A stretch of DNA of 64,000 bases, from contig NZ_CP035375.1 in NCBI RefSeq assembly GCF_004118935.1, forward strand, positions 2,542,001-2,606,000, read 5' to 3'. The stretch is from Salinibacterium sp. UTAS2018. GTDB lineage: Bacteria > Actinomycetota > Actinomycetes > Actinomycetales > Microbacteriaceae. Positions 1 through 64,000 of the stretch are shown here, in pieces (position 1 is the stretch's first letter; the number at the start of each line of letters is the position of its first letter). Made by a program: the position numbers and the translations under genes. The notes under the pieces are model-generated. The model saw nothing but the letters and a program-made list of their open reading frames with translations. It made no database searches and was not told where the DNA came from.

Positions 1-1
1 C

Positions 2-103
2 ACAATCGCTCCGACACTCGCTGGACTCGGGTTCCTGCAGCTCGGATTGGTGCTCGTAGGGTTCAGCGTTGCCCGACGACGTTCGGTAGTTCGCGGCAGC
101 TGA
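2..103 (+). CDS. C-terminal end of a membrane-anchored protein (partial)
   Basis: The gene enters from the left edge; only its last 33 codons are visible, ending in TGA at 101-103. They encode a hydrophobic stretch (LAGLGFLQLGLVLVGFSVA) followed by a basic tail (RRRSVVRGS). This is the usual ending of a secreted protein anchored in the membrane, such as a sortase substrate whose LPxTG-like motif would lie just upstream of the window. No sorting motif is visible, so the anchoring class is inference. The product cannot be named. Confidence 0.55.
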   Translation, partial: TIAPTLAGLGFLQLGLVLVGFSVARRRSVVRGS

Positions 104-111
104 TCCTGACT

Positions 112-143
112 GTTCGGTGGGTAACCCTAGTTACCCACCGAAC
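112..143. terminator. Perfect 13-bp inverted repeat after the partial gene
   Basis: GTTCGGTGGGTAA and its exact reverse complement flank a six-base loop (CCCTAG). It begins nine bases after the stop codon of the partial gene, so it most likely ends that transcript. There is no T-run behind it, only TCCCTTCT, so an operator role for the downstream exporter gene is possible. Confidence 0.5.
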
Positions 144-214
144 TCCCTTCTAAGGTTTCTCGCACAGCGCACTCGGGCGCTGTGCGATTGGCCGTTAACA
201 AGAGTTCAGCGAAC

Positions 215-220
215 TAGTCT
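215..220 (+). promoter_or_regulatory. -10 element TAGTCT for a leaderless exporter mRNA
   Basis: TAGTCT lies six bases before the ATG at 227, so transcription should begin at or next to the A of the start codon. No Shine-Dalgarno sequence precedes that ATG. Confidence 0.5.
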
Positions 221-226
221 CGAAGA

Positions 227-2083
227 ATGAGTTCAGCAGCTGGCGGCCCCCGACGTGGAGGCCGAGTGAGCGGTGGCGATTACTCTGCCCAGAAAGCAGA
301 AAACGCCGCAGCCCCTAAGATTCCCCATCTTCTCCGTCGCATTGCGACACTGTTTGAACCGCACCGCGCAACACTCATCCTCACCATAACTCTGGTGCTC
401 ATCGGTGCCGCGATCGGTGTGCTGCCGCCCCTGCTCACCAAACAGGCGTTCGATGAAGGACTTTTCCCGGCATCCGGAACTCCCAACATCCCGGTACTCA
501 CTCAGCTCGTGAGCTTAATGGTGGGGCTGTGGATCGCGTCTGCGGCCTTAGGTGTGTGGCAGACCTTCCTCACCGCGACCGTCGGCAACAAAGTGATGGG
601 TGCGCTCCGCGTACGGCTTTTCGACCAATTGCAGCGCATGGAACTTGCCTTCTTCACTCGAACCAAAACGGGAGTGATTCAGTCTCGGCTGCAGAATGAC
701 GTCGGTGGGGTGGCAGGGGTCCTCAACAACACGGTGTCGAGCATTATTGGCAACACGGTCACCGTCATCGCTGCTTTCATCAGCATGCTCGTGTTGAGTT
801 GGCAACTCACCATCGTGGCCATCATCGTGCTTCCGGGGATCGTGATTGCCCAGCGCCGAGTAGGCCAGGTTCGTGCACGCATTGCGACGAAGACCCAAGA
901 GTCTCTGAGCAATATGACCGCCATTACTCAAGAATCCTTGAGCGTCTCGGGCATCTTGTTATCGAAGAGTTTCAATCAGCAGGAGGTTGAGACCCAGCGT
1001 TACTCTGACGAGAACGAGTTGCAGGTCGATCTGCAGGTTCGTCAGCAGATGAGCGGCCAGTGGTTCTTTGCGACGGTCAACATCTTCCTCTCGGTCATTC
1101 CGGCGATTGTCTACATGGTCGCTGCGTACCTTATTACTGGGGGCGTCGATGTGACCGCAGGAACGATCGTGGCATTCACCACTGTTCAGGCGCGACTCAT
1201 GTTCCCGCTTCTCGGTCTGATGCGCGTAGCTCTCGACCTCCAAACCTCGTCCGCGCTCTTTGCGCGCATCTTCGAGTACCTCGACCTCACGCCCGCCATC
1301 ACCGATAAACCGGATGCGCACGCAGTGCGGGACGAGGCACTGGGAGCAGTTGAGTTCGACAACGTGACGTTCCGGTATCCCGATGCCGACGCATCCACCA
1401 AGGCAACGCTAGACTCCGTGAGCTTCAGGATTGAGCCTGGCCAGTACGCTGCATTCGTGGGTCCCTCCGGTGCCGGAAAGACTACGGTCTCCTACCTGAT
1501 CCCACGGCTGCACGAAGCGAGCGGCGGTCGAGTGTTGTTCGCCGGCGACGACGTTCGCGATCTCACGCAAGACTCGCTGATTCGCAATATCGGCATCGTG
1601 AGCCAAGAGACCTACCTCTTTCACGCCACCATCGCCGAGAACCTCTCTTATGCGCGCCCGGATGCCACGACCGAGCAAGTGGAGGCTGCGGCTCGAGCCG
1701 CGAACATCCACGACACCATCATGTCGTTCCCTGCGGGCTACGGCACCGTCGTGGGGGAGCGAGGCTACCGACTTTCCGGCGGCGAAAAGCAGCGAATCGC
1801 GATTGCTCGGGTGCTGCTCAAAGACCCGAGCGTGCTGATCCTCGACGAAGCGACGAGCGCGTTGGATTCCATCTCGGAACGCACGGTGCAGGGGGCGCTC
1901 GACACGGCATCGAGGGGGCGCACCACTATTGCAGTGGCGCACCGGCTCTCCACAGTGCGTTCGGCCGATGTCATCTTCGTAGTCGAGGGCGGCGCCATAG
2001 TCGAGCGGGGAACCCATAGTGAGCTCATCGCCAGCGGCGGAACGTACTCGCGCCTGTATGCGGAGCAAAACCGCACGGACTAA
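227..2083 (+). CDS. ABC exporter, fused membrane and ATPase domains
   Basis: This 618-residue half-transporter has an N-terminal six-helix exporter domain (about residues 45-340) and a C-terminal ATPase. The ATPase shows Walker A GPSGAGKTT near residue 411, signature LSGGEKQR near 515, Walker B VLILDEATSALD just after it, and the switch histidine in AVAHRLS. Such proteins pump lipids, peptides or drugs outward and work as dimers; the substrate cannot be read here. It stands alone and no partner half-transporter is next to it, so a homodimer is likely (inference). A GTG at 266 with GGAGG four bases upstream is an alternative start that would remove 13 residues; the ATG at 227 fits a leaderless transcript. 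Confidence 0.9.
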   Translation: MSSAAGGPRRGGRVSGGDYSAQKAENAAAPKIPHLLRRIATLFEPHRATLILTITLVLIGAAIGVLPPLLTKQAFDEGLFPASGTPNIPVLTQLVSLMVGLWIASAALGVWQTFLTATVGNKVMGALRVRLFDQLQRMELAFFTRTKTGVIQSRLQNDVGGVAGVLNNTVSSIIGNTVTVIAAFISMLVLSWQLTIVAIIVLPGIVIAQRRVGQVRARIATKTQESLSNMTAITQESLSVSGILLSKSFNQQEVETQRYSDENELQVDLQVRQQMSGQWFFATVNIFLSVIPAIVYMVAAYLITGGVDVTAGTIVAFTTVQARLMFPLLGLMRVALDLQTSSALFARIFEYLDLTPAITDKPDAHAVRDEALGAVEFDNVTFRYPDADASTKATLDSVSFRIEPGQYAAFVGPSGAGKTTVSYLIPRLHEASGGRVLFAGDDVRDLTQDSLIRNIGIVSQETYLFHATIAENLSYARPDATTEQVEAAARAANIHDTIMSFPAGYGTVVGERGYRLSGGEKQRIAIARVLLKDPSVLILDEATSALDSISERTVQGALDTASRGRTTIAVAHRLSTVRSADVIFVVEGGAIVERGTHSELIASGGTYSRLYAEQNRTD

Positions 2084-2265
2084 AAACAGCGGTAGCGGAC
2101 GTTGGAATAGTCAACCGTCCGACCTGCCCGCCGAGGTGCCGAGACCAGTCGCGGCCGACGGGGCGGCGCAGGTCGCCCGGGGGCTTAGGCTGGGGGAGTC
2201 CTCGGCGCTGCGGGCACTTGACCTTTACCGTGGCCGCACTGGGCCTCTCTTCAGCTAGGAATCGC

Positions 2266-3495
2266 TTGACTACCGTTGTTCATCCGGGTGACTCTCTTTC
2301 TGCGCGCCAGCGTCTCGTCTACGTTCTCGTACTCGGAGCGCTGACCGCGCTCGGTCCTTTCACCGTTGATCTCTACCTGCCGGCGTTCCCGTTGATCGAA
2401 GCCGATCTCGATACGACGGCCGCCATTGTTCAACTCACCCTCACTGCCACAACGCTCGGTTTTGCTCTGGGGCAGCTCATCGTAGGGCCGCTCAGTGACC
2501 GCCTCGGCCGTCGCCTGCCGCTCATCGTCGCTACCTCGGTGCACCTCGTCGCAAGCCTCGGCGTCGCCCTCGCTGCCAATATTGAGCTACTTTTCGTCTT
2601 CCGTTTGATCCAGGGTATGGGGGCCGCCGCCGGTGCTGTTGTCGCGATGGCAGTTGTGCGAGACCTGTTCGGCGGGCTACCCCTCGTGCGGATGCTCTCT
2701 CGACTCGCCCTCGTGCAAGGTCTCGCGCCGATCCTCGCTCCCCTCATCGGCTCGCAACTGCTGCTCATCACTCCGTGGCGCGGAATGTTCGTGTTCCTTG
2801 CTATTTACGGCGCACTGGTTTTGCTTGCCGCGTGGTTCTTTATCGTTGAGACTTTGCCTCCCGCACGTCGCCGAGATCTTGGGCACGCGACCGCGCGCCA
2901 GCGGTACAAATCGCTCTTCACCGACCGAGTTTTCGTGGGCACCGCGGTGATAGCGGGCATGACCTTCTCGGGCCTCTTTGCCTACCTCGCGTCATCCCCG
3001 TTCCTCTTGCAGAACGTTTATGGGCTTGACCCGCAGGAGTTCGGGCTCGTCTTCGCGGTCAACTCAATCGGCGTTGTGATCGGCGTGCAAACAGCGGCGT
3101 TCCTCATGCGCTATATCGGGCCACAGTGGATCCTCGCGGGCTCGGGGGTCATGCTGCTGCTTTCGGCGTCCACGATCGTCTTCCTCGACATCGTTAATGG
3201 CGACCTCATCACCGTGCTCATACCGCTGTTCGTATTTGTCATGTCGTGTGGCTTCTCGTTCCCCTGTACTCAGGTGCTCGCGCTCGCCAACCACGGGGGA
3301 GAGGCCGCGACCGCGGCTTCGGTTCTCGGCGCCGTGAACTTCGGTCTCGCGGGCCTCACATCGCCGATTGTGGGTGCGTTCGGCATCACTAACGCCATTC
3401 CGATGGGCATCGTGATGGGGTGCACGGCGATCATTTCGATCATCGTCATGTGGACCGTGGTACGCCCGCGCACCGTGCCGGCGCTCTCGCGCTAG
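2266..3495 (+). CDS. MFS multidrug efflux transporter, Bcr/CflA type
   Basis: The product is a 12-helix major facilitator of about 409 residues. Helix 1 (LVLGALTALGPFTVDLYLPAFP) carries the Asp of drug/proton antiporters, and the loop GPLSDRLGRRLPL is the family motif A. The stretch VDLYLPAFP and the spacing resemble Bcr/CflA exporters, which expel bicyclomycin, chloramphenicol or sulfonamides in other bacteria; the actual substrate is unknown. The TTG at 2266 is preferred because AGGA (2257-2260) sits five bases ahead of it; a TTG at 2218 would add 16 residues but has no ribosome site. The gap 2084-2265 holds no gene, only imperfect GC-rich inverted repeats. Confidence 0.85.
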   Translation: MTTVVHPGDSLSARQRLVYVLVLGALTALGPFTVDLYLPAFPLIEADLDTTAAIVQLTLTATTLGFALGQLIVGPLSDRLGRRLPLIVATSVHLVASLGVALAANIELLFVFRLIQGMGAAAGAVVAMAVVRDLFGGLPLVRMLSRLALVQGLAPILAPLIGSQLLLITPWRGMFVFLAIYGALVLLAAWFFIVETLPPARRRDLGHATARQRYKSLFTDRVFVGTAVIAGMTFSGLFAYLASSPFLLQNVYGLDPQEFGLVFAVNSIGVVIGVQTAAFLMRYIGPQWILAGSGVMLLLSASTIVFLDIVNGDLITVLIPLFVFVMSCGFSFPCTQVLALANHGGEAATAASVLGAVNFGLAGLTSPIVGAFGITNAIPMGIVMGCTAIISIIVMWTVVRPRTVPALSR

Positions 3496-3565
3496 CGAAA
3501 GCACGGCGGCATCGAGAGGGCAGGAATGGGCAACACGCTCTCGGCAATCGCTGAGGTCGAACGAC

Positions 3566-3571
3566 TACCGT
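3566..3571 (+). promoter_or_regulatory. -10 element TACCGT for leaderless PAP2 mRNA
   Basis: TACCGT ends six bases before the GTG at 3578, and there is no ribosome-binding site between them. Confidence 0.5.
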
Positions 3572-3577
3572 AGGCGT

Positions 3578-4222
3578 GTGAAAACTGAGATCTCGCAGTC
3601 CGATGCGCGCCGCATCTCCCGTCGTTGGCCACTCATTAGCGGTCTGGGAGCTGTCGTCCTGGCCGTAAGCCTCGGGCTCCTTATCGGCATCCGGAGCGGC
3701 CCTTTTAGCGTCGACCAACTCCTGTTAGACGATTTTCTCAGCATCCGCGCTGACGTTTTCACGGTGCCAGCGCTTGCGATGAATTTCTTGGGTGGCGGCT
3801 GGTTTGGGGTTTTCCTCGTTCCGCTTGGTGGTGCACTCGCGTTCTTTTTGCTCAAGCGTCGCTGGGCCGCACTGTACTTCTTGATGGCTTCTGCGCTGAG
3901 CGCTGGCGTCGTTCAACTTCTCAAGACGCTGTTCAGTCGAGCGCGCCCCGAAGAGATCCTCGTCACGGCAGACTTTGGTTCATTCCCCTCGGGGCATGTA
4001 GCCAACGCTGCCACCCTCACTGTCGTGCTTATTCTGCTGCTGCAACGCCGGTGGATCATCGTTGTCGGGGTGATTTATACGATCCTTATGATCCTCAGCC
4101 GCACCTACTTGGGCGCACACTGGCTCAGCGACACCGTTGGTGGTGCCCTCGTGGGCATCGGCGTTGCGGTTATTCTTTGGGCTCCGCTCGCGCGCAAACT
4201 CTCGGCAGAGACAAGCCGCTAG
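3578..4222 (+). CDS. PAP2-family membrane phosphatase
   Basis: The 214-residue protein has about six membrane helices and all three parts of the acid phosphatase signature: KTLFSRARP near residue 115 (K-x6-RP), PSGH near 137, and SRTYLGAHWLSD near 173 (SR-x5-H-x3-D). The two histidines are the phosphate acceptor and the general acid in this family. Enzymes of this kind dephosphorylate phosphatidic acid, phosphatidylglycerol phosphate or undecaprenyl pyrophosphate on the outer membrane face. Nothing nearby fixes the substrate; recycling of undecaprenyl pyrophosphate is a reasonable guess. Confidence 0.88.
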   Translation: MKTEISQSDARRISRRWPLISGLGAVVLAVSLGLLIGIRSGPFSVDQLLLDDFLSIRADVFTVPALAMNFLGGGWFGVFLVPLGGALAFFLLKRRWAALYFLMASALSAGVVQLLKTLFSRARPEEILVTADFGSFPSGHVANAATLTVVLILLLQRRWIIVVGVIYTILMILSRTYLGAHWLSDTVGGALVGIGVAVILWAPLARKLSAETSR

Positions 4223-4269
4223 TTCGCGCGCAGTTCAGCGAATCGATGGTCGTGACTGCCGCCACTCCG

Positions 4270-4275
4270 TAGGCT
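4270..4275 (+). promoter_or_regulatory. -10 element TAGGCT for leaderless DUF853 mRNA
   Basis: TAGGCT is separated by six bases (AGAACG) from the ATG at 4282. The space is too short for both a leader and a Shine-Dalgarno site. Confidence 0.5.
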
Positions 4276-4281
4276 AGAACG

Positions 4282-6198
4282 ATGACGGATGCCGCAGCCC
4301 AAGTAGAAGCAGCCAAGCAAGCCCTAGCCGAGGCTCAAGCCGCCCTCGCGGCGGCCGAACTCGCTTCTGCGGAGGCCGCGCTTGCCGCCGAGCAAGCCGC
4401 CGCTGCGACAGCGCCGGAGACACCCGCCCCAGAGCCTGAGCCGGAAGCGGAGCTCGAGGCAAGTGAGCCGCAGCGGAAAGCGGCAGCGGCAGCGGAATCC
4501 GTGCTGGCATCCGACTCCACCGATACCGACACCGATACCAACACTGGCGATGGCCCGCTGTCGCCCGAGGAAGTTGCCGCAATTCGCGATGGGTACGCTT
4601 TTGAGGGCGAGGTGCTCGAGATGGGCGCGCTCGTCAATGGCGATGCTCTCGCCGGCGTGCCCGTGCGTATCCCGGTAGCCATGCTCAACCGTCACGGCCT
4701 GGTGGCTGGGGCTACCGGTACCGGAAAAACGAAAACCTTGCAGGTGCTCGCCGAGCAGCTCTCCGCGGCCGGCGTTCCCGTCTTCGCCGCCGATATCAAG
4801 GGCGACCTTTCGGGCATCGCAACGGCAGGCACGTCGAGCGAAAAGCTGCTGGAACGCACCAACTCGATCGGTCAGGACTGGAAGCCCGCGGCGTCCCCGA
4901 CCGAGTACTTCACGCTGGGCGGGATGGGCACGGGCGTACCTATTCGCGCTACCGTGTCGAGCTTCGGGCCGCTATTGCTGTCGAAGGTGTTGGGGCTGAA
5001 CGATACGCAAGAATCAAGCCTCGGGCTGATCTTCCACTACGCCGATAAAGCTGGGCTGCCTCTCGTCGATTTGGGTGACCTCCGCGCTGTCGTGCAGTGG
5101 CTCTTGAGCGACGAGGGCAAGGTTGAACTGAAGACTCTGGGCGGGCTCTCGTCGGCGACCGCAGGCGTCATCCTGCGTGAGCTGGTGAGTTTTGCCAATG
5201 AGGGCGCTGAAGACTTCTTCGGGGAGCCCGAGATTGACACTTCGCTCTTCCTGCGCACCAACGCCGACGGTACGGGGATGGTTAGTCTGCTCGAGATCCC
5301 GGGTGTCAGCGACAAGCCCGCCTTGTTCTCGACCTTCCTTATGTGGCTTTTGGCCGACCTCTTCAACGATCTGCCCGAGGTGGGCGACATCGATAAGCCC
5401 AAGCTGGTGTTCTTCTTTGACGAAGCGCATTTGCTGTTCAAGGATGCCTCGAAAGACTTCATCGCCTCCATCACTCAGACGGTGCGCTTGATCCGGTCGA
5501 AGGGCGTCGGCGTGGTCTTTGTGACTCAGACCCCCAAGGATGTACCGAGCGACGTTCTGGCGCAGATCGGTTCACGATTCCAGCACCAGCTGCGGGCGCA
5601 CACTCCCGATTCAGCAAAAGCGCTGAAGGCTACAGTCTCGACCTACCCCACGTCGGGATACGACCTGGGCGAAGTGCTCACGACGCTCGCGACCGGCGAA
5701 GCGATCATCACAGTGATGAACGAGAAGGGGGCGCCGACTCCGGTGGCCTGGACTCGACTTCGTGCGCCGCAAGGCTCGATGTCTCCCACGGATGCCGCAG
5801 TGATGGAGGCGGCTGTTGCAGCATCCCCACTCATGGCGACCTACGGTACCGCTGTCGATCGCGAATCGGCGAGAGAAATCCTCGCCGTGAAGATGAACGC
5901 GGCAGCAGAAGCGGATGCCGCTGCCGAGGCCGCGGAGGCGGCGGAAGACGCGGCGAAAGACGCTGAGAAGCTCGCGAAGGCGAAGGCAAAAGAGCAGGCG
6001 AAGGTGCAGGCTGAGTACGAGCGGGCGCTTAAAGATATGAACAAAAAGCCGACATCGTCGGGCTCGAGCCGCACTACTACGCGCACCTCAACGCGCAAGG
6101 ATACAAACGTTCTGGGCGACGTCTTGGGTTCACGAACTGGACAAACCGTCGTTAGAGAAGTGTTGCGCGGCATTTTTTCGACACTCAAACGGCGCTAA
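4282..6198 (+). CDS. HerA-like ATPase, DUF853 family
   Basis: This 638-residue cytoplasmic protein has three parts. Residues 1-75 are very rich in Ala and Glu and likely form a coiled coil, followed by an acidic linker containing TDTDTDTNTGDG. The central domain has Walker A GATGTGKTK near residue 142 and Walker B LVFFFDEAHLLF near 374, with TQTPKDVPSDV later; this is the HerA/FtsK-like fold of DUF853 (E. coli YjgR-type) proteins. A second Ala/Lys-rich coiled coil (about 545-590) precedes the C-terminus. The exact role of the family is not settled; DNA pumping or end processing is suggested by homology. It stands as a single gene. The Asp-Thr linker resembles one in the surface protein at 14304-18512. 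Confidence 0.85.
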   Translation: MTDAAAQVEAAKQALAEAQAALAAAELASAEAALAAEQAAAATAPETPAPEPEPEAELEASEPQRKAAAAAESVLASDSTDTDTDTNTGDGPLSPEEVAAIRDGYAFEGEVLEMGALVNGDALAGVPVRIPVAMLNRHGLVAGATGTGKTKTLQVLAEQLSAAGVPVFAADIKGDLSGIATAGTSSEKLLERTNSIGQDWKPAASPTEYFTLGGMGTGVPIRATVSSFGPLLLSKVLGLNDTQESSLGLIFHYADKAGLPLVDLGDLRAVVQWLLSDEGKVELKTLGGLSSATAGVILRELVSFANEGAEDFFGEPEIDTSLFLRTNADGTGMVSLLEIPGVSDKPALFSTFLMWLLADLFNDLPEVGDIDKPKLVFFFDEAHLLFKDASKDFIASITQTVRLIRSKGVGVVFVTQTPKDVPSDVLAQIGSRFQHQLRAHTPDSAKALKATVSTYPTSGYDLGEVLTTLATGEAIITVMNEKGAPTPVAWTRLRAPQGSMSPTDAAVMEAAVAASPLMATYGTAVDRESAREILAVKMNAAAEADAAAEAAEAAEDAAKDAEKLAKAKAKEQAKVQAEYERALKDMNKKPTSSGSSRTTTRTSTRKDTNVLGDVLGSRTGQTVVREVLRGIFSTLKRR

Positions 6199-6380
6199 CC
6201 CAGCAACCCTTGTGCGCGCCGGAGGCAAGAGCTGAAGCCGGCATTCTTGGCCTCTACTTCCCCGTATCTATAGGGATTTGTGGCATTTCCCGGGGTGAGG
6301 AGTGGCCCAGGGCGCGACGTCAAGTCGAGGCTGTTGCCAAATTGTGACCAACAAATTCTGAAGAATTCTGCTGCGTTCAC
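6199..6380. other. Intergenic region before the sugar ABC operon
   Basis: No gene is visible. Near 6221-6259 there is an imperfect GC-rich hairpin (GAGGCAAGA / TCTTGGCCTC) that may end the DUF853 transcript. Near 6353-6370 AATTCTG occurs twice in tandem, about ten bases apart, which could be an operator for the importer operon. I cannot assign a repressor. Confidence 0.3.
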
Positions 6381-6410
6381 TTGTCAAACCCAACGGTGAC
6401 GCGCTTTACT
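6381..6410 (+). promoter_or_regulatory. Candidate promoter of the sugar ABC importer operon
   Basis: TTGTCA (6381-6386) matches the -35 consensus at five of six positions, and TTTACT (6405-6410) follows after 18 bases as a weaker -10 element. This would leave a leader of about 55 bases before the ATG at 6473. Confidence 0.45.
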
Positions 6411-6472
6411 GTTGATCGTCCGATTCACTTCTTGAACGGAACAGCACTCACTTTCCAATGGAGGAACACAGA

Positions 6473-7744
6473 ATGCGTAAGCCACTTTCCATTATTGCCG
6501 GGGCGGTGGCCTTAGGCCTCGTTCTGGCAGGCTGCTCGAGCACCCCTAGCTCAGACCCCGAGAACGCTGATCAGGTTGAGGTATTCACCTGGTGGGCATC
6601 CGGCTCCGAGAAGGTCGGCCTCGACGCTCTCGTCAAGGTATTCGAAGAGCAGAACCCTGACATTGAGTTCATCAACGCGTCAGTAGCTGGCGGCGCCGGC
6701 TCCAACGCCAAGGCAGCGCTCGCGTCTCGCCTTGAGTCCAATGACCCGCCGGACACGTTCCAGGCTCATGCCGGAGCAGAACTCACCGACTACATCAACG
6801 CTGGTCAGCTGCAGGACCTCAGCTCGTTCTACCAGGACAACGGCCTCACCGACGTCTTCCCCGAGAGCCTGATCGAGCGCATCACTGTTGATGGCGCCAT
6901 CTACTCGGTACCCAGCAACATCCACCGTGCCAACGTCGTCTGGGCCAACACCCAGGTGCTCAAGGATGCCGGCATCGACCCGATGGCTGCTCCCGCCGAC
7001 ATCGACGCCTGGCTCGTCGACCTGAAGAAGCTCAAGGATGCTGGAGTCGAGACGCCTCTCGCACTCGGCACCGAGTGGACTCAGATGCAGCTCTTCGAAA
7101 ACGTTCTCATCGCCGACCTCGGCGCGGAAGACTACTCGGGACTCTGGACGGGCGACACCGCGTGGGATGACTCGCGCGTTGAAACCGCGATCGGCCACTA
7201 CGGTGAGCTCCTCGAATTCACCAACAGCGACTTCGCTGGCCTCGACTGGGATGCTGCAACGCAGATCGTTCTCGATGGCAACGCTGCGTACAACGTCATG
7301 GGTGACTGGGCTGAGTCTGCATTCCAGCAGGCCGGTTGGACCTACGACAACGAGTACACCACCTGGGCAACCCCCGGCACCGACGGAGTCTTCGACTTCC
7401 TCGCTGACTCGTTCACTCTCGCAGTAGGTGCGCCTCACGAGGCCGCAACGATCGACTGGTTGACCACCATTAGCTCGGCTGAAGGCCAGAAGGCATTCAA
7501 CCTCGCCAAGGGTTCGATCCCGGCTCGAACTGACACGGTTGCCGCTGACTACCCCGCGTACCAGCAGACCGCCATCGCTTCCTTCGGCGAAGACACCGTA
7601 GTGAGCTCGCTCGCTCACGGTGCCGCAACCAGCATTGCCTGGTCGGGAGACATCTCCTCGGCTATCGGTAAGTTCGGCGCTGACCGCGATGCAGCCTCGC
7701 TGCTCTCCGGCCTAGTTGCCGCCGCTGACAAGGCTCAGGGCTAG
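6473..7744 (+). CDS. Sugar ABC transporter substrate-binding lipoprotein
   Basis: The product (423 residues) starts with a lipoprotein signal, MRKPLSIIAGAVALGLVLAGC, whose lipobox LAGC gives a lipid-anchored binding protein outside the membrane. The mature part, with EVFTWWASGSEKVGLDALVKVFEEQNPDIEF, is typical of the family 1 sugar-binding proteins related to MalE, UgpB and CUT1 systems. It captures a mono- or oligosaccharide and delivers it to the two permeases encoded downstream. The ATG at 6473 is chosen because GGAGGA (6460-6465) lies seven bases ahead; an ATG at 6458 overlaps that site. The sugar is unknown, and no glycosidase or ATPase gene is adjacent, so a shared MsiK-like ATPase elsewhere is likely (inference). 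Confidence 0.92.
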   Translation: MRKPLSIIAGAVALGLVLAGCSSTPSSDPENADQVEVFTWWASGSEKVGLDALVKVFEEQNPDIEFINASVAGGAGSNAKAALASRLESNDPPDTFQAHAGAELTDYINAGQLQDLSSFYQDNGLTDVFPESLIERITVDGAIYSVPSNIHRANVVWANTQVLKDAGIDPMAAPADIDAWLVDLKKLKDAGVETPLALGTEWTQMQLFENVLIADLGAEDYSGLWTGDTAWDDSRVETAIGHYGELLEFTNSDFAGLDWDAATQIVLDGNAAYNVMGDWAESAFQQAGWTYDNEYTTWATPGTDGVFDFLADSFTLAVGAPHEAATIDWLTTISSAEGQKAFNLAKGSIPARTDTVAADYPAYQQTAIASFGEDTVVSSLAHGAATSIAWSGDISSAIGKFGADRDAASLLSGLVAAADKAQG

Positions 7745-7770
7745 CTAGCACTACGAGACACAGTGGGTGG

Positions 7771-7790
7771 GGGCGGAGACGTCTCCACCC
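7771..7790 (+). promoter_or_regulatory. Hairpin between binding-protein and permease genes
   Basis: GGAGAC / GTCTCC with flanking GGG/CCC forms a short hairpin in the gap between the first two importer genes. Such structures often protect or shorten the mRNA so that more binding protein than permease is made. Without a T-run it is not a full terminator. Confidence 0.35.
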
Positions 7791-7818
7791 GCTACCGTGC
7801 AAACCGAGGAGCTCGCGC

Positions 7819-8709
7819 GTGAAAAAAGGATACAAAAACTGGGGCCCACCGCTCCTCTTAATATCTCCGACGATTATCGTTCTCGGGATATTTGTTTATG
7901 GCTTGATCGGCGCCAACATCTCGGTGTCGCTCAGCAACCGGAACAGTCTTGTTCCCGCTACTGAGTTCGTTGGACTTGATAACTACATCGCTCTGTTTGG
8001 CGAAGAGCGCTTCATCCACTCGCTTCAGAACCTGGGTATCTTTACCCTCTTCTTTATCGGTGGCACCATGATCTTCGGATTCTTGTGGGCGTGGATGCTC
8101 GACAAGGGCGTCACCGCAGAGGGCGTTTTCCGCTCGGTGTTCCTCTTCCCCATGGCGATTTCGTTCGTGGCATCCGGTGTTGTCTGGCGCTGGTTGCTCA
8201 ACAGCGCTGAGGGCGACCGTGCATCTGGACTCAACCGGGTCTTCGAGAACCTCGGGCTCGACTTTCTCCAGAACTCGTGGTGGAACGATCCGACCTGGGG
8301 CATGGCGGCGATTGCATTGCCCGCTATCTGGCAGCTCGCCGGCTACGTCATGGCGCTCTTCCTTTCGGGCTTCCGTGGCATTCCTGAAGAGCTGCGTGAA
8401 GCAGCCCGCATGGATGGCGCTACCGAGTGGAAGCTCTACCGCTACGTGATCTTCCCCCAGCTGAGCCCCGTAGCCCTCTCCGCCCTCATCATCGTGGGCC
8501 ACATGTCGCTCAAGGTCTTCGACCTCATCATGGCGATCACGAAGTCGATCTACCAGACCGAGGTTCCCGCAACCTACCTCTGGGTCGCGTTGACCTCGAA
8601 CGACTACGCCAAGTCGGCCACGATCGCGACAATTCTGTTGCTCTTCGTTGCCGTCGTGATCGTTCCCTACCTGATCTACACCGCTCGCGCAGAGAAGAGG
8701 CAAGGATGA
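7819..8709 (+). CDS. Sugar ABC transporter permease, MalF/UgpA type
   Basis: The 296-residue inner-membrane protein has six predicted helices. The cytoplasmic coupling loop EELREAARMDGATEWKLYRYVIFPQLSP is the EAA motif that docks on the ATPase. It pairs with the next permease to form the channel for the sugar caught by the lipoprotein upstream. The GTG start has GAGGAG (7806-7811) seven bases ahead. Its stop codon overlaps the next start in ATGA, so the two permeases are translationally coupled. Confidence 0.92.
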   Translation: MKKGYKNWGPPLLLISPTIIVLGIFVYGLIGANISVSLSNRNSLVPATEFVGLDNYIALFGEERFIHSLQNLGIFTLFFIGGTMIFGFLWAWMLDKGVTAEGVFRSVFLFPMAISFVASGVVWRWLLNSAEGDRASGLNRVFENLGLDFLQNSWWNDPTWGMAAIALPAIWQLAGYVMALFLSGFRGIPEELREAARMDGATEWKLYRYVIFPQLSPVALSALIIVGHMSLKVFDLIMAITKSIYQTEVPATYLWVALTSNDYAKSATIATILLLFVAVVIVPYLIYTARAEKRQG

Positions 8710-9641
8710 GTGTCGCAACCGGACTCGACAAGAAGCCAAGCGAACCCACTACCGAGTCGCACATGCCGCAGAGTTCGGCGATCCGTGCGCGCGCTGGGTT
8801 GAGTCGCACCGCGAAGTACGTGCTGCTGGTGTTCTTCCTGGTCATTGTGTTGATGCCCGTGTACGTGCTTATCGTCACGAGCCTCAAGCCGCCGCAGGAC
8901 GTCAACCCCGCCACCTCGTGGGGGCTGCCGGTTCGCTGGCCGTGGGAGCCCGCCTTTGAGGGTGGACCCACCGGCTTCGACAACTGGGCTCTCGCGTGGA
9001 ACGCGCTGTCGGCATCCATCGGTCGCACGTTCTTGCTGGCGATTCCCGCCGCACTGATCGCGTCGTTCCTCGGAGCAATGAACGGTTTCGTTTTGGCCCG
9101 CTGGCGCTTCCCGTACGCCGATGTCGTCTTCACGTTCATCCTGTTCGGAATGTTCATTCCGTACCAGGCGATCATGACGCCGCTCGTGCAGATGAAGACA
9201 AGCCTCGGGTTGCCGAGCGATGTCTCCACGCTGTTGGTTGTGCACGTGATCTACGGTTTGCCGATCTGTACGTTGATCTTCCGCAACTACTACGCCGGCA
9301 TCCCTCACGAGTTGATGGAAGCAGCCCGTATGGATGGTTCGGGGATGCTGCGCACCTTCCGCAGCATCGTCTTGCCGCTGTCGCTTCCCGGCTTTGTGGT
9401 CACGATCATCTGGCAGTTCACGTCGGCCTGGAACGACTTCCTGTTCGCGCTGTTCCTGTCGAACCAGAACGAGGGGCCGGTGTCGCTCGCGCTCAACAAC
9501 CTGGCTCAGGGCGCGCAATTGGCCAACTACGGTGCTGCGATGGCGGGAGCGTTGCTTGCTTCGCTACCGACCCTCGTCGTGTACATCGTGCTCGGCAAGT
9601 ACTTCATCGGTGGACTGATGAGCGGCTCGGTCAAGAGCTAA
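8706..9641 (+). CDS. Sugar ABC transporter permease, MalG/UgpE type
   Basis: The 311-residue protein has six predicted helices and the EAA motif HELMEAARMDGSGMLRTFRSIVLPLSLPG, the pattern of the second permease in CUT1 sugar importers. The ATG at 8706 overlaps the TGA of the previous gene and gives MSVATGLDKKP; an open frame continues further upstream but is internal to the first permease gene. The C-terminus (YFIGGLMSGSVKS) is usual for the family. It is the last gene of the operon, followed by a strong terminator. Confidence 0.92.
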   Translation: MSVATGLDKKPSEPTTESHMPQSSAIRARAGLSRTAKYVLLVFFLVIVLMPVYVLIVTSLKPPQDVNPATSWGLPVRWPWEPAFEGGPTGFDNWALAWNALSASIGRTFLLAIPAALIASFLGAMNGFVLARWRFPYADVVFTFILFGMFIPYQAIMTPLVQMKTSLGLPSDVSTLLVVHVIYGLPICTLIFRNYYAGIPHELMEAARMDGSGMLRTFRSIVLPLSLPGFVVTIIWQFTSAWNDFLFALFLSNQNEGPVSLALNNLAQGAQLANYGAAMAGALLASLPTLVVYIVLGKYFIGGLMSGSVKS

Positions 9642-9661
9642 AGCACTCCGTGCGGCACTGA

Positions 9662-9708
9662 GCCGCGTCATCCTGTTCCGCTTCGGCGGGGCGGATGGCG
9701 CGGCTTTT
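9662..9708 (+). terminator. Rho-independent terminator of the sugar ABC operon
   Basis: GCCGCGTCATCC (9662-9673) pairs with GGATGGCGCGGC (9693-9704) with one G-U pair. Inside, CCGC-TTCG-GCGG makes a hairpin with a stable UUCG tetraloop, and TTTT follows at 9705-9708. Confidence 0.85.
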
Positions 9709-9797
9709 GTCGTGCGGTCCGGCGCTGGCGGCGGACGCGAGCGGCACGCGCTGGGCGCTGGGCGGGACGCGCTGGGATCCGAGCTGGGAGCTGAAAG

Positions 9798-10451
9798 CTA
9801 GGAGCTGAGCGTGCGCAAGTACGCGAGCGCAGCCATGAGGATAGCGGCGGTAGCGGCGGTTGCGCCGATCGCGACAGCGATAAAGGCCGTCGGATGCCGT
9901 TCAAAGAAGTACAACGACTCCGGGTAATCTTCCCGAATTTCGCCTGTCGAGACGGTGCCGGCAATGCGCGTCGTGGGAACAGAGAACGCTGCCGCGACGA
10001 GATCGAAGTGTTCGGGAGCCCAGTACTGACCACGCATTCGCAGCAGGCGGCGCTTATTGGGCCCCATCACAGCGAGCGTCGGCCGCGACTCTAATCCGTC
10101 GCTCGTGTAGACCTCGGCGACAAGCATGTGTTCGGCATCCGCCTTGTTGAAATGTACGGTGCGGCCAAAGAAGCCGCGTTCGCTCACCACGGGGGCCTCG
10201 GCGGAGAACCAGATCCCGATCCGGAAGTAGGCGACGATGGCGCCGACAGCCACGAGGATCGCCACGATCTGAGTGATGACGACGGCAAGCCACGGGCCGT
10301 CGGGGAGCACGATGATATACAGCACGCCGAAGACCGGGCCCAAGAATGCCAGCCCAGCGATGAGCCCGCGGTGATAGAGGCTGCGCGGAGGAACGATTCG
10401 CTGGCGTGGATCGCGAGAAGATAAATCGTAAGGATTGCTGTTTCGTGACAA
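9798..10451 (-). CDS. Membrane protein with PH-like domain, unknown function
   Basis: The protein (about 217 residues) has two helices near residues 30-75 (GLIAGLAFLGPVFGVLYIIVL and AVVITQIVAILVAVGAIVAYF), then a soluble middle part starting FSAEAPVVSERGFFGRTVHF, and a final helix (TAFIAVAIGATAATAAILMAALAYL). The order of two helices followed by a short beta-rich segment is like bacterial PH-domain membrane proteins, but I cannot assign a function. The TTG at 10449-10451 has AAAGGG seven bases upstream; a TTG two codons earlier is possible. The gene lies between the sugar operon terminator and tRNA-Ser. Confidence 0.6.
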   Translation of the reverse strand: MSRNSNPYDLSSRDPRQRIVPPRSLYHRGLIAGLAFLGPVFGVLYIIVLPDGPWLAVVITQIVAILVAVGAIVAYFRIGIWFSAEAPVVSERGFFGRTVHFNKADAEHMLVAEVYTSDGLESRPTLAVMGPNKRRLLRMRGQYWAPEHFDLVAAAFSVPTTRIAGTVSTGEIREDYPESLYFFERHPTAFIAVAIGATAATAAILMAALAYLRTLSS

Positions 10452-10500
10452 CGGCAATCCCTTTCGTCAGTTCGCGCCGCGCGACTTCAGCCTTATAGAG

Positions 10501-10585
10501 CGGAGAATGGGGGATTCGAACCCCCGAGGGCTTGCACCCAACACGCTTTCCAAGCGTGCGCCATAGGCCACTAGGCGAATTCTCC
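10501..10585 (-). tRNA. tRNA-Ser(GGA)
   Basis: Read on the minus strand, acceptor arms GGAGAAT and ATTCTCC enclose a cloverleaf with a long variable arm, as expected for serine tRNA. The anticodon stem-loop CACGC-TTGGAAA-GCGTG gives anticodon GGA, reading UCC and UCU. The T arm is GGGGGTTCGAATCCCCC. The 3' CCA is not encoded. Confidence 0.95.
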
Positions 10586-10719
10586 TGGCAAGTTGAACAC
10601 GCCTAAGCGAAAACAACCTCATGTGATCATAACGGGGTCGAGGGCCTAGCGGTAATCGACGCGGCAAACACGTCGAATGCGGCGGCGGCGGGCGCGCGCA
10701 ACGGCGTCTCAAATTTGGG

Positions 10720-10725
10720 TAGACT
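10720..10725 (+). promoter_or_regulatory. -10 element of the 4.5S RNA gene
   Basis: TAGACT lies six bases before the likely 5' end of the signal recognition particle RNA at about 10731. The region 10588-10719 has no other feature that I can support, and no clear -35 box. Confidence 0.4.
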
Positions 10726-10730
10726 GAGGG

Positions 10731-10820
10731 CGGCTCCTCGCGTGGCGCCATCCAGGCCAACTCCCCCAGGACGGAAACGTAGCAAGGGTAACCGGGCTCT
10801 GGCGGGTGCGCGAGGGGTCT
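10731..10820 (+). ncRNA. ffs: Signal recognition particle RNA (4.5S, small bacterial type)
   Basis: The conserved apical hairpin is visible in CAGGACGGAAACG and AGCAAGGGTAACCGG, the region where Ffh binds. CCTCGCG (10736-10742) closes the rod by pairing with CGCGAGG (10809-10815). The T-rich tail TCTTTTCTTTT at about 10818-10828 should end transcription. The RNA joins Ffh to target membrane and secreted proteins to the Sec channel. The ends are approximate. It lies next to tRNA-Ser, as in many actinobacteria. Confidence 0.9.
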
Positions 10821-10852
10821 TTTCTTTTGTGCTGATCAGCAGGTGCGGCGCG

Positions 10853-10858
10853 TAGGCT
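10853..10858 (+). promoter_or_regulatory. -10 element TAGGCT for leaderless pta mRNA
   Basis: TAGGCT is followed after six bases (GAAGCC) by the GTG at 10865, so the mRNA should begin at the start codon. Confidence 0.5.
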
Positions 10859-10864
10859 GAAGCC

Positions 10865-13003
10865 GTGACGCGAAACATTTACATCACTTCCATTGAGGGC
10901 CACGCCGGCAAGTCCACGATCGCCCTCGGTCTGCTTGACACGCTTAGTCGTGAAGCTAAACGGTTGGGGGTGTTTCGGCCAGTTGCTCGCACGAGTGACG
11001 AACGCGACTACGTCTTAGAGATGTTGCTCGGCCACGAGGCTGTGAACCTCAGCTATGACGATGCGGTTGGCGTGGGGTATGACGACGTCCACTCTGATCC
11101 CGAGCTCGCTCTCAGCCGTATTATCGAGCGCTTCAAAGCGGTTGAAGCCCAGTGCGATGTCGTTGTTATCGTCGGCTCGGACTATACGGATGTCGGCAGC
11201 CCCACCGAGCTGTCGTATAACGCTCGCGTCGCGGCAAACCTCGGTGCGCCGGTGCTTCTGGTGTTGGGCGGTCAGTCTGAGGATGGCGAGAGCCGCAGCC
11301 CCGCCGACATGGCTCAGGTCTATTCCATCGCTCATCAAGAGCTGGATGCCGCGCATGCGCAACTGGTCGGCGTTGTCGTCAATAGGTCTGACCCTGGTCA
11401 CCTCGACAACATCATCGCCGGGGTGAGCGCCGCGGTCGGCGACGATACTCCCGTCTGGGCTATTCCCGAAGATCCCTTCCTTATTGCTCCCAGCCTTGGC
11501 TCCTTGCTCACCGCTGTTGACGGTGAGCTGTTGCGCGGTGACCCCGATCTGCTGCAGCGCGAAGCGCTCGGTGTAGTCGTTGCCGGCATGACGATGGAGA
11601 ACGTGCTGCTGCGTCTCATCGAGGGTTCGGTTGTGGTGGTTGCCGGCGACCGGTCGGATGTGTTGCTGGCGACACTGATGGCGCACGCGTCAGAGACGTT
11701 CCCGTCGCTCGCGGGCATCATCCTGAACGGTGGCTTCGATCTTTCGCCGCAAATAGAGCGGCTGATCGAGGGCCTCGACGTTGCGTTGCCCGTGATCCGT
11801 ACATCGTTTGGTACTTATGACACCGCGCGCACGATCACGAAGACTCGCGGTCGTTTGGCTGCGGAGTCTCCGCGTAAGTTCGACACTGCGCTCGCGCTGT
11901 TCGAACAGCATGTGGATGCCGCTGAGCTCATGCGCCGCCTTGACCTGCATCCGGCCACGGTCGTGACGCCGCTCATGTTCGAATACGGGCTTCTTGATCG
12001 CGCCCGCCAGCGCCCGCAGCACATCGTGCTGCCCGAGGGCAACGACGACCGCATTCTTCGCGCCTCCAGCACACTGCTACGCCGAGGCGTTGCCCAGCTC
12101 ACGATTCTCGGCGACGAGGGCGAAGTGCGGGGACGTGCCGCTGAGCTCGGTCTCGATATCTCGGGCGCGAGCATCCTGAGTCCTTTCGATGAAGAGCTGC
12201 GCAATCGTTTCGCGACGGAGTACGTGAAGCTGCGCGCCCACAAGGGGATGACGATGGAGGTCGCCCGCGACACGGTGACCGACGTGTCGTACTTTGGCAC
12301 GATGATGGTGCACTTGGGTCTTGCCGACGGCATGGTCTCGGGTGCGGCGCACACCACGGCGCACACGATCCGGCCCAGCTTTGAGATCATCAAGACAAAG
12401 CCCGATGTGTCGATCGTGTCGAGCGTGTTTTTGATGTGCCTCGAAGACCGCGTGCTGGTCTACGGCGACTGTGCCGTGAACCCTGATCCGGATGCTGCCC
12501 AGCTTGCTGACATCGCGATCTCGTCGGCCGCGACCGCAGCCCAGTTCGGAATCGACCAGCGCATTGCGATGCTCTCGTACTCCACCGGCACCTCGGGCAG
12601 CGGAGCGGATGTCGACAAGGTGCGCGCTGCAACCGCTCTCGTGAGTGAACGTCGCCCCGACCTCGCGGTCGACGGCCCCATCCAATACGACGCCGCAGTG
12701 GATGCCGCTGTCGGCAAGTCCAAAATGCCCGACTCCGAGGTGGCTGGCCGCGCCACAGTATTTGTGTTCCCTGACCTCAACACCGGAAACAACACGTACA
12801 AGGCCGTGCAGCGAAGTGCGGGCGCTGTGGCGATCGGGCCCGTGCTTCAGGGTCTTCGCAAACCGATCAATGATCTCTCGCGCGGTGCCCTCGTGCAAGA
12901 CATTGTGAACACGGTCGCGATCACCGCGATTCAGGCTCAATCGGTGGCTGCAGAGGCCGCCGCTCTACGGGGCATCGCCGCCGATGCCTCCGCCAAGGAG
13001 TAA
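10865..13003 (+). CDS. pta: Phosphate acetyltransferase
   Basis: Pta interconverts acetyl-CoA plus phosphate and acetyl phosphate plus CoA. The 712-residue protein is the long form. It has an N-terminal dethiobiotin-synthetase-like P-loop domain (TSIEGHAGKSTIALGLL, residues 1-200), a middle DRTGG domain (about 220-330), and the catalytic C-terminal domain from about 380 (HIVLPEGNDDRILRASSTLL, then FVFPDLNTGNNTYKAVQRSAGA). ackA follows after two bases with its own AAGGAG site, so the pair forms the acetate overflow and reuse operon. The start is supported by a leaderless -10 element. Confidence 0.95.
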   Translation: MTRNIYITSIEGHAGKSTIALGLLDTLSREAKRLGVFRPVARTSDERDYVLEMLLGHEAVNLSYDDAVGVGYDDVHSDPELALSRIIERFKAVEAQCDVVVIVGSDYTDVGSPTELSYNARVAANLGAPVLLVLGGQSEDGESRSPADMAQVYSIAHQELDAAHAQLVGVVVNRSDPGHLDNIIAGVSAAVGDDTPVWAIPEDPFLIAPSLGSLLTAVDGELLRGDPDLLQREALGVVVAGMTMENVLLRLIEGSVVVVAGDRSDVLLATLMAHASETFPSLAGIILNGGFDLSPQIERLIEGLDVALPVIRTSFGTYDTARTITKTRGRLAAESPRKFDTALALFEQHVDAAELMRRLDLHPATVVTPLMFEYGLLDRARQRPQHIVLPEGNDDRILRASSTLLRRGVAQLTILGDEGEVRGRAAELGLDISGASILSPFDEELRNRFATEYVKLRAHKGMTMEVARDTVTDVSYFGTMMVHLGLADGMVSGAAHTTAHTIRPSFEIIKTKPDVSIVSSVFLMCLEDRVLVYGDCAVNPDPDAAQLADIAISSAATAAQFGIDQRIAMLSYSTGTSGSGADVDKVRAATALVSERRPDLAVDGPIQYDAAVDAAVGKSKMPDSEVAGRATVFVFPDLNTGNNTYKAVQRSAGAVAIGPVLQGLRKPINDLSRGALVQDIVNTVAITAIQAQSVAAEAAALRGIAADASAKE

Positions 13004-13005
13004 GA

Positions 13006-14127
13006 ATGACAACTGTTTTCGTGGTGAACTCGGGTTCGTCGTCGATCAAATGGGAACTGCTCGATGCCGAGTCCGGTTCCGTCTTTAGTGGCGGCATCGT
13101 GGAACGCATCGGAGAACTCGGCGGAGGCGCCGCGGACCACGACGACGGCATGCGTCAGATTCTGGCGGAGCTGGGGGATGAGCATCCGGCCGTCGTCGGT
13201 CACCGCGTGGTTCATGGGGGAGCGGAGTTCACCGCTGCGACCGTGATCACCGATGAGGTCGAGGATCGTCTCGAAGAGATTTCAGTTCTGGCGCCGCTGC
13301 ATAACCCGGCCAACCTCAAAGGCATTCGAGCGGCACGGGCCACCTTCGCTACGGTGCCTCACGTGGCGATCTTCGACACCGCCTTTCACGGAACGTTGCC
13401 GCCCGAGGCGTACACCTACGCGATCAACACTGAGTTGGCGCGAACGCACGGCATCCGTCGCTACGGCTTTCATGGCACCTCGTATCGCTACGTTGCGGAA
13501 CGAACCGCGGCCGTGCTCGGCACAGAGCTCGCTGACCTCAAGTTGATCGTCTTCCACCTCGGCAATGGCGCCTCGGCCTGCGCCATCGATGGCGGTCGCA
13601 GCGTAGAAACGTCGATGGGGATGACGCCGCTGGAGGGCCTTGTCATGGGAACTCGTTCGGGCGATATCGATCCCGGAGCGCTATTTCACCTCGGTCGTTC
13701 TGGAATGGACCTTCCCGGGTTAGACCACTTGCTCAATCGTGAGAGTGGTCTGCTGGGCATGACGGGCACTGGCGACATGCGTGACGTTCAATCCAAGGCG
13801 GATGCGGGCGACGAGCGCGCCCAAGCGGCGCTCGCGGTTTACTACCATCGCCTTCGTCACTACCTGGGGGCTTACCTCGTGGCGTTGGGCGGAGCGGACG
13901 CGGTTGTCTTCACTGCCGGGGTGGGGGAAAACAATGCGAACACTCGCTTGGCCACCGTTCAGGGGCTCGAATCGTTCGGCATTGTGATGGATGTCGCAGC
14001 CAACTCCGAAGCGCGCCGAGACGAACGAATCGTGTCGGCATCCGATTCGACGGTGAAGGTTCTCGTGATTCCGACCAACGAGGAACTGCAGATAGCACGG
14101 GAGTCGGTCGAGGCTGTAACCCGGTAG
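13006..14127 (+). CDS. ackA: Acetate kinase
   Basis: AckA transfers phosphate between acetyl phosphate and ADP, making ATP and acetate, and completes the Pta pathway. The N-terminus VFVVNSGSSSIKWELLDA and the segments FDTAFHGTLPP, RRYGFHGTSYRYV, FHLGNGAS and GTRSGDIDPG are the family signatures. At 373 residues it is slightly shorter than the usual 390-400, with shorter loops and no missing core motif. An AAGGAG site at the end of pta serves the ATG. The acetyl-CoA synthetase at 42904-44868 provides the irreversible uptake route in the same window. Confidence 0.95.
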   Translation: MTTVFVVNSGSSSIKWELLDAESGSVFSGGIVERIGELGGGAADHDDGMRQILAELGDEHPAVVGHRVVHGGAEFTAATVITDEVEDRLEEISVLAPLHNPANLKGIRAARATFATVPHVAIFDTAFHGTLPPEAYTYAINTELARTHGIRRYGFHGTSYRYVAERTAAVLGTELADLKLIVFHLGNGASACAIDGGRSVETSMGMTPLEGLVMGTRSGDIDPGALFHLGRSGMDLPGLDHLLNRESGLLGMTGTGDMRDVQSKADAGDERAQAALAVYYHRLRHYLGAYLVALGGADAVVFTAGVGENNANTRLATVQGLESFGIVMDVAANSEARRDERIVSASDSTVKVLVIPTNEELQIARESVEAVTR

Positions 14128-14166
14128 ACCACTCTTTGTCCCCCGTTCTGGTCTCTTGTAGTGGTC
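14127..14166. repeat. Inverted repeat GACCACT / AGTGGTC after ackA
   Basis: GACCACT (14127-14133) and its reverse complement AGTGGTC (14160-14166) are 26 bases apart. The first copy overlaps the ackA stop codon and the second lies at the proposed -35 region of the next gene. It could be a weak terminator or a binding site. Confidence 0.3.
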
Positions 14167-14185
14167 CACTCTGAGCTTTTATTGT
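14156..14185 (+). promoter_or_regulatory. Candidate promoter of the TIG surface-protein gene
   Basis: TTGTAG (14156-14161) and TATTGT (14180-14185) are 18 bases apart. They would give a leader of about 110 bases before the GTG at 14304. This is a modest match to the consensus. Confidence 0.3.
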
Positions 14186-14303
14186 TTACGTGAGGCCGAA
14201 TTCGGGCGGACTCAGCGTGGGGCCAACCACCCCGCGAGTAGCTCACCACTACTCGAGCTGAGTGCGGGCGCAGAGTGCGCAGGCCTCGGATCAGGGGGCA
14301 GTT

Positions 14304-17300
14304 GTGGTTTTCAGGGAACCAATTTTCGGAACGCGCGGGCACACGAGGGGTCTATCGCGATCGCTTCGCGCGGGCGTCGCGACGTTCGCCGCAGCAGGGC
14401 TAGTGACGCTGTCGGTCTTTTCCGCCGGCGCTCCAGCGCAAGCCGCGGCCGGCGATGACTCGGTTGCCGAGTCTGCGTTTTTATCTGGTGACTTAGTCGC
14501 GAGTATTCTCGCCGCGGATCTGGGTCATGTAGCGGTGAGCAACGACGGTACGCTAACCACTCAGACGGCTAATTCGGGTATCGGTGCGAGCATCGATCTA
14601 TCTGCCCTCAGCCTGCCGTTGACTCTCGACGCTGGCCTGCTCAGAACCTTTGCCGAGGCCGAAAATGAGGGCAGTTCGGTCGCAGCTGCTGGGCTGATCG
14701 ATGTCAGCGGCGATTTCTCGAGTGCCAATCCGTCTTACACGCCGGGATCGTTCAGCCTCGACCTTACCGATGCTCTGTCCGGATCCGAAGCGCTGCTCAC
14801 CGAGCTTGCTGAGCTGAAACTCGATCTTGGCGCGCTTAGTTCGCGAGCGTCAATCGATGCAGCCGGCGCGCCTGTCGGCGACTACCAAATCGTCGGCACC
14901 CAGCTTCTCTTGACGAGCAACACGCTCGCAGGGGTCGTAGGAACGGTCAATACCGCTGCGGGCCTCGTGGAAACTGAGGTGGACGCCCTCGTGGGGCCTG
15001 GCGGCGCGATCCTCGCTGAGGTGACCGACGTTGTAGACGATGCGCTCAGCACATTGAACCTCGGTTCGGTTTCCGCGAGCGTTTCGTTGGACTTGGTGGG
15101 CGCCGTTAGCACCGTGTTGACGGATCCGTTGACGAATCCGCTCGTCAACGGTGCTGTGACGCTCGACCTCTCAACGGGCATCGTCGCAATCGACCTGAAC
15201 GAGCTCAACGCCGGTGGCTTATCGAATCAGCCAGCGAACACAAACATTCTTACCGCGGACCAGCTAGCAGCAGTCGCTGCATCGCTCGACACAATTTTGT
15301 TTGATCTCCAAACCAGGCTCAACAATGCGGTTTCGTCGACTCTCACGGCTGCGGTATTGGACGTCGCCGTCGTTTTGGAACTTGGGTCCCTTTCTGTCGC
15401 TACTTTGACGATCGCGGGGCCGCTGGGCGATTTCGCGTCTGGAGAAGCTGAAGCGAACATTCAGCTGCTCCCCGGTCTTGGCACCATCACAGCTGGTATC
15501 GTCTCGCCGCTCCTGAACGGGGTTCTTGCCGGGGTGCTTAGTGGCTTGGGCGGAGGGCTCACATCAGTATCCACACTTCTTGATCCCGCCGGGCCAGTTA
15601 TGGGTGGCTTCGCTTCCACCCTCACAAGTCAGGTTGTCGCGCTGGTTAGTGGCGCGCTCGAACTGGTTCTCGATTCTCTTCCGGCCCTTATTAGTCTGAC
15701 CGTGAACCATCAAGAGTTCACGGGCACTGCTCCAAACCAGAAGTTTGTCGAGACCGCGCTTCGTGTTGAGGTGTTGCAAGGTGTCCTAGCGACCCTGAAC
15801 ATTGCGCAGGCGGCTGTCGGCCCGAACTTCGCGGGTGTTCGCCCGGCCATCACTGATGTCGATCCCACCAGCGGACCGGTAACGGGTGGCACCTCTGTCA
15901 CGCTGACGGGAACTGATTTCAACGGTTCTACCGGCGTTACGTTCGATGGCACGGCGGGCACCGACTTCACCGTTGTCAGCGATACGGAGATCACGGTCAC
16001 GAGCCCGGCGCACGCTGCGGGCGGCGTTGAGGTCATCATTCAACATCCGGCTGGCGCTTCAGACGATGCTGAATTCACCTACACGCCGGTACCTGTCATC
16101 TCGTCGCTCGACCCGGACTTCGGCCCGATCGCAGGCGGCACCGCGGTGACGATCACCGGCTCCGACTTCACGGATGCCACGGCTGTCACGTTCGACGGAA
16201 CTGAGGGCACAATCTTTACCGTCGTCAGCGACACTCAGATTACGGTGACAAGCCCGGCTCACGCTCTGGGCGCAGTTGACCTGATCATTGAGCGCGACTC
16301 TGGAGACTCAGCTCCCGAAACCTTTACGTATCGCGGAGCCCCGACGGTGTCGAACATGACTCCGGTCGAGGGGCCACTCGCGGGCGGCACTGCAGTGACG
16401 ATCACGGGAACCGGCTTCACCGGCTCCACGGGAGTCACCTTCGACGGCGCTGACGGAACATCGTTCACGGTAGTGAGCGACACCGAGATCACCGTCTCGA
16501 GCCCCGCTCACGCTGCGGAAACGATTGACGTGATTGTGGTGCATCCGATTGGGAATGCAGACGCCGGTGAATTCACTTACACGGCTGCCCCCATCATCTC
16601 CTCGCTCTCGCCGAACATCGGCCCCATCGATGGCGGCACTGCTGTGACAATTACCGGCTCGGGTTTCACCGGGTCAACGGGCGTCACTTTTGATGGGGAT
16701 GACGGAACGTTGTTCACGGTCGTGAGCGATACCGAGATCACCGTCACCACCCCGGCGCATGAAGTCGCCGTAGTCGACGTCGTTGTGCTCAACACTCCGG
16801 CCAATTCGACCCCTGGTGCATTCAGCTACCAAGAGGCTCCTACCGTGTCAGGGATCGCTCCTGACGAGGGACCGCTTGCTGGTGGCACCGAAGTGACGAT
16901 CACAGGCACCGGCTTTACCGGCGCCACGGGCGTCACTTTCGATGGGGAGGACGGAACCTCGTTCACCGTCGTGAGCGACACTGAGATCACCGTTACCACT
17001 CCGGCGGGCGTCGAAGGCGCAGCCGCCGTGGTGGTCGAGCACCCCGCGGGCGACGCCAGCGCGGGTGACTTCACCTACGTAGCCGCACCGACCATCTCAG
17101 CGATGGACCCCGACCTGGGGCCGATTGCGGGTGGCACCGAGGTCACGATCACGGGAACCGGCTTTACCGACGCGACCGGTGTGACTTTCGACGGGGATGA
17201 CGGAACGTCGTTCACTGTCGTCAGCGACACTGAGATTACTGTCTCCAGCCCGGCTCACGCCGCGGGCGCTGTGGCTGTTGTCGTGGAGCACGTGGGCGGA

Positions 17301-18512
17301 GACACCGCTGCCGGAGACTTCATTTACCTCGCCAACCCGAGCGTCACTGATCTGGCTCCCACCTCTGGCCCGCTGGCTGGTGGCACCGAAGTCACGATCA
17401 CGGGCACCGGCTTTACCGGGGCAACGGGAGTCACGTTCGATGGAGACGCTGGAACGTCGTTCACCGTAGTGAGCGACACCGAGATCACGGTCACGAGCCC
17501 GGCGCACGGCGCCGGCGCTGCGGCAGTCATCGTCGAGCATCCGGTGGTCGACGCCGCTGCTGGCGACTTCACCTACACCGACGGACCGGCGATCGCTTCG
17601 CTCACTCCCGACGTTGGGCCGGTCGCGGGAGGAACAGTGGTGACGATTGCGGGCACCGGATTCACCGGAGCAACGGGAGTGACCTTCGATGGAGAGGACG
17701 GAACATCGTTCGATGTGGTGAGTGACACTGAAATTACGGTGAGCAGCCCGGAGCACGATGCCGGGGCAGTCAACGTGGTCGTCGCGCACCCCAGTGGGGA
17801 CTCAGCGCCCGAGACGTTCACCTACCTCGCTACCCCCGCAGTGACCCTCGTGTCGCCCAACGCGGGACCGCTAGAAGGCGGCACCGAAGTCACGATCACG
17901 GGAACCGGTTTCACCGGGGCAACGGGAGTCACGTTCGATGGAGAGGACGGAACATCGTTCACTGTCGTCAGTGACACGGAGATCACGGTGACGAGCCCCG
18001 CGCACGATGCGGGCATCGCCGAGATCGTCATCCAGCATCCGATCGCCGACACTGTTGCGGGAGGCTTCACCTACGCCGCTTCAGGAATCCCGATCGTCAA
18101 TTCCATGTCGCCGCTCCGAGGCCCGGACACGGGAGGCACGCTAGTGACTCTTCGCGGTAGTGGATTCCTGGGGGCCAACGGCGCTCGATTCGGTGCACTG
18201 TGGGGAACCAACTTCACCGTACTGAGCGACACCATGGCAACAGTGATGACGCCGGAGCACGAAGCAATGTGGGTACCCGCAGTGCTGTCCTCGGGCGCCG
18301 TAATGGCGGCCACGCCCGGCTTCACCTTCGAGCCAACCACCTTGGCACTAGCCGATACGGATACGGATACGGATACGGATACGGCTACGGGTGACGGCCT
18401 CGCCTACACCGGCTCATCTGGATTCCACGGAGCCTGGCTCGCACTGGCGCTCATCGCCGCTGGTGCGCTGCTCCTGATTTCTCGACGCCCCGCCGGTCGC
18501 CACCGCGCCTGA
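14304..18512 (+). CDS. Sortase-anchored surface protein with ten IPT/TIG repeats
   Basis: The product has about 1,402 residues. A long signal peptide (LRAGVATFAAAGLVTLSVFSAGAPAQAAA) leads into a region of roughly 450 residues beginning SEAFLSGDLVASILAADLGHVAVS, which resembles choice-of-anchor G surface proteins. Ten IPT/TIG immunoglobulin-like domains follow (residues 514-1344). Next come an Asp-Thr repeat, the sorting motif LAYTG near residue 1366, a membrane helix and the tail RRPAGRHRA. LAxTG is the class E sortase motif of high-GC Gram-positives, so the protein should be linked to the cell wall as an adhesin or stalk (inference). The GTG at 14304 is preferred because AGGGGG (14293-14298) precedes it by five bases; a GTG at 14262 adds 14 residues. 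No sortase gene is in the window. Confidence 0.85.
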   Translation: MVFREPIFGTRGHTRGLSRSLRAGVATFAAAGLVTLSVFSAGAPAQAAAGDDSVAESAFLSGDLVASILAADLGHVAVSNDGTLTTQTANSGIGASIDLSALSLPLTLDAGLLRTFAEAENEGSSVAAAGLIDVSGDFSSANPSYTPGSFSLDLTDALSGSEALLTELAELKLDLGALSSRASIDAAGAPVGDYQIVGTQLLLTSNTLAGVVGTVNTAAGLVETEVDALVGPGGAILAEVTDVVDDALSTLNLGSVSASVSLDLVGAVSTVLTDPLTNPLVNGAVTLDLSTGIVAIDLNELNAGGLSNQPANTNILTADQLAAVAASLDTILFDLQTRLNNAVSSTLTAAVLDVAVVLELGSLSVATLTIAGPLGDFASGEAEANIQLLPGLGTITAGIVSPLLNGVLAGVLSGLGGGLTSVSTLLDPAGPVMGGFASTLTSQVVALVSGALELVLDSLPALISLTVNHQEFTGTAPNQKFVETALRVEVLQGVLATLNIAQAAVGPNFAGVRPAITDVDPTSGPVTGGTSVTLTGTDFNGSTGVTFDGTAGTDFTVVSDTEITVTSPAHAAGGVEVIIQHPAGASDDAEFTYTPVPVISSLDPDFGPIAGGTAVTITGSDFTDATAVTFDGTEGTIFTVVSDTQITVTSPAHALGAVDLIIERDSGDSAPETFTYRGAPTVSNMTPVEGPLAGGTAVTITGTGFTGSTGVTFDGADGTSFTVVSDTEITVSSPAHAAETIDVIVVHPIGNADAGEFTYTAAPIISSLSPNIGPIDGGTAVTITGSGFTGSTGVTFDGDDGTLFTVVSDTEITVTTPAHEVAVVDVVVLNTPANSTPGAFSYQEAPTVSGIAPDEGPLAGGTEVTITGTGFTGATGVTFDGEDGTSFTVVSDTEITVTTPAGVEGAAAVVVEHPAGDASAGDFTYVAAPTISAMDPDLGPIAGGTEVTITGTGFTDATGVTFDGDDGTSFTVVSDTEITVSSPAHAAGAVAVVVEHVGGDTAAGDFIYLANPSVTDLAPTSGPLAGGTEVTITGTGFTGATGVTFDGDAGTSFTVVSDTEITVTSPAHGAGAAAVIVEHPVVDAAAGDFTYTDGPAIASLTPDVGPVAGGTVVTIAGTGFTGATGVTFDGEDGTSFDVVSDTEITVSSPEHDAGAVNVVVAHPSGDSAPETFTYLATPAVTLVSPNAGPLEGGTEVTITGTGFTGATGVTFDGEDGTSFTVVSDTEITVTSPAHDAGIAEIVIQHPIADTVAGGFTYAASGIPIVNSMSPLRGPDTGGTLVTLRGSGFLGANGARFGALWGTNFTVLSDTMATVMTPEHEAMWVPAVLSSGAVMAATPGFTFEPTTLALADTDTDTDTDTATGDGLAYTGSSGFHGAWLALALIAAGALLLISRRPAGRHRA
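15843..18335 (+). repeat. Ten tandem ~249-bp units encoding IPT/TIG domains
   Basis: Each unit encodes about 83 residues of the pattern P-x-x-GP-x-x-GGT-x-VTITG-x-F. A nearly invariant core FTVVSDTEITV sits in the middle, and the end is F-x-Y. Units 3 to 9 are the most alike and unit 10 is the most diverged. The close match between neighbouring units at DNA level makes unequal recombination, and so length variation between strains, likely. Confidence 0.9.
18354..18389 (+). repeat. GATACG hexamer microsatellite
   Basis: Five exact GATACG units and one variant (GCTACG) encode the Asp-Thr linker just before the LAYTG sorting motif. Six-base units keep the reading frame, so the linker can change length without loss of function. 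Confidence 0.9.
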
Positions 18513-18571
18513 CTAACGGTGGCGGCGCGTTGAACCGCTGCCACCGCGTCGCTCGCCTCGAGAACGAAGCG

Positions 18572-18610
18572 CGTGCAGGATTCTCCATCCCCCCAGGGGA
18601 ATCCTGCACG
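18572..18610 (+). terminator. Terminator-like hairpin after the TIG gene
   Basis: CGTGCAGGATTC (18572-18583) pairs perfectly with GAATCCTGCACG (18599-18610), extended by three more pairs around a C-rich loop. Only TCTGTT follows. It lies between the surface-protein stop and the dnaX promoter, so it probably isolates the two units. Confidence 0.6.
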
Positions 18611-18667
18611 TCTGTTCGAGCGATGCCTTGGTGATCCGAGCGCGTTGGGATCGTCAGCGGGCACGAC

Positions 18668-18673
18668 TACGCT
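18668..18673 (+). promoter_or_regulatory. -10 element TACGCT for leaderless dnaX mRNA
   Basis: TACGCT lies seven bases before the GTG at 18681. Confidence 0.5.
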
Positions 18674-18680
18674 AGGGATC

Positions 18681-20891
18681 GTGGTTGCTGCCCTATATCG
18701 CCGATACCGGCCTGAGACTTTTGCTGAACTCATCGGCCAGTCTCAAGTGACCGATCCGCTGCGCACGGCGTTGCGCACCGATCGCGTCAATCACGCCTAT
18801 CTCTTTAGCGGTCCGCGTGGGTGTGGCAAGACCACATCCGCTCGCATTCTTGCTCGCTGCCTTAACTGTGCCGAGGGCCCGACCGACACTCCTTGCGGCG
18901 TGTGCGCCTCGTGTGTCGAACTGTCGCGTGATGGTGGCGGTTCGCTCGACGTCGTCGAGATTGACGCGGCAAGCCACAACGGTGTTGAGGATGCCCGTGA
19001 CCTGCGCGAGCGTGCTGTGTTTGCACCGGCCCGCGACCGTTTCAAGATCTTCATTCTCGACGAAGCGCACATGGTGACGCCCCAGGGCTTCAACGCGATG
19101 CTCAAGATCGTTGAAGAGCCGCCGGAGCACGTGAAGTTCATCTTCGCCACTACCGAGCCAGACAAGGTGATTGGCACGATTCGTTCGCGCACTCATCACT
19201 ACCCCTTCCGCCTCGTGCCGCCTGCTCAGATGCTGGATTACGTTCAGCAGCTGTGTGAGAGCGAAAGCGTTACGGTCGAGCCCGGAGTGCTGCCGCTTGT
19301 CGTGCGCGCCGGTGGCGGATCAGTGCGTGACACCCTGTCGCTACTCGACCAGCTCATTGCCGGCTCCGAAACTCAGACCGTCATCTATGAGCGCGCCGTT
19401 GCCTTGCTCGGTTACACGCACGCAGAACTACTCGATGAAGTCATTGACGCTCTCGGCTCCGGTGACGCCGGTGCCGCATTCTCGTCGGTCGACCGGGTTG
19501 TGCAGACGGGTCAAGACCCTCGGCGCTTTGTCGAAGACTTGCTTGAGCGGATGCGCGACCTCATCGTTGTGGCCGCCACCGCCGGTAGCGCGGCAGAAGT
19601 GCTTCGCGGCATCCCGCAAGACCAGCTCGAACGTATGGGGCAGCAGGCGCACACTCTGGGCGCTGCGGAACTCTCACGGGCCGCCGACATCATCAACGCC
19701 GCTCTGTCTGAAATGACCGGCGCGACATCGCCGCGACTGCACCTTGAGTTGATGGTGGCTCGCATCATGGTTCCTGCCAGCGATGACACCCAGCGCGGTG
19801 CTCTCGCTCGCGTCGAGCGTTTGGAGCGGCGCATCGGTATCGACGGCGACGGATCAGTTGCCGCCGCCTCAACGACACCTCCCGCTCCCCGTGCTGCTGT
19901 CGCGCCCGCAGCGCGTGCGGCCGCTCCGGCTCCGGCAGCAGCGCCTTCTTCCGCCGCCGAGCCGGCTCCGGCCAGTGACCGCGACGCGGTTGCGGCGCCG
20001 GTCGCTGCGCCTACAACCGAACCTGCACCGGCTGCTACTGCCGCCGGCTCGGGCCTCCGGGCACCAGCCGCACCGCGCACGACCCCGATCTCGATCCAGC
20101 AGGTGAGAGACGCGTGGCCCGAGATCCTTGAAGTTGTTCAAGAACTCAAACGCACCGCGTGGATGGTCGTCTTCACGGCCAAGCCGCTCGAGCTGCGCGA
20201 CGACAAGATTCTGGTGCTGTCGTTCCCGAGTGAGCGGGATGTCGAAGCCCTCAAGCAGCGCAGCGTGCCTGGCGAAGGTGTCGGCGACTACCTCAAAAAG
20301 GCATTTGTGCACGTGCTCGGATTCGAGCCGGCGTTCATTGCCAAGGTTGAGGGAGCACCATCCGCTCCTCCCGCCAGCCCGCCCGCGGCCACCGCTGCTG
20401 CTCCAGCAGCACCGAGCCAGGAATCGCGCTCGCAGGCAACGGCGCCTGCCCAGTCTTCGGCTCCGTCGCGCGCGCCCCAGCCGGAGGCTCCCGCTGTTGA
20501 CGAGGGCCCCGAGCCCGAGGAGCCTGCACCGGCCGAAGATCGTGAGCCCGGGGGATGGGCTGTAGCCGCGATTCCGGAATCAGAGCCTGAACCCGAGACC
20601 GATCCTTCAGCGCCGCGTGGTGCCGCAGCAGCCCAAGAAACAGTCAGGCAACAGGCGCAGCGCGCTCAGCAGAAGGGCGACGGCCCCGCAGTCGATCGCC
20701 TCGCGGCGGCGGCAGCAGCAGCACCGCCAGCACCGCCCGAGTCGCAAGCACGGGTCGCGATGTCGGCGACTGCTGCCCGCATGGACCGCTCGCGCTATGG
20801 CGAGGCAGTGGTGCGCGAATTGCTCAACGCCACTTTTATTGAAGAACAACAAGTAGAGCCCCGAGTGGTTCCGCAGCCGAGAGACGAGTAA
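18681..20891 (+). CDS. dnaX: DNA polymerase III subunits gamma/tau
   Basis: This is the clamp-loader ATPase that organises the replication holoenzyme. The start VVAALYRRYRPETFAELIGQ is the usual DnaX N-terminus. Then come Walker A GPRGCGKTTSA near residue 45, zinc-binding cysteines in CLNCAEGPTDTPCGVCASC, and Walker B FILDEAHMVT. After about residue 380 there is a long Ala/Pro-rich linker, a tau-type domain (ISIQQVRDAWPEILEVVQELKRTAWMVVF) and another Pro-rich tail ending in a small conserved region. The 736-residue length suits an actinobacterial tau. I saw no clear slippery site for a gamma form. The GTG at 18681 is chosen over a longer frame because a hairpin and a -10 element lie between. 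recR follows directly. Confidence 0.95.
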   Translation: MVAALYRRYRPETFAELIGQSQVTDPLRTALRTDRVNHAYLFSGPRGCGKTTSARILARCLNCAEGPTDTPCGVCASCVELSRDGGGSLDVVEIDAASHNGVEDARDLRERAVFAPARDRFKIFILDEAHMVTPQGFNAMLKIVEEPPEHVKFIFATTEPDKVIGTIRSRTHHYPFRLVPPAQMLDYVQQLCESESVTVEPGVLPLVVRAGGGSVRDTLSLLDQLIAGSETQTVIYERAVALLGYTHAELLDEVIDALGSGDAGAAFSSVDRVVQTGQDPRRFVEDLLERMRDLIVVAATAGSAAEVLRGIPQDQLERMGQQAHTLGAAELSRAADIINAALSEMTGATSPRLHLELMVARIMVPASDDTQRGALARVERLERRIGIDGDGSVAAASTTPPAPRAAVAPAARAAAPAPAAAPSSAAEPAPASDRDAVAAPVAAPTTEPAPAATAAGSGLRAPAAPRTTPISIQQVRDAWPEILEVVQELKRTAWMVVFTAKPLELRDDKILVLSFPSERDVEALKQRSVPGEGVGDYLKKAFVHVLGFEPAFIAKVEGAPSAPPASPPAATAAAPAAPSQESRSQATAPAQSSAPSRAPQPEAPAVDEGPEPEEPAPAEDREPGGWAVAAIPESEPEPETDPSAPRGAAAAQETVRQQAQRAQQKGDGPAVDRLAAAAAAAPPAPPESQARVAMSATAARMDRSRYGEAVVRELLNATFIEEQQVEPRVVPQPRDE

Positions 20892-20894
20892 CCC

Positions 20895-21494
20895 GTGTAC
20901 GACGGAATTGTGCAAGAACTGATCGACGAACTCGGTCGGCTTCCCGGCATCGGGCCCAAATCGGCGCAGCGTATCGCCTTCCACATTCTGCAGACCGAGA
21001 GCTTTGACGTGCGCCGCCTTGCAGAGCTGCTCAACGACATCCGCGACAAGGTGCACTTCTGTGCCATCTGCGGCAACGTTGCCGAGCAAGAGACGTGCTC
21101 TATCTGTCGTGATCCTCGCCGATCGCCAGCGACAATTTGTGTCGTCGAGGAGGCTAAAGACGTCGTCGCGGTCGAGCGCACTCGTGAATTCCGTGGCCTG
21201 TATCATGTACTGGGTGGGGCCATCAGCCCTATCGACGGAATCGGTCCTGACCAGTTGCGCATCAAACAACTGCTGGGCCGGTTGGCTGACGGTGTCGTCA
21301 CAGAAGTCATCATCGCGACCGACCCCAATCTCGAAGGTGAAGCAACCGCGACCTACCTCACGCGGCTTCTCGTTCAACCGAACCTTCGAATCTCGCGCCT
21401 CGCCTCCGGTCTCCCGGTTGGTGGAGATCTGGAATACGCCGATGAGGTAACTCTGGGTCGTGCATTTGAGGGTCGTCGAACGATCGACAACTAG
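20895..21494 (+). CDS. recR: Recombination protein RecR
   Basis: RecR works with RecO and RecF to load RecA on gapped DNA. The 199-residue protein has the helix-hairpin-helix [17 protein letters not shown] (residues 16-32), the zinc finger [16 protein letters not shown] (C-x2-C-x8-C-x2-C), and a Toprim domain with [13 protein letters not shown] and [15 protein letters not shown]. The length is standard. It starts with GTG three bases after dnaX, in the conserved dnaX-recR order, and is likely cotranscribed and coupled. Confidence 0.95.
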
Positions 21495-21510
21495 CACTCC
21501 CGTAACGAAG

Positions 21511-21539
21511 TTCGCCGGGTGTGCGTGCACCGTTAGACT
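21511..21539 (+). promoter_or_regulatory. Candidate lysC promoter
   Basis: TAGACT (21534-21539) is a good -10 element, with a weak TTCGCC box 17 bases upstream. The leader would be about 40 bases and contains AGGAGA just before the ATG. Confidence 0.4.
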
Positions 21540-21586
21540 CGCACTTCGGGCAGCAATTGCCCGCAAACGCAAGCTTCAGGAGAACA

Positions 21587-22852
21587 ATGAGCCTCATCGT
21601 TCAGAAGTTCGGTGGCTCGTCCGTTGCCGACGCTGAGAGTATCAAGCGCGTCGCCAAGCGAATCGTCGAGACCCGCAAAGCGGGAAACGACGTCGTAGTA
21701 GTGGTCTCTGCCATGGGCGACACCACCGACGAGCTCTTCGACCTCGCCGCGCAGGTTGTACCGGTGCCGAGCGGCCGCGAGCTCGACATGCTGCTCACCG
21801 CCGGTGAACGAATTTCGATGGCGCTTCTGGCGATGTCGATCAAAAGTTTGGGCGTCGATGCCCGCAGCTACACCGGCAGCCAGGCTGGAATGGTCACGGA
21901 TGCCCAGCACGGCGCCGCTCGCATCGTGGAGGTTTCACCCCGCCGCGTTCGGGAGGCCCTCGATGATGGCGCTATCGCGATCGTCGCTGGCTTCCAAGGC
22001 TTCAACCGCGGCACCGGGGACATCACGACCCTCGGGCGCGGTGGTTCAGACACCACGGCCGTAGCGCTTGCCGCTGCCCTCGGCGCTGAAACCTGCGAGA
22101 TCTACACCGACGTTGACGGAATCTTCACGGCGGATCCCCGCATCGTGAAGTCTGCCGGCAAAGTCGATGTCGTCACGAGCGAAGAGATGCTCGAGCTTGC
22201 TGCGGCGGGCGCCAAAGTTCTCGACGTGCGTGCTGTCGAATATGCGCGCCGTCACGGCGTCACAATTCATGTGCGGTCGTCGTTCAACAACAACACGGGC
22301 ACGTTAGTGGTCAATCCGAAGGATGGAGAGAGCGTGGAAGAAGCAATCATCACAGGTGTTGCCTCCGATCTGAGCGAAGCGAAGATCACGGTGGTGGGAG
22401 TTCCTGACGTTCCCGGTAAGGCTGCGCAGATCTTCACGATCGTGGCGTCAGCCAATGCCAACATCGACATGATCGTTCAGAACGTTTCGCTGGCATCCAC
22501 AGGTCGCACCGATATCTCCTTCACTCTGAAGAAGTCGGATGCCGAAGACGTGTTGCGTGCGCTGACCTTCCGTCAAGAAGAAGTTGGCTTTGAGTCGCTG
22601 CAGCACGACGACCAGATCGGCAAGCTGTCGGTTGTTGGTGGCGGTATGCGCACCAACGCGGGAGTTTCCGCTCGCCTCTTCACGGCGCTCTTCGAGGCCG
22701 GTATCAACATGGAAATGATCTCTACGAGTGAGATTCGTATCTCTGTGGTGACGCGCGCCGACACCGTTGCTGAGGCTGTTCGCGTGGTTCACACCGCGTT
22801 CGGGCTCGATGGCGACGAAGAAGCTGTAGTTCACGCGGGCACGGGGCGCTAA
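21587..22852 (+). CDS. lysC: Aspartate kinase (alpha chain)
   Basis: LysC phosphorylates aspartate, the first step to lysine, threonine, methionine and diaminopimelate. The N-terminus [19 protein letters not shown] is the kinase signature; [24 protein letters not shown] and [16 protein letters not shown] continue the catalytic domain. Two ACT domains at the C-terminus (from about residue 265) bind feedback inhibitors. At 421 residues it matches the actinobacterial alpha subunit. The ATG at 21587 has AGGAGA directly upstream; an open frame from 21521 lacks a ribosome site. asd follows 89 bases later. Confidence 0.95.
22334..22852 (+). other. Internal start for the aspartate kinase beta subunit
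   Basis: An in-frame GTG at codon 250 of lysC reads [20 protein letters not shown] and has AAGGATGG and GGAGAG just upstream. The resulting chain would be 172 residues and contain only the ACT domains. In Corynebacterium lysC the regulatory beta subunit is made in the same way, so an alpha2beta2 enzyme is expected here. This is inference from sequence and the family. Confidence 0.65.
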
Positions 22853-22894
22853 TTCCCGGTCGGCCCTGAGGCCGTCGCTTGTCGTAGATTGGGT

Positions 22895-22919
22895 TGTTCG
22901 GCGTTAGTGTTGCCGAACA
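22895..22919. promoter_or_regulatory. Inverted repeat in the lysC-asd gap
   Basis: TGTTCGGC and GCCGAACA form a perfect 8-bp inverted repeat around a nine-base loop, 23 bases before the asd start. A smaller CGGCC-CTGA-GGCCG hairpin lies at 22861-22874. They may attenuate the transcript or bind a regulator of asd. Confidence 0.35.
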
Positions 22920-22929
22920 CAGACTGTAA

Positions 22930-24006
<1,077 letters not shown>

Positions 24007-24046
24007 CGGGAGCAATCCCTCTCTTCGTTTGCCCCGAACAATCCTT

Positions 24047-24736
24047 ATGAGATCCGGATTCGCACTTCGCGCTCTAGCGCTCGCTGTCACGGCAGCTGTC
24101 GCGTTAGGTCTGTCGTCGTGCGCTGCGGTGCCGGAGGAAACCACGGCGGTAACGGCGTTCGTAGCCGAACCAGAACCGTTGCGTGTGGCCTTCTACGGAG
24201 ACTCGTACACCAAGGGCGTCGGAGCCTCAGAGGAGGGCCTGCGCTGGTCGACGCTCGTGAGCCAGAAGCTCGGGTGGGAAGAGGTCAACCCGAGCGTGAG
24301 TGGCTTGGGGTTCATGAGAAAACGCGAGCTCTTCAGCACCGGCGACGTGCCCAGCATCATTCTTGCGGCTGATCCCGACGTTGTGCTTGTCACTCTGGGG
24401 CTGAACGATAATTTCACCTACGACGAGTTTGCAGACGAACTGCCGGGGCAGATTCTGAGTGACTTTCAGCGGCTCTCGATCGGGCTACCCAACGCTCGAT
24501 TGATCGTGGTCGAACCCTTTTGGTACAAGAGCGAACGGCCTGAATCGGTCGAGATCATCATTTCGTGGGTGCATGACGCCGCGGTTGCTGTTGACGCTGA
24601 ATACATTGCGGGTGCTTCGCACTGGTTAGATTTGCATCCGGAGTGGATGGCGCTTGACGACCTGCACCCGAACGATGCCGGTCATGCGGCGATTGCGGCG
24701 CGGATGACGCGCGAGCTGCGAATTATCGGCTTCTAA
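24047..24736 (+). CDS. SGNH-hydrolase lipoprotein (first tandem copy)
   Basis: The 229-residue product begins with a lipoprotein signal ending LSSCAAV, so it should sit on the outside of the membrane. SGNH/GDSL blocks are present: the nucleophile in FYGDSYTKGVGAS, GLNDNF with the oxyanion Asn, and DLHPNDAGH with the catalytic Asp and His. Such enzymes cut acyl or acetyl esters from lipids, polysaccharides or peptidoglycan; the substrate is unknown. The ATG at 24047 starts at the signal peptide; an open frame from 23900 is only an overlap with asd. The next gene is a close paralogue. Confidence 0.8.
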   Translation: MRSGFALRALALAVTAAVALGLSSCAAVPEETTAVTAFVAEPEPLRVAFYGDSYTKGVGASEEGLRWSTLVSQKLGWEEVNPSVSGLGFMRKRELFSTGDVPSIILAADPDVVLVTLGLNDNFTYDEFADELPGQILSDFQRLSIGLPNARLIVVEPFWYKSERPESVEIIISWVHDAAVAVDAEYIAGASHWLDLHPEWMALDDLHPNDAGHAAIAARMTRELRIIGF

Positions 24737-24802
24737 CGCCCGTCGCTGCTGCGAGTCGCTGGGCACGCCCATCGTTATCGTTGCCCGCGCCGAACCCTTG
24801 GT

Positions 24803-25474
24803 ATGAAGTTCGATTCTGTAGCTCGTACCATCGCGGCCACCGTTGTCGTGGCCGCGTCCTTTGGCCTTGCCGCGTGCACCGCAACTGAGCCGGTGGAAGA
24901 GCGTGACCCGAGCGCCGTGCGTGTCGCTTTCTACGGCGACTCGTACACGCTCGGCACGGGAGCCTCGGCATCGGAGAATCGGTGGTCAACCGTGGTGAGT
25001 GAACAGCGCGACTGGAGTGAGTTCAACCCCAGCGTGAATGGTCTGGGTTTCGTGAACAACCGAAGCACTGTCGGCGATGGCGACCTGCCGAGCCTAATCA
25101 TTGAGGATGACCCCGACATCGTCTTCGTGACTATGGGCCTCAACGACAACTTCAGTTTCGGCTCGCGAGCACGTGACATTCAGGCCCAAATCGCGGACGA
25201 TCTCGACCGCCTGACCACGGAGTTACCGGAGGCGCGCTTCATCGTCGTCGAACCTTTTTGGTACACGGATGAACGCCCGGATTCGGTTGACACCATCATT
25301 TCGTGGGTCGAAGAAGCGGCCGCCGATCGCGGGGCTGACTATATCGCCGGCGCCTCGCGCTGGATCGAAGGGCATCCCGAGTGGATGGCGAGCGACGGGC
25401 TGCACCCCAATGATGATGGCTATGCCGCGATGGCGACCCAGATGGATCAGGCTCTTCGCACCTTGGGGCTCTAA
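24803..25474 (+). CDS. SGNH-hydrolase lipoprotein (second tandem copy)
   Basis: The 223-residue product has a lipobox (LAACTAT) and the same SGNH blocks as its neighbour: FYGDSYTLGTGAS, GLNDNF and GLHPNDDGY. The two copies also share the internal segments NPSVxGLGF and FIVVEPFWYxxERPxSVxxIISWV, so they arose by tandem duplication. In this copy the catalytic Asp comes from SDGLHPN rather than DDLHPN. The substrate is unknown. Confidence 0.8.
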   Translation: MKFDSVARTIAATVVVAASFGLAACTATEPVEERDPSAVRVAFYGDSYTLGTGASASENRWSTVVSEQRDWSEFNPSVNGLGFVNNRSTVGDGDLPSLIIEDDPDIVFVTMGLNDNFSFGSRARDIQAQIADDLDRLTTELPEARFIVVEPFWYTDERPDSVDTIISWVEEAAADRGADYIAGASRWIEGHPEWMASDGLHPNDDGYAAMATQMDQALRTLGL

Positions 25475-25482
25475 CAGAAGGC

Positions 25483-25488
25483 TAAAGT
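25483..25488 (+). promoter_or_regulatory. -10 element TAAAGT before mqo
   Basis: TAAAGT is followed after six bases (GGAGTT) by the GTG at 25495, compatible with a leaderless mRNA. Confidence 0.4.
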
Positions 25489-25494
25489 GGAGTT

Positions 25495-26970
25495 GTGAAA
25501 AAAACCGTCGACGTCGCGCTTATCGGCGGCGGAATCATGAGTGCCACCCTCGGAATGCTGTTGAAGCAGTTGCAGCCTGACTGGGAGATCCAGATTTTCG
25601 AGCGCTTGGGCGATCTGGCCCAAGAGAGCTCGAACCCGTGGAACAACGCTGGTACCGGACATTCCGCGCTGTGCGAGCTGAACTACACCCCGCAAAAGAG
25701 CGATGGCTCTATCGAGATTTCGAGCGCGGTGAAGGTCAACGAGCAGTTCCAGGTATCGCGCCAGTTCTGGTCATATCTGGTCGACGAGGGCGCCCTGCCC
25801 GAGCCAAGCTCGTTCATCAACGCCACACCACACATGAGCTTCGTGTGGGGCGAAACCAACGTCGAGTACTTGCGCAAGCGTTTCGATGCGCTCAAGGACC
25901 ACCCGTTGTTCGCGGGTATGGAGTACAGCGAAGACCCCGCCGTCATTCACGGCTGGGCGCCGCTCATGATGCCGGGCCGCCGCAAGTCAGAGCCGGTCGC
26001 GGCCACCCACATTCCCTCCGGAACAGACGTTGATTTCGGCGCTCTCTCGAACTATCTCATCGACAACCTCGTGGAGTCCGGTACAGAGCTGAACACGGGC
26101 ATCGTTGTCAAGAATCTCAAGCGCCAGCGTGATGGTTCGTGGGATCTCAAGCTTCGCCACGACATCGGCGGCACTCCGGTCGACACGATCAATGCACGCT
26201 TCGTCTTTGTGGGCGCTGGCGGCTACGCGCTCAACCTGCTGCAGAAGTCGGGAATCAAGGAGATTCGCGGCTTCGGCGGCTTCCCCGTTAGTGGCGAGTT
26301 CTTGCGCACCGACAATCCCGAGATCGTCGCGGCTCATAGCGCCAAGGTGTATGGCAAAGCAGCCGTTGGCTCTCCTCCCATGTCTGTTCCGCACCTTGAC
26401 CTCCGCGTCGTTGACGGCACCGGCAGTCTTATGTTCGGGCCGTATGCGGGATTCAGCCCCAAGTTCTTGAAGACTGGTTCTGTTCTCGACCTGTTCGCTT
26501 CCATCCGCTGGCACAACTTGCTGCCGATGGTTGCCGCGGGCATCAGCAACCTTTCTCTCGTCAAGTATCTGGTGAGCCAGCTCATGGCGAGCCCCGAGAC
26601 CAAGTTCGAAGAACTCAAGCAGTTCGTGCCAAATGCGATGCCAGAAGACTGGTACAGCATCACCGCTGGACAGCGCGTGCAGGTCATGAAGAAAGACCCG
26701 AAGAAGATCGGTGTCTTGCAGTTCGGTACCGAGGTAGTGTCGTCGGCTGACGGAACGATCGCGGGTCTTCTCGGGGCATCGCCCGGAGCGTCGACCGCTG
26801 TGCCGATCATGCTCGGTCTTGTCGAGAAGTGCTTCCCTGACCGCATGGATGACTGGCGTCCCAAGATCGCGAAGATGATTCCGACCTTCGGGCAGCAGCT
26901 TTCCGATTCGCCCGAGCTTGCTCAGGCAACGCTAGAGCGCACCGCGAAAACTCTGCACATCAACCCCTAA
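25495..26970 (+). CDS. mqo: Malate:quinone oxidoreductase
   Basis: Mqo oxidises malate to oxaloacetate and passes electrons to menaquinone, at the inner membrane face. The FAD fold begins at VDVALIGGGIMSATLGMLLKQLQPDWEI. SSNPWNNAGTGHSALCELNYTP and the C-terminal GLLGASPGASTAVPIMLGLVEKCFP are family signatures. The 491-residue length is standard. It is a single gene between the SGNH pair and a two-component operon. Confidence 0.95.
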   Translation: MKKTVDVALIGGGIMSATLGMLLKQLQPDWEIQIFERLGDLAQESSNPWNNAGTGHSALCELNYTPQKSDGSIEISSAVKVNEQFQVSRQFWSYLVDEGALPEPSSFINATPHMSFVWGETNVEYLRKRFDALKDHPLFAGMEYSEDPAVIHGWAPLMMPGRRKSEPVAATHIPSGTDVDFGALSNYLIDNLVESGTELNTGIVVKNLKRQRDGSWDLKLRHDIGGTPVDTINARFVFVGAGGYALNLLQKSGIKEIRGFGGFPVSGEFLRTDNPEIVAAHSAKVYGKAAVGSPPMSVPHLDLRVVDGTGSLMFGPYAGFSPKFLKTGSVLDLFASIRWHNLLPMVAAGISNLSLVKYLVSQLMASPETKFEELKQFVPNAMPEDWYSITAGQRVQVMKKDPKKIGVLQFGTEVVSSADGTIAGLLGASPGASTAVPIMLGLVEKCFPDRMDDWRPKIAKMIPTFGQQLSDSPELAQATLERTAKTLHINP

Positions 26971-26991
26971 TCTGGGCACACCGAGCTATTC

Positions 26992-27054
26992 GTACCCCGT
27001 TTAGCCCGATTTCGCGCAAGATGTACCCCAAGTGCGGGGTACACGATGTACCCC
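26992..27054. promoter_or_regulatory. Cluster of four GTACCCC half-sites
   Basis: GTACCCC occurs at 26992-26998, 27023-27029 and 27048-27054, and in reverse within 27036-27043. The middle pair forms a perfect palindrome TGTACCCC-N6-GGGGTACA at 27022-27043. The sites lie just upstream of the likely -10 element CATACT (27064-27069) of the two-component operon, so binding by its own response regulator is the simplest reading (inference). Confidence 0.6.
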
Positions 27055-27063
27055 GCGCGGTGT

Positions 27064-27069
27064 CATACT
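27064..27069 (+). promoter_or_regulatory. -10 element CATACT of the two-component operon
   Basis: CATACT resembles TATAAT at four of six positions and lies ten bases after the last GTACCCC box. Transcription from about 27076 would leave a leader of 40 bases with GGGAG before the ATG at 27115. Confidence 0.4.
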
Positions 27070-27114
27070 GGAGCAGTTGCGACTGCAACGGCGACACGGC
27101 GAACGGGAGCATGC

Positions 27115-28335
27115 ATGTCTATCGGCCTGCCTGCTCACCTGCGAAAAGAGAGTGTGAGTCGTGCGCTCGCGCGAACGATCAATACGATCGCCTTTGTGTG
27201 TTTCAGCATCGCACTGCTCGCGGTGCTGAGTCTGCAAGCCAGCGACATGAGCCTGAATATTTGGCCCGCAGCGCTCGCCCTTGTTCCCATGCTCGTGACG
27301 GTGAGCCTCGTTAACCGCTTTCGCACCCCCTACTTCACCGTCGCTCATCTGGTCATCGGTGCTCCGGCGATCTATTGGTTCACGCTGATCGTGGTCTCGG
27401 AGCTCAGCCCGCTGGGGCCCATTAGCGAGTACCTCCTCAACTTGCCGACCATCGGCCTGATGCTGGTGGGCGGAGCCGCCAGCACTGTGGCTTGGAGCTT
27501 GCTCTGGATCACGCTCGGGCTTATCGCGTCGCAGGGCGCTTTCGCGTTGGCGGCCTGGCAACTGACCGGCGACACCCCGTTGAGCCCTGCGGCCTACATC
27601 GTTTTTGTCGCCGTGCTTGCCGTTCTGTTCATTCTTCGCTCGAGCCAACGAGGCGTTCGGCGAGTGCAATCACATTTACATCGAGCGGCACGGGACGACG
27701 AATTCGCAAGCCTTCGCTACGGAATCGAAGCCACCTCCGCCGCGGTCATGCATGACACGGTGCTCAGCCACCTCGCCGCGATCGCCAACGCGCCTTATGG
27801 TGCGATGAACGAAAAACTGCAGCGAGAGATTAAAAGGGATCTTGAGGTACTGATCGGCGAAGAGTGGCTGTCGTCCGCGGCATCCGACGAGCCCGACGAT
27901 GCTCGCTTCGATTGGCAGGGAAGCCCGCTTTACACCGCCATCAGCGAAGCTCGCGCTCTCGAACTCGCCGTCGAAGTGACAGGAGACCTCGCGGCCCTGT
28001 CGCGGTTGGACGCTCGCGGTTCGGCGGCGCTCGGCCCGGCAGTCAAGCAATGCCTCCTCAACGTGATCAAACACTCAGGCACGATGCAGGCAGAGGTCGC
28101 TGTCTTTGGATCTCCCGACGAGGTGAGCGTGCTCGTGGTCGACAGCGGTAAAGGCTTCCATGAGGCAGAGACCGGGGAGGACCGCCTGGGGCTCCGGCAG
28201 TCCGTTCGCCGTCGCATCGAGCTTGTCTCCGGCACGGTTCAAGTGTGGTCGACCCCGGGGTTCGGCACTTCCGTGATGATCAGAGTGCCCACGTCGGAAA
28301 GCCAACCGGCACTCGCGGGAGGGGGAGTCGAGTGA
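27115..28335 (+). CDS. Membrane sensor histidine kinase, NarL-partner type
   Basis: The 406-residue protein has about six membrane helices in residues 20-180 and a cytoplasmic kinase. The phospho-accepting His is about His213 in VMHDTVLSHLAAIAN. The ATPase boxes are N (LLNVIKHSG), G1 (VVDSGKGF) and G2 (GFGTSVMIRVP). This is a HisKA_3-like kinase that would phosphorylate a NarL-type regulator. The ATG at 27115 has GGGAG six bases upstream; an open frame from 27046 overlaps the operator boxes. Its stop overlaps the next gene in GTGA. The signal sensed is unknown. Confidence 0.8.
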   Translation: MSIGLPAHLRKESVSRALARTINTIAFVCFSIALLAVLSLQASDMSLNIWPAALALVPMLVTVSLVNRFRTPYFTVAHLVIGAPAIYWFTLIVVSELSPLGPISEYLLNLPTIGLMLVGGAASTVAWSLLWITLGLIASQGAFALAAWQLTGDTPLSPAAYIVFVAVLAVLFILRSSQRGVRRVQSHLHRAARDDEFASLRYGIEATSAAVMHDTVLSHLAAIANAPYGAMNEKLQREIKRDLEVLIGEEWLSSAASDEPDDARFDWQGSPLYTAISEARALELAVEVTGDLAALSRLDARGSAALGPAVKQCLLNVIKHSGTMQAEVAVFGSPDEVSVLVVDSGKGFHEAETGEDRLGLRQSVRRRIELVSGTVQVWSTPGFGTSVMIRVPTSESQPALAGGGVE

Positions 28336-29486
28336 AGGCGATTGTCGATACCTCCACCGTTCAACAGCTGGACCCGCTGGGTACCCTCGATGGCCGCCCG
28401 GCCGGTATCGTCGCTGTCGTCGGCTCGCTCGCATTCGGCATCGCGATCACGTGGAGCCGCGCGGCAGAGATTGAGTACCCCTTTCTCGCCAACGCCGCCC
28501 TATTTTTCATCGCGATCTCTGCGGTGTTCTATATTGCGAGCACGAGTGCTATCCGGCCTCCACTCGGCGGCGGCATGCATGCCCTCATCATCGGCATGCT
28601 CATCGTGGCGTTCGCCCTCAGTTCTGCCTCCGTCGGCAGCGGCGGCGAATCGTTGTCCGACGTGTGGGGCCCGATAACCATCGGTGTCGCGTGTATGGCT
28701 CTCGCGCCGTATCGCCCCATCGCTGAGTTGGTGACACTCGGCATTGTCGCGTCGATTTTCACGGGCTTCATCGGCCTGGTGCAGTCGTCAGTGGCCGATT
28801 TCGCGGCGCCGCCGATGATCGTCGTGTTGTATACGATGACCCCGGTACTCACGATGTCGCTGGGCGGAGCTGCATTCGCGCGTTCTTTAGCGAGCACCCA
28901 CAAGCGGTGGGAAGCTAGGGCGCGTCGTGCTGCCCGTCGGCAGCTAGACCGCGAGCACGACAGCGTTGCTCGGTCGGTGCAGCAGGACCGCGTGACAATC
29001 CTCAACCGCGACGTCGTTCCACTGTTTACAGAACTGGCGCAACGCAGAATTGTCACGCCCGAGGACCGCGCTCGCGCCGCTCAATACTCTGATTCCATTC
29101 GCGGTCTCATGGTGAGCGAAGTCAATCGCAGTTGGCTCGAATCCGTTGTGGCAATGTCGTTTGGCGCGCTTGATGATGGGCGCCGCGTGCAGGACCCACA
29201 TCGCCTCGCGACCGCGATGACACCGCACCAACGCACCGCGCTCAGAGCAGCCGTGCTCGCTGTTGCCTCGGGCACCGACTTAGTCGCCGAGAGTGTGCGG
29301 CTGCGAATTGAAAAGACTCCCACAGGCGCTCTCATCACCGTTAGTGGCAGCGTCGGCTCCAACGAATTGTCATGGCGTTCGTCGCTGGCACCCTATCTCG
29401 CTGTTCTTCGCGTAGTTTTTACTGGACTGCGCATCTCCTATCGCTCACCCTCCCTCACTGTTAGGTTCACGTATGACACCCCCTGA
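28332..29486 (+). CDS. Membrane protein, apparently degenerate kinase paralogue
   Basis: The 384-residue protein has about six helices (residues 25-190), then a basic helix and a soluble domain. At the same relative place as the phospho-His of the upstream kinase it has REHDSVARSV (about His209), similar to HDTVLSHL. The C-terminal part ends ISYRSPSLTVRFTYDTP and has no recognisable N, G1 or G2 box, so it should not bind ATP in the usual way. I infer a diverged partner or modulator of the kinase; the name is not established. It starts at GTG in the GTGA overlap, behind GGGGGAG, and runs 14 bases into the regulator gene. Confidence 0.6.
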   Translation: MKAIVDTSTVQQLDPLGTLDGRPAGIVAVVGSLAFGIAITWSRAAEIEYPFLANAALFFIAISAVFYIASTSAIRPPLGGGMHALIIGMLIVAFALSSASVGSGGESLSDVWGPITIGVACMALAPYRPIAELVTLGIVASIFTGFIGLVQSSVADFAAPPMIVVLYTMTPVLTMSLGGAAFARSLASTHKRWEARARRAARRQLDREHDSVARSVQQDRVTILNRDVVPLFTELAQRRIVTPEDRARAAQYSDSIRGLMVSEVNRSWLESVVAMSFGALDDGRRVQDPHRLATAMTPHQRTALRAAVLAVASGTDLVAESVRLRIEKTPTGALITVSGSVGSNELSWRSSLAPYLAVLRVVFTGLRISYRSPSLTVRFTYDTP

Positions 29487-30156
29487 GAATCAACTCAGCG
29501 CTCGTCTCGGAGATCGTCCGCCGATCCGACTAGCAATCTTGGATGACCACGAAGTGCTGCTCGACAGCCTCAATAGCTGGATCACCAATAACGCACCGGA
29601 CTTCGATGTCGTGCTCACCGCCAGCACCTGGCTCGAGCTTGTGCACAGCGACAAGTTTCCGACCGAACTGGTGTTCCTCGATTTTCAGCTCAAAGAGCCG
29701 GTCTCGATCGAAGCGCGCGTGCGTACCTGCCGTGCAGCAGGAGCCAAAGTCATCGTGCTCTCTAGCCTCGACAGTCGCGAAGCGCGGGACCGGGCGCTCG
29801 CCGCGGGTGCTGCGACCTTCCTCTCGAAGTCACTTCCCATGCATGAGGTGATGGATTCCGCTCGTCAGATCATGGGCGTCGAAGCCGAGGGTGCACAGCA
29901 ACACGACTGGCGCCCGCTGCCCTCGGGCTCGGCCGATCAGTCCAAACCCAAGCTGAGTGCCGGTGAGGCGGATGCTCTCACCCTGTACGCTTCTGGACTA
30001 AGCACCCCGCAGGTCGCCGAGCGCATGAACGTTCAGTACGAGACCGCGAAGACGTACTTGCGGCGCGTGCGGGAAAAGTACGCAAAGGCCAATCGGCCGG
30101 CTAGCAAAAAGGCTGACCTGATTCGTCGGGCCGCTGAGGATGGATTTCTACGCTGA
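29473..30156 (+). CDS. NarL/LuxR-type response regulator
   Basis: The 227-residue regulator has a receiver domain with the acidic pair in LAILDDHEV, the phospho-accepting Asp70 in LVFLDFQLKEP, the switch SSLDSR and the conserved Lys in FLSKSLP. A C-terminal LuxR-type helix-turn-helix (LSAGEADALTLYASGLSTPQVAERMNVQ then YETAKTYLRRVREKYAKANR) binds DNA. It belongs with the membrane kinase two genes upstream. Its stop codon overlaps the ATG of tdk by one base, so thymidine kinase is produced from the same transcript. Confidence 0.88.
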   Translation: MTPPENQLSARLGDRPPIRLAILDDHEVLLDSLNSWITNNAPDFDVVLTASTWLELVHSDKFPTELVFLDFQLKEPVSIEARVRTCRAAGAKVIVLSSLDSREARDRALAAGAATFLSKSLPMHEVMDSARQIMGVEAEGAQQHDWRPLPSGSADQSKPKLSAGEADALTLYASGLSTPQVAERMNVQYETAKTYLRRVREKYAKANRPASKKADLIRRAAEDGFLR

Positions 30157-30821
30157 TGAGCAAACTGTATTTTCGCTACGGAGCAATGAACAGTGGCAAG
30201 AGCACCGCGTTGCTGCAGGCGGCCTACAACTATGAAGAGCGTGGCCAGCAGGTCTTGCTCGCCAAACCGCACATCGATACCAAGGGCGATAGCGCGATCG
30301 TCTCGCGTTTGGGCGTCACTCGCCAAGTAGATTTCACTATCTCGCCGACCGACGAGGTCTACGACGTCTTCGCGCGCGAGCGGGCGAAGGTCTTCGAGGC
30401 CACTGGCCTGCCGGTGAGCTGCTTGCTCGTGGATGAAGCGCAGTTCTTTACCGAGGCGCAGGTCGATGACTTACTGCGGATCGCTATCGTCGAGAAGGTT
30501 CCGGTGTTGGCCTACGGCATCCGTACCGATTTTCAGACGGTGGCATTCCCCGGCAGTCGTCGCTTGCTCGAAATCGCGCACTCGCTCGAAGAACTCAAGA
30601 CCATCTGTCGGTGTGGCCGTAAAGCGGTATTCAACGCGCGCACCGTCGGCGACCAGTTCATCTTCGACGGCGACCAGGTCGCTATCGATGGTGTGGATGT
30701 CGGATACCAGTCACTGTGCGGAGCCTGCTACCTCGAAGAGAGCGGTGGCGTTCTCAACAGCGGCTGGCGACCCAAGATCGAGTTCAGCTACGGAAGCGCG
30801 CCCGACGCCGACTTCTCCTAG
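30156..30821 (+). CDS. tdk: Thymidine kinase
   Basis: Tdk phosphorylates thymidine for salvage. The 221-residue protein has the P-loop YGAMNSGKSTALLQAAYNYEE, the LVDEAQFF segment with the catalytic Glu, and zinc cysteines in CRCGRKA and CGACY. Family length is about 200. Translational overlap with a response-regulator gene is unusual for a salvage enzyme and may be simple read-through. After the stop, 30835-30862 holds a weak convergent hairpin (ACTCCC / GGGAGT). Confidence 0.92.
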   Translation: MSKLYFRYGAMNSGKSTALLQAAYNYEERGQQVLLAKPHIDTKGDSAIVSRLGVTRQVDFTISPTDEVYDVFARERAKVFEATGLPVSCLLVDEAQFFTEAQVDDLLRIAIVEKVPVLAYGIRTDFQTVAFPGSRRLLEIAHSLEELKTICRCGRKAVFNARTVGDQFIFDGDQVAIDGVDVGYQSLCGACYLEESGGVLNSGWRPKIEFSYGSAPDADFS

Positions 30822-30879
30822 GCGGTGTTCGCCGACTCCCAGGCCTCTGGTCGTGCGGGAGTTGGGGCGATGCTCGCCC

Positions 30880-31611
30880 TTAGTGGCGAACGCGCGAGAG
30901 AAACTGCTGAGTCTCAGGCTCGTGAGGCGAGTCGAAGATCTGTGCCGGGGTTCCCTGCTCGACGATGCGGCCGCCCTGCATGAACACGATACGGTCGGCG
31001 ACTTCGCGCGCGAATGACATCTCGTGGGTCGCCATGAGAATCGTCGAACCGTCGGTCTTCAGTCGCCGTACGAGGTCGAGAACCTCGCCGACGAGCTGAG
31101 GGTCCAAAGCGCTAGTGATCTCGTCGAGAAGCAGCAACTCAGGGTCAGTCAGCACCGCACGGATGATGGCCACACGCTGCTGTTGGCCGCCGGAAAGGCG
31201 ATCGGGGTAATCCCGCGCTTTGTCGCCGAGGCCCAGAGAGACGAGCAGTGTCATCGCTCGCTCCGTGGCATCCGCCTTTGACATTCCGTGCACCTCGCGC
31301 GCGGCTAGCGTGATGTTGTCAATCACGCGCAAGTGCGGAAAGAGGTTGAAGTGTTGAAAGACCACACCGATGCGGCTGCGCGCTGAGTCGGCATTCATGC
31401 CCGGGTCGGTGATGTCATCATCGTTGAGCAGAATTTGGCCGTCATCCACACGTTCGATGAGGTTGATCGTTCGCAGCAGCGTCGATTTTCCCGAGCCCGA
31501 GGCGCCGATGAGAACGACGACCTCGTGCTTGTTGATCGAGAGATCGACCCCGCGCAAGACCTCCTGGTCACCAAACTGTTTGCGCACTCCGCGCACGTCG
31601 AGAACGGTCAT
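30880..31611 (-). CDS. Polar amino acid ABC transporter ATPase
   Basis: The 243-residue ATPase (MTVLDVRGVRKQFGDQEVLRGVDLS) has Walker A GASGSGKSTLLRTINLIE, signature LSGGQQQRVAI, Walker B LLLLDEITSALDP and the switch His in ATHEMSFA. This is the GlnQ/HisP/ArtP pattern of amino acid importers. The ATG at 31611 overlaps the permease stop in ATGA; a longer frame to 31659 has no ribosome site. It is the last gene of a six-gene minus-strand operon headed by an S-adenosylhomocysteinase-like gene. Confidence 0.93.
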   Translation of the reverse strand: MTVLDVRGVRKQFGDQEVLRGVDLSINKHEVVVLIGASGSGKSTLLRTINLIERVDDGQILLNDDDITDPGMNADSARSRIGVVFQHFNLFPHLRVIDNITLAAREVHGMSKADATERAMTLLVSLGLGDKARDYPDRLSGGQQQRVAIIRAVLTDPELLLLDEITSALDPQLVGEVLDLVRRLKTDGSTILMATHEMSFAREVADRIVFMQGGRIVEQGTPAQIFDSPHEPETQQFLSRVRH

Positions 31612-32474
31612 ACGACACCTCCGATCTGCTCGCGCTTGGCGAGTCGTGCGGTCAGCCAATCAGTGAGCCGAATCATGGGCCAGCTCATGGCAACAAAGAG
31701 CAGGGCCGCAATCACGTACGGGGTGAAGTTGTAGACCTGGGCGACCTGAATTTGGGCAGCTCGCACGGCATCCACTGCACCCAAAATCGAGATGAGACCC
31801 ACATCTTTTTGCATGGAGACGAAGTCATTCATGAGGGCGGGAACGACCTTGCGAACGCCCTGCGGGATGACGACGATGCGCAGGGTCTTGGCGTGACTGA
31901 GACCCAGCGATCGGGCGGCCATGCGCTGCGAAGGATGCACCGCTTCCATACCCGCTCGCAGTACCTCTGCGACGTAGGCCGAGTAGGTGAGGATGAGGGC
32001 AATCGTGCCCCAGAACATGGCGGGCATGCGCGGGAAAATATCGAGGGCAGGTAACCCGAAACCGACCAGATAGAGAACGATCAGCAGCGGCATCCCGCGA
32101 AAGAGATCGGTGTAGATCGTTGCCGCTGCGCGAAGCGGAAAGAAGACCGCCCCGCGCAACGACCGCGTCACGGCAAGCAGGGTGCCGAAGAGGGCAACGC
32201 CGATCGCTGAGATGAAAAGTACCTGGATGTTGAGCCACAGCCCCACGAGGATTGACGGAATGCTGGCCGCGCCCACCTCGAGGTTGAAGAACGACGCTTT
32301 GACGCTCTCCCAGCCGGGCGTGTTCACGATGAGCGCTCCAACAATCACGGCAAACGCGACAGTGCTCACGATGCCGATGAGCACGGAACGGCCGGTGGCG
32401 CGCCGCCGCACGCTCTGGCGCGACAGCTCAAGTTCGCTTGGCTGCCACGATGGCGTTCTGGTGGAGGAACTCAT
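31608..32474 (-). CDS. Polar amino acid ABC transporter permease
   Basis: The 288-residue inner-membrane protein belongs to the HisM/GlnP family. It has the coupling motif EVLRAGMEAVHPSQRMAARSLGLSHAKTLRIVVIPQGVRKVVPAL and five to six helices. A single permease gene suggests a homodimeric channel. It lies 10 bases after the binding-protein gene and overlaps the ATPase gene by four bases. Confidence 0.92.
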   Translation of the reverse strand: MSSSTRTPSWQPSELELSRQSVRRRATGRSVLIGIVSTVAFAVIVGALIVNTPGWESVKASFFNLEVGAASIPSILVGLWLNIQVLFISAIGVALFGTLLAVTRSLRGAVFFPLRAAATIYTDLFRGMPLLIVLYLVGFGLPALDIFPRMPAMFWGTIALILTYSAYVAEVLRAGMEAVHPSQRMAARSLGLSHAKTLRIVVIPQGVRKVVPALMNDFVSMQKDVGLISILGAVDAVRAAQIQVAQVYNFTPYVIAALLFVAMSWPMIRLTDWLTARLAKREQIGGVV

Positions 32475-32484
32475 CGACGTGTTC

Positions 32485-33333
32485 TTACTTCAAGACGGGA
32501 ACGTCAACGGCAGCGCTGAGCCACTCGTCTTGAATGGACTGAAGGGTTCCGTCAGCGGCAAGCGCATCCAGCGCTTCACTCACCGGGGAGGTCAGCTCGG
32601 AATCCTTGGGGAGCACGAAGGCGAATTCGTCTCCTCCAGCGGAGGACTCGAACTGGCCAAGAATAACGCCGCCGTCGATTTCAACCGTGGCGAGGTAAAA
32701 CGCGCTGGGCAGGTCGATGACGAAAGCATCGATCTGGCCGCTGGTCAATGCGAGAACGCCGTCTTCGTTGGAGTTGAAGACCGAGAGGTCGTCCCCCAGA
32801 GCTTCGGCGGCGATTGTGTAGCTGGTGCTGCCACTGGCTACGCCGACGACGACGTTCTTGAGGTCAGCGATCGAGGTGGCACCGGCTGCGGCCGAGCTCT
32901 CGGTGGCGATGACGGCCTGAGTGGTCGTGTAGTACGGGCTGGAGAAGTCGACGGCTTGCTTGCGGTCTTCGGTAATCGAGAATTGCTGCATGTTGAGGTC
33001 CCAGTCCTTGGGGCCCGGTGCGATCGCACTGTCGAAGCTCGAGCGAACCCAGACAACGTCATCCGCGGCGAAGCCGAGTTCGTCGGCCAAGGCGTAGGCC
33101 ACGGCAGCTTCGAAGCCTTCGCCGTTCGAGGGCTCGTTGTCGACGACCCAGGGCGCGTAGGCGGGCTCGCCGGTGGCAATGGTGAGCTTGCCCGCCGTGA
33201 GGGTGGGCAGCGATCCGTCGTCGACGGTCGTGCTGCTGTCAGCGGTGGTGTCTGCGGTGCAGGCGGTTAAAGCCAGAACAGCTGCTGCTGCGGTGGCGAC
33301 GAGGGCCCGACGAAAATGCCGTGATGAGGTCAT
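32485..33333 (-). CDS. Amino acid ABC transporter substrate-binding lipoprotein
   Basis: The 282-residue protein begins with a lipoprotein signal ending LALTACTAD and continues with a family 3 solute-binding domain (LTIATGEPAYAPWVVDNEP, then GFEAAVAYALADELGF). These proteins bind polar amino acids or related amines outside the membrane. The ATG at 33333 has AGGAG about seven bases ahead; a longer frame to 33474 is not supported. Its position downstream of nucleoside- and homocysteine-type enzymes makes methionine-related or S-ribosyl/adenosyl amino acids possible ligands (inference). Confidence 0.92.
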   Translation of the reverse strand: MTSSRHFRRALVATAAAAVLALTACTADTTADSSTTVDDGSLPTLTAGKLTIATGEPAYAPWVVDNEPSNGEGFEAAVAYALADELGFAADDVVWVRSSFDSAIAPGPKDWDLNMQQFSITEDRKQAVDFSSPYYTTTQAVIATESSAAAGATSIADLKNVVVGVASGSTSYTIAAEALGDDLSVFNSNEDGVLALTSGQIDAFVIDLPSAFYLATVEIDGGVILGQFESSAGGDEFAFVLPKDSELTSPVSEALDALAADGTLQSIQDEWLSAAVDVPVLK

Positions 33334-33422
33334 GGAAGTCTCCTGTTGCTGTGCGTGAGGTGGTTGAACAAACGTCACCCGAGTGGTGCTGTGCTCGGGC
33401 GGAGAAACGGGGTGCAGACTTG

Positions 33423-33899
33423 CTAGTTTACAAGTCGCCAGTCTGCAAAGTCGAAACCGGGTGACACAAAGCAACTGACCAGCACTTCGGCGTCCGCGGT
33501 CAGGCGACCGGCCTGCCAGACGCCAGCCGGAACGATGACTTGAGCGACGTGCCCGTTGGCGAGATCCGGCCCGAGCACGAGACGCTCGGCGTGTGCTTCG
33601 TCGGGCAGATCACCGTTGCCACCGAGCGAAAGCTCCAGCGTTCCGGGGCCGTGCCACAGCCAGATTTCATCGTTGGCTACGACGTGCCAGTCACTGTGCT
33701 CGCCGGGAACCAGCAGGTAGTGGATGCAGGTGGCTGATGGGCGTGCACCATTCGGAGTCTCGACCGGGCTGGTACCCGCCCAGGTGCGGCGGAACCAACC
33801 GCCTTCGGGATGCGACTCGAGGTTGAGAAGCTGCGCGGTTACCGGGCGGGTATCGCCGGCAACGTTAGCGGCATCGGAAGAAACAGTGGGATCAGTCAT
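33423..33899 (-). CDS. Cupin-superfamily protein, DUF985 type
   Basis: The 158-residue protein has the segments LNLESHPEGGWFRRTWAG, SATCIHYLLVPGEHSDWHVV and NDEIWLWHGPGTLELSL, which fit the small DUF985 cupins. These are beta-barrels, some of which bind sugar-like or metal ligands; no reaction is settled. The start overlaps the end of the amidohydrolase gene by eight bases, so the two are translated together. This suggests a role in the same pathway, for example on a sugar-containing product of the upstream enzymes (inference). Confidence 0.8.
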   Translation of the reverse strand: MTDPTVSSDAANVAGDTRPVTAQLLNLESHPEGGWFRRTWAGTSPVETPNGARPSATCIHYLLVPGEHSDWHVVANDEIWLWHGPGTLELSLGGNGDLPDEAHAERLVLGPDLANGHVAQVIVPAGVWQAGRLTADAEVLVSCFVSPGFDFADWRLVN

Positions 33900-35250
33900 G
33901 AGCGGTCACTCCGGTCTTGTTCGTGAAGTTGGTGCTGGCAAATCTGACGCGCCCGGAGACGAGCGTGGCGGCGGCGCGCCCAGCGCCTGATTCGACGAGC
34001 GTCGCGATCGTGTCGTCGATGGTGGTGACGGGGATGTCGAAGAAAGCGAGGTCAGCGAGCGCCCCAACGGCGAGGTGACCCGTGCGGTCGGGGCCGACGT
34101 CGATGCCCATCGCGTGAGCGCCGCCGAGAGTGGCCGCGCGCAGCAGTCGCTCTGGTAGATCACGCATGGTGTGGCCCTGAGAATGAGCGATGCGCGAAAG
34201 CTCAGCGACATCCGCCATGAGGTCGAGCGAGGGGCTCGATGACAGCGAGTCGGTACCGATGGCAAGCGCGTTGCCCTCGGCCAGATAGGCGGCCACGGGA
34301 GGCTCGTCAAGACCGATAACGGCGTTGGAGCGGGGGCAGAGGGCCACGCTCGTGCCGCGAGCCCGCAAAAGGGCACGATCACGCGCGGTCATATAGATTC
34401 CATGGGCGATATGGCAGTCGGGCCCGAGCACGCCAAGCTGGTCGACGAATTCGGTGGCACCAGTGCCGAAACCCGCGGCGCGCAGTTCACGAAAGCTGCC
34501 CAGTTCGCGGCCGTGCCACGGGTCGCCGTGCTCGTGGTGAAACTCGCGCTCGAACGCTGCTTCGCCCAGGTGCAGGTGAAGACGGCTTCCGCGCTCGCGA
34601 ACGATGTCGGGGATTTCGAGCAGTGGCACGACCTCGAGCGAGTACGGTGCGTGCGGCGACAGCCCGGTTCCGGGAGGGGACGGCAGGGCATCCAGAGCAG
34701 CCTCAACCTGCTGGCGCCCGGTGCGGGCCCAGTCGTCATTGGTCCAGCTCATCACTTCCCAGTACGTGATGCCGTGTAATCCCGCATTGTGCAGCGCAGC
34801 GGATGCCTCACCATCGGTCACGATGTCGGCGACGGCGGTGGTGCCGGCTTCGATCATGAGCTGAGCGCCTGCCGCGGCATCCGCAGCCCAGTCGTGGGGT
34901 TGCTCGTATACGGGGTTGAACGCGGTGGACCAGTCGTCGAAGTCCTCGTACTGCCCGCGGCCGACCTCGGCCATGCCGGTGTATTGCAGGTGGGTGTGCG
35001 CGTTCACGAGGCCGGGCATGAGAACACCGGGCCAGTGGATTTCGCGCGCACCGATCCCGCGATCGGCGAGAGAGCGGCGAACCCAGTCGCGCTCGCCGAC
35101 GTGCAGAATGCGGCCGTCGCGCACGGCGATGGCGCCGTTCAGTAGCGGGGGAGCGGTGATGGGAATAACGAGATTGGCGGTGTACAGCACCACCGGGTGG
35201 TCGGCATCGCTCGAGGTGAGCATGGATGCCGCGGGATGGAGGTTACTCAT
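33892..35250 (-). CDS. Amidohydrolase, nucleoside-deaminase-like
   Basis: The 452-residue protein is a metal-dependent hydrolase. It shows the metal-binding NAHTHLQYTG near residue 86, SPHAPYS, the HLHLGE strand, HGIYM, LCPRSN and GTDSLSSS. This set occurs in the TrzN/AtzA-SAH/MTA deaminase and aminofutalosine deaminase branches. The neighbour upstream resembles S-adenosylhomocysteinase and shares an ATGA overlap, so deamination of S-adenosylhomocysteine, methylthioadenosine or aminofutalosine is plausible. Aminofutalosine deaminase for menaquinone is the main alternative, but no other futalosine gene is present here. The ATG has AGGAAA ahead of it. Confidence 0.75.
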   Translation of the reverse strand: MSNLHPAASMLTSSDADHPVVLYTANLVIPITAPPLLNGAIAVRDGRILHVGERDWVRRSLADRGIGAREIHWPGVLMPGLVNAHTHLQYTGMAEVGRGQYEDFDDWSTAFNPVYEQPHDWAADAAAGAQLMIEAGTTAVADIVTDGEASAALHNAGLHGITYWEVMSWTNDDWARTGRQQVEAALDALPSPPGTGLSPHAPYSLEVVPLLEIPDIVRERGSRLHLHLGEAAFEREFHHEHGDPWHGRELGSFRELRAAGFGTGATEFVDQLGVLGPDCHIAHGIYMTARDRALLRARGTSVALCPRSNAVIGLDEPPVAAYLAEGNALAIGTDSLSSSPSLDLMADVAELSRIAHSQGHTMRDLPERLLRAATLGGAHAMGIDVGPDRTGHLAVGALADLAFFDIPVTTIDDTIATLVESGAGRAAATLVSGRVRFASTNFTNKTGVTAHD

Positions 35251-36788
35251 CGGGTTTCCTGATTCGGTGAAGAGCTGAGGTAGCGGCGGGAGCGCCAGTC
35301 ATGGGCTGCCGCGACTTGCGCGTCGGCGGGAGTGTCGATGCGCTCACCGCGAGCAGCGAGGGCAGCGCGAGCGACGGTGTCGTCGATGCTCGGCGGAAGC
35401 GCATGAACCCCAACGGGTGGTCGTGTGACGACAATTTCTTCGACAGCGGCAAGCTGAACGGCGAACGAGAGATCCATGATCTCAATCGGGTTGCCTTCGG
35501 CCGCGGTGATATTGATGCAGCCGCCACGGTCGAGCACGAGAGTCCCCGCGGGCTCGGCGCGTTCAACGTGCGCGGCGAGAGAAGTCAGCTGTTCCACAGG
35601 GTTACCCGTGAGCAGTCCATCGAGATCGAGCTCTCCGGGCACGCCGCCCGCGACCGCCACCGCCCGTGCGGCGCGAGCCAGGTCGGCGCTGATCGTGTGG
35701 GCAACACCGGTGCTCGAGACGATGAGGGCGCCGGCGCCGAGCAGGGCAGCCTCGCCGATCTCGTAACCATCATGCGCGGCGCGAAGAGCGAGCACGGGGT
35801 CGACTTCGGCCACGCGCACCGTGGCTCCGAGTGCCGCCAAGTGAGCGGCGACACCCTCACCCACGGGGCCATAACCGATCACGAGAGCGGGCTGATCGCG
35901 CACCGTCACACCCACTCGGTCGAGAGCATCCGCGATCGCGAACACACACGACTGGCCCGTGCCGTAACGGTTATCGAAACGCGTTTTCATGTGAGCGTCA
36001 TTGACCGCAAACACGGCGGTGCCGAGGATGCCCAGAGCACTCATCTGACGAAGTGGCGTCAAACCGCTCGTCGTCTCCTCATTGGTGCCGATCCAGTTCT
36101 TCACCAGGTGCGGAGCATCCTCGTGAGCGAGGCGGATGAGGTGCGAACCATCGTCGAGCAGGATGTCGAAGCCGCGTTCAAGGAACGCCAGCGCAGCAGC
36201 GCGCTCGGCCTGCCCGCTCAGTGTCTCGGAGCCATCGACCGCGACGCCCCGCGCCCGCAGCGCCTCGGCAACAGACGCGTCGATTTCATCCGGATGCGCA
36301 TAGACCGCCACATCGGCACCCGCAGCAGCAAGCAAGAGCGCCAATTGGGCAGTCTTGGGCTCGAGCACCATCGCGATACCGATGCGGAGGCCCTGTACGG
36401 AGCTGCGCTCGCCGAGGCCGTCCGCCACGAGTCGCGAGACGGGCATGTGTTCCCCGGCAAAATCGATGCGGCCGTCGGCATCGCCGCGCGCTGGAAGGGG
36501 AGTGCCGCCCAGGCGGAATAGCGCGGTGATCTCCGAGTCGGGGCCAGCGGCATCCAACTGGATGTCGAGGAGCTGAGCGGAGGCAGCGGCGGCATTGTCG
36601 CGGCCAGCATCCACCACGTGGGCACCCAGCGCACTGAGCATTCGCGTTAGTGCACGAGAAGTGGCGATGAGCTGAGAATTCTCGGGACGAGACGCGCTGA
36701 CGCGCACGCTACGGCCGGCGACCAAAAGGTTAGTGTCGCGGGCAAAACGGCGAATGATTCGCTCGGCTATTACTGTTACGTCGGCCAC
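35247..36788 (-). CDS. S-adenosylhomocysteinase-like NAD protein, altered active site
   Basis: The 513-residue protein keeps the frame of S-adenosylhomocysteine hydrolase. NEETTSGLTPLRQM matches the EETTTG segment. NDAHMKTRFDNRYG keeps the equivalents of the ribose-binding Lys and Asp (Lys268, Asp272), and IGYGPVGEGVAAHLAALGATVRVAEVDP is the NAD fold. The C-terminal CINITAAEGNPIEIMDLSF corresponds to the EGHPSxVMDMSF motif of archaeal-type enzymes but has Asn433 for the adenine-site His. The usual GHFD is GGVPGELD, and the N-terminal His of the substrate site is missing. It may use another nucleoside thioether, for example S-inosylhomocysteine, or have lost activity. It is the first gene of the operon; the GTG is leaderless-like. 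Confidence 0.75.
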   Translation of the reverse strand: MADVTVIAERIIRRFARDTNLLVAGRSVRVSASRPENSQLIATSRALTRMLSALGAHVVDAGRDNAAAASAQLLDIQLDAAGPDSEITALFRLGGTPLPARGDADGRIDFAGEHMPVSRLVADGLGERSSVQGLRIGIAMVLEPKTAQLALLLAAAGADVAVYAHPDEIDASVAEALRARGVAVDGSETLSGQAERAAALAFLERGFDILLDDGSHLIRLAHEDAPHLVKNWIGTNEETTSGLTPLRQMSALGILGTAVFAVNDAHMKTRFDNRYGTGQSCVFAIADALDRVGVTVRDQPALVIGYGPVGEGVAAHLAALGATVRVAEVDPVLALRAAHDGYEIGEAALLGAGALIVSSTGVAHTISADLARAARAVAVAGGVPGELDLDGLLTGNPVEQLTSLAAHVERAEPAGTLVLDRGGCINITAAEGNPIEIMDLSFAVQLAAVEEIVVTRPPVGVHALPPSIDDTVARAALAARGERIDTPADAQVAAAHDWRSRRYLSSSPNQETR

Positions 36789-36794
36789 TTGTCA

Positions 36795-36800
36795 AGAGTA
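36795..36800 (-). promoter_or_regulatory. -10 element TACTCT of the six-gene minus-strand operon
   Basis: On the minus strand TACTCT is followed after six bases (TGACAA) by the GTG at 36788, which suggests a leaderless mRNA for the whole operon. Confidence 0.5.
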
Positions 36801-36877
36801 GGGCACCATTCGGGGGACCACTGAACGACGCTTCTTCGCCGGAACCAACATCGCACGGCGGATCCCGTACTGCGCCA

Positions 36878-36920
36878 CGGAGTGCGCTGCACTATGGAGT
36901 GCGCTGCACCACGGAGTGCC
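36878..36920. repeat. 2.5 copies of a 17-bp tandem repeat with palindromic cores
   Basis: Units at 36878-36894 and 36895-36911 and a half unit at 36912-36920 share GGAGTGC. Each full unit contains the palindrome GTGC-GCT-GCAC (36882-36892 and 36899-36909). They lie about 80-120 bases upstream of the minus-strand operon start and downstream of the tRNA-Pro terminator, so a pair of operators for that operon is possible. Confidence 0.55.
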
Positions 36921-36934
36921 CCGCTGAAAACACA

Positions 36935-36960
36935 AATCGCCCTCCCGAAGGAGAGCGATT
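36935..36960 (-). terminator. Rho-independent terminator of tRNA-Pro
   Basis: On the minus strand AATCGC-T-CTCC-TTCG-GGAG-G-GCGATT folds into a stem with a UUCG-type loop. A T-rich stretch (TTTGTGTTTT) follows. It separates the tRNA from the SAH-like operon downstream. Confidence 0.75.
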
Positions 36961-37011
36961 AGTGGACCGTCTCTGAGAATCGCAGTTCTGCGGCTCAAAG
37001 CCAGTGGTTTG

Positions 37012-37085
<74 letters not shown>

Positions 37086-37113
37086 ATCATCCGTCCCTTA
37101 CGCGACGAACAAA

Positions 37114-38082
37114 TCAAGAATAGCCGATATCTCCGGCAGTGAGCGTCACTACGACCGCTTCGGGCTTGCAGGCGAAGCGAACGGGCGCATAAATCGACGT
37201 TCCGAGGCCCGCGCTGACGTTCAGGAACGCCGCCCGACGCAGGTGATGCCAGATGCTGAGACCGCGTGCTTGCTCCCGCGGAATGTCACAATTCGCGACG
37301 AGCGCGGCCGCCATTCCGGGGATTCGAACTTGGCCACCGTGAGTGTGGCCCGCGAAAATTGCGTCGGCGCCATTGTTGACGAGGGCATCGAGCACGCGGC
37401 GGTAAGGGGCGTGTGTGACGCCGATCGCCACAGTTTCGGGGCCGTGCGGGTCATCCGCCCAGCCCACATTCTCACGCATCTCCTCGACGTTGGCGGGGAG
37501 GCGATCGAGTCGCTCCCAGCCGCGGTGCGCATCAGCCGTGCCGAAGAGCTCTAGTCGCGAACCACGTAATTCGATGGCACGCGCGTGGTTATTGAGCGAC
37601 AGCCAGCCGAGTGTGTCTTCGAAGAACGCGTTGAGGGCGTCGGTGTCGAGGTGTTCAACCGGAGTGTGCCCCGATGACGGGCCCGTGAAATACGTGAAGG
37701 GATTCTTGAACTGGGGGCCGTAGTAGTCGTTCGATCCGTGTACGAAAACACCAGGAATGCCTTCGAAGGGCTCGAAGGCACGTTTGATGCCAAGCAGGCC
37801 ATCGGTGTGCCCGAGGTTGTCACCCGTGTTGATTATGAGGTCAGGTTCGTACATCGCGAGCGATCGAACCCAGTCTTGTTTGCGTGTTTGCCACGGGGCC
37901 ATGTGCAGATCGGAGAAATGCAACACGGTGATATCGCGTGCGCTGGGATCGAGAATCGGCAGAGTCTCGTGTCGCACTGTGAACGCATTGCGTTCCACAA
38001 GGGCGCCCCACGCGAACGCGGCGACCCCTGCCGCAGCTACCGCACCAAGTGCGGTAGCTGCGGGAGAGATTGCTTTACTCAT
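37114..38082 (-). CDS. Membrane-anchored metallophosphoesterase
   Basis: The 322-residue protein has one N-terminal helix (AATALGAVAAAGVAAFAWGAL) and a calcineurin-like phosphoesterase domain. The metal motifs are HFSDLHM, NTGDNLGH, GSNDYY and AGHTHGGQV. Proteins of this YkuE-like type hydrolyse phospho-lipids or nucleotides at the membrane; the substrate is not clear. The ATG at 38082 overlaps the stop of the penicillin-binding protein gene (ATGA). The pair is common in actinobacteria, so a link with wall or lipid-carrier metabolism is likely. Confidence 0.85.
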   Translation of the reverse strand: MSKAISPAATALGAVAAAGVAAFAWGALVERNAFTVRHETLPILDPSARDITVLHFSDLHMAPWQTRKQDWVRSLAMYEPDLIINTGDNLGHTDGLLGIKRAFEPFEGIPGVFVHGSNDYYGPQFKNPFTYFTGPSSGHTPVEHLDTDALNAFFEDTLGWLSLNNHARAIELRGSRLELFGTADAHRGWERLDRLPANVEEMRENVGWADDPHGPETVAIGVTHAPYRRVLDALVNNGADAIFAGHTHGGQVRIPGMAAALVANCDIPREQARGLSIWHHLRRAAFLNVSAGLGTSIYAPVRFACKPEAVVVTLTAGDIGYS

Positions 38083-40631
38083 GGGCACGGTGTGGACTGC
38101 GCGACCGTGACGGTCACTGTGGCGTCTGGCTTAGCGAATGAGCCGGCACCCGGATTCATCGCGGTGACAAAGCCGTCGCGGGGGTCACCCGGAGGAACCG
38201 CTTCACATGCCTGATTCAGATTATTGAAACCGGCGTTATTGAGGATGCTCTGGGCTGTCGCCACGTCAGTCGACTTGCCGTCTCCGACCACATCGGGAAC
38301 CTCGACCTTGTTTCCCTTGCTGGTGTAGACCGTAACCGTGGCGCCAAATGCAGACTGCGTTCCGGCACTAGGGTTCGTGTTCACGACTTGACCCGCCGGC
38401 AATTCGGAGTCAACTTGGCCGCCGTCGGCGAAACTGAATCCCAGACTGGTCAGCACCGAACGTGCCTGCTCCAACGACTGCAGGCTCACATCGGGAACGT
38501 CAGTTCCAGAACCAGTGAGCAACTTCGAATCGGGCTCTGGCAGCGCCTTACCCGGGTACTTCTTGTTAAGCGCTGTATCGGTGGCGTTCGTGATGTAGTG
38601 ACGCAGCTTATAACCGTCGACATCGGCGTAGTAGACATCGCTGATGTCCTGGTATCCCGAGATGTTACCTACCCAGGTTGCCGTGCCGTATCGAGTAGTA
38701 CCACTGGCCATCCAGGTGTGCACAGCGCCGTCGGTGGTACCCGTCTTACCAAAGATCGGGATTCCGTCGTTGGGGTCGGAGTACGCAGCGTTTCCGCGCT
38801 TGAGTACCTCTGTGAGCACGAAGGCGGTGGTTGCTGCAACCTCGGGCGAAATGGCCTGACGGCAGTTCTTCTCTTGGCCGCCCAGATCGTTGTTCTTGGC
38901 GTCGATGGCCTTATCGATGATGATCGGCTCGCACCAGAGCCCGCCCGCACCGATCGCAGCGTAGGCAGAGGCCATGCTCAGCGGTGTGACGTCGTTAGTT
39001 CCGATGATTGATGACGGATAGCTCTGGAGCTCGTCACCGTCGGCGCGCTCGACGCCCATGCTGGCCGCAACGTTTCGAATGTTGCACTGATCGAGTTGGC
39101 TTGCCATCGAGAAGAACACACCGTTAACCGATTCGGCGGTACCTTCAGCGACTGTGTACGTTCCGGTTTCGTTAGCGTTGTTGCCGAATACGACAGGGCC
39201 GGAATAGGGTCCATTGCACGAGTCGACGAATTGAGAGCCGTCCATCGTGCGAGCAGTACCTTCGAGACGGTCGTAGATGCCCTTACCCTGGTTGAGCCAC
39301 TCGATCAGAGTGAACACCTTGTATGTCGATCCGGGCTGGAAGCCGCTGGACCCGCCGTAGTCGTAGCTCGTGTTGTAGTTGACCGCGGTGCTGGTCTTGC
39401 CGCCGCCTTCTGCGGTGTCATTGAAGAGTTTGTTCTCCGCCATGACGAGCACTCGACCGGTCCCCGCTTCTACCGTGGATGTCGCGCTTCCGAGCTGGAA
39501 CGAGGTGACGTCGTTTGGCGCGTACTTCCATGTCGCCTGCTGGGCGGCAATCTGCGCGTTGAGATCGAGCGTCGTGTAGAGCTTGTACCCGCCCTTTTCC
39601 CAGTTACTTTCGCGTTCCTCGACCGTGGCTCCTAAGAACTCAAAGTCGGGCACGCTCTTGACGACGTAATCACAGAACCATTTAGAGAACTGGTTTGCTG
39701 CGATGCAGCCGTTGTTCGGCGAGGAAGGAATGACGGTCTCTTCATCAACCGGGATCGCTACTGCCTCGTCGTACTCTGCACGATCGATGGACCCAACGTC
39801 GAGCATCGCCGAGAGAATCACGTCACGACGGTCTTGGTTGGCCGCGAAGTATTCGGGGTCTGACAGGTTGCGGATGCTCGGCTCCTGCACGATGGCAATG
39901 AGACTCGCGGACTGCTCAAGGTTCAGATCTTTCGCATCGACGCTGTAATAGCGCTGCGCAGCGGCCTGGATTCCGTAAGTAGCGTTACCGAAGTTCGCGA
40001 TGTTCAAGTACGCGGTGAGGATTTCCTTCTTCGTGTATCGCTTCTCGAGACCGATCGCGAGCTTCATTTCTTTGAGCTTGCGGTCGAACGACGTACGAAT
40101 CGCGTTCTCGTAGGCAGCGGCACGATCGTCTTCGTTGGGCAGAGATTCGGCCGCCGAGATGAACGTGTTCTTAACGAGCTGCATGGTGAGGGTGGATGCG
40201 CCACTCTCAATACCCGAAGACACGACGTTGCCGACTGCGGCACGAACCAGTGAGGTGAGGTCAACGCCGCCGTGTTCGAAGAAACGACGGTCTTCACCAG
40301 CAACTACCGCTTCGATGGCATAGGGCGAAATCTCGTCATAGCTGACTTCTTGACGGTTCTGATCGTAGATCGTGGCGATCTGGTAGTAACCATCGACACT
40401 GCCGCGACCGGTGTACTTCGCGTAGATCGCGTTGCGTTCAGGCTGCTGATCAATTTCGAGGTAATCGGGGAGTCCATCGAAGATGCCGATGGTGCTTGAA
40501 GCAGTGATGCCGGTCACGGCGAGCGCGGGCGCAACCATGGCGGTCACAAGCACACCAGAGAGGGCGCTGAAGCCGATCAGTCCGGCAATAGCCGAAAGGA
40601 TGCCGCGACGCGGAGTTTTTAGGGCAGACAT
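38079..40631 (-). CDS. Bifunctional class A penicillin-binding protein with PASTA domains
   Basis: The 850-residue protein polymerises and crosslinks peptidoglycan outside the membrane. After an N-terminal helix it has a GT51 glycosyltransferase (EDRRFFEHGGVDLTSLVRA with the catalytic Glu, then LVKNTF and ILTAYLNIANFG). The transpeptidase motifs are STYK (in FQPGSTYKVF), SVN and KTGT (FGKTGTTDG). Two PASTA domains close the protein (about 690-845), which may bind muropeptides or beta-lactams. Length and order fit PonA-type proteins. It begins with a leaderless-like ATG and is coupled to the phosphoesterase gene. Confidence 0.93.
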   Translation of the reverse strand: MSALKTPRRGILSAIAGLIGFSALSGVLVTAMVAPALAVTGITASSTIGIFDGLPDYLEIDQQPERNAIYAKYTGRGSVDGYYQIATIYDQNRQEVSYDEISPYAIEAVVAGEDRRFFEHGGVDLTSLVRAAVGNVVSSGIESGASTLTMQLVKNTFISAAESLPNEDDRAAAYENAIRTSFDRKLKEMKLAIGLEKRYTKKEILTAYLNIANFGNATYGIQAAAQRYYSVDAKDLNLEQSASLIAIVQEPSIRNLSDPEYFAANQDRRDVILSAMLDVGSIDRAEYDEAVAIPVDEETVIPSSPNNGCIAANQFSKWFCDYVVKSVPDFEFLGATVEERESNWEKGGYKLYTTLDLNAQIAAQQATWKYAPNDVTSFQLGSATSTVEAGTGRVLVMAENKLFNDTAEGGGKTSTAVNYNTSYDYGGSSGFQPGSTYKVFTLIEWLNQGKGIYDRLEGTARTMDGSQFVDSCNGPYSGPVVFGNNANETGTYTVAEGTAESVNGVFFSMASQLDQCNIRNVAASMGVERADGDELQSYPSSIIGTNDVTPLSMASAYAAIGAGGLWCEPIIIDKAIDAKNNDLGGQEKNCRQAISPEVAATTAFVLTEVLKRGNAAYSDPNDGIPIFGKTGTTDGAVHTWMASGTTRYGTATWVGNISGYQDISDVYYADVDGYKLRHYITNATDTALNKKYPGKALPEPDSKLLTGSGTDVPDVSLQSLEQARSVLTSLGFSFADGGQVDSELPAGQVVNTNPSAGTQSAFGATVTVYTSKGNKVEVPDVVGDGKSTDVATAQSILNNAGFNNLNQACEAVPPGDPRDGFVTAMNPGAGSFAKPDATVTVTVAQSTPCP

Positions 40632-40638
40632 ATGATCA

Positions 40639-40644
40639 ACAGTA
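40639..40644 (-). promoter_or_regulatory. -10 element TACTGT for the PBP gene
   Basis: On the minus strand TACTGT is seven bases before the ATG at 40631, compatible with leaderless transcription. The divergent 53-codon gene starts 42 bases away. Confidence 0.5.
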
Positions 40645-40685
40645 GGGGATTATTGATAACGCCATGCTGAACGGGAGCCGCAAAT

Positions 40686-40847
40686 ATGCCTAAATGGGAG
40701 TACCTCACGACACCACTGATGGTGCACAATTCCACCGCGATCCTCAACAATTGGGGTTCCGAGGGTTGGGAACTTGTGCAAGTCGGTACTGGCCCTGAAG
40801 GGGGCCCGGTCGCTTATTTCAAACGGATCAAGGAAGAGAGCAACTAG
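40686..40847 (+). CDS. Small DUF4177-like protein, 53 residues
   Basis: The short frame encodes MPKWEYLTTPLMVHNSTAIL and continues NNWGSEGWELVQV. The pattern WEY...ILN-x-WG-x-x-GWELV is that of DUF4177-type small proteins, whose function is unknown. GGGAG lies upstream of the ATG, and the stop TAG is followed immediately by the ATG of the ridA-like gene. It should be the first gene of a three-gene unit with RidA and the MurE-like ligase. Confidence 0.75.
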   Translation: MPKWEYLTTPLMVHNSTAILNNWGSEGWELVQVGTGPEGGPVAYFKRIKEESN

Positions 40848-41309
40848 ATGTCGCAGCTCGATGCACGGCTCGCAGAATTGGGTTTGAGCGTTCCAGAAAC
40901 TTCCAAGCCTCTTGCTGCCTACTTGCCAGCAATGGTGTCAGGAAACCTCGTCTACACGGCGGGCCAGCTCCCGATGGTCGATGGCGCTCTGCCCGCCACC
41001 GGCAAGGTCGGTGCTGAAGTGGATGCTTCGGCAGCCCACGAATACGCCAAGACCTGCGTCTTGAACGGCCTCGCTGCCGCCAAGGGCGCTATCGGATCAC
41101 TCGACCGCATCACGCGCGTCGTTAAAGTCGTCGGCTTTGTCGCCTCCGACCCCAGCTTCACGGGTCAGCCTGGCGTAATCAACGGAGCTTCTGAGCTTCT
41201 CGTCGAAATTTTCGGCGAGATCGGTAAGCACGCTCGAAGCGCTGTTGGTGTTGCTGTTTTGCCTCTCGACGCTCCGGTTGAAGTCGAGTTCGTTTTCGAG
41301 TTCGCGTGA
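40848..41309 (+). CDS. RidA-family enamine/imine deaminase
   Basis: RidA proteins remove reactive 2-aminoacrylate by hydrolysing it to pyruvate and ammonia. The 153-residue protein has VSGNLVYTAGQLPMVDG, VLNGLAAAKGAIGSLDRITRVVKVVGFVASDPSF and HARSAVGVAVLPLDAPVEVEFVFE. The last segment holds the conserved Arg (RSAVGV) and the acidic end. It is longer than the archetype of about 128 residues, like the second RidA subfamily of actinobacteria. Its stop overlaps the MurE-like start. Confidence 0.85.
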   Translation: MSQLDARLAELGLSVPETSKPLAAYLPAMVSGNLVYTAGQLPMVDGALPATGKVGAEVDASAAHEYAKTCVLNGLAAAKGAIGSLDRITRVVKVVGFVASDPSFTGQPGVINGASELLVEIFGEIGKHARSAVGVAVLPLDAPVEVEFVFEFA

Positions 41310-42823
41310 TCGAAGTGTGGTTCCCCGGCCAGGCCGGGGAGAATGCGCCGCTGCGATCACTAGACCTCGGTCTGTGGGACCCAGCGCACAGCGGAGTCGT
41401 TCTTGAGGCTCGACGGCTCGTGCAAGACAGCCGAGAGGCGGGCGCGGATGACGTGTTCGTTGCCATTGGCACGAGCGCATCATCGGCTCTGCCGTACATT
41501 GATGCCGCTCTAGCCCAGGGTGCTGTTGCAGTTCTCGTGGACGCGAAGGCGGCGGAGGGCGTTGCCCTCGATAAGCGTGTGTACGCAATCACGAACCTGC
41601 GCGACGTGGTCGGCGCTCAGGCGGATGCCTTTCTGGGGCATCCATCTACAGCCATGGTGATGGTGGGCATTACCGGCACCAACGGCAAGACTTCGACTGC
41701 GCACTTGTTGACGCAGGCGTGGGCCCAGCTCGGCACGCCGTCGGCCACGATCGGAACTCTCGGCGCTGGCATCACCGGTTCGCGTCGCATCAACATGGGC
41801 ATGACGACTCCGCAGGTGACGGCTGTTCACCAGTTCTTGGATGACTTCAACCGAGCCGGCGTGCAGAACGTTGCCATGGAGGTCAGCTCTCATGCGCTCG
41901 AACAGCGCCGGGTTGATGGTGTGGCCTTTGACATCGTGGCGTTCACGAACTTCACGCGCGACCACCTCGACTACCACGGGTCGATGGAGGAGTACGCGGC
42001 TCAGAAGGCCAAGATTTTCACGTTGCCGGGCATCCAGACGGCGCTGTTGAACCTTGACGACGACGCTGCGCTCGACCACTTTCACCACACGGTTCCGGCC
42101 GGGGTGCGCGCGATCGGAATGACCTCGCGCGGCCACGCCGAAGCGAGTGTTCGTGCGGACAACGTGCAGCTTACGACCGAGGGACTCGAATTCGATCTCG
42201 TGATCGAGGGCGAAAGCCACCACGTCGCCAGCGGTCTCATCGGCCGCTTCAACGTAGACAACCTGCTCACGTGCGCGACGGTGCTGTGGGCCCAGGGCAT
42301 CGCGCCGCAAGCGATCGCCGAGGCTTTGGCTCCGCTACAGCCGGTGCTGGGACGCATGACCCGTCTCCGCGAGAACGATCAACTTCCTTTGGTCGTCGTG
42401 GATGCTGGCCACACCCCCGACGCGGTGCAGCAAGCAGTGACGGCGCTACGCGAATCGGGTCACGCCCGCATCGTGACGGTCTTCGGCGCCACCGGCGACC
42501 GCGACCCGGGTAAGCGCCCGGTCATGGCGCGCATCGTTGAAGAGGCCTCCGACCTGATCGTGGTCACCGACGACGACGTGCATAACGAAGATGGCGACCA
42601 GATCGTGGCGCATATTCGGGCCGGGTTCGAGCATCCGGAACGTGTCGTAGAAATTCGCGACCGGGCGACTGCCATCGCCTACGCGATTGACGCCGCGAAT
42701 CCGGATGACGTGGTGCTCTTGCAGGGCAAGGGTCACGAACCGTATCAAATCATCGGTGATGAGCGTGTGCCGTTCAGCGACATCGATACCGCCATTCACT
42801 TGCTCAAGGAGCGCGCGAAGTAG
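41306..42823 (+). CDS. MurE-like Mur ligase, non-canonical specificity motif
   Basis: The 505-residue protein has the MurE order: N-terminal UDP domain (RRLVQDSREAGADDVFVAIGT), P-loop GITGTNGKTST, MTTPQ, EVSSHAL, DHLDYHGSMEEYAAQKAKIF with the carbamylated Lys, GRFNVDN, FGATGDRDPGKRPVMA and GKGHEPYQ. Two places differ. The usual VDYAHTPD is VDAGHTPD, and the amino-acid selectivity motif DNPR is DDDVHNED. It therefore probably does not add meso-diaminopimelate. It could add another position-3 amino acid, as needed for group B peptidoglycan, or be a paralogue with another role; no other wall-synthesis cluster is adjacent. It starts with GTG in a GTGA overlap with ridA. Confidence 0.8.
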   Translation: MIEVWFPGQAGENAPLRSLDLGLWDPAHSGVVLEARRLVQDSREAGADDVFVAIGTSASSALPYIDAALAQGAVAVLVDAKAAEGVALDKRVYAITNLRDVVGAQADAFLGHPSTAMVMVGITGTNGKTSTAHLLTQAWAQLGTPSATIGTLGAGITGSRRINMGMTTPQVTAVHQFLDDFNRAGVQNVAMEVSSHALEQRRVDGVAFDIVAFTNFTRDHLDYHGSMEEYAAQKAKIFTLPGIQTALLNLDDDAALDHFHHTVPAGVRAIGMTSRGHAEASVRADNVQLTTEGLEFDLVIEGESHHVASGLIGRFNVDNLLTCATVLWAQGIAPQAIAEALAPLQPVLGRMTRLRENDQLPLVVVDAGHTPDAVQQAVTALRESGHARIVTVFGATGDRDPGKRPVMARIVEEASDLIVVTDDDVHNEDGDQIVAHIRAGFEHPERVVEIRDRATAIAYAIDAANPDDVVLLQGKGHEPYQIIGDERVPFSDIDTAIHLLKERAK

Positions 42824-42853
42824 CGGAACGCAGAAGTGATGCGTACCAACGTC

Positions 42854-42887
42854 GAAGGCCGGGTCCCCGTGAGGGAGCCCGGCCTTC
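42854..42887. terminator. Bidirectional terminator between MurE-like and acs genes
   Basis: GAAGGCCGGG (42854-42863) pairs with CCCGGCCTTC (42878-42887), extended by TCCC / GGGA with one bulged base and a GTGA-type loop. It stands between two convergent genes. Confidence 0.75.
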
Positions 42888-42903
42888 AGCGTTAGCGCGA
42901 GGG

Positions 42904-44868
42904 TTACTTGAGCTTGTCGGAGATGATCTGCATCACCGTGGTGTCAGCGAGCGTGGTGGTGTCACCGATTTCGCGACCCTCCGCGACATCCTGAAGCAGG
43001 CGGCGCATGATCTTGCCTGACCGCGTCTTGGGCAGCTCCGAGACGATGAAGATTTCGCGCGGGCGGGCAATCGCGCCGATCTCCTTCGCGACGTGCTGGC
43101 GCAGGAGCGAGCTTGCTTCGGCGGCGGTCTGAGCGTGCTCTTGGTTCGACTTGAGAATCACGAAGGCCACGACTGCCTGACCGGTGGCCTCATCCGCCGC
43201 TCCGACTACGGCGGCTTCGGCCACGATCGGGTTGGAGACGAGAGCGGACTCGATTTCAGTCGTCGAGAGGCGGTGACCGGAGACGTTCATGACGTCATCC
43301 ACGCGGCCGAGCAGCCAGATGTCGCCGTCTTCATCAACGTGCGCGCCGTCGCCCGCGAAGTACCGATCGCCATCGAGCTGGGGGAACTTCGACCAGTACG
43401 TTTCCTTGAAGCGTTCAGGGTCACCCCAGATGCCGCGCAACATGGCGGGCCATGGCTCGGAAACGACGAGCAAGCCACCATTGGGTGGGTCAACGCGCGT
43501 GCCGTCTTCACCGAGGATGTCGATCTTGATTCCCGGGATCGGAACCTGCGCTGAACCCGGCTTGAGCGTCGTCAGCCCGGGCAGAGCGGAGACCATAATC
43601 GCGCCCGTTTCGGTCTGCCACCAGGTGTCGACGATCGGAGTCTTTCCGGCGCCGATCACGTCGCGATACCAAATCCACGCCTCGGGGTTGATGGGCTCGC
43701 CCACCGAACCCAGAACGCGAATCGAGGTGAGGTCGTACTTCTCGGGGATCTGGCGGCCTGCTTTCATGCAGGAACGGATGGCGGTGGGCGCCGTGTAGAA
43801 AATGCTTACGCGATACTTCTCGATGATCTCCCACCAGCGACCGGGGTTCGGGCTATCGGGCGTGCCCTCGTAGAGCACCTGTGTAGCACCGTTCGCGAGG
43901 GGGCCGTACGTGACGTAGGTGTGGCCGGTGATCCAGCCGACATCGGCCGTGCACCAGTACACGTCGGTTTCCGGCTTGAGGTCGAAGACGTTCTTGTGCG
44001 TGAATGCTGCCTGGGTGAGGTAACCGCCACTGGTGTGCAGGATGCCCTTCGGTTTGCCGGTGGTGCCCGAGGTGTAGAGCACGAAGAGAGGGTTCTCGGC
44101 GGGGAACCCCTGCGCCTCGTGCTCGGGCTCCGCTGCCTCAATCTGATCGTGCCACCACAGGTCGCGGCCCTCGGTCCACTCGACCTCGTTGTCGCCGCGC
44201 TTCACGACCAGCACATTCGAGACGCTGGATTCCCCGTTGGCGAGGGCGGCATCCACTGCCGCTTTGAGTGGGAAGACCTTGCCCTTGCGCCAGCCGCCAT
44301 CGGCCGTGACAACAAGTTTGGCGCTCGCATCGTCGATGCGGCTGCGCAGGCTTTCGGCGCTGAAGCCGCCGAAGACAACAGAGTGGGCTGCGCCAAGGCG
44401 AACCGTGGCGAGCATCGCGATGACAGCCTCGGGAACGAGCGGCATATAGATGGCGACGACGTCACCCTGGCCAACGCCAAGAGCGGCCATGGCGTTGGCG
44501 GCACGTTTTACTTCTGCCGTCAGTTCGGCGTACGTAATGCTGCGGCTGTCGCCGGGCTCGCCCTCCCAATGGATGGCGACGCGGTCACCGTTGCCGGCGA
44601 GCACATGGCGGTCGAGGCAGTTGTAGGCGACGTTGAGTTCACCATCGGCGAACCACTTGGCGAAGGGAGGGGTAGACCAATCGAGTGTTTCTGTGAATGG
44701 CTTGTGCCAGTGCACATACTCCCGTGCCTGGTCGGCCCAAAACTCAACGCGGTCTGCCTTGGCCGAGGAGTAGAGATCAGCGCTCGCTTCGGAAGCAGCG
44801 GAAAAGGCCTCTGACGGGGCAAAACGTCGTGATTCGTGTAAGAGACTGTCAATAGAATTACTCGTCAT
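42904..44868 (-). CDS. acs: Acetyl-CoA synthetase
   Basis: Acs activates acetate with ATP and CoA through acetyl-AMP. The 654-residue enzyme has YTSGTTGKPKGILHTSGGY, DVYWCTADVGWITGHTY, VDTWWQTETGAIM, the hinge near GRVDDVMNVSGHRLSTTEIE and the acetylation-target motif PKTRSGKIMRRLL. Length and motifs are standard. The ATG at 44868 has GAGGA upstream; a frame starting 13 codons earlier is less likely. It complements Pta-AckA by scavenging low acetate. A 6C small RNA is transcribed away from its 5' end. Confidence 0.96.
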   Translation of the reverse strand: MTSNSIDSLLHESRRFAPSEAFSAASEASADLYSSAKADRVEFWADQAREYVHWHKPFTETLDWSTPPFAKWFADGELNVAYNCLDRHVLAGNGDRVAIHWEGEPGDSRSITYAELTAEVKRAANAMAALGVGQGDVVAIYMPLVPEAVIAMLATVRLGAAHSVVFGGFSAESLRSRIDDASAKLVVTADGGWRKGKVFPLKAAVDAALANGESSVSNVLVVKRGDNEVEWTEGRDLWWHDQIEAAEPEHEAQGFPAENPLFVLYTSGTTGKPKGILHTSGGYLTQAAFTHKNVFDLKPETDVYWCTADVGWITGHTYVTYGPLANGATQVLYEGTPDSPNPGRWWEIIEKYRVSIFYTAPTAIRSCMKAGRQIPEKYDLTSIRVLGSVGEPINPEAWIWYRDVIGAGKTPIVDTWWQTETGAIMVSALPGLTTLKPGSAQVPIPGIKIDILGEDGTRVDPPNGGLLVVSEPWPAMLRGIWGDPERFKETYWSKFPQLDGDRYFAGDGAHVDEDGDIWLLGRVDDVMNVSGHRLSTTEIESALVSNPIVAEAAVVGAADEATGQAVVAFVILKSNQEHAQTAAEASSLLRQHVAKEIGAIARPREIFIVSELPKTRSGKIMRRLLQDVAEGREIGDTTTLADTTVMQIISDKLK

Positions 44869-44946
44869 GTGATCCTCTTCGATCGTGTGATTGCGGTTCT
44901 CGACCACGTTCTTTCTGAAAGTATTCCACCGATTCTAAATCCTCCG

Positions 44947-44974
44947 TTGCGGGCGCATACCGTTGCGTTACACT
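44947..44974 (+). promoter_or_regulatory. Promoter of the 6C small RNA
   Basis: TTGCGG (44947-44952) and TACACT (44969-44974) are 16 bases apart, and the RNA's first stem begins at 44981, the expected start. The rest of 44869-44946 shows no feature besides the acs leader. Confidence 0.5.
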
Positions 44975-44980
44975 GAAAGT

Positions 44981-45082
44981 CGCTGGGCGCGAGTCCAGCG
45001 AAGCGGCCCATGCGATTCCCCCCAATCGTCGGCCGCTGTGGCGGCGCCCTTTCCCCCCACTGGGCGCCGCCCCTCTCTCTTT
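44981..45082 (+). ncRNA. 6C small RNA
   Basis: Three hairpins are visible. The first is CGCTGG / CCAGCG (44981-45000). The second pairs GCGGCC (45003-45008) with GGCCGC (45031-45036) and CGATT with AATCG around a loop of exactly six C (45018-45023). The third pairs GGCGGCGCCC (45040-45049) with GGGCGCCGCC (45062-45071) around a loop that also has six C (45053-45058). The T-rich CTCTCTCTTT follows. Two C6 loops in tandem are the definition of the 6C RNA of actinobacteria (called B11 in mycobacteria), reported to act by pairing its C loops with G-rich mRNA. The ends are approximate. Confidence 0.85.
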
Positions 45083-45118
45083 AAGCGATGGCTGTTGCTC
45101 TCTAAGCGATGCCTGTTG
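45077..45118. repeat. Two 21-bp tandem repeats after the 6C RNA
   Basis: Units at 45077-45097 and 45098-45118 share CTCT-x-TAAGCGATG-x-CTGTTG with two differences. They follow the 6C terminator directly. Function is unknown; they may be part of the tail or a remnant of duplication. The remaining gap to 45160 has no gene. Confidence 0.6.
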
Positions 45119-45160
45119 AGTGGTCGCTACTTCAGCCGATGCTGGTTCGCGCTTTAACGC

Positions 45161-45187
45161 AAAAAGGGGACGCCCGAAGGCGCCCCC
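45161..45187 (-). terminator. Rho-independent terminator after hxlA
   Basis: On the minus strand GGGGGCGCC-TTCG-GGCGTCCCC, with one G-U pair, folds around a UUCG loop and is followed by TTTTT. It lies 20 bases beyond the hxlA stop. Confidence 0.85.
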
Positions 45188-45206
45188 TTGTAGTACGTTC
45201 TCGTGA

Positions 45207-45830
45207 TTAGACGATGGCGGCTTTCAACTCTGCGGCTGCGGCTGCGGGGTCAGAAGCTCCGTAAATCGATCCGCCGGCCACCGCGACGGTCGCTCCTGCG
45301 CGCTGTACTGAGGCAATCGTGCTGGCGTTGATGCCGCCGGCAACCGAGAACGGCACCTTGGCGACTTCGCCGTCGTTGAGGAGGGTCTGGAAGGTGAATC
45401 CGGGTTCAGCCTGCTCGTCGAGACCGGCATGCATTTCGACGAATACGGCGCCGAGTGCTGTGACCTCTTGGGCGCGAGTCACCTTGTCGGCGACGCCGAT
45501 CAGGTCGACGACGATGCCCTTGTTGTGAGCCTTCGCCGCTGTGACGGCACCGCTGATGGTGCTGTCTCCGGCCGCGCCAAGAACGGTGACGTAGTCGGCG
45601 CCGGCGGCAAATGCCATGTCCGCTTCGAGTTCACCAGCATCCATGGTCTTGAGGTCGGCGAAGACGAGCTTGTCGGGGTGAGCATCCTTGATGGCGCGAA
45701 TCGCGCTCACACCTTCGTGCTTGATAAGCGGGGTACCCAGCTCGAGGATGTCGACGTGCGGGGCCACTTGGGCAGCCAGTGTGAGGGCAGCCTCGGTGGT
45801 GAGTACATCCATTGCAACTTGAAGCTTCAT
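45207..45830 (-). CDS. hxlA: 3-hexulose-6-phosphate synthase
   Basis: The enzyme condenses formaldehyde with ribulose 5-phosphate in the ribulose monophosphate pathway. The 207-residue protein starts MKLQVAMDVLTTEAAL and has VDILELGTPLIKHEG, FADLKTMDAGELEADMAFAAGADYVTVLG, IVVDLIG and FSVAGGINASTI, the HPS/OMP-decarboxylase barrel pattern. Related 3-keto-L-gulonate 6-phosphate decarboxylases are possible, but the isomerase gene upstream argues for HPS. The ATG at 45830 follows an AGAAAGAG stretch; a longer frame to 45950 is not supported. Confidence 0.88.
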   Translation of the reverse strand: MKLQVAMDVLTTEAALTLAAQVAPHVDILELGTPLIKHEGVSAIRAIKDAHPDKLVFADLKTMDAGELEADMAFAAGADYVTVLGAAGDSTISGAVTAAKAHNKGIVVDLIGVADKVTRAQEVTALGAVFVEMHAGLDEQAEPGFTFQTLLNDGEVAKVPFSVAGGINASTIASVQRAGATVAVAGGSIYGASDPAAAAAELKAAIV

Positions 45831-45889
45831 GTTTTTCTCTTTCTTGGGGGGAGGTTGATGAGAGGAAGTGGAGGTGGCGAGTCGAGCGA

Positions 45890-46474
45890 TTACTCGAGGT
45901 TGGCGTGGCGGGGCCACAGCTCCTCGGCTGTGGCGCCGGAGTTCTTCCACATCACGTGGAACATCGAGTCGCCGAGCAGGAGCACGGCTTGCTCGAACAG
46001 GCCGCCGGAGTACTGAGCGGTCAGAGTGGCTGCATGATCTTGCTTCTGCGCGGCAGGAATCGTGATGCTGACAGTGGCGATGGTGGCCAGAGCGGATGTC
46101 GGGTCTGTAGTGACCGCGACGACCTGCGCTCCTTCGGTGACGGCAGTGGTTGCTGAACGGACGACGCCGGCGGTGGTGCCAGAGCCGCTCGCGGTGAACA
46201 ATACGTCACCGGCGGCGATCGCGGGGGTCGTCACCTCGCCAACAACATGCACGGTAAGCCCGAGGTGCATGAGGCGCATCGCGAACATTCGAAGAGCAAG
46301 TCCGGAGCGGCCCGCGCCGAGCACGAACACACGATTGGCAGAGCTCATCAGCGCGATAGCAGAGTCGACCGCAGGCGCGCTGTCATCGACAATCGCCGTG
46401 CCCATTGCGGCATTTTCGGCAAGAACCAAGGGGAGGGCATCGGAGATGGTGGAGGGGGAACTGACGTTGGCCAT
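45890..46474 (-). CDS. hxlB: 6-phospho-3-hexuloisomerase
   Basis: The 194-residue SIS-domain protein isomerises hexulose 6-phosphate to fructose 6-phosphate. It has NRVFVLGAGRSGLALRMFAMRLMHLGLTVHVVGEVTTPAI, GDVLFTASGSGTTAGVV and the C-terminal EELWPRHANLE, matching PHI proteins. It lies 59 bases upstream of hxlA and is probably the first gene of the pair. GGTGGAG precedes the ATG. The pair can fix or detoxify formaldehyde, or run backward to make ribulose 5-phosphate. Confidence 0.9.
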   Translation of the reverse strand: MANVSSPSTISDALPLVLAENAAMGTAIVDDSAPAVDSAIALMSSANRVFVLGAGRSGLALRMFAMRLMHLGLTVHVVGEVTTPAIAAGDVLFTASGSGTTAGVVRSATTAVTEGAQVVAVTTDPTSALATIATVSITIPAAQKQDHAATLTAQYSGGLFEQAVLLLGDSMFHVMWKNSGATAEELWPRHANLE

Positions 46475-46531
46475 TACTCCACCGTGCCACTCTTCGGGAT
46501 GGTAACTAGCCCACCTTTTGGCCGGTTTATG

Positions 46532-46547
46532 CTACCCGAACGGGTAG
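46532..46547. promoter_or_regulatory. Palindrome CTACCCG-AA-CGGGTAG between hxlB and its divergent regulator
   Basis: The 7-bp arms are perfect. It lies between the two divergent starts, 20 bases before the regulator start and 58 bases before hxlB. Its half-site shares TACCC with the boxes near 27020. Binding by the LuxR-type regulator is the natural reading (inference). Confidence 0.6.
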
Positions 46548-46555
46548 GGCGTGCC

Positions 46556-46561
46556 TAGAAT
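46556..46561 (+). promoter_or_regulatory. -10 element TAGAAT before the regulator gene
   Basis: TAGAAT is a strong match to the consensus and lies five bases before the ATG at 46567. The spacer GAGGG could instead act as a very close ribosome site. Confidence 0.5.
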
Positions 46562-46566
46562 GAGGG

Positions 46567-47835
46567 ATGACCTCCGCTGCCCCGGCGCACTCCGTTCCCC
46601 TTATTGACGCGGTTCATTCAGTGGTGTCGAGCCCGCTGCTGCAGATCGCCAGCAGCTTCTCGGTGGTACTAGCGCCGCTCGTGACTCACACCTCGCTCTT
46701 GATCTTCACGGAAGACTGCACGGGGCGCCCGCAAAAGAAAGCGGGAGACCCGACGATCACCGACCACGTGAGTATTGCGGAACTCGATAGCGTGCGAGCG
46801 GTGGTCGCCGAACTCGGGCATCCGGCGTGGGATCTCACTGTCACTGTGGCGCGTCAGGAGCGGCCAGCAGCGGTGTGGATTGCTCCCACCGGTGCCCTGC
46901 TCGTGCTGACGGACCCCGTTCTTGTCGACAGTTCGGTGGGGCGGGATGAAGCACTCGCTACGATCGGTTCGCTGTGGCGACTCGTTGCGGTGAGCATCCA
47001 GCAGCAGGTTGCGGTCGCAAGCCCCGACTATTTGCGGGACTCACGCATGGCGTCGCAGGACCGTGCTCAAGTGATTGCCGATCTCACCGATGCTCACTCC
47101 ACGACGTTGGAGCAGCTGCTGACGACGTTGCGCTCGCGTGATGCCGCGGATGCCACTGCCCGCCAAGAAGCGACCGAACTTGCCGTCGGTGCATTGGTGC
47201 GTTTGCGTGCGGTGTCGGAGCGCGATCGACGGCTGGCTGAGGAGCCGGTGGCGAAAGCGTTCGAACGTCTGAAAGCCGATTTGCGCCCCCTCGTTCGCTT
47301 CGGAGAGTGTGACGTTCAGTTTGTTGATCCTCCCGAAAACGGGCGTGCCTTGCCCGGTGAGGTTGCCCATGCGGGCCGAGCGATCGTCCGCGGCGCCGTT
47401 CAGTCCTTGGTCAATCAACCGGGAGTCGCCCGACTGCGGGTTCAGTGGGATTGCGACGGCGAGAATTTGCTCATCGGAATTCGAGATGACGGGCCCGGCA
47501 CGGTTTCTCTTGACGATCCGGCGGTGCGGCAGCTCAGTGAGCGCGCGATTGCCCTCAACGGGCGGCTCACTGTCAGCGGTACAGCCGGCTGGGGGTCGGA
47601 GCTGGCTGTCGTGCTCCCGCTCAGCGCGGAAGGGCTCGACCGTTCTCCCCAGGCGCAGTGGCAGGTGACGGAACGCGAGAATGACGTTCTTGAGTTGCTC
47701 GCATCCGGCGCTCGCAACAAAACGATCGCCCATTCGCTCTCGATCAGCGAAAACACGGTGAAGTTTCACGTGGCAAATCTGCTGCGCAAAGCCGGGGTCT
47801 CGAATCGAGCGGAGCTGGTTTCGGCCTATCGCTGA
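46567..47835 (+). CDS. ATPase-like domain fused to LuxR-type DNA-binding domain
   Basis: The 422-residue protein has an N-terminal region of about 160 residues, GAF-like in length. A helical segment follows (VIADLTDAHSTTLEQLLTTLRSRDAADATARQEA), where a kinase would carry its dimerisation helices. Next is an HATPase-like part with G1-like IRDDGPG and GWGSELAVVLPL, and at the end a LuxR helix-turn-helix (LTERENDVLELLASGARNKTIAHSLSIS, then ENTVKFHVANLLRKAG). Sensor-kinase and DNA-binding parts in one chain, without a receiver domain, are unusual. It probably controls the divergent hxlB-hxlA pair. The ligand is unknown. Confidence 0.75.
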   Translation: MTSAAPAHSVPLIDAVHSVVSSPLLQIASSFSVVLAPLVTHTSLLIFTEDCTGRPQKKAGDPTITDHVSIAELDSVRAVVAELGHPAWDLTVTVARQERPAAVWIAPTGALLVLTDPVLVDSSVGRDEALATIGSLWRLVAVSIQQQVAVASPDYLRDSRMASQDRAQVIADLTDAHSTTLEQLLTTLRSRDAADATARQEATELAVGALVRLRAVSERDRRLAEEPVAKAFERLKADLRPLVRFGECDVQFVDPPENGRALPGEVAHAGRAIVRGAVQSLVNQPGVARLRVQWDCDGENLLIGIRDDGPGTVSLDDPAVRQLSERAIALNGRLTVSGTAGWGSELAVVLPLSAEGLDRSPQAQWQVTERENDVLELLASGARNKTIAHSLSISENTVKFHVANLLRKAGVSNRAELVSAYR

Positions 47836-47891
47836 GGGGTGCGGGGGAGTCAGACTGGGAATGCGCTGCGCAGCACCGGGATTACTTTGTG

Positions 47892-47906
47892 CACAAATTA
47901 GTTGTG
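47892..47906. promoter_or_regulatory. Candidate OhrR operator
   Basis: CACAAATTAGTTGTG is an AT-rich near palindrome 15 bases upstream of the MarR-type gene, overlapping the proposed start region of its mRNA (TACTTT at 47884-47889 as -10). OhrR boxes are AT-rich palindromes of similar size, so autoregulation is likely. Confidence 0.5.
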
Positions 47907-47921
47907 TGCAAGGCTTATGGA

Positions 47922-48413
47922 ATGGATGACGAACAGAGCGGGAACGAGGCGGAGTCGTCTGCCCTCGACAGCATGCTCTGCTTCGGGCTCTACGCGGCCG
48001 CGCGGGCGATGAATCGTCGCTACACCGCGCTGCTCGCGCCCTGGGGGCTCACCTACCCCCAATACTTGGTGCTCATTGTGCTCTGGGAACAGCGGTCGGT
48101 CACCATCAGCGAACTTGCCGAAAAACTGATGCTCGATCTTGGGACAACCTCGCCGCTTGTTAAGCGACTCGAAGAACGCGGCTTTCTCTCGCGTGAGCGA
48201 TCTGTGGCGGATGAGCGCCGCGTCGTCGTGACCGCTACGGCACAGGGCCTCGCCATGCGGGAGCAATTGGCGCACATCCCCGAATGCATTGCGGATGCCA
48301 CGAACATCACCTTCCCCGAATTTACCGCCACCCTGTCGACGCTCCACGCCGTCACCTCCCACCTCTCCACCGCATCCGCTGGTGGAGTTCATGTCATCGA
48401 AAGGCAGAACTAA
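47922..48413 (+). CDS. ohrR: MarR-family regulator, OhrR type
   Basis: The 163-residue regulator has a winged helix (LTYPQYLVLIVLWEQRSVTISELAEKLMLD) with the wing RRVVVTATAQG. The N-terminal LCFGLYAAARAMNRRY contains the Cys that in OhrR proteins senses organic hydroperoxides and causes release of DNA. ohr follows in a TAATG overlap, the usual arrangement. The ATG at 47922 is chosen because an earlier GTG at 47889 would place the operator inside the gene. Confidence 0.88.
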   Translation: MDDEQSGNEAESSALDSMLCFGLYAAARAMNRRYTALLAPWGLTYPQYLVLIVLWEQRSVTISELAEKLMLDLGTTSPLVKRLEERGFLSRERSVADERRVVVTATAQGLAMREQLAHIPECIADATNITFPEFTATLSTLHAVTSHLSTASAGGVHVIERQN

Positions 48414-48835
48414 TGGACGCTCTTTACACCGCAGAAGCACTCTCGACCGGCGCCGGCCGCAACGGTCACGTCAAGACAACATCCGGCAACGTCGACCTCG
48501 ATCTCGCCATGCCCACGGCGATGGGCGGATCGGGCAACGGATCGAACCCCGAAGAACTCTTCGCCGCCGGTTATGCCGCGTGCTTCCACTCGGCACTGCA
48601 ACTGGTCGCCCGCAACCAGAAGGTTGCCATCGAGCACTCTTCCGTCGGTAGCGCAGTTCACCTTCTTTCCACCGAAGACGGCGGCTTCAAGCTCGCGGTC
48701 GCCCTCGAAGTGATCATTCCGAACGTCGCAGCCGACCAGGCCCAGGCGCTCGCGGATGCCGCCCACCAGGTGTGCCCGTACTCCAACGCAACGCGCGGCA
48801 ACATTGAGGTCACCATCACGGTCGCTCAGGACTAA
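48413..48835 (+). CDS. ohr: Organic hydroperoxide resistance protein
   Basis: Ohr reduces fatty-acid and other organic hydroperoxides with thiols such as lipoylated proteins. The 140-residue protein has the two redox Cys in YAACFHSALQLVAR and VCPYSNATRGN, and the conserved N-terminal Arg in GAGRNGHVKT. The ATG overlaps the ohrR stop by one base, so a frame starting further upstream is not used. The pair ends at a strong terminator. Confidence 0.95.
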   Translation: MDALYTAEALSTGAGRNGHVKTTSGNVDLDLAMPTAMGGSGNGSNPEELFAAGYAACFHSALQLVARNQKVAIEHSSVGSAVHLLSTEDGGFKLAVALEVIIPNVAADQAQALADAAHQVCPYSNATRGNIEVTITVAQD

Positions 48836-48905
48836 TCTGCGCTGATCTTGGCGTGACGTGCCCCTGCCCGCTGAGCGGTTACGGGGTCTCGAGTCTGACC
48901 TGAAG

Positions 48906-48944
48906 CACTCCTCCTCCCCAATGGCGAGGGGGAGTGTTTTGTTT
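48906..48944 (+). terminator. Rho-independent terminator after ohr
   Basis: CACTCCTCCTC (48906-48916) pairs with GAGGGGGAGTG (48926-48936) with one wobble; TTTTGTTT follows. Confidence 0.85.
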
Positions 48945-48985
48945 CGGGCGAGCGGTGTTCACCGATTCTGGTCGCGTGAGATCTC

Positions 48986-48991
48986 TACCGT
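48986..48991 (+). promoter_or_regulatory. -10 element TACCGT before tadA
   Basis: TACCGT is six bases before the GTG at 48998; this suggests a leaderless Tad operon transcript. Confidence 0.5.
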
Positions 48992-48997
48992 GGCGGA

Positions 48998-50095
48998 GTG
49001 ACTGATTCTTCGCGCCTCTCTGACCCTGTTCCCTTCGTCGCCCGCCGGCGGCTCACCGCCGAACCTGATGCCCCTCAGGGGCTACGGCTGGGCAATCGCG
49101 GTGGCGTGGGTGTCGGGGCTGCGGCCGTGCGGTCGGCGATAGCCTCCGGATCAGTCTCTGCTTCGGCCGGCGCTCTGCACGATTTCGGCCCGCTTGCACC
49201 GTACGTGGGGCGCCCCAACACCACCGATGTGTTCGTCAATGGTGCCCAGAACGTGTGGATCGACCGCGGTGGTGGCCTCGAACCCATCGGCGATGTCGGC
49301 ATGACTGAGGGTGACCTCCGGGCGCTTGCCGTGCGTCTCATCAGCCTCGGCGGCAGGCACATCGACGAAGCAACTCCGTGCGTGGATGTTCGGCTCACCG
49401 GCGGAGTGCGCGTCCATGCCGTCCTTCCGCCGATCTCTGCCAGTGGAACACTGCTCTCGATTCGAGTGCCCAGTCGAGAACCGTTGGGGCTCGCTGAGCT
49501 GGACTTCGCGGGATTCTTCAATGACGTGCCTCGCGAGCGCATCCAGGCGCTCATTGAGCAGCGTGAGAATGTCTTGATTTCCGGCGCTTCCGGTGCCGGA
49601 AAGACCACCTTTCTTGGCGCCTTTCTGGCAGCCGCGTCAGAAAGCGAACGGATCGTGGCCATCGAAGACGTTGCGGAGCTGCGGGTCGAACACCCCCACT
49701 TCGTCTCCCTCGAAGCCCGGCAAGCCAACCTCGAAGGTGCCGGGGGATACGGCCTCTCCGCGCTCGTACGCGAAGCCCTTCGGATGCGCCCCGACCGGCT
49801 CGTCGTCGGCGAATGTCGTGGCGCCGAAATTCGCGAACTCCTGAGCGCCCTCAACACCGGTCACGACGGTGGAGCCGGAACACTGCACGCCAATTCACTC
49901 CGCGACGTGCCCAGCCGCCTCGAAGCGCTCGGTGCCCTCGCCGGCCTCGACGCGACCGCTATCGCCCGTCAAGCCGTTAGCGCGATCGGAGCCGTGCTCC
50001 ACATCGATCGCGTCGACGGGCGCCGCAGGCTTACCCGCCTCGGCCGCCTCGAACTCGACGCCAACGACCGGCTCACCGTCGCCGAAATCGAATGA
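48998..50095 (+). CDS. Tad/Flp pilus assembly ATPase TadA (CpaF type)
   Basis: The 365-residue secretion ATPase drives assembly of thin pili. It has TDVFVNGAQNVWIDRGGGLEPIG, the P-loop ISGASGAGKTTFLGAF, the Asp box (IVAIEDVAELRVEHPHFVSLEAR) and the Walker B/His segments LRMRPDRLVVGECRGAE and TGHDGGAGTLHANS. It is the first gene of a compact actinobacterial Tad locus (tadA, fused tadBC, DUF4244, TadE, second TadE-like), as in mycobacterial Rv3659c-Rv3654c. The next gene overlaps in ATGA. Confidence 0.9.
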   Translation: MTDSSRLSDPVPFVARRRLTAEPDAPQGLRLGNRGGVGVGAAAVRSAIASGSVSASAGALHDFGPLAPYVGRPNTTDVFVNGAQNVWIDRGGGLEPIGDVGMTEGDLRALAVRLISLGGRHIDEATPCVDVRLTGGVRVHAVLPPISASGTLLSIRVPSREPLGLAELDFAGFFNDVPRERIQALIEQRENVLISGASGAGKTTFLGAFLAAASESERIVAIEDVAELRVEHPHFVSLEARQANLEGAGGYGLSALVREALRMRPDRLVVGECRGAEIRELLSALNTGHDGGAGTLHANSLRDVPSRLEALGALAGLDATAIARQAVSAIGAVLHIDRVDGRRRLTRLGRLELDANDRLTVAEIE

Positions 50096-51009
50096 AAGCC
50101 GTGCCGAGTCAACTGCCCGATGTTGCCAGCACAACCCAGCGACTGGCCGTACTGCTGCACGCAGGGTTGACTCCTACTTCGGCCTGGCAGCACGTTGCGC
50201 GCGGCCGCGCCGAGAGCACCGTTGCCGCGGCGGTAGCGGTGGAGAGCGGCGAACCGGGAGGGGCACCAGAACGTATCTTTCGGGCATCCGCGGGGTTGGC
50301 AGTATTGGATCGGCAAGCGTGGAACTCTCTCGCCGCAGCGTGGTTCGTGGCGGGCCAAGTGGGAGCGCCGCTGGCAGGAGCGCTGCGTACCCATGCGAGG
50401 GCGTTGCGGATGCTCGTGCACAGCCAGCGCGAAGTCGCCACCGCCTTAGCGGCTCCGGTGTCGACCGCGCGTATGGTTCTGGCGTTGCCCGCTGTGGGCC
50501 TCATCTTCGGGGCGCTGCTGGGGTTCGACACCCTCGGGGTGCTGTTCACGACGCCTATCGGGTGGGGCTGTCTCGTGATCGGTGGCGGGCTGATTCTGAC
50601 CGCGGTGCGGTGGAACCGGCGGCTTGTGCGTTCCGCCACCCCGAAGCGGGCAGCGCCAGGGTTGGAGTGCGAGCTCATGGCTGTCGCGGTCTCGGGCGGG
50701 GGTTCGCTGGTTCCGGCACGCGCCATCGTGACGGAGGCGCTCGAGCGGTTCGCGTTGCCCGGTGATGGCGATCACCTCGACGAGGTGCTGCAGCTTTCCC
50801 ACGAGGCAGGCGTGCCCGCGGCTGAACTGTTGCGGGCCGAAGCTGATGAGCTCAGGCTGACTGCCGATGCGGATGCTCGCACCGCCGCCGCCGCACTCTC
50901 GGTGCAACTCATGCTCCCGCTCGGGCTGTGCGTGCTGCCCGCGTTCATGGTGCTCGGAGTGTTGCCGCTCATGGTCGCGGTGATCTCCTCCACCGTGGAC
51001 GGGTTCTAG
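50092..51009 (+). CDS. TadB/TadC-like pilus membrane platform, apparently fused
   Basis: The 305-residue protein has two halves. The first (LLHAGLTPTSAWQHVARG to about residue 185) ends in membrane helices like TadB. The second (GLECELMAVAVSGGGSLVPARAIVTEALERF to ADADARTAAAALSVQLMLPLGLCVLPAFMVLG) has the secretion-system F fold and a final helix pair like TadC. In mycobacteria these are two genes; here they are one frame. The platform would sit in the membrane and couple to the ATPase upstream. The GC content is high for the window. Confidence 0.75.
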   Translation: MKAVPSQLPDVASTTQRLAVLLHAGLTPTSAWQHVARGRAESTVAAAVAVESGEPGGAPERIFRASAGLAVLDRQAWNSLAAAWFVAGQVGAPLAGALRTHARALRMLVHSQREVATALAAPVSTARMVLALPAVGLIFGALLGFDTLGVLFTTPIGWGCLVIGGGLILTAVRWNRRLVRSATPKRAAPGLECELMAVAVSGGGSLVPARAIVTEALERFALPGDGDHLDEVLQLSHEAGVPAAELLRAEADELRLTADADARTAAAALSVQLMLPLGLCVLPAFMVLGVLPLMVAVISSTVDGF

Positions 51010-51257
51010 CGTCGCTCCAACACCTCGGCTTCGACGGCGTCGAGCGCACTGCGTCGTTGGCGCTGCTGCAGCACTAAGCCGCGTATTCCGACGACGATCA
51101 AGCTGATGCTCAGCGCCGCTGAAACCGACATGGTGGCGAACTGCCACCATGTGGCGGCGTCGATGAGCAGAGAGACCGTTAGTCCGGCCGCCGCTAGACC
51201 GAACAACAAACTCGCCCATGCGATCGCTGGTGATTCTTTCTCAGTATTGGCCGACAT
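51006..51257 (-). CDS. Small two-helix membrane protein, unknown
   Basis: The 83-residue protein has two hydrophobic segments (IAWASLLFGLAAAGLTVSLLI and FATMSVSAALSISLIVVGIRGLVL) and a charged tail. It lies on the opposite strand inside the Tad locus, and its 3' end overlaps that of the fused tadBC gene by four bases. The ATG at 51257 gives MSANTEKESPA; a GTG two codons earlier is possible. I cannot assign a function, and a role with pili is only suggested by position. Confidence 0.6.
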   Translation of the reverse strand: MSANTEKESPAIAWASLLFGLAAAGLTVSLLIDAATWWQFATMSVSAALSISLIVVGIRGLVLQQRQRRSALDAVEAEVLERR

Positions 51258-51458
51258 GCCCACGAGTATACGTCGGCAAGAGCGTTCGGCAGCGAGTGCG
51301 TTGAGCTCCGGACTTCATGGCCGCCGTCATCTCATCCACTGTCCGTGAGTTCTCGCGAAGTTGCACACATCAGTCGCCGCTGCGCCAACCAGGTGCCGTT
51401 CTCGGCAGGCTTGAATCACTCGGCCGCAGACTGCGCACAGCGCATGAAGGAGTACCTC

Positions 51459-51719
51459 ATGAACGACCCACACCTCATCAGCTTTCCCGCCCTCGAACCG
51501 GGGCGCGCACAGCGCTCCCGACTCAGCGGAGTAACCGCGCTCTCGCGGCGGCTGCAGGGTCGTCTCCGCTCTGAGCGCGGTGCCGCCACCGCCGAATATG
51601 CCATCACGACGCTTGCCGCGGTTGGCTTTGCTGGCTTGCTCGTGGTCGTATTGCGCTCGGGCGAAGTGCGCGGCATGCTCACCGACATTGTGCGCAGTGC
51701 TCTTTCTATCCCCGCTTAA
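51459..51719 (+). CDS. Flp-pilin-like protein, DUF4244 family
   Basis: The 86-residue product has a basic N-terminal part and the pilin-like segment ERGAATAEYAITTLAAVGFAGLLVVVL, where the helix follows a Glu as in prepilins. This matches the DUF4244 family always found in actinobacterial Tad loci (Rv3656c type). AAGGAG lies six bases before the ATG at 51459; longer open frames upstream are not supported. It is probably the major pilus subunit. I see no prepilin peptidase gene in the window. Confidence 0.8.
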   Translation: MNDPHLISFPALEPGRAQRSRLSGVTALSRRLQGRLRSERGAATAEYAITTLAAVGFAGLLVVVLRSGEVRGMLTDIVRSALSIPA

Positions 51720-51747
51720 GCGCAGGCGCCGCCGCACACGTCAGCGA

Positions 51748-52119
51748 GTGACGGAGCGCAGGCGGGCGTCGTCACTCGCGGTGAACAGGGAGCGGGGCAG
51801 CGTGACCGCGGAATTCGCGTTGGCAATGCCCGCCGTGGCTTTGGTGCTGGTCTGCTGTCTCAGCGGAGTGCAACTTGCCGGGCTGCAAGTGCGCCTGCAG
51901 GATGCGGCAGCCGCGTCGGCACGCAGCCTGGCCCGAGACGAAAGCCCCGGCACCGTCGCAGCCACCGCATCCGCTCTCGTCGCGTCAGCACGGCTCAGCT
52001 CTCACCAGCGCGACAACCTTGTGTGCGCCACCGTCACGTCCCCCGCGCGCAACGCACTGCTGGGGCTCTTGCCGATCACGTTGAGCGCCAGCAGCTGTGC
52101 GCTCGCGGGAGGTAAATAG
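51748..52119 (+). CDS. TadE-family pilus protein
   Basis: The protein (about 123 residues) has GSVTAEFALAMPAVALVLVCCLSGVQL, the TadE signature with a Glu before the helix, then a soluble part with two cysteines (NLVCATVT, SSCALAG) that may form a disulfide. The start is uncertain: a GTG at 51748 or 51781 is possible, and neither has a strong ribosome site. Its stop overlaps the start of the next gene. It would be a minor pseudopilin. Confidence 0.7.
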   Translation: MTERRRASSLAVNRERGSVTAEFALAMPAVALVLVCCLSGVQLAGLQVRLQDAAAASARSLARDESPGTVAATASALVASARLSSHQRDNLVCATVTSPARNALLGLLPITLSASSCALAGGK

Positions 52120-52535
52120 TGTGCCCGGCCAGTGAGAGTGGAGGTATGGCCAAGGGGCAGCTGCGGTGGAGAAGTGGTCTAGCCGCGCGAACAGGCGGCG
52201 AACGCGGCGCAGGAACACTGCTCATGGTCGGCCTTGTCGCAACCGTGATTGTGATCACCGCACTCGTTGTTCCCCTCTATTGGGCGCTCAGTGTTCGACA
52301 CGCGCTCGCCGCGGCAACGGATGCCGCGGCGCTCGCCGCGGCCGACACCGCGAGTGGACTTGTTGCGGGCTACCCCTGCGACAACGCAGAGCTACTCGCA
52401 GGCGTAAATGACGCCCATATAAAGGAGTGCGTCGTAGATGGGCGTATCGTGACAGTTACCGCAAGTCGCCGCATCCTCGGCATACTGGTCACAACGAGCG
52501 CCACAGCAGGCCCACCCCCAACCGGGGCGAATTAG
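52119..52535 (+). CDS. TadE-like protein of the Rv3654c type
   Basis: The 138-residue protein has GERGAGTLLMVGLVATVIVITALVVPLYWALS followed by RHALAAATDAAALAAADTASG. This is the pattern of the last gene of actinobacterial Tad loci, a flp-related secreted protein with an N-terminal helix. GGGAGG six bases before the GTG at 52119 sets the start; an ATG nine codons later is a weaker choice. Two cysteines (YPCDN, KECVV) may pair outside the cell. Confidence 0.75.
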   Translation: MCPASESGGMAKGQLRWRSGLAARTGGERGAGTLLMVGLVATVIVITALVVPLYWALSVRHALAAATDAAALAAADTASGLVAGYPCDNAELLAGVNDAHIKECVVDGRIVTVTASRRILGILVTTSATAGPPPTGAN

Positions 52536-52617
52536 GCAAGTGAGCGGTCGGTGTGTGTATTGTGTCGCTGACAGTGGCGCTGCCACCGGTCAAGTGCGTC
52601 ATCATCCAAGGAGTCCC

Positions 52618-55554
52618 GTGTCTGGCACCAAAAAACTTGTCATTGTCGAGTCGCCCACCAAGGCCAAGACGATAGCCAAGTACCTCGGTGACGACTACGA
52701 CGTGCTCTCCTCGGTCGGCCACATTCGCGACCTCGTCGAACCCCGAAACCTGCCGCCCGAGCTCAAGAAAGGCTCGCTCGGCAAGTTCTCGGTCGACGTC
52801 GACAACGGCTTCGAGCCGTACTACGTCGTCTCCGACGCTAAGAAGAAAACCGTCAGCGAACTGAAGAAAGCGCTCAGCGGAGCGAACGAACTCTTCCTCG
52901 CAACTGATGAGGACCGCGAGGGTGAAGCCATCGCGTGGCACCTCCTTCAAGTGCTGAAGCCCAAAGTTCCAGTGAAGCGCATGGTGTTCCACGAGATCAC
53001 CGAGGACGCCATCGAAGCGGCCATCAACAACACCCGCGATGTCGACACCGCCCTCGTCGATGCTCAAGAAACCCGCCGCATCCTCGACCGTCTCTACGGT
53101 TACGAAATCTCTCCCGTGCTCTGGCGCAAGGTTGGCCCCGGGCTCTCCGCCGGCCGCGTGCAGTCCGCCGCTACTCGCCTTGTCGTTGAGCGCGAACGCG
53201 AACGACTCGCTTTCATCACCGCCAACTACTGGGACCTCATCGCCCAACTCTCGCCCGACAGCGAAACCAACGGCTTCGAATCCAAGCTCGTGCGCCTCGA
53301 CGGCAAGCGCGTTGCCGCCGGCCGCGACTTCGATGACCGCGGAAACCTCAAGGGCGAAGCCGTAGCCCTCGACGAGAAGGCCGCTCAAACGCTCGCCGAT
53401 GCCCTGCGGATGCCGAGCACCACCATTACCGTAAAAACGGTCGAGACCAAGCCCTACACGCGTCGCCCCGCAGCACCCTTCACCACTTCAACGCTGCAGC
53501 AGGAGGCCGGCCGCAAGCTGCGCTACTCCGCTCGCCAGACCATGAGCGTTGCCCAGTCGCTGTACGAAAACGGTTACATCACCTATATGCGAACCGACTC
53601 CTCGTCGCTTTCGCAGCAGGCCATCAGCGCCGCTCGCACCCAGGCTGTCGCCCTCTACGGTGCCGACGCTGTGCCCGACAAGCCCCGCGTCTACGCCAGC
53701 AAGAGCAAGAACGCTCAAGAGGCCCACGAAGCTATTCGACCCTCGGGAGACACCTTCCGCACGCCGAGCGAACTTCAATCGACACTGCGCGGAAACGACT
53801 TCAAGCTCTACGAACTGATCTGGAAGCGCACCGTCGCCTCGCAGATGGCCGACGCCAAGGGATCAACGGCATCCATCACGATCGCTGCCGGTGAAGCTCC
53901 CGTTGCCGAATTCTCGGCCAGCGGAACCATCATCACTTTCCGCGGCTTCATGCAGGCCTACGAAGAAGGCCAAGACGAAGAGCGCAACGCCAGCGCCGAG
54001 CCCAAAGAAGCGAAACTGCCTCCGCTCAAGGAAGGCCAAACGCTCACGCTTCTCGACGTCGAAGCCAAGGGTCACGAGACAAGCCCGCCCCCGCGTTACA
54101 CCGAAGCCAGCCTCGTCAAGAAGCTTGAAGAGCTCGGTATTGGTCGCCCGTCGACCTACGCGTCGATCATCTCCACGATCATCGACCGCGGCTACATCAC
54201 GCCGCGCGGCCAGGCACTCGTGCCTAACTGGATTGCGTTCTCCGTAATCCGTTTGCTCGAAGAGTACTTCGGCGACCTCGTGCAGTACGACTTCACCGCT
54301 GGCATGGAAGACGACCTCGACCGCATTGCGGGAGGAACCCAGAACCGCGTGGAGTGGCTGCAGTCGTTCTACTTCGGCGACGACAAGTACCGCGGCCTGC
54401 GCACCGTCATCGACAACCTCGGCGAGATCGATGCCAAGGAAATCAACTCGATGAAGTTGTCGGATGACGTAACCCTGCGCATCGGCAAGTACGGTCCGTA
54501 CCTCGAGACCCCCAGTGACGACCCGGAGAAGCCGCGCCGCGTCAACATTCCCGAAGCTCTTGCGCCCGACGAGCTCACCCTCGCCAAGGCAATCGAACTC
54601 ATCGAAGCACCCGTTATCGGCGACCGCGTCATCGGTGTCAACCCGGAAAACGGCAAAGAGATCGTTGCGAAGGACGGCCGCTTCGGCCCCTACGTGACTG
54701 AGCTTGAGCCAGAACCCGAGCCCGTTCCGGAGCCCGTCGAAGAGATCGACCCCAAGACCGGCGAAGTGAAGAAGGCTAAGAAGCCAAAGAAGGTCGCCGC
54801 GGTGAAGCCGCGTACGGCATCCATCTTCAAGACGATGGACCTCGACACCGTCGACCTCGACACCGCGCTCAAGCTGCTCAGCCTTCCGCGGGTGGTCGGC
54901 CTCGACCCCGAGTCGGGCGCCGAAATCACGGCTCAGAACGGCCGCTACGGCCCGTACCTCAAGAAGGGCGTCGAAACTCGATCCCTCACGAGTGAAGACC
55001 TCATCTTCGACATCGATGTAGCCGGAGCAGTCGAGCTCTACGCCCAGCCCAAGTACGGCAACCGCGCAGCATCCAGTGCTCTCAAAGAGTTCGACGCTGA
55101 CCCGGTGAGCGAAAAGCCGATCAAGATCAAGGACGGCCGCTTCGGGGCTTACGTGACCGACGGCACTACTAACGCCACCATCCCGCGCGGCGAGACTGTG
55201 GAAGACGTGGACTTCGAGCGCGCCGTTCAACTGCTCGCCGACAAGCGTGCCAAGGGACCGGTCAAGCGCAAGACGGCAGCGAAGAAACCCGCCGCGAAGA
55301 AGCCAGCGGCCAAGAAGCCAGCCGCTAAGAAGCCGGCAGCCAAGAAACCTGCGGCAAAGAAGCCTGCTGCTAAGACCACGGCAACGAAGACCACGGCAGC
55401 GAAAACGACAGCGGCGAAGGCGACGGCTACCAAGGCCGCAGCGACAAAGACTGCCGCCACAAAGCCCGCAGCGAAAAAGCCTGCAGCGAAGAAGCCGGCC
55501 GCAGCAAAGCCAGCCGCAAAGCCTGCGGCGTCGGCTGCTCCCGAAACGGAGTAG
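52618..55554 (+). CDS. topA: DNA topoisomerase I
   Basis: TopA relaxes negative supercoils. The 978-residue protein has the Toprim motif DEDREGEAIAWHL, the active-site Tyr in NGYITYMRTDSSSLS, and DDLDRIAGG. Its C-terminal repeat domains have the pattern GRFGPYVT (three to four copies), which replaces zinc fingers in actinobacteria. The last 100 residues are a Lys/Ala tail of the kind that in mycobacterial TopA aids strand passage. The GTG at 52618 has AAGGAG upstream and gives MSGTKKLVIVESPTKAKTI. tmk follows after one base. Confidence 0.96.
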   Translation: MSGTKKLVIVESPTKAKTIAKYLGDDYDVLSSVGHIRDLVEPRNLPPELKKGSLGKFSVDVDNGFEPYYVVSDAKKKTVSELKKALSGANELFLATDEDREGEAIAWHLLQVLKPKVPVKRMVFHEITEDAIEAAINNTRDVDTALVDAQETRRILDRLYGYEISPVLWRKVGPGLSAGRVQSAATRLVVERERERLAFITANYWDLIAQLSPDSETNGFESKLVRLDGKRVAAGRDFDDRGNLKGEAVALDEKAAQTLADALRMPSTTITVKTVETKPYTRRPAAPFTTSTLQQEAGRKLRYSARQTMSVAQSLYENGYITYMRTDSSSLSQQAISAARTQAVALYGADAVPDKPRVYASKSKNAQEAHEAIRPSGDTFRTPSELQSTLRGNDFKLYELIWKRTVASQMADAKGSTASITIAAGEAPVAEFSASGTIITFRGFMQAYEEGQDEERNASAEPKEAKLPPLKEGQTLTLLDVEAKGHETSPPPRYTEASLVKKLEELGIGRPSTYASIISTIIDRGYITPRGQALVPNWIAFSVIRLLEEYFGDLVQYDFTAGMEDDLDRIAGGTQNRVEWLQSFYFGDDKYRGLRTVIDNLGEIDAKEINSMKLSDDVTLRIGKYGPYLETPSDDPEKPRRVNIPEALAPDELTLAKAIELIEAPVIGDRVIGVNPENGKEIVAKDGRFGPYVTELEPEPEPVPEPVEEIDPKTGEVKKAKKPKKVAAVKPRTASIFKTMDLDTVDLDTALKLLSLPRVVGLDPESGAEITAQNGRYGPYLKKGVETRSLTSEDLIFDIDVAGAVELYAQPKYGNRAASSALKEFDADPVSEKPIKIKDGRFGAYVTDGTTNATIPRGETVEDVDFERAVQLLADKRAKGPVKRKTAAKKPAAKKPAAKKPAAKKPAAKKPAAKKPAAKTTATKTTAAKTTAAKATATKAAATKTAATKPAAKKPAAKKPAAAKPAAKPAASAAPETE
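55260..55550 (+). repeat. Lys/Ala-rich tail repeats of topA
   Basis: The coding sequence is built of KPAAK and KTTAA-type units in about 90 residues. It is a basic, disordered DNA-binding tail. The repeated codons make it prone to changes in length. Confidence 0.85.
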
Positions 55555-55555
55555 C

Positions 55556-56185
55556 GTGCCCGGTCTTTTCATCACCCTCGAGGGCGGCGACGGCGTGGGT
55601 AAGACCACGCAAGCGCAGCTTCTCGTCGATTGGCTCACGCAGGCCGGTCACACCGTGGTTGTTACTCGCGAGCCCGGCGGCACCGACCTCGGCCTCGAAC
55701 TTCGCGAGATTGTGCTCCACCGCCGTGGGGCAATGGACCCGCGCGCTGAGGCACTCATCTACGCCGCCGATCGCGCCCACCACATCGCTACCGTTGTGCG
55801 CCCCGCGCTCGAACGCGGCGAGATCGTCGTGCAGGATCGCTATATCGACTCCTCGGAGGCTTATCAGGGGGCGGGGCGAGTGCTCGGCTCCGACGAAGTA
55901 CGGGAGCTCTCCCTGTGGGCCACCCAGGGGCTTCTGCCCGACGTCACGGTGTTGCTCGACCTCGACCCGGCCGACTCTCGAAAGCGCCTCGATAGCGCGC
56001 GCACTCGCTACGATCGCCTCGAAGCGGAGAAGCAAGAATTTCACACTCGAGTGCGCGACGCGTTCCTCGAACGAGCGGCGAAAGAACCCGAACGTATCCT
56101 GGTGATGGATGCCGCCCTCGAGATCTCTGAGATCGCGACGGCCATCCGGGAGCGCATCCAGAATCACCTCCCGCAACCCGCCTAG
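55556..56185 (+). CDS. tmk: Thymidylate kinase
   Basis: Tmk phosphorylates dTMP to dTDP. The 209-residue enzyme has the P-loop LEGGDGVGKTTQAQLL, TREPGGTDLGLELR, DRYIDSSEAYQGAGRVLG and the later LID. The GTG at 55556 lies one base after the topA stop; an in-frame region further upstream is the topA tail in another frame. topA-tmk-holB is a conserved actinobacterial order. Confidence 0.95.
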   Translation: MPGLFITLEGGDGVGKTTQAQLLVDWLTQAGHTVVVTREPGGTDLGLELREIVLHRRGAMDPRAEALIYAADRAHHIATVVRPALERGEIVVQDRYIDSSEAYQGAGRVLGSDEVRELSLWATQGLLPDVTVLLDLDPADSRKRLDSARTRYDRLEAEKQEFHTRVRDAFLERAAKEPERILVMDAALEISEIATAIRERIQNHLPQPA

Positions 56186-56188
56186 ACT
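56183..56188 (+). promoter_or_regulatory. -10 element TAGACT before holB
   Basis: TAGACT overlaps the tmk stop codon and lies six bases before the ATG at 56195. holB can thus have its own leaderless transcript besides read-through. Confidence 0.45.
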
Positions 56189-56194
56189 GAGCGC

Positions 56195-57361
56195 ATGTCG
56201 TTGTGGGAAGGCCTGACGGGCCAAGCTGAAGCGATCGCCGTTCTTGAGGCTGCGGCCTCATCGTCGGCGTTGGGCAGTTCAGGTCAATCGTCTATGACGC
56301 ACTCGTGGTTGATCACGGGGCCGCCCGGTTCGGGCCGCTCTAACATCGCCTACGCTTTCGCCGCTGCTCTGCTGGGCACGCGGGGCGATGAAACCGAAGA
56401 GTCGGTCTACAAGCAAGTTCTGGCCCGCACGCATCCCGACCTGGGGGTGCTCAGCACCGAACGCGTCATCATCTCGATCGATGAGGTGCGCAAGCTCGTT
56501 GCGTCATCGCAGTTTTCGCCGTCAGTCGGCCACTACCGCGTGATGATTATTGAGGATGCCGACCGCATGGTCGAGCGCACCTCGAACGTTCTCCTGAAGG
56601 CGCTCGAAGAACCGCCGCCGCGAACCGTCTGGATTCTGTGCGCGCCGAGCGAAGCAGACCTCATCCCCACGATCCGCTCGCGCGTACGCAGCGTTCGCCT
56701 GCGCACGCCCGCCATCGAAGATGTGGCCCAGCTGCTGCAGGATCGCGATGGCGTTGCACCCGACATTGCGTTGCGGGCCGCGCGAGAAGCACAAAGCCAC
56801 ATCGGCATGGCGCACCGTCTTGCCACCAATGCGGAGGCCCGCGAACGACGCGAACGGGCGCTCACGACCGTGCTCAACATCCGCACCGTTTCCGACGCCG
56901 TGATCGCGGCAACGTCGCTTCTCGATCTCGCGAAGGCGGATGCCGCCGCTATCACTGAAGAGAAAGATGCGAGCGAACGTGAAAGCGCTCTGCGCTCGCT
57001 CGGTGTCGCTCCCGGCGGAACAGTTCCTCCCGCTCTGCGCGTTCAGCTCAAGAACCTCGAAGAAGACCAGAAGCGGCGCGCAACACGAAGCTTGCGCGAC
57101 GGCATCGACCGCATCATGGTCGACCTGTTGTCGCTGTATCGCGACATTCTTTTGACCCAGATCGGCGCCCCAGGAGAACTCATTAACCTCAGCATCGTCA
57201 ACAACCTCACTGCGGTAGCGAACCGCACCACAGCTCCCGCGACGTTGGCCATCATGGACGGCATCGCTGAGGCTCGTCGCCGTATCGAGAGCAACGTCGC
57301 CCCGGCGCTCGCGCTCGAGGCGATGCTCGTGAAGGTGGCAGTGTCGGGGCGTGGAGCATGA
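56195..57361 (+). CDS. holB: DNA polymerase III delta' subunit
   Basis: Delta' is the stator of the clamp loader formed with DnaX and HolA. The 388-residue AAA+ protein has LTGQAEAIAVLEAAA, a P-loop in which the Lys is Arg (TGPPGSGRSNIAYAFAAAL), MIIEDADRMVERTSNVLLKALEEPPPRTVWILC and TIRSRVRSVRL. Loss of the P-loop Lys fits its non-ATPase role and is seen in actinobacterial relatives. It overlaps the next gene in ATGA. Confidence 0.93.
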   Translation: MSLWEGLTGQAEAIAVLEAAASSSALGSSGQSSMTHSWLITGPPGSGRSNIAYAFAAALLGTRGDETEESVYKQVLARTHPDLGVLSTERVIISIDEVRKLVASSQFSPSVGHYRVMIIEDADRMVERTSNVLLKALEEPPPRTVWILCAPSEADLIPTIRSRVRSVRLRTPAIEDVAQLLQDRDGVAPDIALRAAREAQSHIGMAHRLATNAEARERRERALTTVLNIRTVSDAVIAATSLLDLAKADAAAITEEKDASERESALRSLGVAPGGTVPPALRVQLKNLEEDQKRRATRSLRDGIDRIMVDLLSLYRDILLTQIGAPGELINLSIVNNLTAVANRTTAPATLAIMDGIAEARRRIESNVAPALALEAMLVKVAVSGRGA

Positions 57362-58899
57362 GCCGTCGCCGCACTCGCGCTAGCGCCGTAACAGCCGTTG
57401 CGGTGGCAACCTCGTTGCTGCTGAGCGGCTGCGTGTCATGGTTTATGCCTCCGGAATCCTCGACGACGTCGACGCCCACCGAAGAGGGTGTGGGTTCGGG
57501 GCTCGAAAAGTTTTACGAACAGGTTCTTGAGTGGAACAGTTGTGGCGACGAGTTGCAGTGCGCGACCGCGATCGCTCCCGTCGACTGGGATGCGCCCGAG
57601 GGCGACACAATCGATTTGGCGCTCGTGCGTCAGACGGCGCGCGGCAACGACCGCATCGGTTCTTTGCTCGTGAACCCCGGCGGCCCCGGCGGTTCCGGTT
57701 TCGATTTCATCGCTGACAGTGTGGATTACGCGACGAGTGAGGCGCTGCAGTCGCGCTTCGATGTGGTCGGTTTCGATCCTCGCGGGGTTAACCGCTCGAC
57801 GCCCGTGTCCTGTTACTCCGATCCGGCTGAGCTCGATGACTACATTTATGGAATCACGCCGGGGGAGAAGGGCAGCGACGAGTGGATTGCCGCCGCTACC
57901 GACGCTTCGGCTCAGTTCGCTCAGCGCTGCAGCGAAGAGACAGGCCCGCTTCTCGGTTTCGTCGATACTCTGAGCGCTGCCCGCGACCTCGACATGTTGC
58001 GCGCTGCGCTTGGCGACGACACGCTCAACTATTTGGGCTACTCGTACGGAACGCTTCTCGGTCAGGTCTATGCCGAGTTGTTCCCCGACAAGACCGGGCG
58101 ACTCGTTCTCGACGGAGCGGTTGATCCCGCGGCATCCGAATTCGAGGCGACCAAGGCGCAAGCTCAAGGCTTCGAGGGGGCGTTGGATGCCTTTCTCGTC
58201 GATTGCGCTGGAGCCAGCGATTGCCCGTTCACGGGGTCTGTTGATCAGGCTCGCGCGACGGTCCGCACGCTGCTTGACCGGCTCGATCAGAGCCCGCTCT
58301 CGAATGCCGATGGCCGCAAGCTCGGCAGCAGCACGATGTTTACGGCGATCATCCTGCCGCTGTATAGCCCGGACAACTGGGCCTACCTGCGTCAGCTTTT
58401 CGCGACCGTCATGAAGGGTGATGCCTCGATCGCCTTCGATCTGGCAGACAACTACAACGGTCGCAGCGCGGATGGCACGTATGCCGAGAACCAGACGGAA
58501 GCGTTCATCGCCATCAATTGTCTGGATGCCCGCGAGCCCGCTGACAACGAACGCATGCGTGAGCAGGCTGCCGCTCTGGCAGCCGCGGCTCCCATTTTCG
58601 GGCCGCAGATGTCATACGGCGACCCCGGTTGTGCCAACTGGCCGGTCGAGGCCAAGCGGGACCGCGCTGCGATCACAGCGCCGGGTGCCGCCGACATGCT
58701 CGTGATTGGCACAACGAACGATCCAGCGACGCCATACTCCTGGGCGGTCACGGTCGCGGACAACCTCGAAACTGGGCACTTGATCACGTATAACGGCGAG
58801 GGTCACACGGCCTACAACAAGTCGAACGAGTGCGTGAATGGTGCCGTGGAAGACTTTCTCCTCAGGGGAGAGGTTCCGGCCACCGACCCGAACTGCTAG
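57358..58899 (+). CDS. Secreted alpha/beta hydrolase lipoprotein, tripeptidyl-aminopeptidase-like (copy 1)
   Basis: The 513-residue product has a lipoprotein signal (SLLLSGCVS). The fold begins LLVNPGGPGGSGFDFI, the oxyanion part and nucleophile are in YLGYSYGTLLGQVYAELFP (Ser of GYSYG), and the C-terminal TAP-like region has TPYSWAVTVADNLETGHLITYNGEGHTAY with the catalytic His. Such enzymes of actinobacteria (Tap/SlpD family) remove tripeptides from peptides outside the cell. Its ATG overlaps the holB stop. A paralogue follows at once. Confidence 0.85.
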   Translation: MSRRRTRASAVTAVAVATSLLLSGCVSWFMPPESSTTSTPTEEGVGSGLEKFYEQVLEWNSCGDELQCATAIAPVDWDAPEGDTIDLALVRQTARGNDRIGSLLVNPGGPGGSGFDFIADSVDYATSEALQSRFDVVGFDPRGVNRSTPVSCYSDPAELDDYIYGITPGEKGSDEWIAAATDASAQFAQRCSEETGPLLGFVDTLSAARDLDMLRAALGDDTLNYLGYSYGTLLGQVYAELFPDKTGRLVLDGAVDPAASEFEATKAQAQGFEGALDAFLVDCAGASDCPFTGSVDQARATVRTLLDRLDQSPLSNADGRKLGSSTMFTAIILPLYSPDNWAYLRQLFATVMKGDASIAFDLADNYNGRSADGTYAENQTEAFIAINCLDAREPADNERMREQAAALAAAAPIFGPQMSYGDPGCANWPVEAKRDRAAITAPGAADMLVIGTTNDPATPYSWAVTVADNLETGHLITYNGEGHTAYNKSNECVNGAVEDFLLRGEVPATDPNC

Positions 58900-58903
58900 C
58901 GGC

Positions 58904-58909
58904 TAGGCT
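58904..58909 (+). promoter_or_regulatory. -10 element TAGGCT between the two hydrolase genes
   Basis: TAGGCT follows the first hydrolase stop and is six bases before the GTG at 58916, so the second copy can be expressed alone from a leaderless mRNA. Confidence 0.5.
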
Positions 58910-58915
58910 CGGGCA

Positions 58916-60484
58916 GTGAACTTCAACGCTGCTGCCCCCGCCTCCCGCGCTCGCAGGCTTGCCCTCGTGGTGCCGGCTCTCGCTCTCACTCTGCTGCTCA
59001 GCGGTTGCACCAACATTCTCGCCAACTTTCTTGGCGAGCAATCGGAGCCCACCGGCGAAACAGTGTCAGAGGAGCTCGCCCCCTACTACTCGCAAGTCCT
59101 CTCCTGGGTGGATTGCGACAACGGCGCTCAGTGCGCCACGGCGACGGCGCCGATGGATTGGGCCAACCCCTCTCCGGAGACCGACATCGAGATCGTCATG
59201 GCTCGTCACGAGGCGACCGGCGAGAGCATGGGCTCGCTTTTCGTCAATCCGGGTGGGCCAGGCGCATCGGGCTTCGACCTCATCCACGACGACGTTGACT
59301 TTGCCGTCAGCGCGAACCTGCGCGAGAACTATGACGTCATCGGTTGGGATCCCCGCGGCGTTGGTCGTTCGACGCCCGTGACCTGTCTTGACGATGAAGG
59401 CCTCGACGACTTCATCTTTGGCATCTCCGATTCCGCGATCGGCAGCGATGCTTGGCTTGCAGAGAGCGAACAGTCAGCTATCGACTTTGGCCAGGCGTGC
59501 CTCGACAACACCGGCCCGATCCTGCAGTTCATCGATACCCAGAGCACGGTGCGCGACCTCGACATGCTGCGCGCCATTGTGGGCGACGAGAAGCTGCAGT
59601 ATCTCGGTTACTCCTACGGCAGCGATATCGGTTCGTACTACATCGAAAACTTTCCCCAGAACGTCGGCCGCATTGTGCTCGACGGCGCTACAGACTCCTC
59701 GATCTCAGTATTCGATGTTGGTCTTGTGCAGACAGCGGGGTTCCAGCGCGCTCTGGAGAACTACTTAGCGGCGTGCCCTGAGATGTTCGATGACTGCCCG
59801 TTCACTGGCGGTGTGGATGCAGCTCTCACGACCATCCGAAAACTTTATGATCGCTACGACGCGAACCCGGTGGCGGCCCCCGACGGACGAATGATGGATG
59901 CCGGTGTGCTCGATATTGCAATGAGCACCGCTCTTTACTCCCAAGATTCGTGGCAGTTCCTCAACGACCTGTACTCCGAGGCAGCGCGTGGGGAGACAGA
60001 CACCGCATTCTTCCTCGCGGATTTCTACTACAGTCGCGATCTTGACGGCTCGTACACCGACAACTCGCTTGAGGCATTCATCGCGATTTACTGCGTCGAT
60101 TATCCGGTAGAGACCGATCCTGCGGTGCTCGTGCAACAACAGGAGCTCATGCGTCAAGCCTCGCCTACGACGTACCGAGACTTTCCCCCGACCGGCGACC
60201 TCACCTGTCTCAACTGGCCGTACCAATACATTGGGCCGGAAATCACCGAGCTGACGGGGGAGGGCGCCCCGCCCGTGCTCATCATCTCCACCACCGGTGA
60301 CCCTGCAACGCCCTACGAGTGGGGCGTAGCGCTCAGCGAGCAGCTGCAGAGCGCTCAGCTGATCACCTACAACGGTGAGGGGCACACTGCGTACAACGGC
60401 GGTGTGGGCTGTGTAGATGGGGCTGTTGACGCCTATTTCATCAACGGAGTAGTGCCGAAGGCCGACCCGAATTGTGGCGCGTAG
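58916..60484 (+). CDS. Secreted alpha/beta hydrolase lipoprotein, tripeptidyl-aminopeptidase-like (copy 2)
   Basis: The 522-residue product has a lipoprotein signal (TLLLSGCTN) and shares the full plan of its neighbour: LFVNPGGPGASGFDLIHDDV, YLGYSYGSDIGSYYIENFP with the nucleophile Ser, and ATPYEWGVALSEQLQSAQLITYNGEGHTAYN with the His. The two differ strongly outside these cores, so the duplication is old. Substrates may differ. It is the last gene before tRNA-Thr; the gap 60485-60563 has no feature. Confidence 0.85.
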   Translation: MNFNAAAPASRARRLALVVPALALTLLLSGCTNILANFLGEQSEPTGETVSEELAPYYSQVLSWVDCDNGAQCATATAPMDWANPSPETDIEIVMARHEATGESMGSLFVNPGGPGASGFDLIHDDVDFAVSANLRENYDVIGWDPRGVGRSTPVTCLDDEGLDDFIFGISDSAIGSDAWLAESEQSAIDFGQACLDNTGPILQFIDTQSTVRDLDMLRAIVGDEKLQYLGYSYGSDIGSYYIENFPQNVGRIVLDGATDSSISVFDVGLVQTAGFQRALENYLAACPEMFDDCPFTGGVDAALTTIRKLYDRYDANPVAAPDGRMMDAGVLDIAMSTALYSQDSWQFLNDLYSEAARGETDTAFFLADFYYSRDLDGSYTDNSLEAFIAIYCVDYPVETDPAVLVQQQELMRQASPTTYRDFPPTGDLTCLNWPYQYIGPEITELTGEGAPPVLIISTTGDPATPYEWGVALSEQLQSAQLITYNGEGHTAYNGGVGCVDGAVDAYFINGVVPKADPNCGA

Positions 60485-60563
60485 GGTCAAGTTTGCTGGG
60501 TCGGTCATAGAAGCCTGAAACTTCGGCTAAGCTTTCTTGCTGTGCCTCATGAAAATGTGGCCG

Positions 60564-60636
60564 GCCGCCTTAGCTCAGTCGGTAGAGCATCTCACTCGTA
60601 ATGAGAAGGTCATCAGTTCGATTCTGATAGGCGGCT
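60564..60636 (+). tRNA. tRNA-Thr(CGT)
   Basis: The 73-base cloverleaf starts GCCGCCTTAGCTCAG and has acceptor pairing with AGGCGGC. Its anticodon stem-loop TCTCA-CTCGTAA-TGAGA gives CGT, for ACG codons. The T arm is ATCAGTTCGATTCTGAT. CCA is not encoded. Confidence 0.95.
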
Positions 60637-60733
60637 CCGTTCTCCGCACGCGTTTCGCCAACGCATTCTTCCCAGCCTCGATTTAATCGCGGCGGGTTCG
60701 ACGCCCCAGCTAGACAGGGTTCATCGCGCCTGC

Positions 60734-60916
60734 TTATTCTTCGGGTCCGAGGGGGCGCTTGTTCAGAAGAACTATCGTGAGAAAGCCCAGACCGAAGACG
60801 CCGAGTGCGATGCCGAAAACGAGCACTATGCCCGCGCCGATGACGTGAGCGACGGTCGCGGCGGTGACTGACAGCACGAAGAGGGTGCTGTACTGGTCGC
60901 TCGTCAATTGCGGCAC
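60734..60916 (-). CDS. Small membrane protein of 60 residues, unknown
   Basis: The product has two hydrophobic stretches, LFVLSVTAATVAHVIGAGIVLVF and LGVFGLGFLTIVLL, and a short polar tail KRPLGPEE. The GTG at 60914-60916 is preferred because GGGGGA is four bases ahead; a TTG at 60928 would add four residues. It lies alone on the minus strand between tRNA-Thr and the CAP gene. It is not recognised. Confidence 0.55.
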   Translation of the reverse strand: MPQLTSDQYSTLFVLSVTAATVAHVIGAGIVLVFGIALGVFGLGFLTIVLLNKRPLGPEE

Positions 60917-61085
60917 CGCATCCCCCAAAGTTCTGGTATTTCCTCAAGTATCAAGGACATGAGGATGTATAGCAAACGTCAGTCGCGGCGGCTGCGATTG
61001 ACGACGTGGCCGGCGTTTGAAGGCGCCCTTTCAATCGACATTTCGGGCCACGGCGGTGTCCCCTAAACAGAGGATAGACCCGTCA
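60917..61085. other. Non-coding region upstream of the CAP-domain gene
   Basis: No gene with a good start is visible; a frame from 61017 would cross a terminator. The part 60995-61070 is GC-rich with short inverted repeats. It may be the 5' part of a structured leader, but I could not match it to a known riboswitch. Confidence 0.35.
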
Positions 61086-61132
61086 CCCAGACCCCCCTTT
61101 AGCGGGTATTCCCGCACGTTCTGGGGGTTTTT
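61086..61132 (+). terminator. Terminator-like structure in the CAP gene leader
   Basis: CCCAG (61086-61090) can pair with CTGGG (61121-61125), or ACCCCC (61091-61096) with GGGGGT (61123-61128), enclosing the hairpin GCGGG-TATT-CCCGC (61102-61115). Five T follow (61128-61132). With the start codon 92 bases downstream on the same strand this looks like a transcription attenuator (inference). Confidence 0.5.
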
Positions 61133-61168
61133 CCCTTGTTTAACTGTGATTTCGCCCCTAGTTTTGGC

Positions 61169-61198
61169 AACAGGAAGCAGAGGGGTCTGCTTCCTGTT
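61169..61198 (+). promoter_or_regulatory. Perfect 13-bp hairpin in the CAP gene leader
   Basis: AACAGGAAGCAGA and its exact reverse complement enclose a GGGG loop. It ends ten bases before the G-rich ribosome-site region (61208-61213) and 25 bases before the ATG at 61224, so it could control translation or mRNA stability. Confidence 0.6.
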
Positions 61199-61223
61199 TA
61201 TTCGTCTGGGGGGCGATTTTTTT

Positions 61224-62084
61224 ATGGGGAGAGTTCCGTTCTTAACGGCGTTAGTCACTGTCGTGATTGTCGGAGTTGTACCGTTCGTCGGGGGAGGCGG
61301 ACCGGGACTCACCGAAAGCGCGACCGCTAACGCGACCGCTCGTTCACCGTTGTTCGCATCGACGGCCACCGGCCCGATCGAAGAAGAGCCCCAAATCGTG
61401 GCCGTAGCCAGTGTCGAGCGCATCACCGAGGAATCCCTCGCTGCCGAACTGAAGGCCGAAGCAAAGTCGCTCACCTCTGACTCCGAGCACTTGGCTCAGA
61501 AGGCCGTGCCCAAGCCGAAGCCGATCGTTGTCGAATCGGTTACCGGCGGTTCAGCATCCGTCGCTCAAATCCGCACCGCGTATGCGGCTGCCGGGCAAGC
61601 GTGCCCGAGCAACGTCGGCGGTGGCGTATCCGGTGCGCCTAGCCGCAGTTCATCGCAGGGCGTTGCCGGAACTACCTCGGGTGACCTCTCATCGTTCGCC
61701 TACGCGTACAACTCAATTCGCGTCGCCAACTGCTTGCAGCCGATTCCGCTCTCAAACTTTCGCTACGACTCCTGCATGGAGGAGCGTTTGTTCTGGATGG
61801 CCGAATCACCCAGCTCGAACCCGCTCGACGGCTGGGGCCACAACGGCACCACTCGCTCTGACGGAGTCGCTGCTCGCGGTTGCGACGGAAACCTCGCCGG
61901 AGGTTCGGGAAATAGCGGAGCCACCGTCGCTTCCAAGTGGTGGGAATCCAGTGCACATCGTGCATCGCTCTACCAGCCCGGTTCCAGCACCGGCGGCGTA
62001 TGCATCGCCTTTGCCATGACCCACGGCGGAATCGATGAGCCCTACAGTTTCACCCGCGCAGCAGCACGATGGACGTACTGCTAA
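61224..62084 (+). CDS. Exported CAP (SCP/PR-1) domain protein
   Basis: The 286-residue product begins with a membrane helix (FLTALVTVVIVGVVPFVGGGG). Then come a low-complexity, partly charged linker and a C-terminal CAP domain from about residue 160 (FAYAYNSIRVANCLQPIPLSNFRYDSCMEERLFWMAE, WGHNG, WWESSAHRASLY, CIAF). Cysteines probably form disulfides outside the cell. CAP proteins have varied roles, often in binding lipids or peptides; no enzyme activity is certain. The ATG follows a G-rich site by about ten bases. The leader is structured. The next gene starts 45 bases later. Confidence 0.8.
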   Translation: MGRVPFLTALVTVVIVGVVPFVGGGGPGLTESATANATARSPLFASTATGPIEEEPQIVAVASVERITEESLAAELKAEAKSLTSDSEHLAQKAVPKPKPIVVESVTGGSASVAQIRTAYAAAGQACPSNVGGGVSGAPSRSSSQGVAGTTSGDLSSFAYAYNSIRVANCLQPIPLSNFRYDSCMEERLFWMAESPSSNPLDGWGHNGTTRSDGVAARGCDGNLAGGSGNSGATVASKWWESSAHRASLYQPGSSTGGVCIAFAMTHGGIDEPYSFTRAAARWTYC

Positions 62085-62117
62085 GCCGCGCGCAGGCACC
62101 GAGTCCGTGCATCCGGG

Positions 62118-62123
62118 TACTAT
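62118..62123 (+). promoter_or_regulatory. -10 element TACTAT before the DacB-like gene
   Basis: TACTAT is six bases before the GTG at 62130, as in other leaderless candidates of this window. Confidence 0.5.
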
Positions 62124-62129
62124 AACCGG

Positions 62130-63554
62130 GTGACTGATTCAGCCAGCAGCGAGCCGAAAGCGCCAGGAGGAATACGCGCGTTTATTGCCGAGCACCCCAC
62201 CGCATCCACGGTGACGGTGGCCGCCGTACTATTCGCCCTACTCGCAGGAGTAGCAGTATTCGCCGGAATTTCGGTTGGCTCTGTTGACTCGGCAGTTGAT
62301 GTCACCCCAGACGAAGTCACTGTCGAACAGCGGAGCCAACCGGATGTTACCCCCGACGCTGTCGGGATTCGCACCTGTTCGGTCGATGCTTTTGCCAGCG
62401 TCGACACCTTCCCTTCCTTGGTAGGAGTAGTGACGGATGCCGCCTCCGGTGAGGTGCTGTGGGATCGTTCGGCAGAAGAGGCTGCGAGCCCCGCTCACAT
62501 CGTGACCGCGTTCACTGCTGCTGCCGCACTCCAGACTTTGGGTGCGGATTCTCGCATCAGCACCACGGTGATCGATGGCTCGCAACCAGGCGTGATCGTG
62601 TTGGTCGGCGGCGGAGATCCCACCCTCGCGACGACAAACGCTTCGTACTATCGTGATGCCCCGCAAATTTCTGATCTCGCCTCGCAGGCGATGACTCGTT
62701 ACGAAGAACTGCACCCCGGCGTACCGATCACCGAGATCGTGCTCGATGCCTCTCTCTGGAACGTCTCCGATGCTTGGGACTCGAATTGGCCTGAGCGTGA
62801 GCGCACCGGCGGTTACCACTCGTCCGTGACGGCTTTGATGGTAGACGGCGATCGTGCCGACGCCACCGTTGCGGTCAGCCCGCGTGGCACCGATCCGGTG
62901 AAGACCGCCGGGGAAGCCTTCGCTCAAGCTGCCGGGCTTCCCGCTGTCACGTTCTCCACGGGAGCTGCCGTCGGTACCACTGTTCTTGCCGAAGTGAAAT
63001 CTCAGCCAGTGGACGTGCTGGTGGAACAGATGCTGATTAGCGGCGACGATTCGCTTGCAGAGGCATTGGCTCGTCTTGTTTCTAAGAAACTGGGCTTGAG
63101 CGGTGCCGCAAGCACACTCGACCAGGCGATTCAAAGTTCGTTGACGGATGCCGGACTCGAGGATGCCGCCACGATCACGATTACTGATGGCTCAGGGCTC
63201 AGCCCGAAGAACCAGGTGCCGCCTCTGTTCGTCGCCCAGTTCATGGCTAAGGGTTCGGAAGATAGCGGAGCGCTCGGAGCTGCGTTTTCGATGCTCCCGA
63301 TCGGCGGCAAGAGCGGGGACCTTTATAACCGCTTTGAAGGCGATGCTGCTGCGGTGGAGGGGCAGGTCGTCGCAAAGTCAGGCTGGACCAACCAAGAGCA
63401 CTCTCTTGGCGGGGTGCTCACGGCCAAAGACGGCACGGAACTCGCCTTTGCGTTCTACGCCATCGGAGAGGGCATCTCCAACGATGCCCGCACAGCGATC
63501 GATAACCTTGTCGCTGGCGTCTACGCCTGCGGCAATGGTCTCTCTGACTACTAG
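62130..63554 (+). CDS. DacB-like (PBP4-type) protein with substituted catalytic motifs
   Basis: The 474-residue product has one N-terminal helix (STVTVAAVLFALLAGVAVFAGI) and the S13 peptidase plan: SGEVLWDRSAEEAASPAHIVTAFTAAAAL, VLVGGGDPTL, SLAEALARLVSKKLGL, ITDGSGLSPKNQVPP and VVAKSGWTNQEHSLGGVL. Real D-Ala-D-Ala carboxypeptidases have SxxK, SxN and KTG. Here these places read SPAH, GDD and KSG, so the essential Lys is His and the Asn is Asp. It is probably not an active carboxypeptidase and could serve as a wall-binding or regulatory protein. The tilS/hpt neighbours common to actinobacterial dacB would lie beyond the right edge. Confidence 0.8.
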   Translation: MTDSASSEPKAPGGIRAFIAEHPTASTVTVAAVLFALLAGVAVFAGISVGSVDSAVDVTPDEVTVEQRSQPDVTPDAVGIRTCSVDAFASVDTFPSLVGVVTDAASGEVLWDRSAEEAASPAHIVTAFTAAAALQTLGADSRISTTVIDGSQPGVIVLVGGGDPTLATTNASYYRDAPQISDLASQAMTRYEELHPGVPITEIVLDASLWNVSDAWDSNWPERERTGGYHSSVTALMVDGDRADATVAVSPRGTDPVKTAGEAFAQAAGLPAVTFSTGAAVGTTVLAEVKSQPVDVLVEQMLISGDDSLAEALARLVSKKLGLSGAASTLDQAIQSSLTDAGLEDAATITITDGSGLSPKNQVPPLFVAQFMAKGSEDSGALGAAFSMLPIGGKSGDLYNRFEGDAAAVEGQVVAKSGWTNQEHSLGGVLTAKDGTELAFAFYAIGEGISNDARTAIDNLVAGVYACGNGLSDY

Positions 63555-63579
63555 CGCTGTTCTCTTGGCGCTCGCGACT

Positions 63580-63585
63580 TAGACT
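63580..63585 (+). promoter_or_regulatory. -10 element TAGACT before the nicotinamidase gene
   Basis: TAGACT is six bases before the GTG at 63592. Confidence 0.5.
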
Positions 63586-63591
63586 GGCAGC

Positions 63592-64000
63592 GTGGTTGCT
63601 GCGCTATTCGTTATTGACGTCCAGAATGATTTCACCGAAGGCGGCGCTTTAGGCGTCGACGGCGGTGCCGCTGTTGCGGCCGGAATCACCGATTATCTGC
63701 GGGCGAATCCTGACCGCTACGACGTAGTCATTGCCTCCCGCGACTGGCATGACGCCGACAACAGCAACGGTGGCCACTTTGCGACGGATGCCGAACCCAA
63801 CTTCGTCGACACGTGGCCGGTCCACTGCGTAGCGGGCACGCCCGGCGCTGACTACCACGCTGCCCTCGATACCTCTTTAGTGAACGTGCACGTTCGCAAA
63901 GGGCAGGGCGTTCCGGCGTATTCGATCTTTGAGGGCACGACCGACGACGGCGAAACCGTCCCGGCGCTGCTGACCCGCCTTGGCATCGACACCGTCGATG
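63592..64000 (+). CDS. pncA: Nicotinamidase (partial, 5' part)
   Basis: The first 136 codons are in the window; the gene continues past the right edge. PncA converts nicotinamide to nicotinate for NAD salvage and activates pyrazinamide. VVAALFVIDVQNDFTEGGAL has the catalytic Asp, and SRDWHDADNSNGGHF has the metal-binding Asp and two His. VRKGQG holds the catalytic Lys. The catalytic Cys would come after the edge, so activity cannot be judged. Confidence 0.9.
   Translation, partial: MVAALFVIDVQNDFTEGGALGVDGGAAVAAGITDYLRANPDRYDVVIASRDWHDADNSNGGHFATDAEPNFVDTWPVHCVAGTPGADYHAALDTSLVNVHVRKGQGVPAYSIFEGTTDDGETVPALLTRLGIDTVD

What the first reader, a model, noticed from the sequence alone, without database searches (positions are those of the whole stretch)
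30880..36788. Six-gene operon joining an altered SAH-hydrolase-like protein, a deaminase-like amidohydrolase, a DUF985 cupin and an amino acid importer
Seen: the six genes run in one direction. The first two overlap by four bases, the second and third by eight, and the last two by four, so they are made together. The SAHH-like protein keeps the NAD fold and the ribose Lys/Asp but has Asn433 for the adenine-site His, GGVPGELD for GHFD, and lacks the N-terminal His. Known: some archaea first deaminate S-adenosylhomocysteine with an amidohydrolase and then split S-inosylhomocysteine with an SAHH homologue. Inference: this operon may import and degrade an S-nucleosyl amino acid by a similar deaminate-then-cleave route, with the cupin acting on the sugar part. 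The link with a dedicated importer is, as far as I know, not described.
Basis: partly seen in the sequence, partly recalled or inferred. Interest (0 to 1): 0.75.

Follow-up and report, generated by a model that had tools for sequence, protein, structure and literature searches.

The report
Operon with an altered SAH hydrolase
A conserved bacterial gene set pairs an importer and a deaminase with a rebuilt relative of the enzyme that splits S-adenosylhomocysteine, which suggests a scavenging route for an unusual adenosine compound whose identity must still be tested.

Summary
The six genes, their overlaps and the odd SAHH-like residues are confirmed. The set is not strain-specific: in the best 80 of 246 related loci the SAHH-like gene is followed by the deaminase-like gene in 80, with cupin and amino-acid importer in nearly all. 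The protein has an SAHH fold (model pLDDT 94), nearest to the archaeal/Thermotoga type. It keeps NAD binding, the 3'-oxidation residues and the Glu/Lys pair linked to hypoxanthine. Its catalytic His is lost in 81 of 81 rows, and the gate and tail loops are rebuilt. It belongs to a supported clade ('B type') that elsewhere sits beside an intact-looking SAHH paralogue, a related amidohydrolase, varied importers and, in one annotated record, a nucleoside hydrolase. The deaminase model is closest to adenosine/methylthioadenosine-type deaminases. I read the operon as catabolic: import a 5'-substituted adenosine with an amino-acid end, deaminate it, then cut the 5' side by NAD-dependent chemistry. 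The substrate is unknown. It is not the household SAH enzyme: 21 of 25 carrier genomes have ahcY or luxS, and 2 of 21 genomes of the genus carry it.

The parts
35247..36788 (-). SAHH-like protein (B type), 513 aa: N-terminal extension (about 1-100), then an SAHH fold with VxExK, HPDE, DDGSH, GGVPGE and EGNPIEIMD in place of HxExK, STQDD, DDGGD/DDGAD, GHF and GHP
33892..35250 (-). amidohydrolase, probable nucleoside deaminase (His85, His87, His227, Glu230, His283, Asp334 invariant)
33423..33899 (-). DUF985 cupin (PF06172), role unknown
32485..33333 (-). lipoprotein, family-3 (polar amino acid type) substrate-binding protein; keeps Arg140 and Asp223 (numbered from the 298-residue query)
31608..32474 (-). 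ABC permease of the polar amino acid type
30880..31611 (-). ABC ATPase of the polar amino acid type (EhuA/GlnQ-like)

Best explanation
The operon is a scavenging pathway for a 5'-substituted adenosine that carries an alpha-amino acid. (1) The lipoprotein and ABC transporter import it. (2) The amidohydrolase deaminates adenine to hypoxanthine. (3) The B-type SAHH-like enzyme binds the hypoxanthine nucleoside by Glu143/Lys145, oxidises the 3'-OH with bound NAD+ (Lys268, Asp272, Asn273), lets an Asp of the DDG motif take the C4' proton, and expels the 5' substituent; water then adds and the ketone is reduced, giving inosine and the leaving group. (4) Inosine goes to purine and ribose salvage. The leaving group is probably not homocysteine in the usual pose, because the His that protonates the thiolate and the loops around the homocysteine channel are replaced. 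Shown: gene order, fold, residue conservation, clade. Inferred: every reaction and the substrate. The cupin's role is unknown.
Confidence: 0.45

Rival explanations
1. The operon is this genome's household SAH recycling: SAH is deaminated and the SAHH-like enzyme hydrolyses S-inosylhomocysteine.
For: Own genome has no ahcY over the TIGR00936 cut-off, no LuxS and no MTA/SAH nucleosidase match. ExK motif and deaminase fit SIH. Carriers have ahcY less often: 14 of 25 against 77 of 95, p 0.016.
Against: 21 of 25 carriers have ahcY or luxS. Only 2 of 21 genomes of the genus carry it (3 of 12 in the sample); all 10 of those 21 without ahcY carry the other SAHH-like gene (L001 type), against 2 of 11 with ahcY, p 2e-4. 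Catalytic His lost. An importer has no place in household recycling.
Confidence: 0.12
2. The substrate has no amino acid: for example 5'-methylthioadenosine or another 5'-thio or 5'-ether adenosine, deaminated and then cut at C5' to inosine.
For: Among the closest deaminase structures are one named MTA/SAH deaminase (4f0r) and one with methylthio-coformycin (4gbd). Homocysteine-channel motifs are lost. Sugar-type and ECF importers occur in variants.
Against: Most clusters have the amino-acid type importer, whose binding protein keeps the amino-acid ligands.
Confidence: 0.17
3. The SAHH-like enzyme uses the 3'-keto step for something else: release of the base through C2'/C1', or epimerisation, with no 5' cleavage.
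For: Oxidation residues are kept and the 5'-side acid is lost; ordinary SAHHs release free base as a side product (PMC10978960 passage).
Against: The DDG motif, which holds the C4'-proton acceptor, is conserved at 97% or more. I know of no precedent in this fold.
Confidence: 0.12
4. The SAHH-like protein is a non-catalytic sensor or partner (as AHCYL proteins are thought to be; recalled) for the deaminase or for the A-type enzyme.
For: Catalytic His and gate lost; beside an intact-looking paralogue in three clusters.
Against: NAD motif, Lys268, Asp272, Asn273 are conserved at 97% or more over 81 rows (see recruitment caveat); the window lineage has no A type beside it.
Confidence: 0.1

Closest known systems
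S-inosylhomocysteine-preferring SAHHs with HxExK (P. furiosus, M. maripaludis 7R3A, T. maritima) plus the DadD deaminase route
   Different: Catalytic His, STQDD, GHF gate and GHP His all replaced; linked importer and cupin; extra N-terminal domain; bacterial, patchy, catabolic setting
Canonical adenosylhomocysteinase (TIGR00936)
   Same: NAD-binding domain and fold
   Different: 223 bits against a cut-off of 497.6; no HxTxQ(E) motif, no gate
Adenosine/5'-methylthioadenosine/SAH deaminases (4f0r, 4dzh, 4gbd; TM0936)
   Same: Fold and metal-site pattern of the deaminase
   Different: 23-26% identity for the first three; below every equivalog cut-off; CPRSN where 4dyk has CPESN
Aminofutalosine deaminases (3v7p/4m51, 7lkj)
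   Same: Same amidohydrolase group, acts on an adenosine with a 5' extension (recalled)
   Different: Lower rank by structure; 101 bits against cut-off 320
Polar amino acid ABC importers (family 3: GlnHPQ, Ehu)
   Same: One binding protein, one permease, one ATPase; ligand Arg and Asp kept
   Different: Below the substrate-specific cut-offs shown

Membership tests
Canonical adenosylhomocysteinase (AhcY) | score over the TIGR00936 cut-off | tested here: not met
   223.1 bits against 497.6; the A type and L001 miss it too (359.6 and 344.3)
Canonical adenosylhomocysteinase (AhcY) | score over the broader NCBI model NF004005 | tested here: not met
   271.6 against 275, a near miss; the Roseateles B type (413.6) and L001 (369.9) pass
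Canonical adenosylhomocysteinase (AhcY) | HxTxQ(E) motif with catalytic His | tested here: not met
   reads VxExK; His in 0 of 81 rows
Canonical adenosylhomocysteinase (AhcY) | Lys/Asp/Asn of 3' oxidation and NAD-binding domain | tested here: met
   K268, D272, N273 at 97% or more; PF00670 58.2 bits against 27
Canonical adenosylhomocysteinase (AhcY) | hydrolyses SAH | not testable with these tools
   needs enzyme assay
S-inosylhomocysteine-preferring SAHH (SIHH) | Glu and Lys of HxExK | tested here: met
   E143 and K145 in all 81 rows
S-inosylhomocysteine-preferring SAHH (SIHH) | His of HxExK and GHF gate, as in 7r3a | tested here: not met
S-inosylhomocysteine-preferring SAHH (SIHH) | fold | tested here: met
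S-inosylhomocysteine-preferring SAHH (SIHH) | cleaves SIH | not testable with these tools
   needs enzyme assay
MTA/SAH deaminase | HxH, H, E, H, D metal and catalytic pattern | tested here: met
   H85, H87, H227, E230, H283, D334 invariant in 35 rows; pattern recalled and seen against 4dyk/3lnp
MTA/SAH deaminase | score over the NF012037 cut-off | tested here: not met
   57.7 bits against 779
Aminofutalosine deaminase | score over the NF006269 cut-off | tested here: not met
   101.1 bits against 320
Family-3 solute-binding protein for amino acids | PF00497 and the ligand Arg and Asp | tested here: met
   79 bits against 26.4; R140, D223 at 90% or more in 74 rows, 6 mis-started rows dropped; residue roles recalled
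DUF985 cupin (PF06172) | Pfam cut-off | tested here: met
   141.6 bits against 25

The most novel reading that the evidence does not exclude
The B-type clade may be the first known enzymes that cut sulfonium nucleosides by SAHH chemistry: a proton-donating His is needed to expel homocysteine thiolate, but not to expel a neutral thioether. Imported S-adenosylmethionine (or a related sulfonium nucleoside) would be deaminated and then split to inosine and methionine, while the A-type paralogue, which keeps the His, would take SAH/SIH. This would be a dedicated pathway for eating SAM-class compounds.
Probability: 0.13. Interest if true: 0.85.

Novelty: new variant of a known kind. Interest (0 to 1): 0.6.

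Why it matters
Among the best 120 relatives listed in each, those that carry a source name are called adenosylhomocysteinase, although the catalytic His is gone in every B-type row aligned here; the label is probably wrong for the clade. A conserved importer-deaminase-SAHH module would show that bacteria scavenge nucleosyl compounds from outside, and it gives a direct test of how the SAHH mechanism works without its acid. It also matters for methyl-cycle models of such genomes.

Tried and rejected
Household SAH role: rejected by distribution. Link through LuxS or MTA nucleosidase: none in own genome; the one PF01048 match reads as a purine nucleoside phosphorylase by its sequence, not confirmed by a family scan. 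Riboswitch control: in the window only tRNAs and SRP RNA, in 7 loci only a guanidine-III match away from the operon (gathering scores). Other genes beside the operon across genera: none seen. Gene clusters in up to 24 of the 80 loci exist, but the large ones are Demequina-only flanks or fall within one group of loci; the mixed ones look like spurious frames over operon genes (not annotated). Inserted genes in some clusters (DUF3800, DUF222, an unidentified frame in L130, carboxylesterase with MFS) were looked at and taken as local. The N-terminal extension as a copy of the NAD domain: BLASTP weak (E 0.10 and 0.024), left open; it was not folded alone. Upstream direct repeat as an operator: absent upstream in the nine relatives checked. 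I first took the nucleoside hydrolase beside L001 as part of the purine route; it scores as a uridine hydrolase, UriH 520.8 against 450, so I dropped it. The Roseateles nucleoside hydrolase passes no cut-off, so its base preference is open. The phylum search with A6 seems to ring mostly on other SAHHs, judged from the loci it gave whose motifs were read, so it is no census of the B type. The 80 loci are the best 80 of 246, recruited by two motifs, mostly Microbacterium and Demequina. Papers searched without finding this module.

Full report
What is there. The six genes lie on the minus strand from 36788 to 30880 with overlaps of 4, 8 and 4 bases as described. The lipoprotein most likely starts at the ATG at 33333 and the ATPase at 31611. 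Pfam names every part. The window is in a 2,995,446-base genome in one contig.

The deaminase. Its nearest solved relatives by sequence are AtzA and a group of adenosine/MTA deaminases and amidohydrolases. Its model (best of five, pLDDT 89; the others 71-85) is closest to 4f0r, then 4dzh, 3lnp, 4f0s, 4gbd (two chains) and 4dyk: six of these seven rows are labelled adenosine deaminase or homologue, 3lnp only amidohydrolase. AtzA and aminofutalosine deaminases come lower. It passes no equivalog cut-off, so the exact substrate is open.

Conservation. The search for related loci kept the best 80 of 246 relatives: Microbacterium, Demequina, Salinibacterium, Agromyces, Frigoribacterium, Frondihabitans, Curtobacterium, Leifsonia, Humibacter and a few MAGs. 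In 80 of 80 the deaminase gene follows the SAHH-like gene. The cupin was found in 77 (absent in L006 and L011; L025 ends first). Importer genes were found in 79, 78 and 77; the misses (L025, L028, L034) are at stretch ends. In L070 and L073 the importer lies upstream in the other direction. In a second sample, 120 Microbacteriaceae genomes, 25 carry the protein (over 190 bits); of the 24 others fetched, 22 have the deaminase (one miss at a contig end; one lone degenerate copy, L135), 19 of those 22 have the amino-acid importer and 17 the cupin. In 6 of these 22 the deaminase is not directly next to the SAHH-like gene (L119, L120, L123, L130, L131, L132).

Variants that inform. In L119 a LacI regulator lies upstream, and an ECF transporter with a riboflavin-type S component sits between the two enzymes; L120 looks the same in the parts recognised by eye. 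L132 has an MFS protein and a carboxylesterase there, besides the amino-acid importer. L131 has LacI, an intact-looking SAHH paralogue (A type: HxExK, GHH, GHP), a short B type without the extension, a sugar-type importer and the deaminase. The Roseateles sp. XES5 plasmid record (marked UNVERIFIED_ORG) has the same set plus an ABC ATPase and a nucleoside hydrolase. L173, from a genome of the same phylum but outside our class by the kinship given, has A, B, deaminase and the amino-acid importer together. L177 has B and deaminase with a nucleoside hydrolase (34%) and distant sugar-type importer matches (25-30%) nearby. Short B types carry source names from Microbacterium, Agromyces, Leucobacter, Kribbella, Nocardioidaceae, Nordella, Mesorhizobium and Chloroflexota. 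A maximum-likelihood tree of 31 rows sets the 17 B rows apart with support 100/100 (L001 is a long branch); a Demequina row falls inside the Microbacteriaceae rows, which suggests transfer.

Is it the household SAH enzyme? Own genome: no ahcY over the TIGR00936 cut-off, no LuxS, no MTA/SAH nucleosidase match. But of 25 carriers 14 have ahcY, 7 more have luxS, and 4 (own, G005, G043, G075) have neither. Carriers do have ahcY less often (14 of 25 against 77 of 95, p 0.016), while lack of both does not differ (4 of 25 against 6 of 95, p 0.21). Within the genus, 2 of 21 genomes carry the protein; every other match in those 21 is at most 135 bits, against 963 and 1073. In the sample it is 3 of 12. 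All 10 of the 21 without ahcY carry the L001-type gene (330-361 bits), against 2 of 11 with ahcY (p 2e-4; relatedness of the genomes is not corrected for). Four genomes with ahcY have another match of about 258 bits that I did not examine. So the operon is an accessory trait and the L001 type is the likely stand-in, though it has itself lost the Lys and Asp of 3' oxidation.

Verdict. The best reading is a catabolic module for a 5'-substituted adenosine, with the amino-acid importer pointing to an amino-acid end in most lineages. The missing acid could be supplied by His165 or His216, or not needed if the leaving group is neutral, as in a sulfonium; that is the boldest reading and is untested. 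Searches of the held paper library gave no description of this module; subscription papers are mostly not held.

Noticed in passing
L001:1453-2628 (G000:C1 near 2646902-2648056): Second SAHH-like gene of the genome: HxExK, STQDD and GHFD kept, but the Lys and Asp of 3' oxidation and the GHP His are changed; beside a uridine-type nucleoside hydrolase (UriH) and an IclR-like frame (by eye). Present in all 10 of 21 genus genomes that lack ahcY.
   Followed up: partly
L085-L113: In other actinobacteria a second SAHH-like gene lies directly beside another SAHH gene (two hits in 25 of 29 loci); rows read are mostly HxTxE with GHP, the neighbour canonical where read.
   Followed up: partly
L135:8687-10474: A lone SAHH-like copy of the same family with decayed motifs (DPKI, DSDSH, no EETT), with no deaminase in the fetched stretch.
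   Followed up: no
36879-36909: Two exact copies of GTGCAGCGCACTCC 17 bases apart upstream of the operon (0.06 expected by chance in the window); absent in the Salinibacterium relatives checked.
   Followed up: partly
37011-37085: tRNA-Pro (cgg) just upstream of the operon on the same strand; the ORF at 36792-37079 overlaps it and is probably spurious.
   Followed up: yes
L132:1816-1881: Guanidine-III riboswitch match, away from the operon.
   Followed up: no
L119:10225-13340: ECF transporter with a riboflavin-type S component inside the operon; its ligand could name the substrate.
   Followed up: partly
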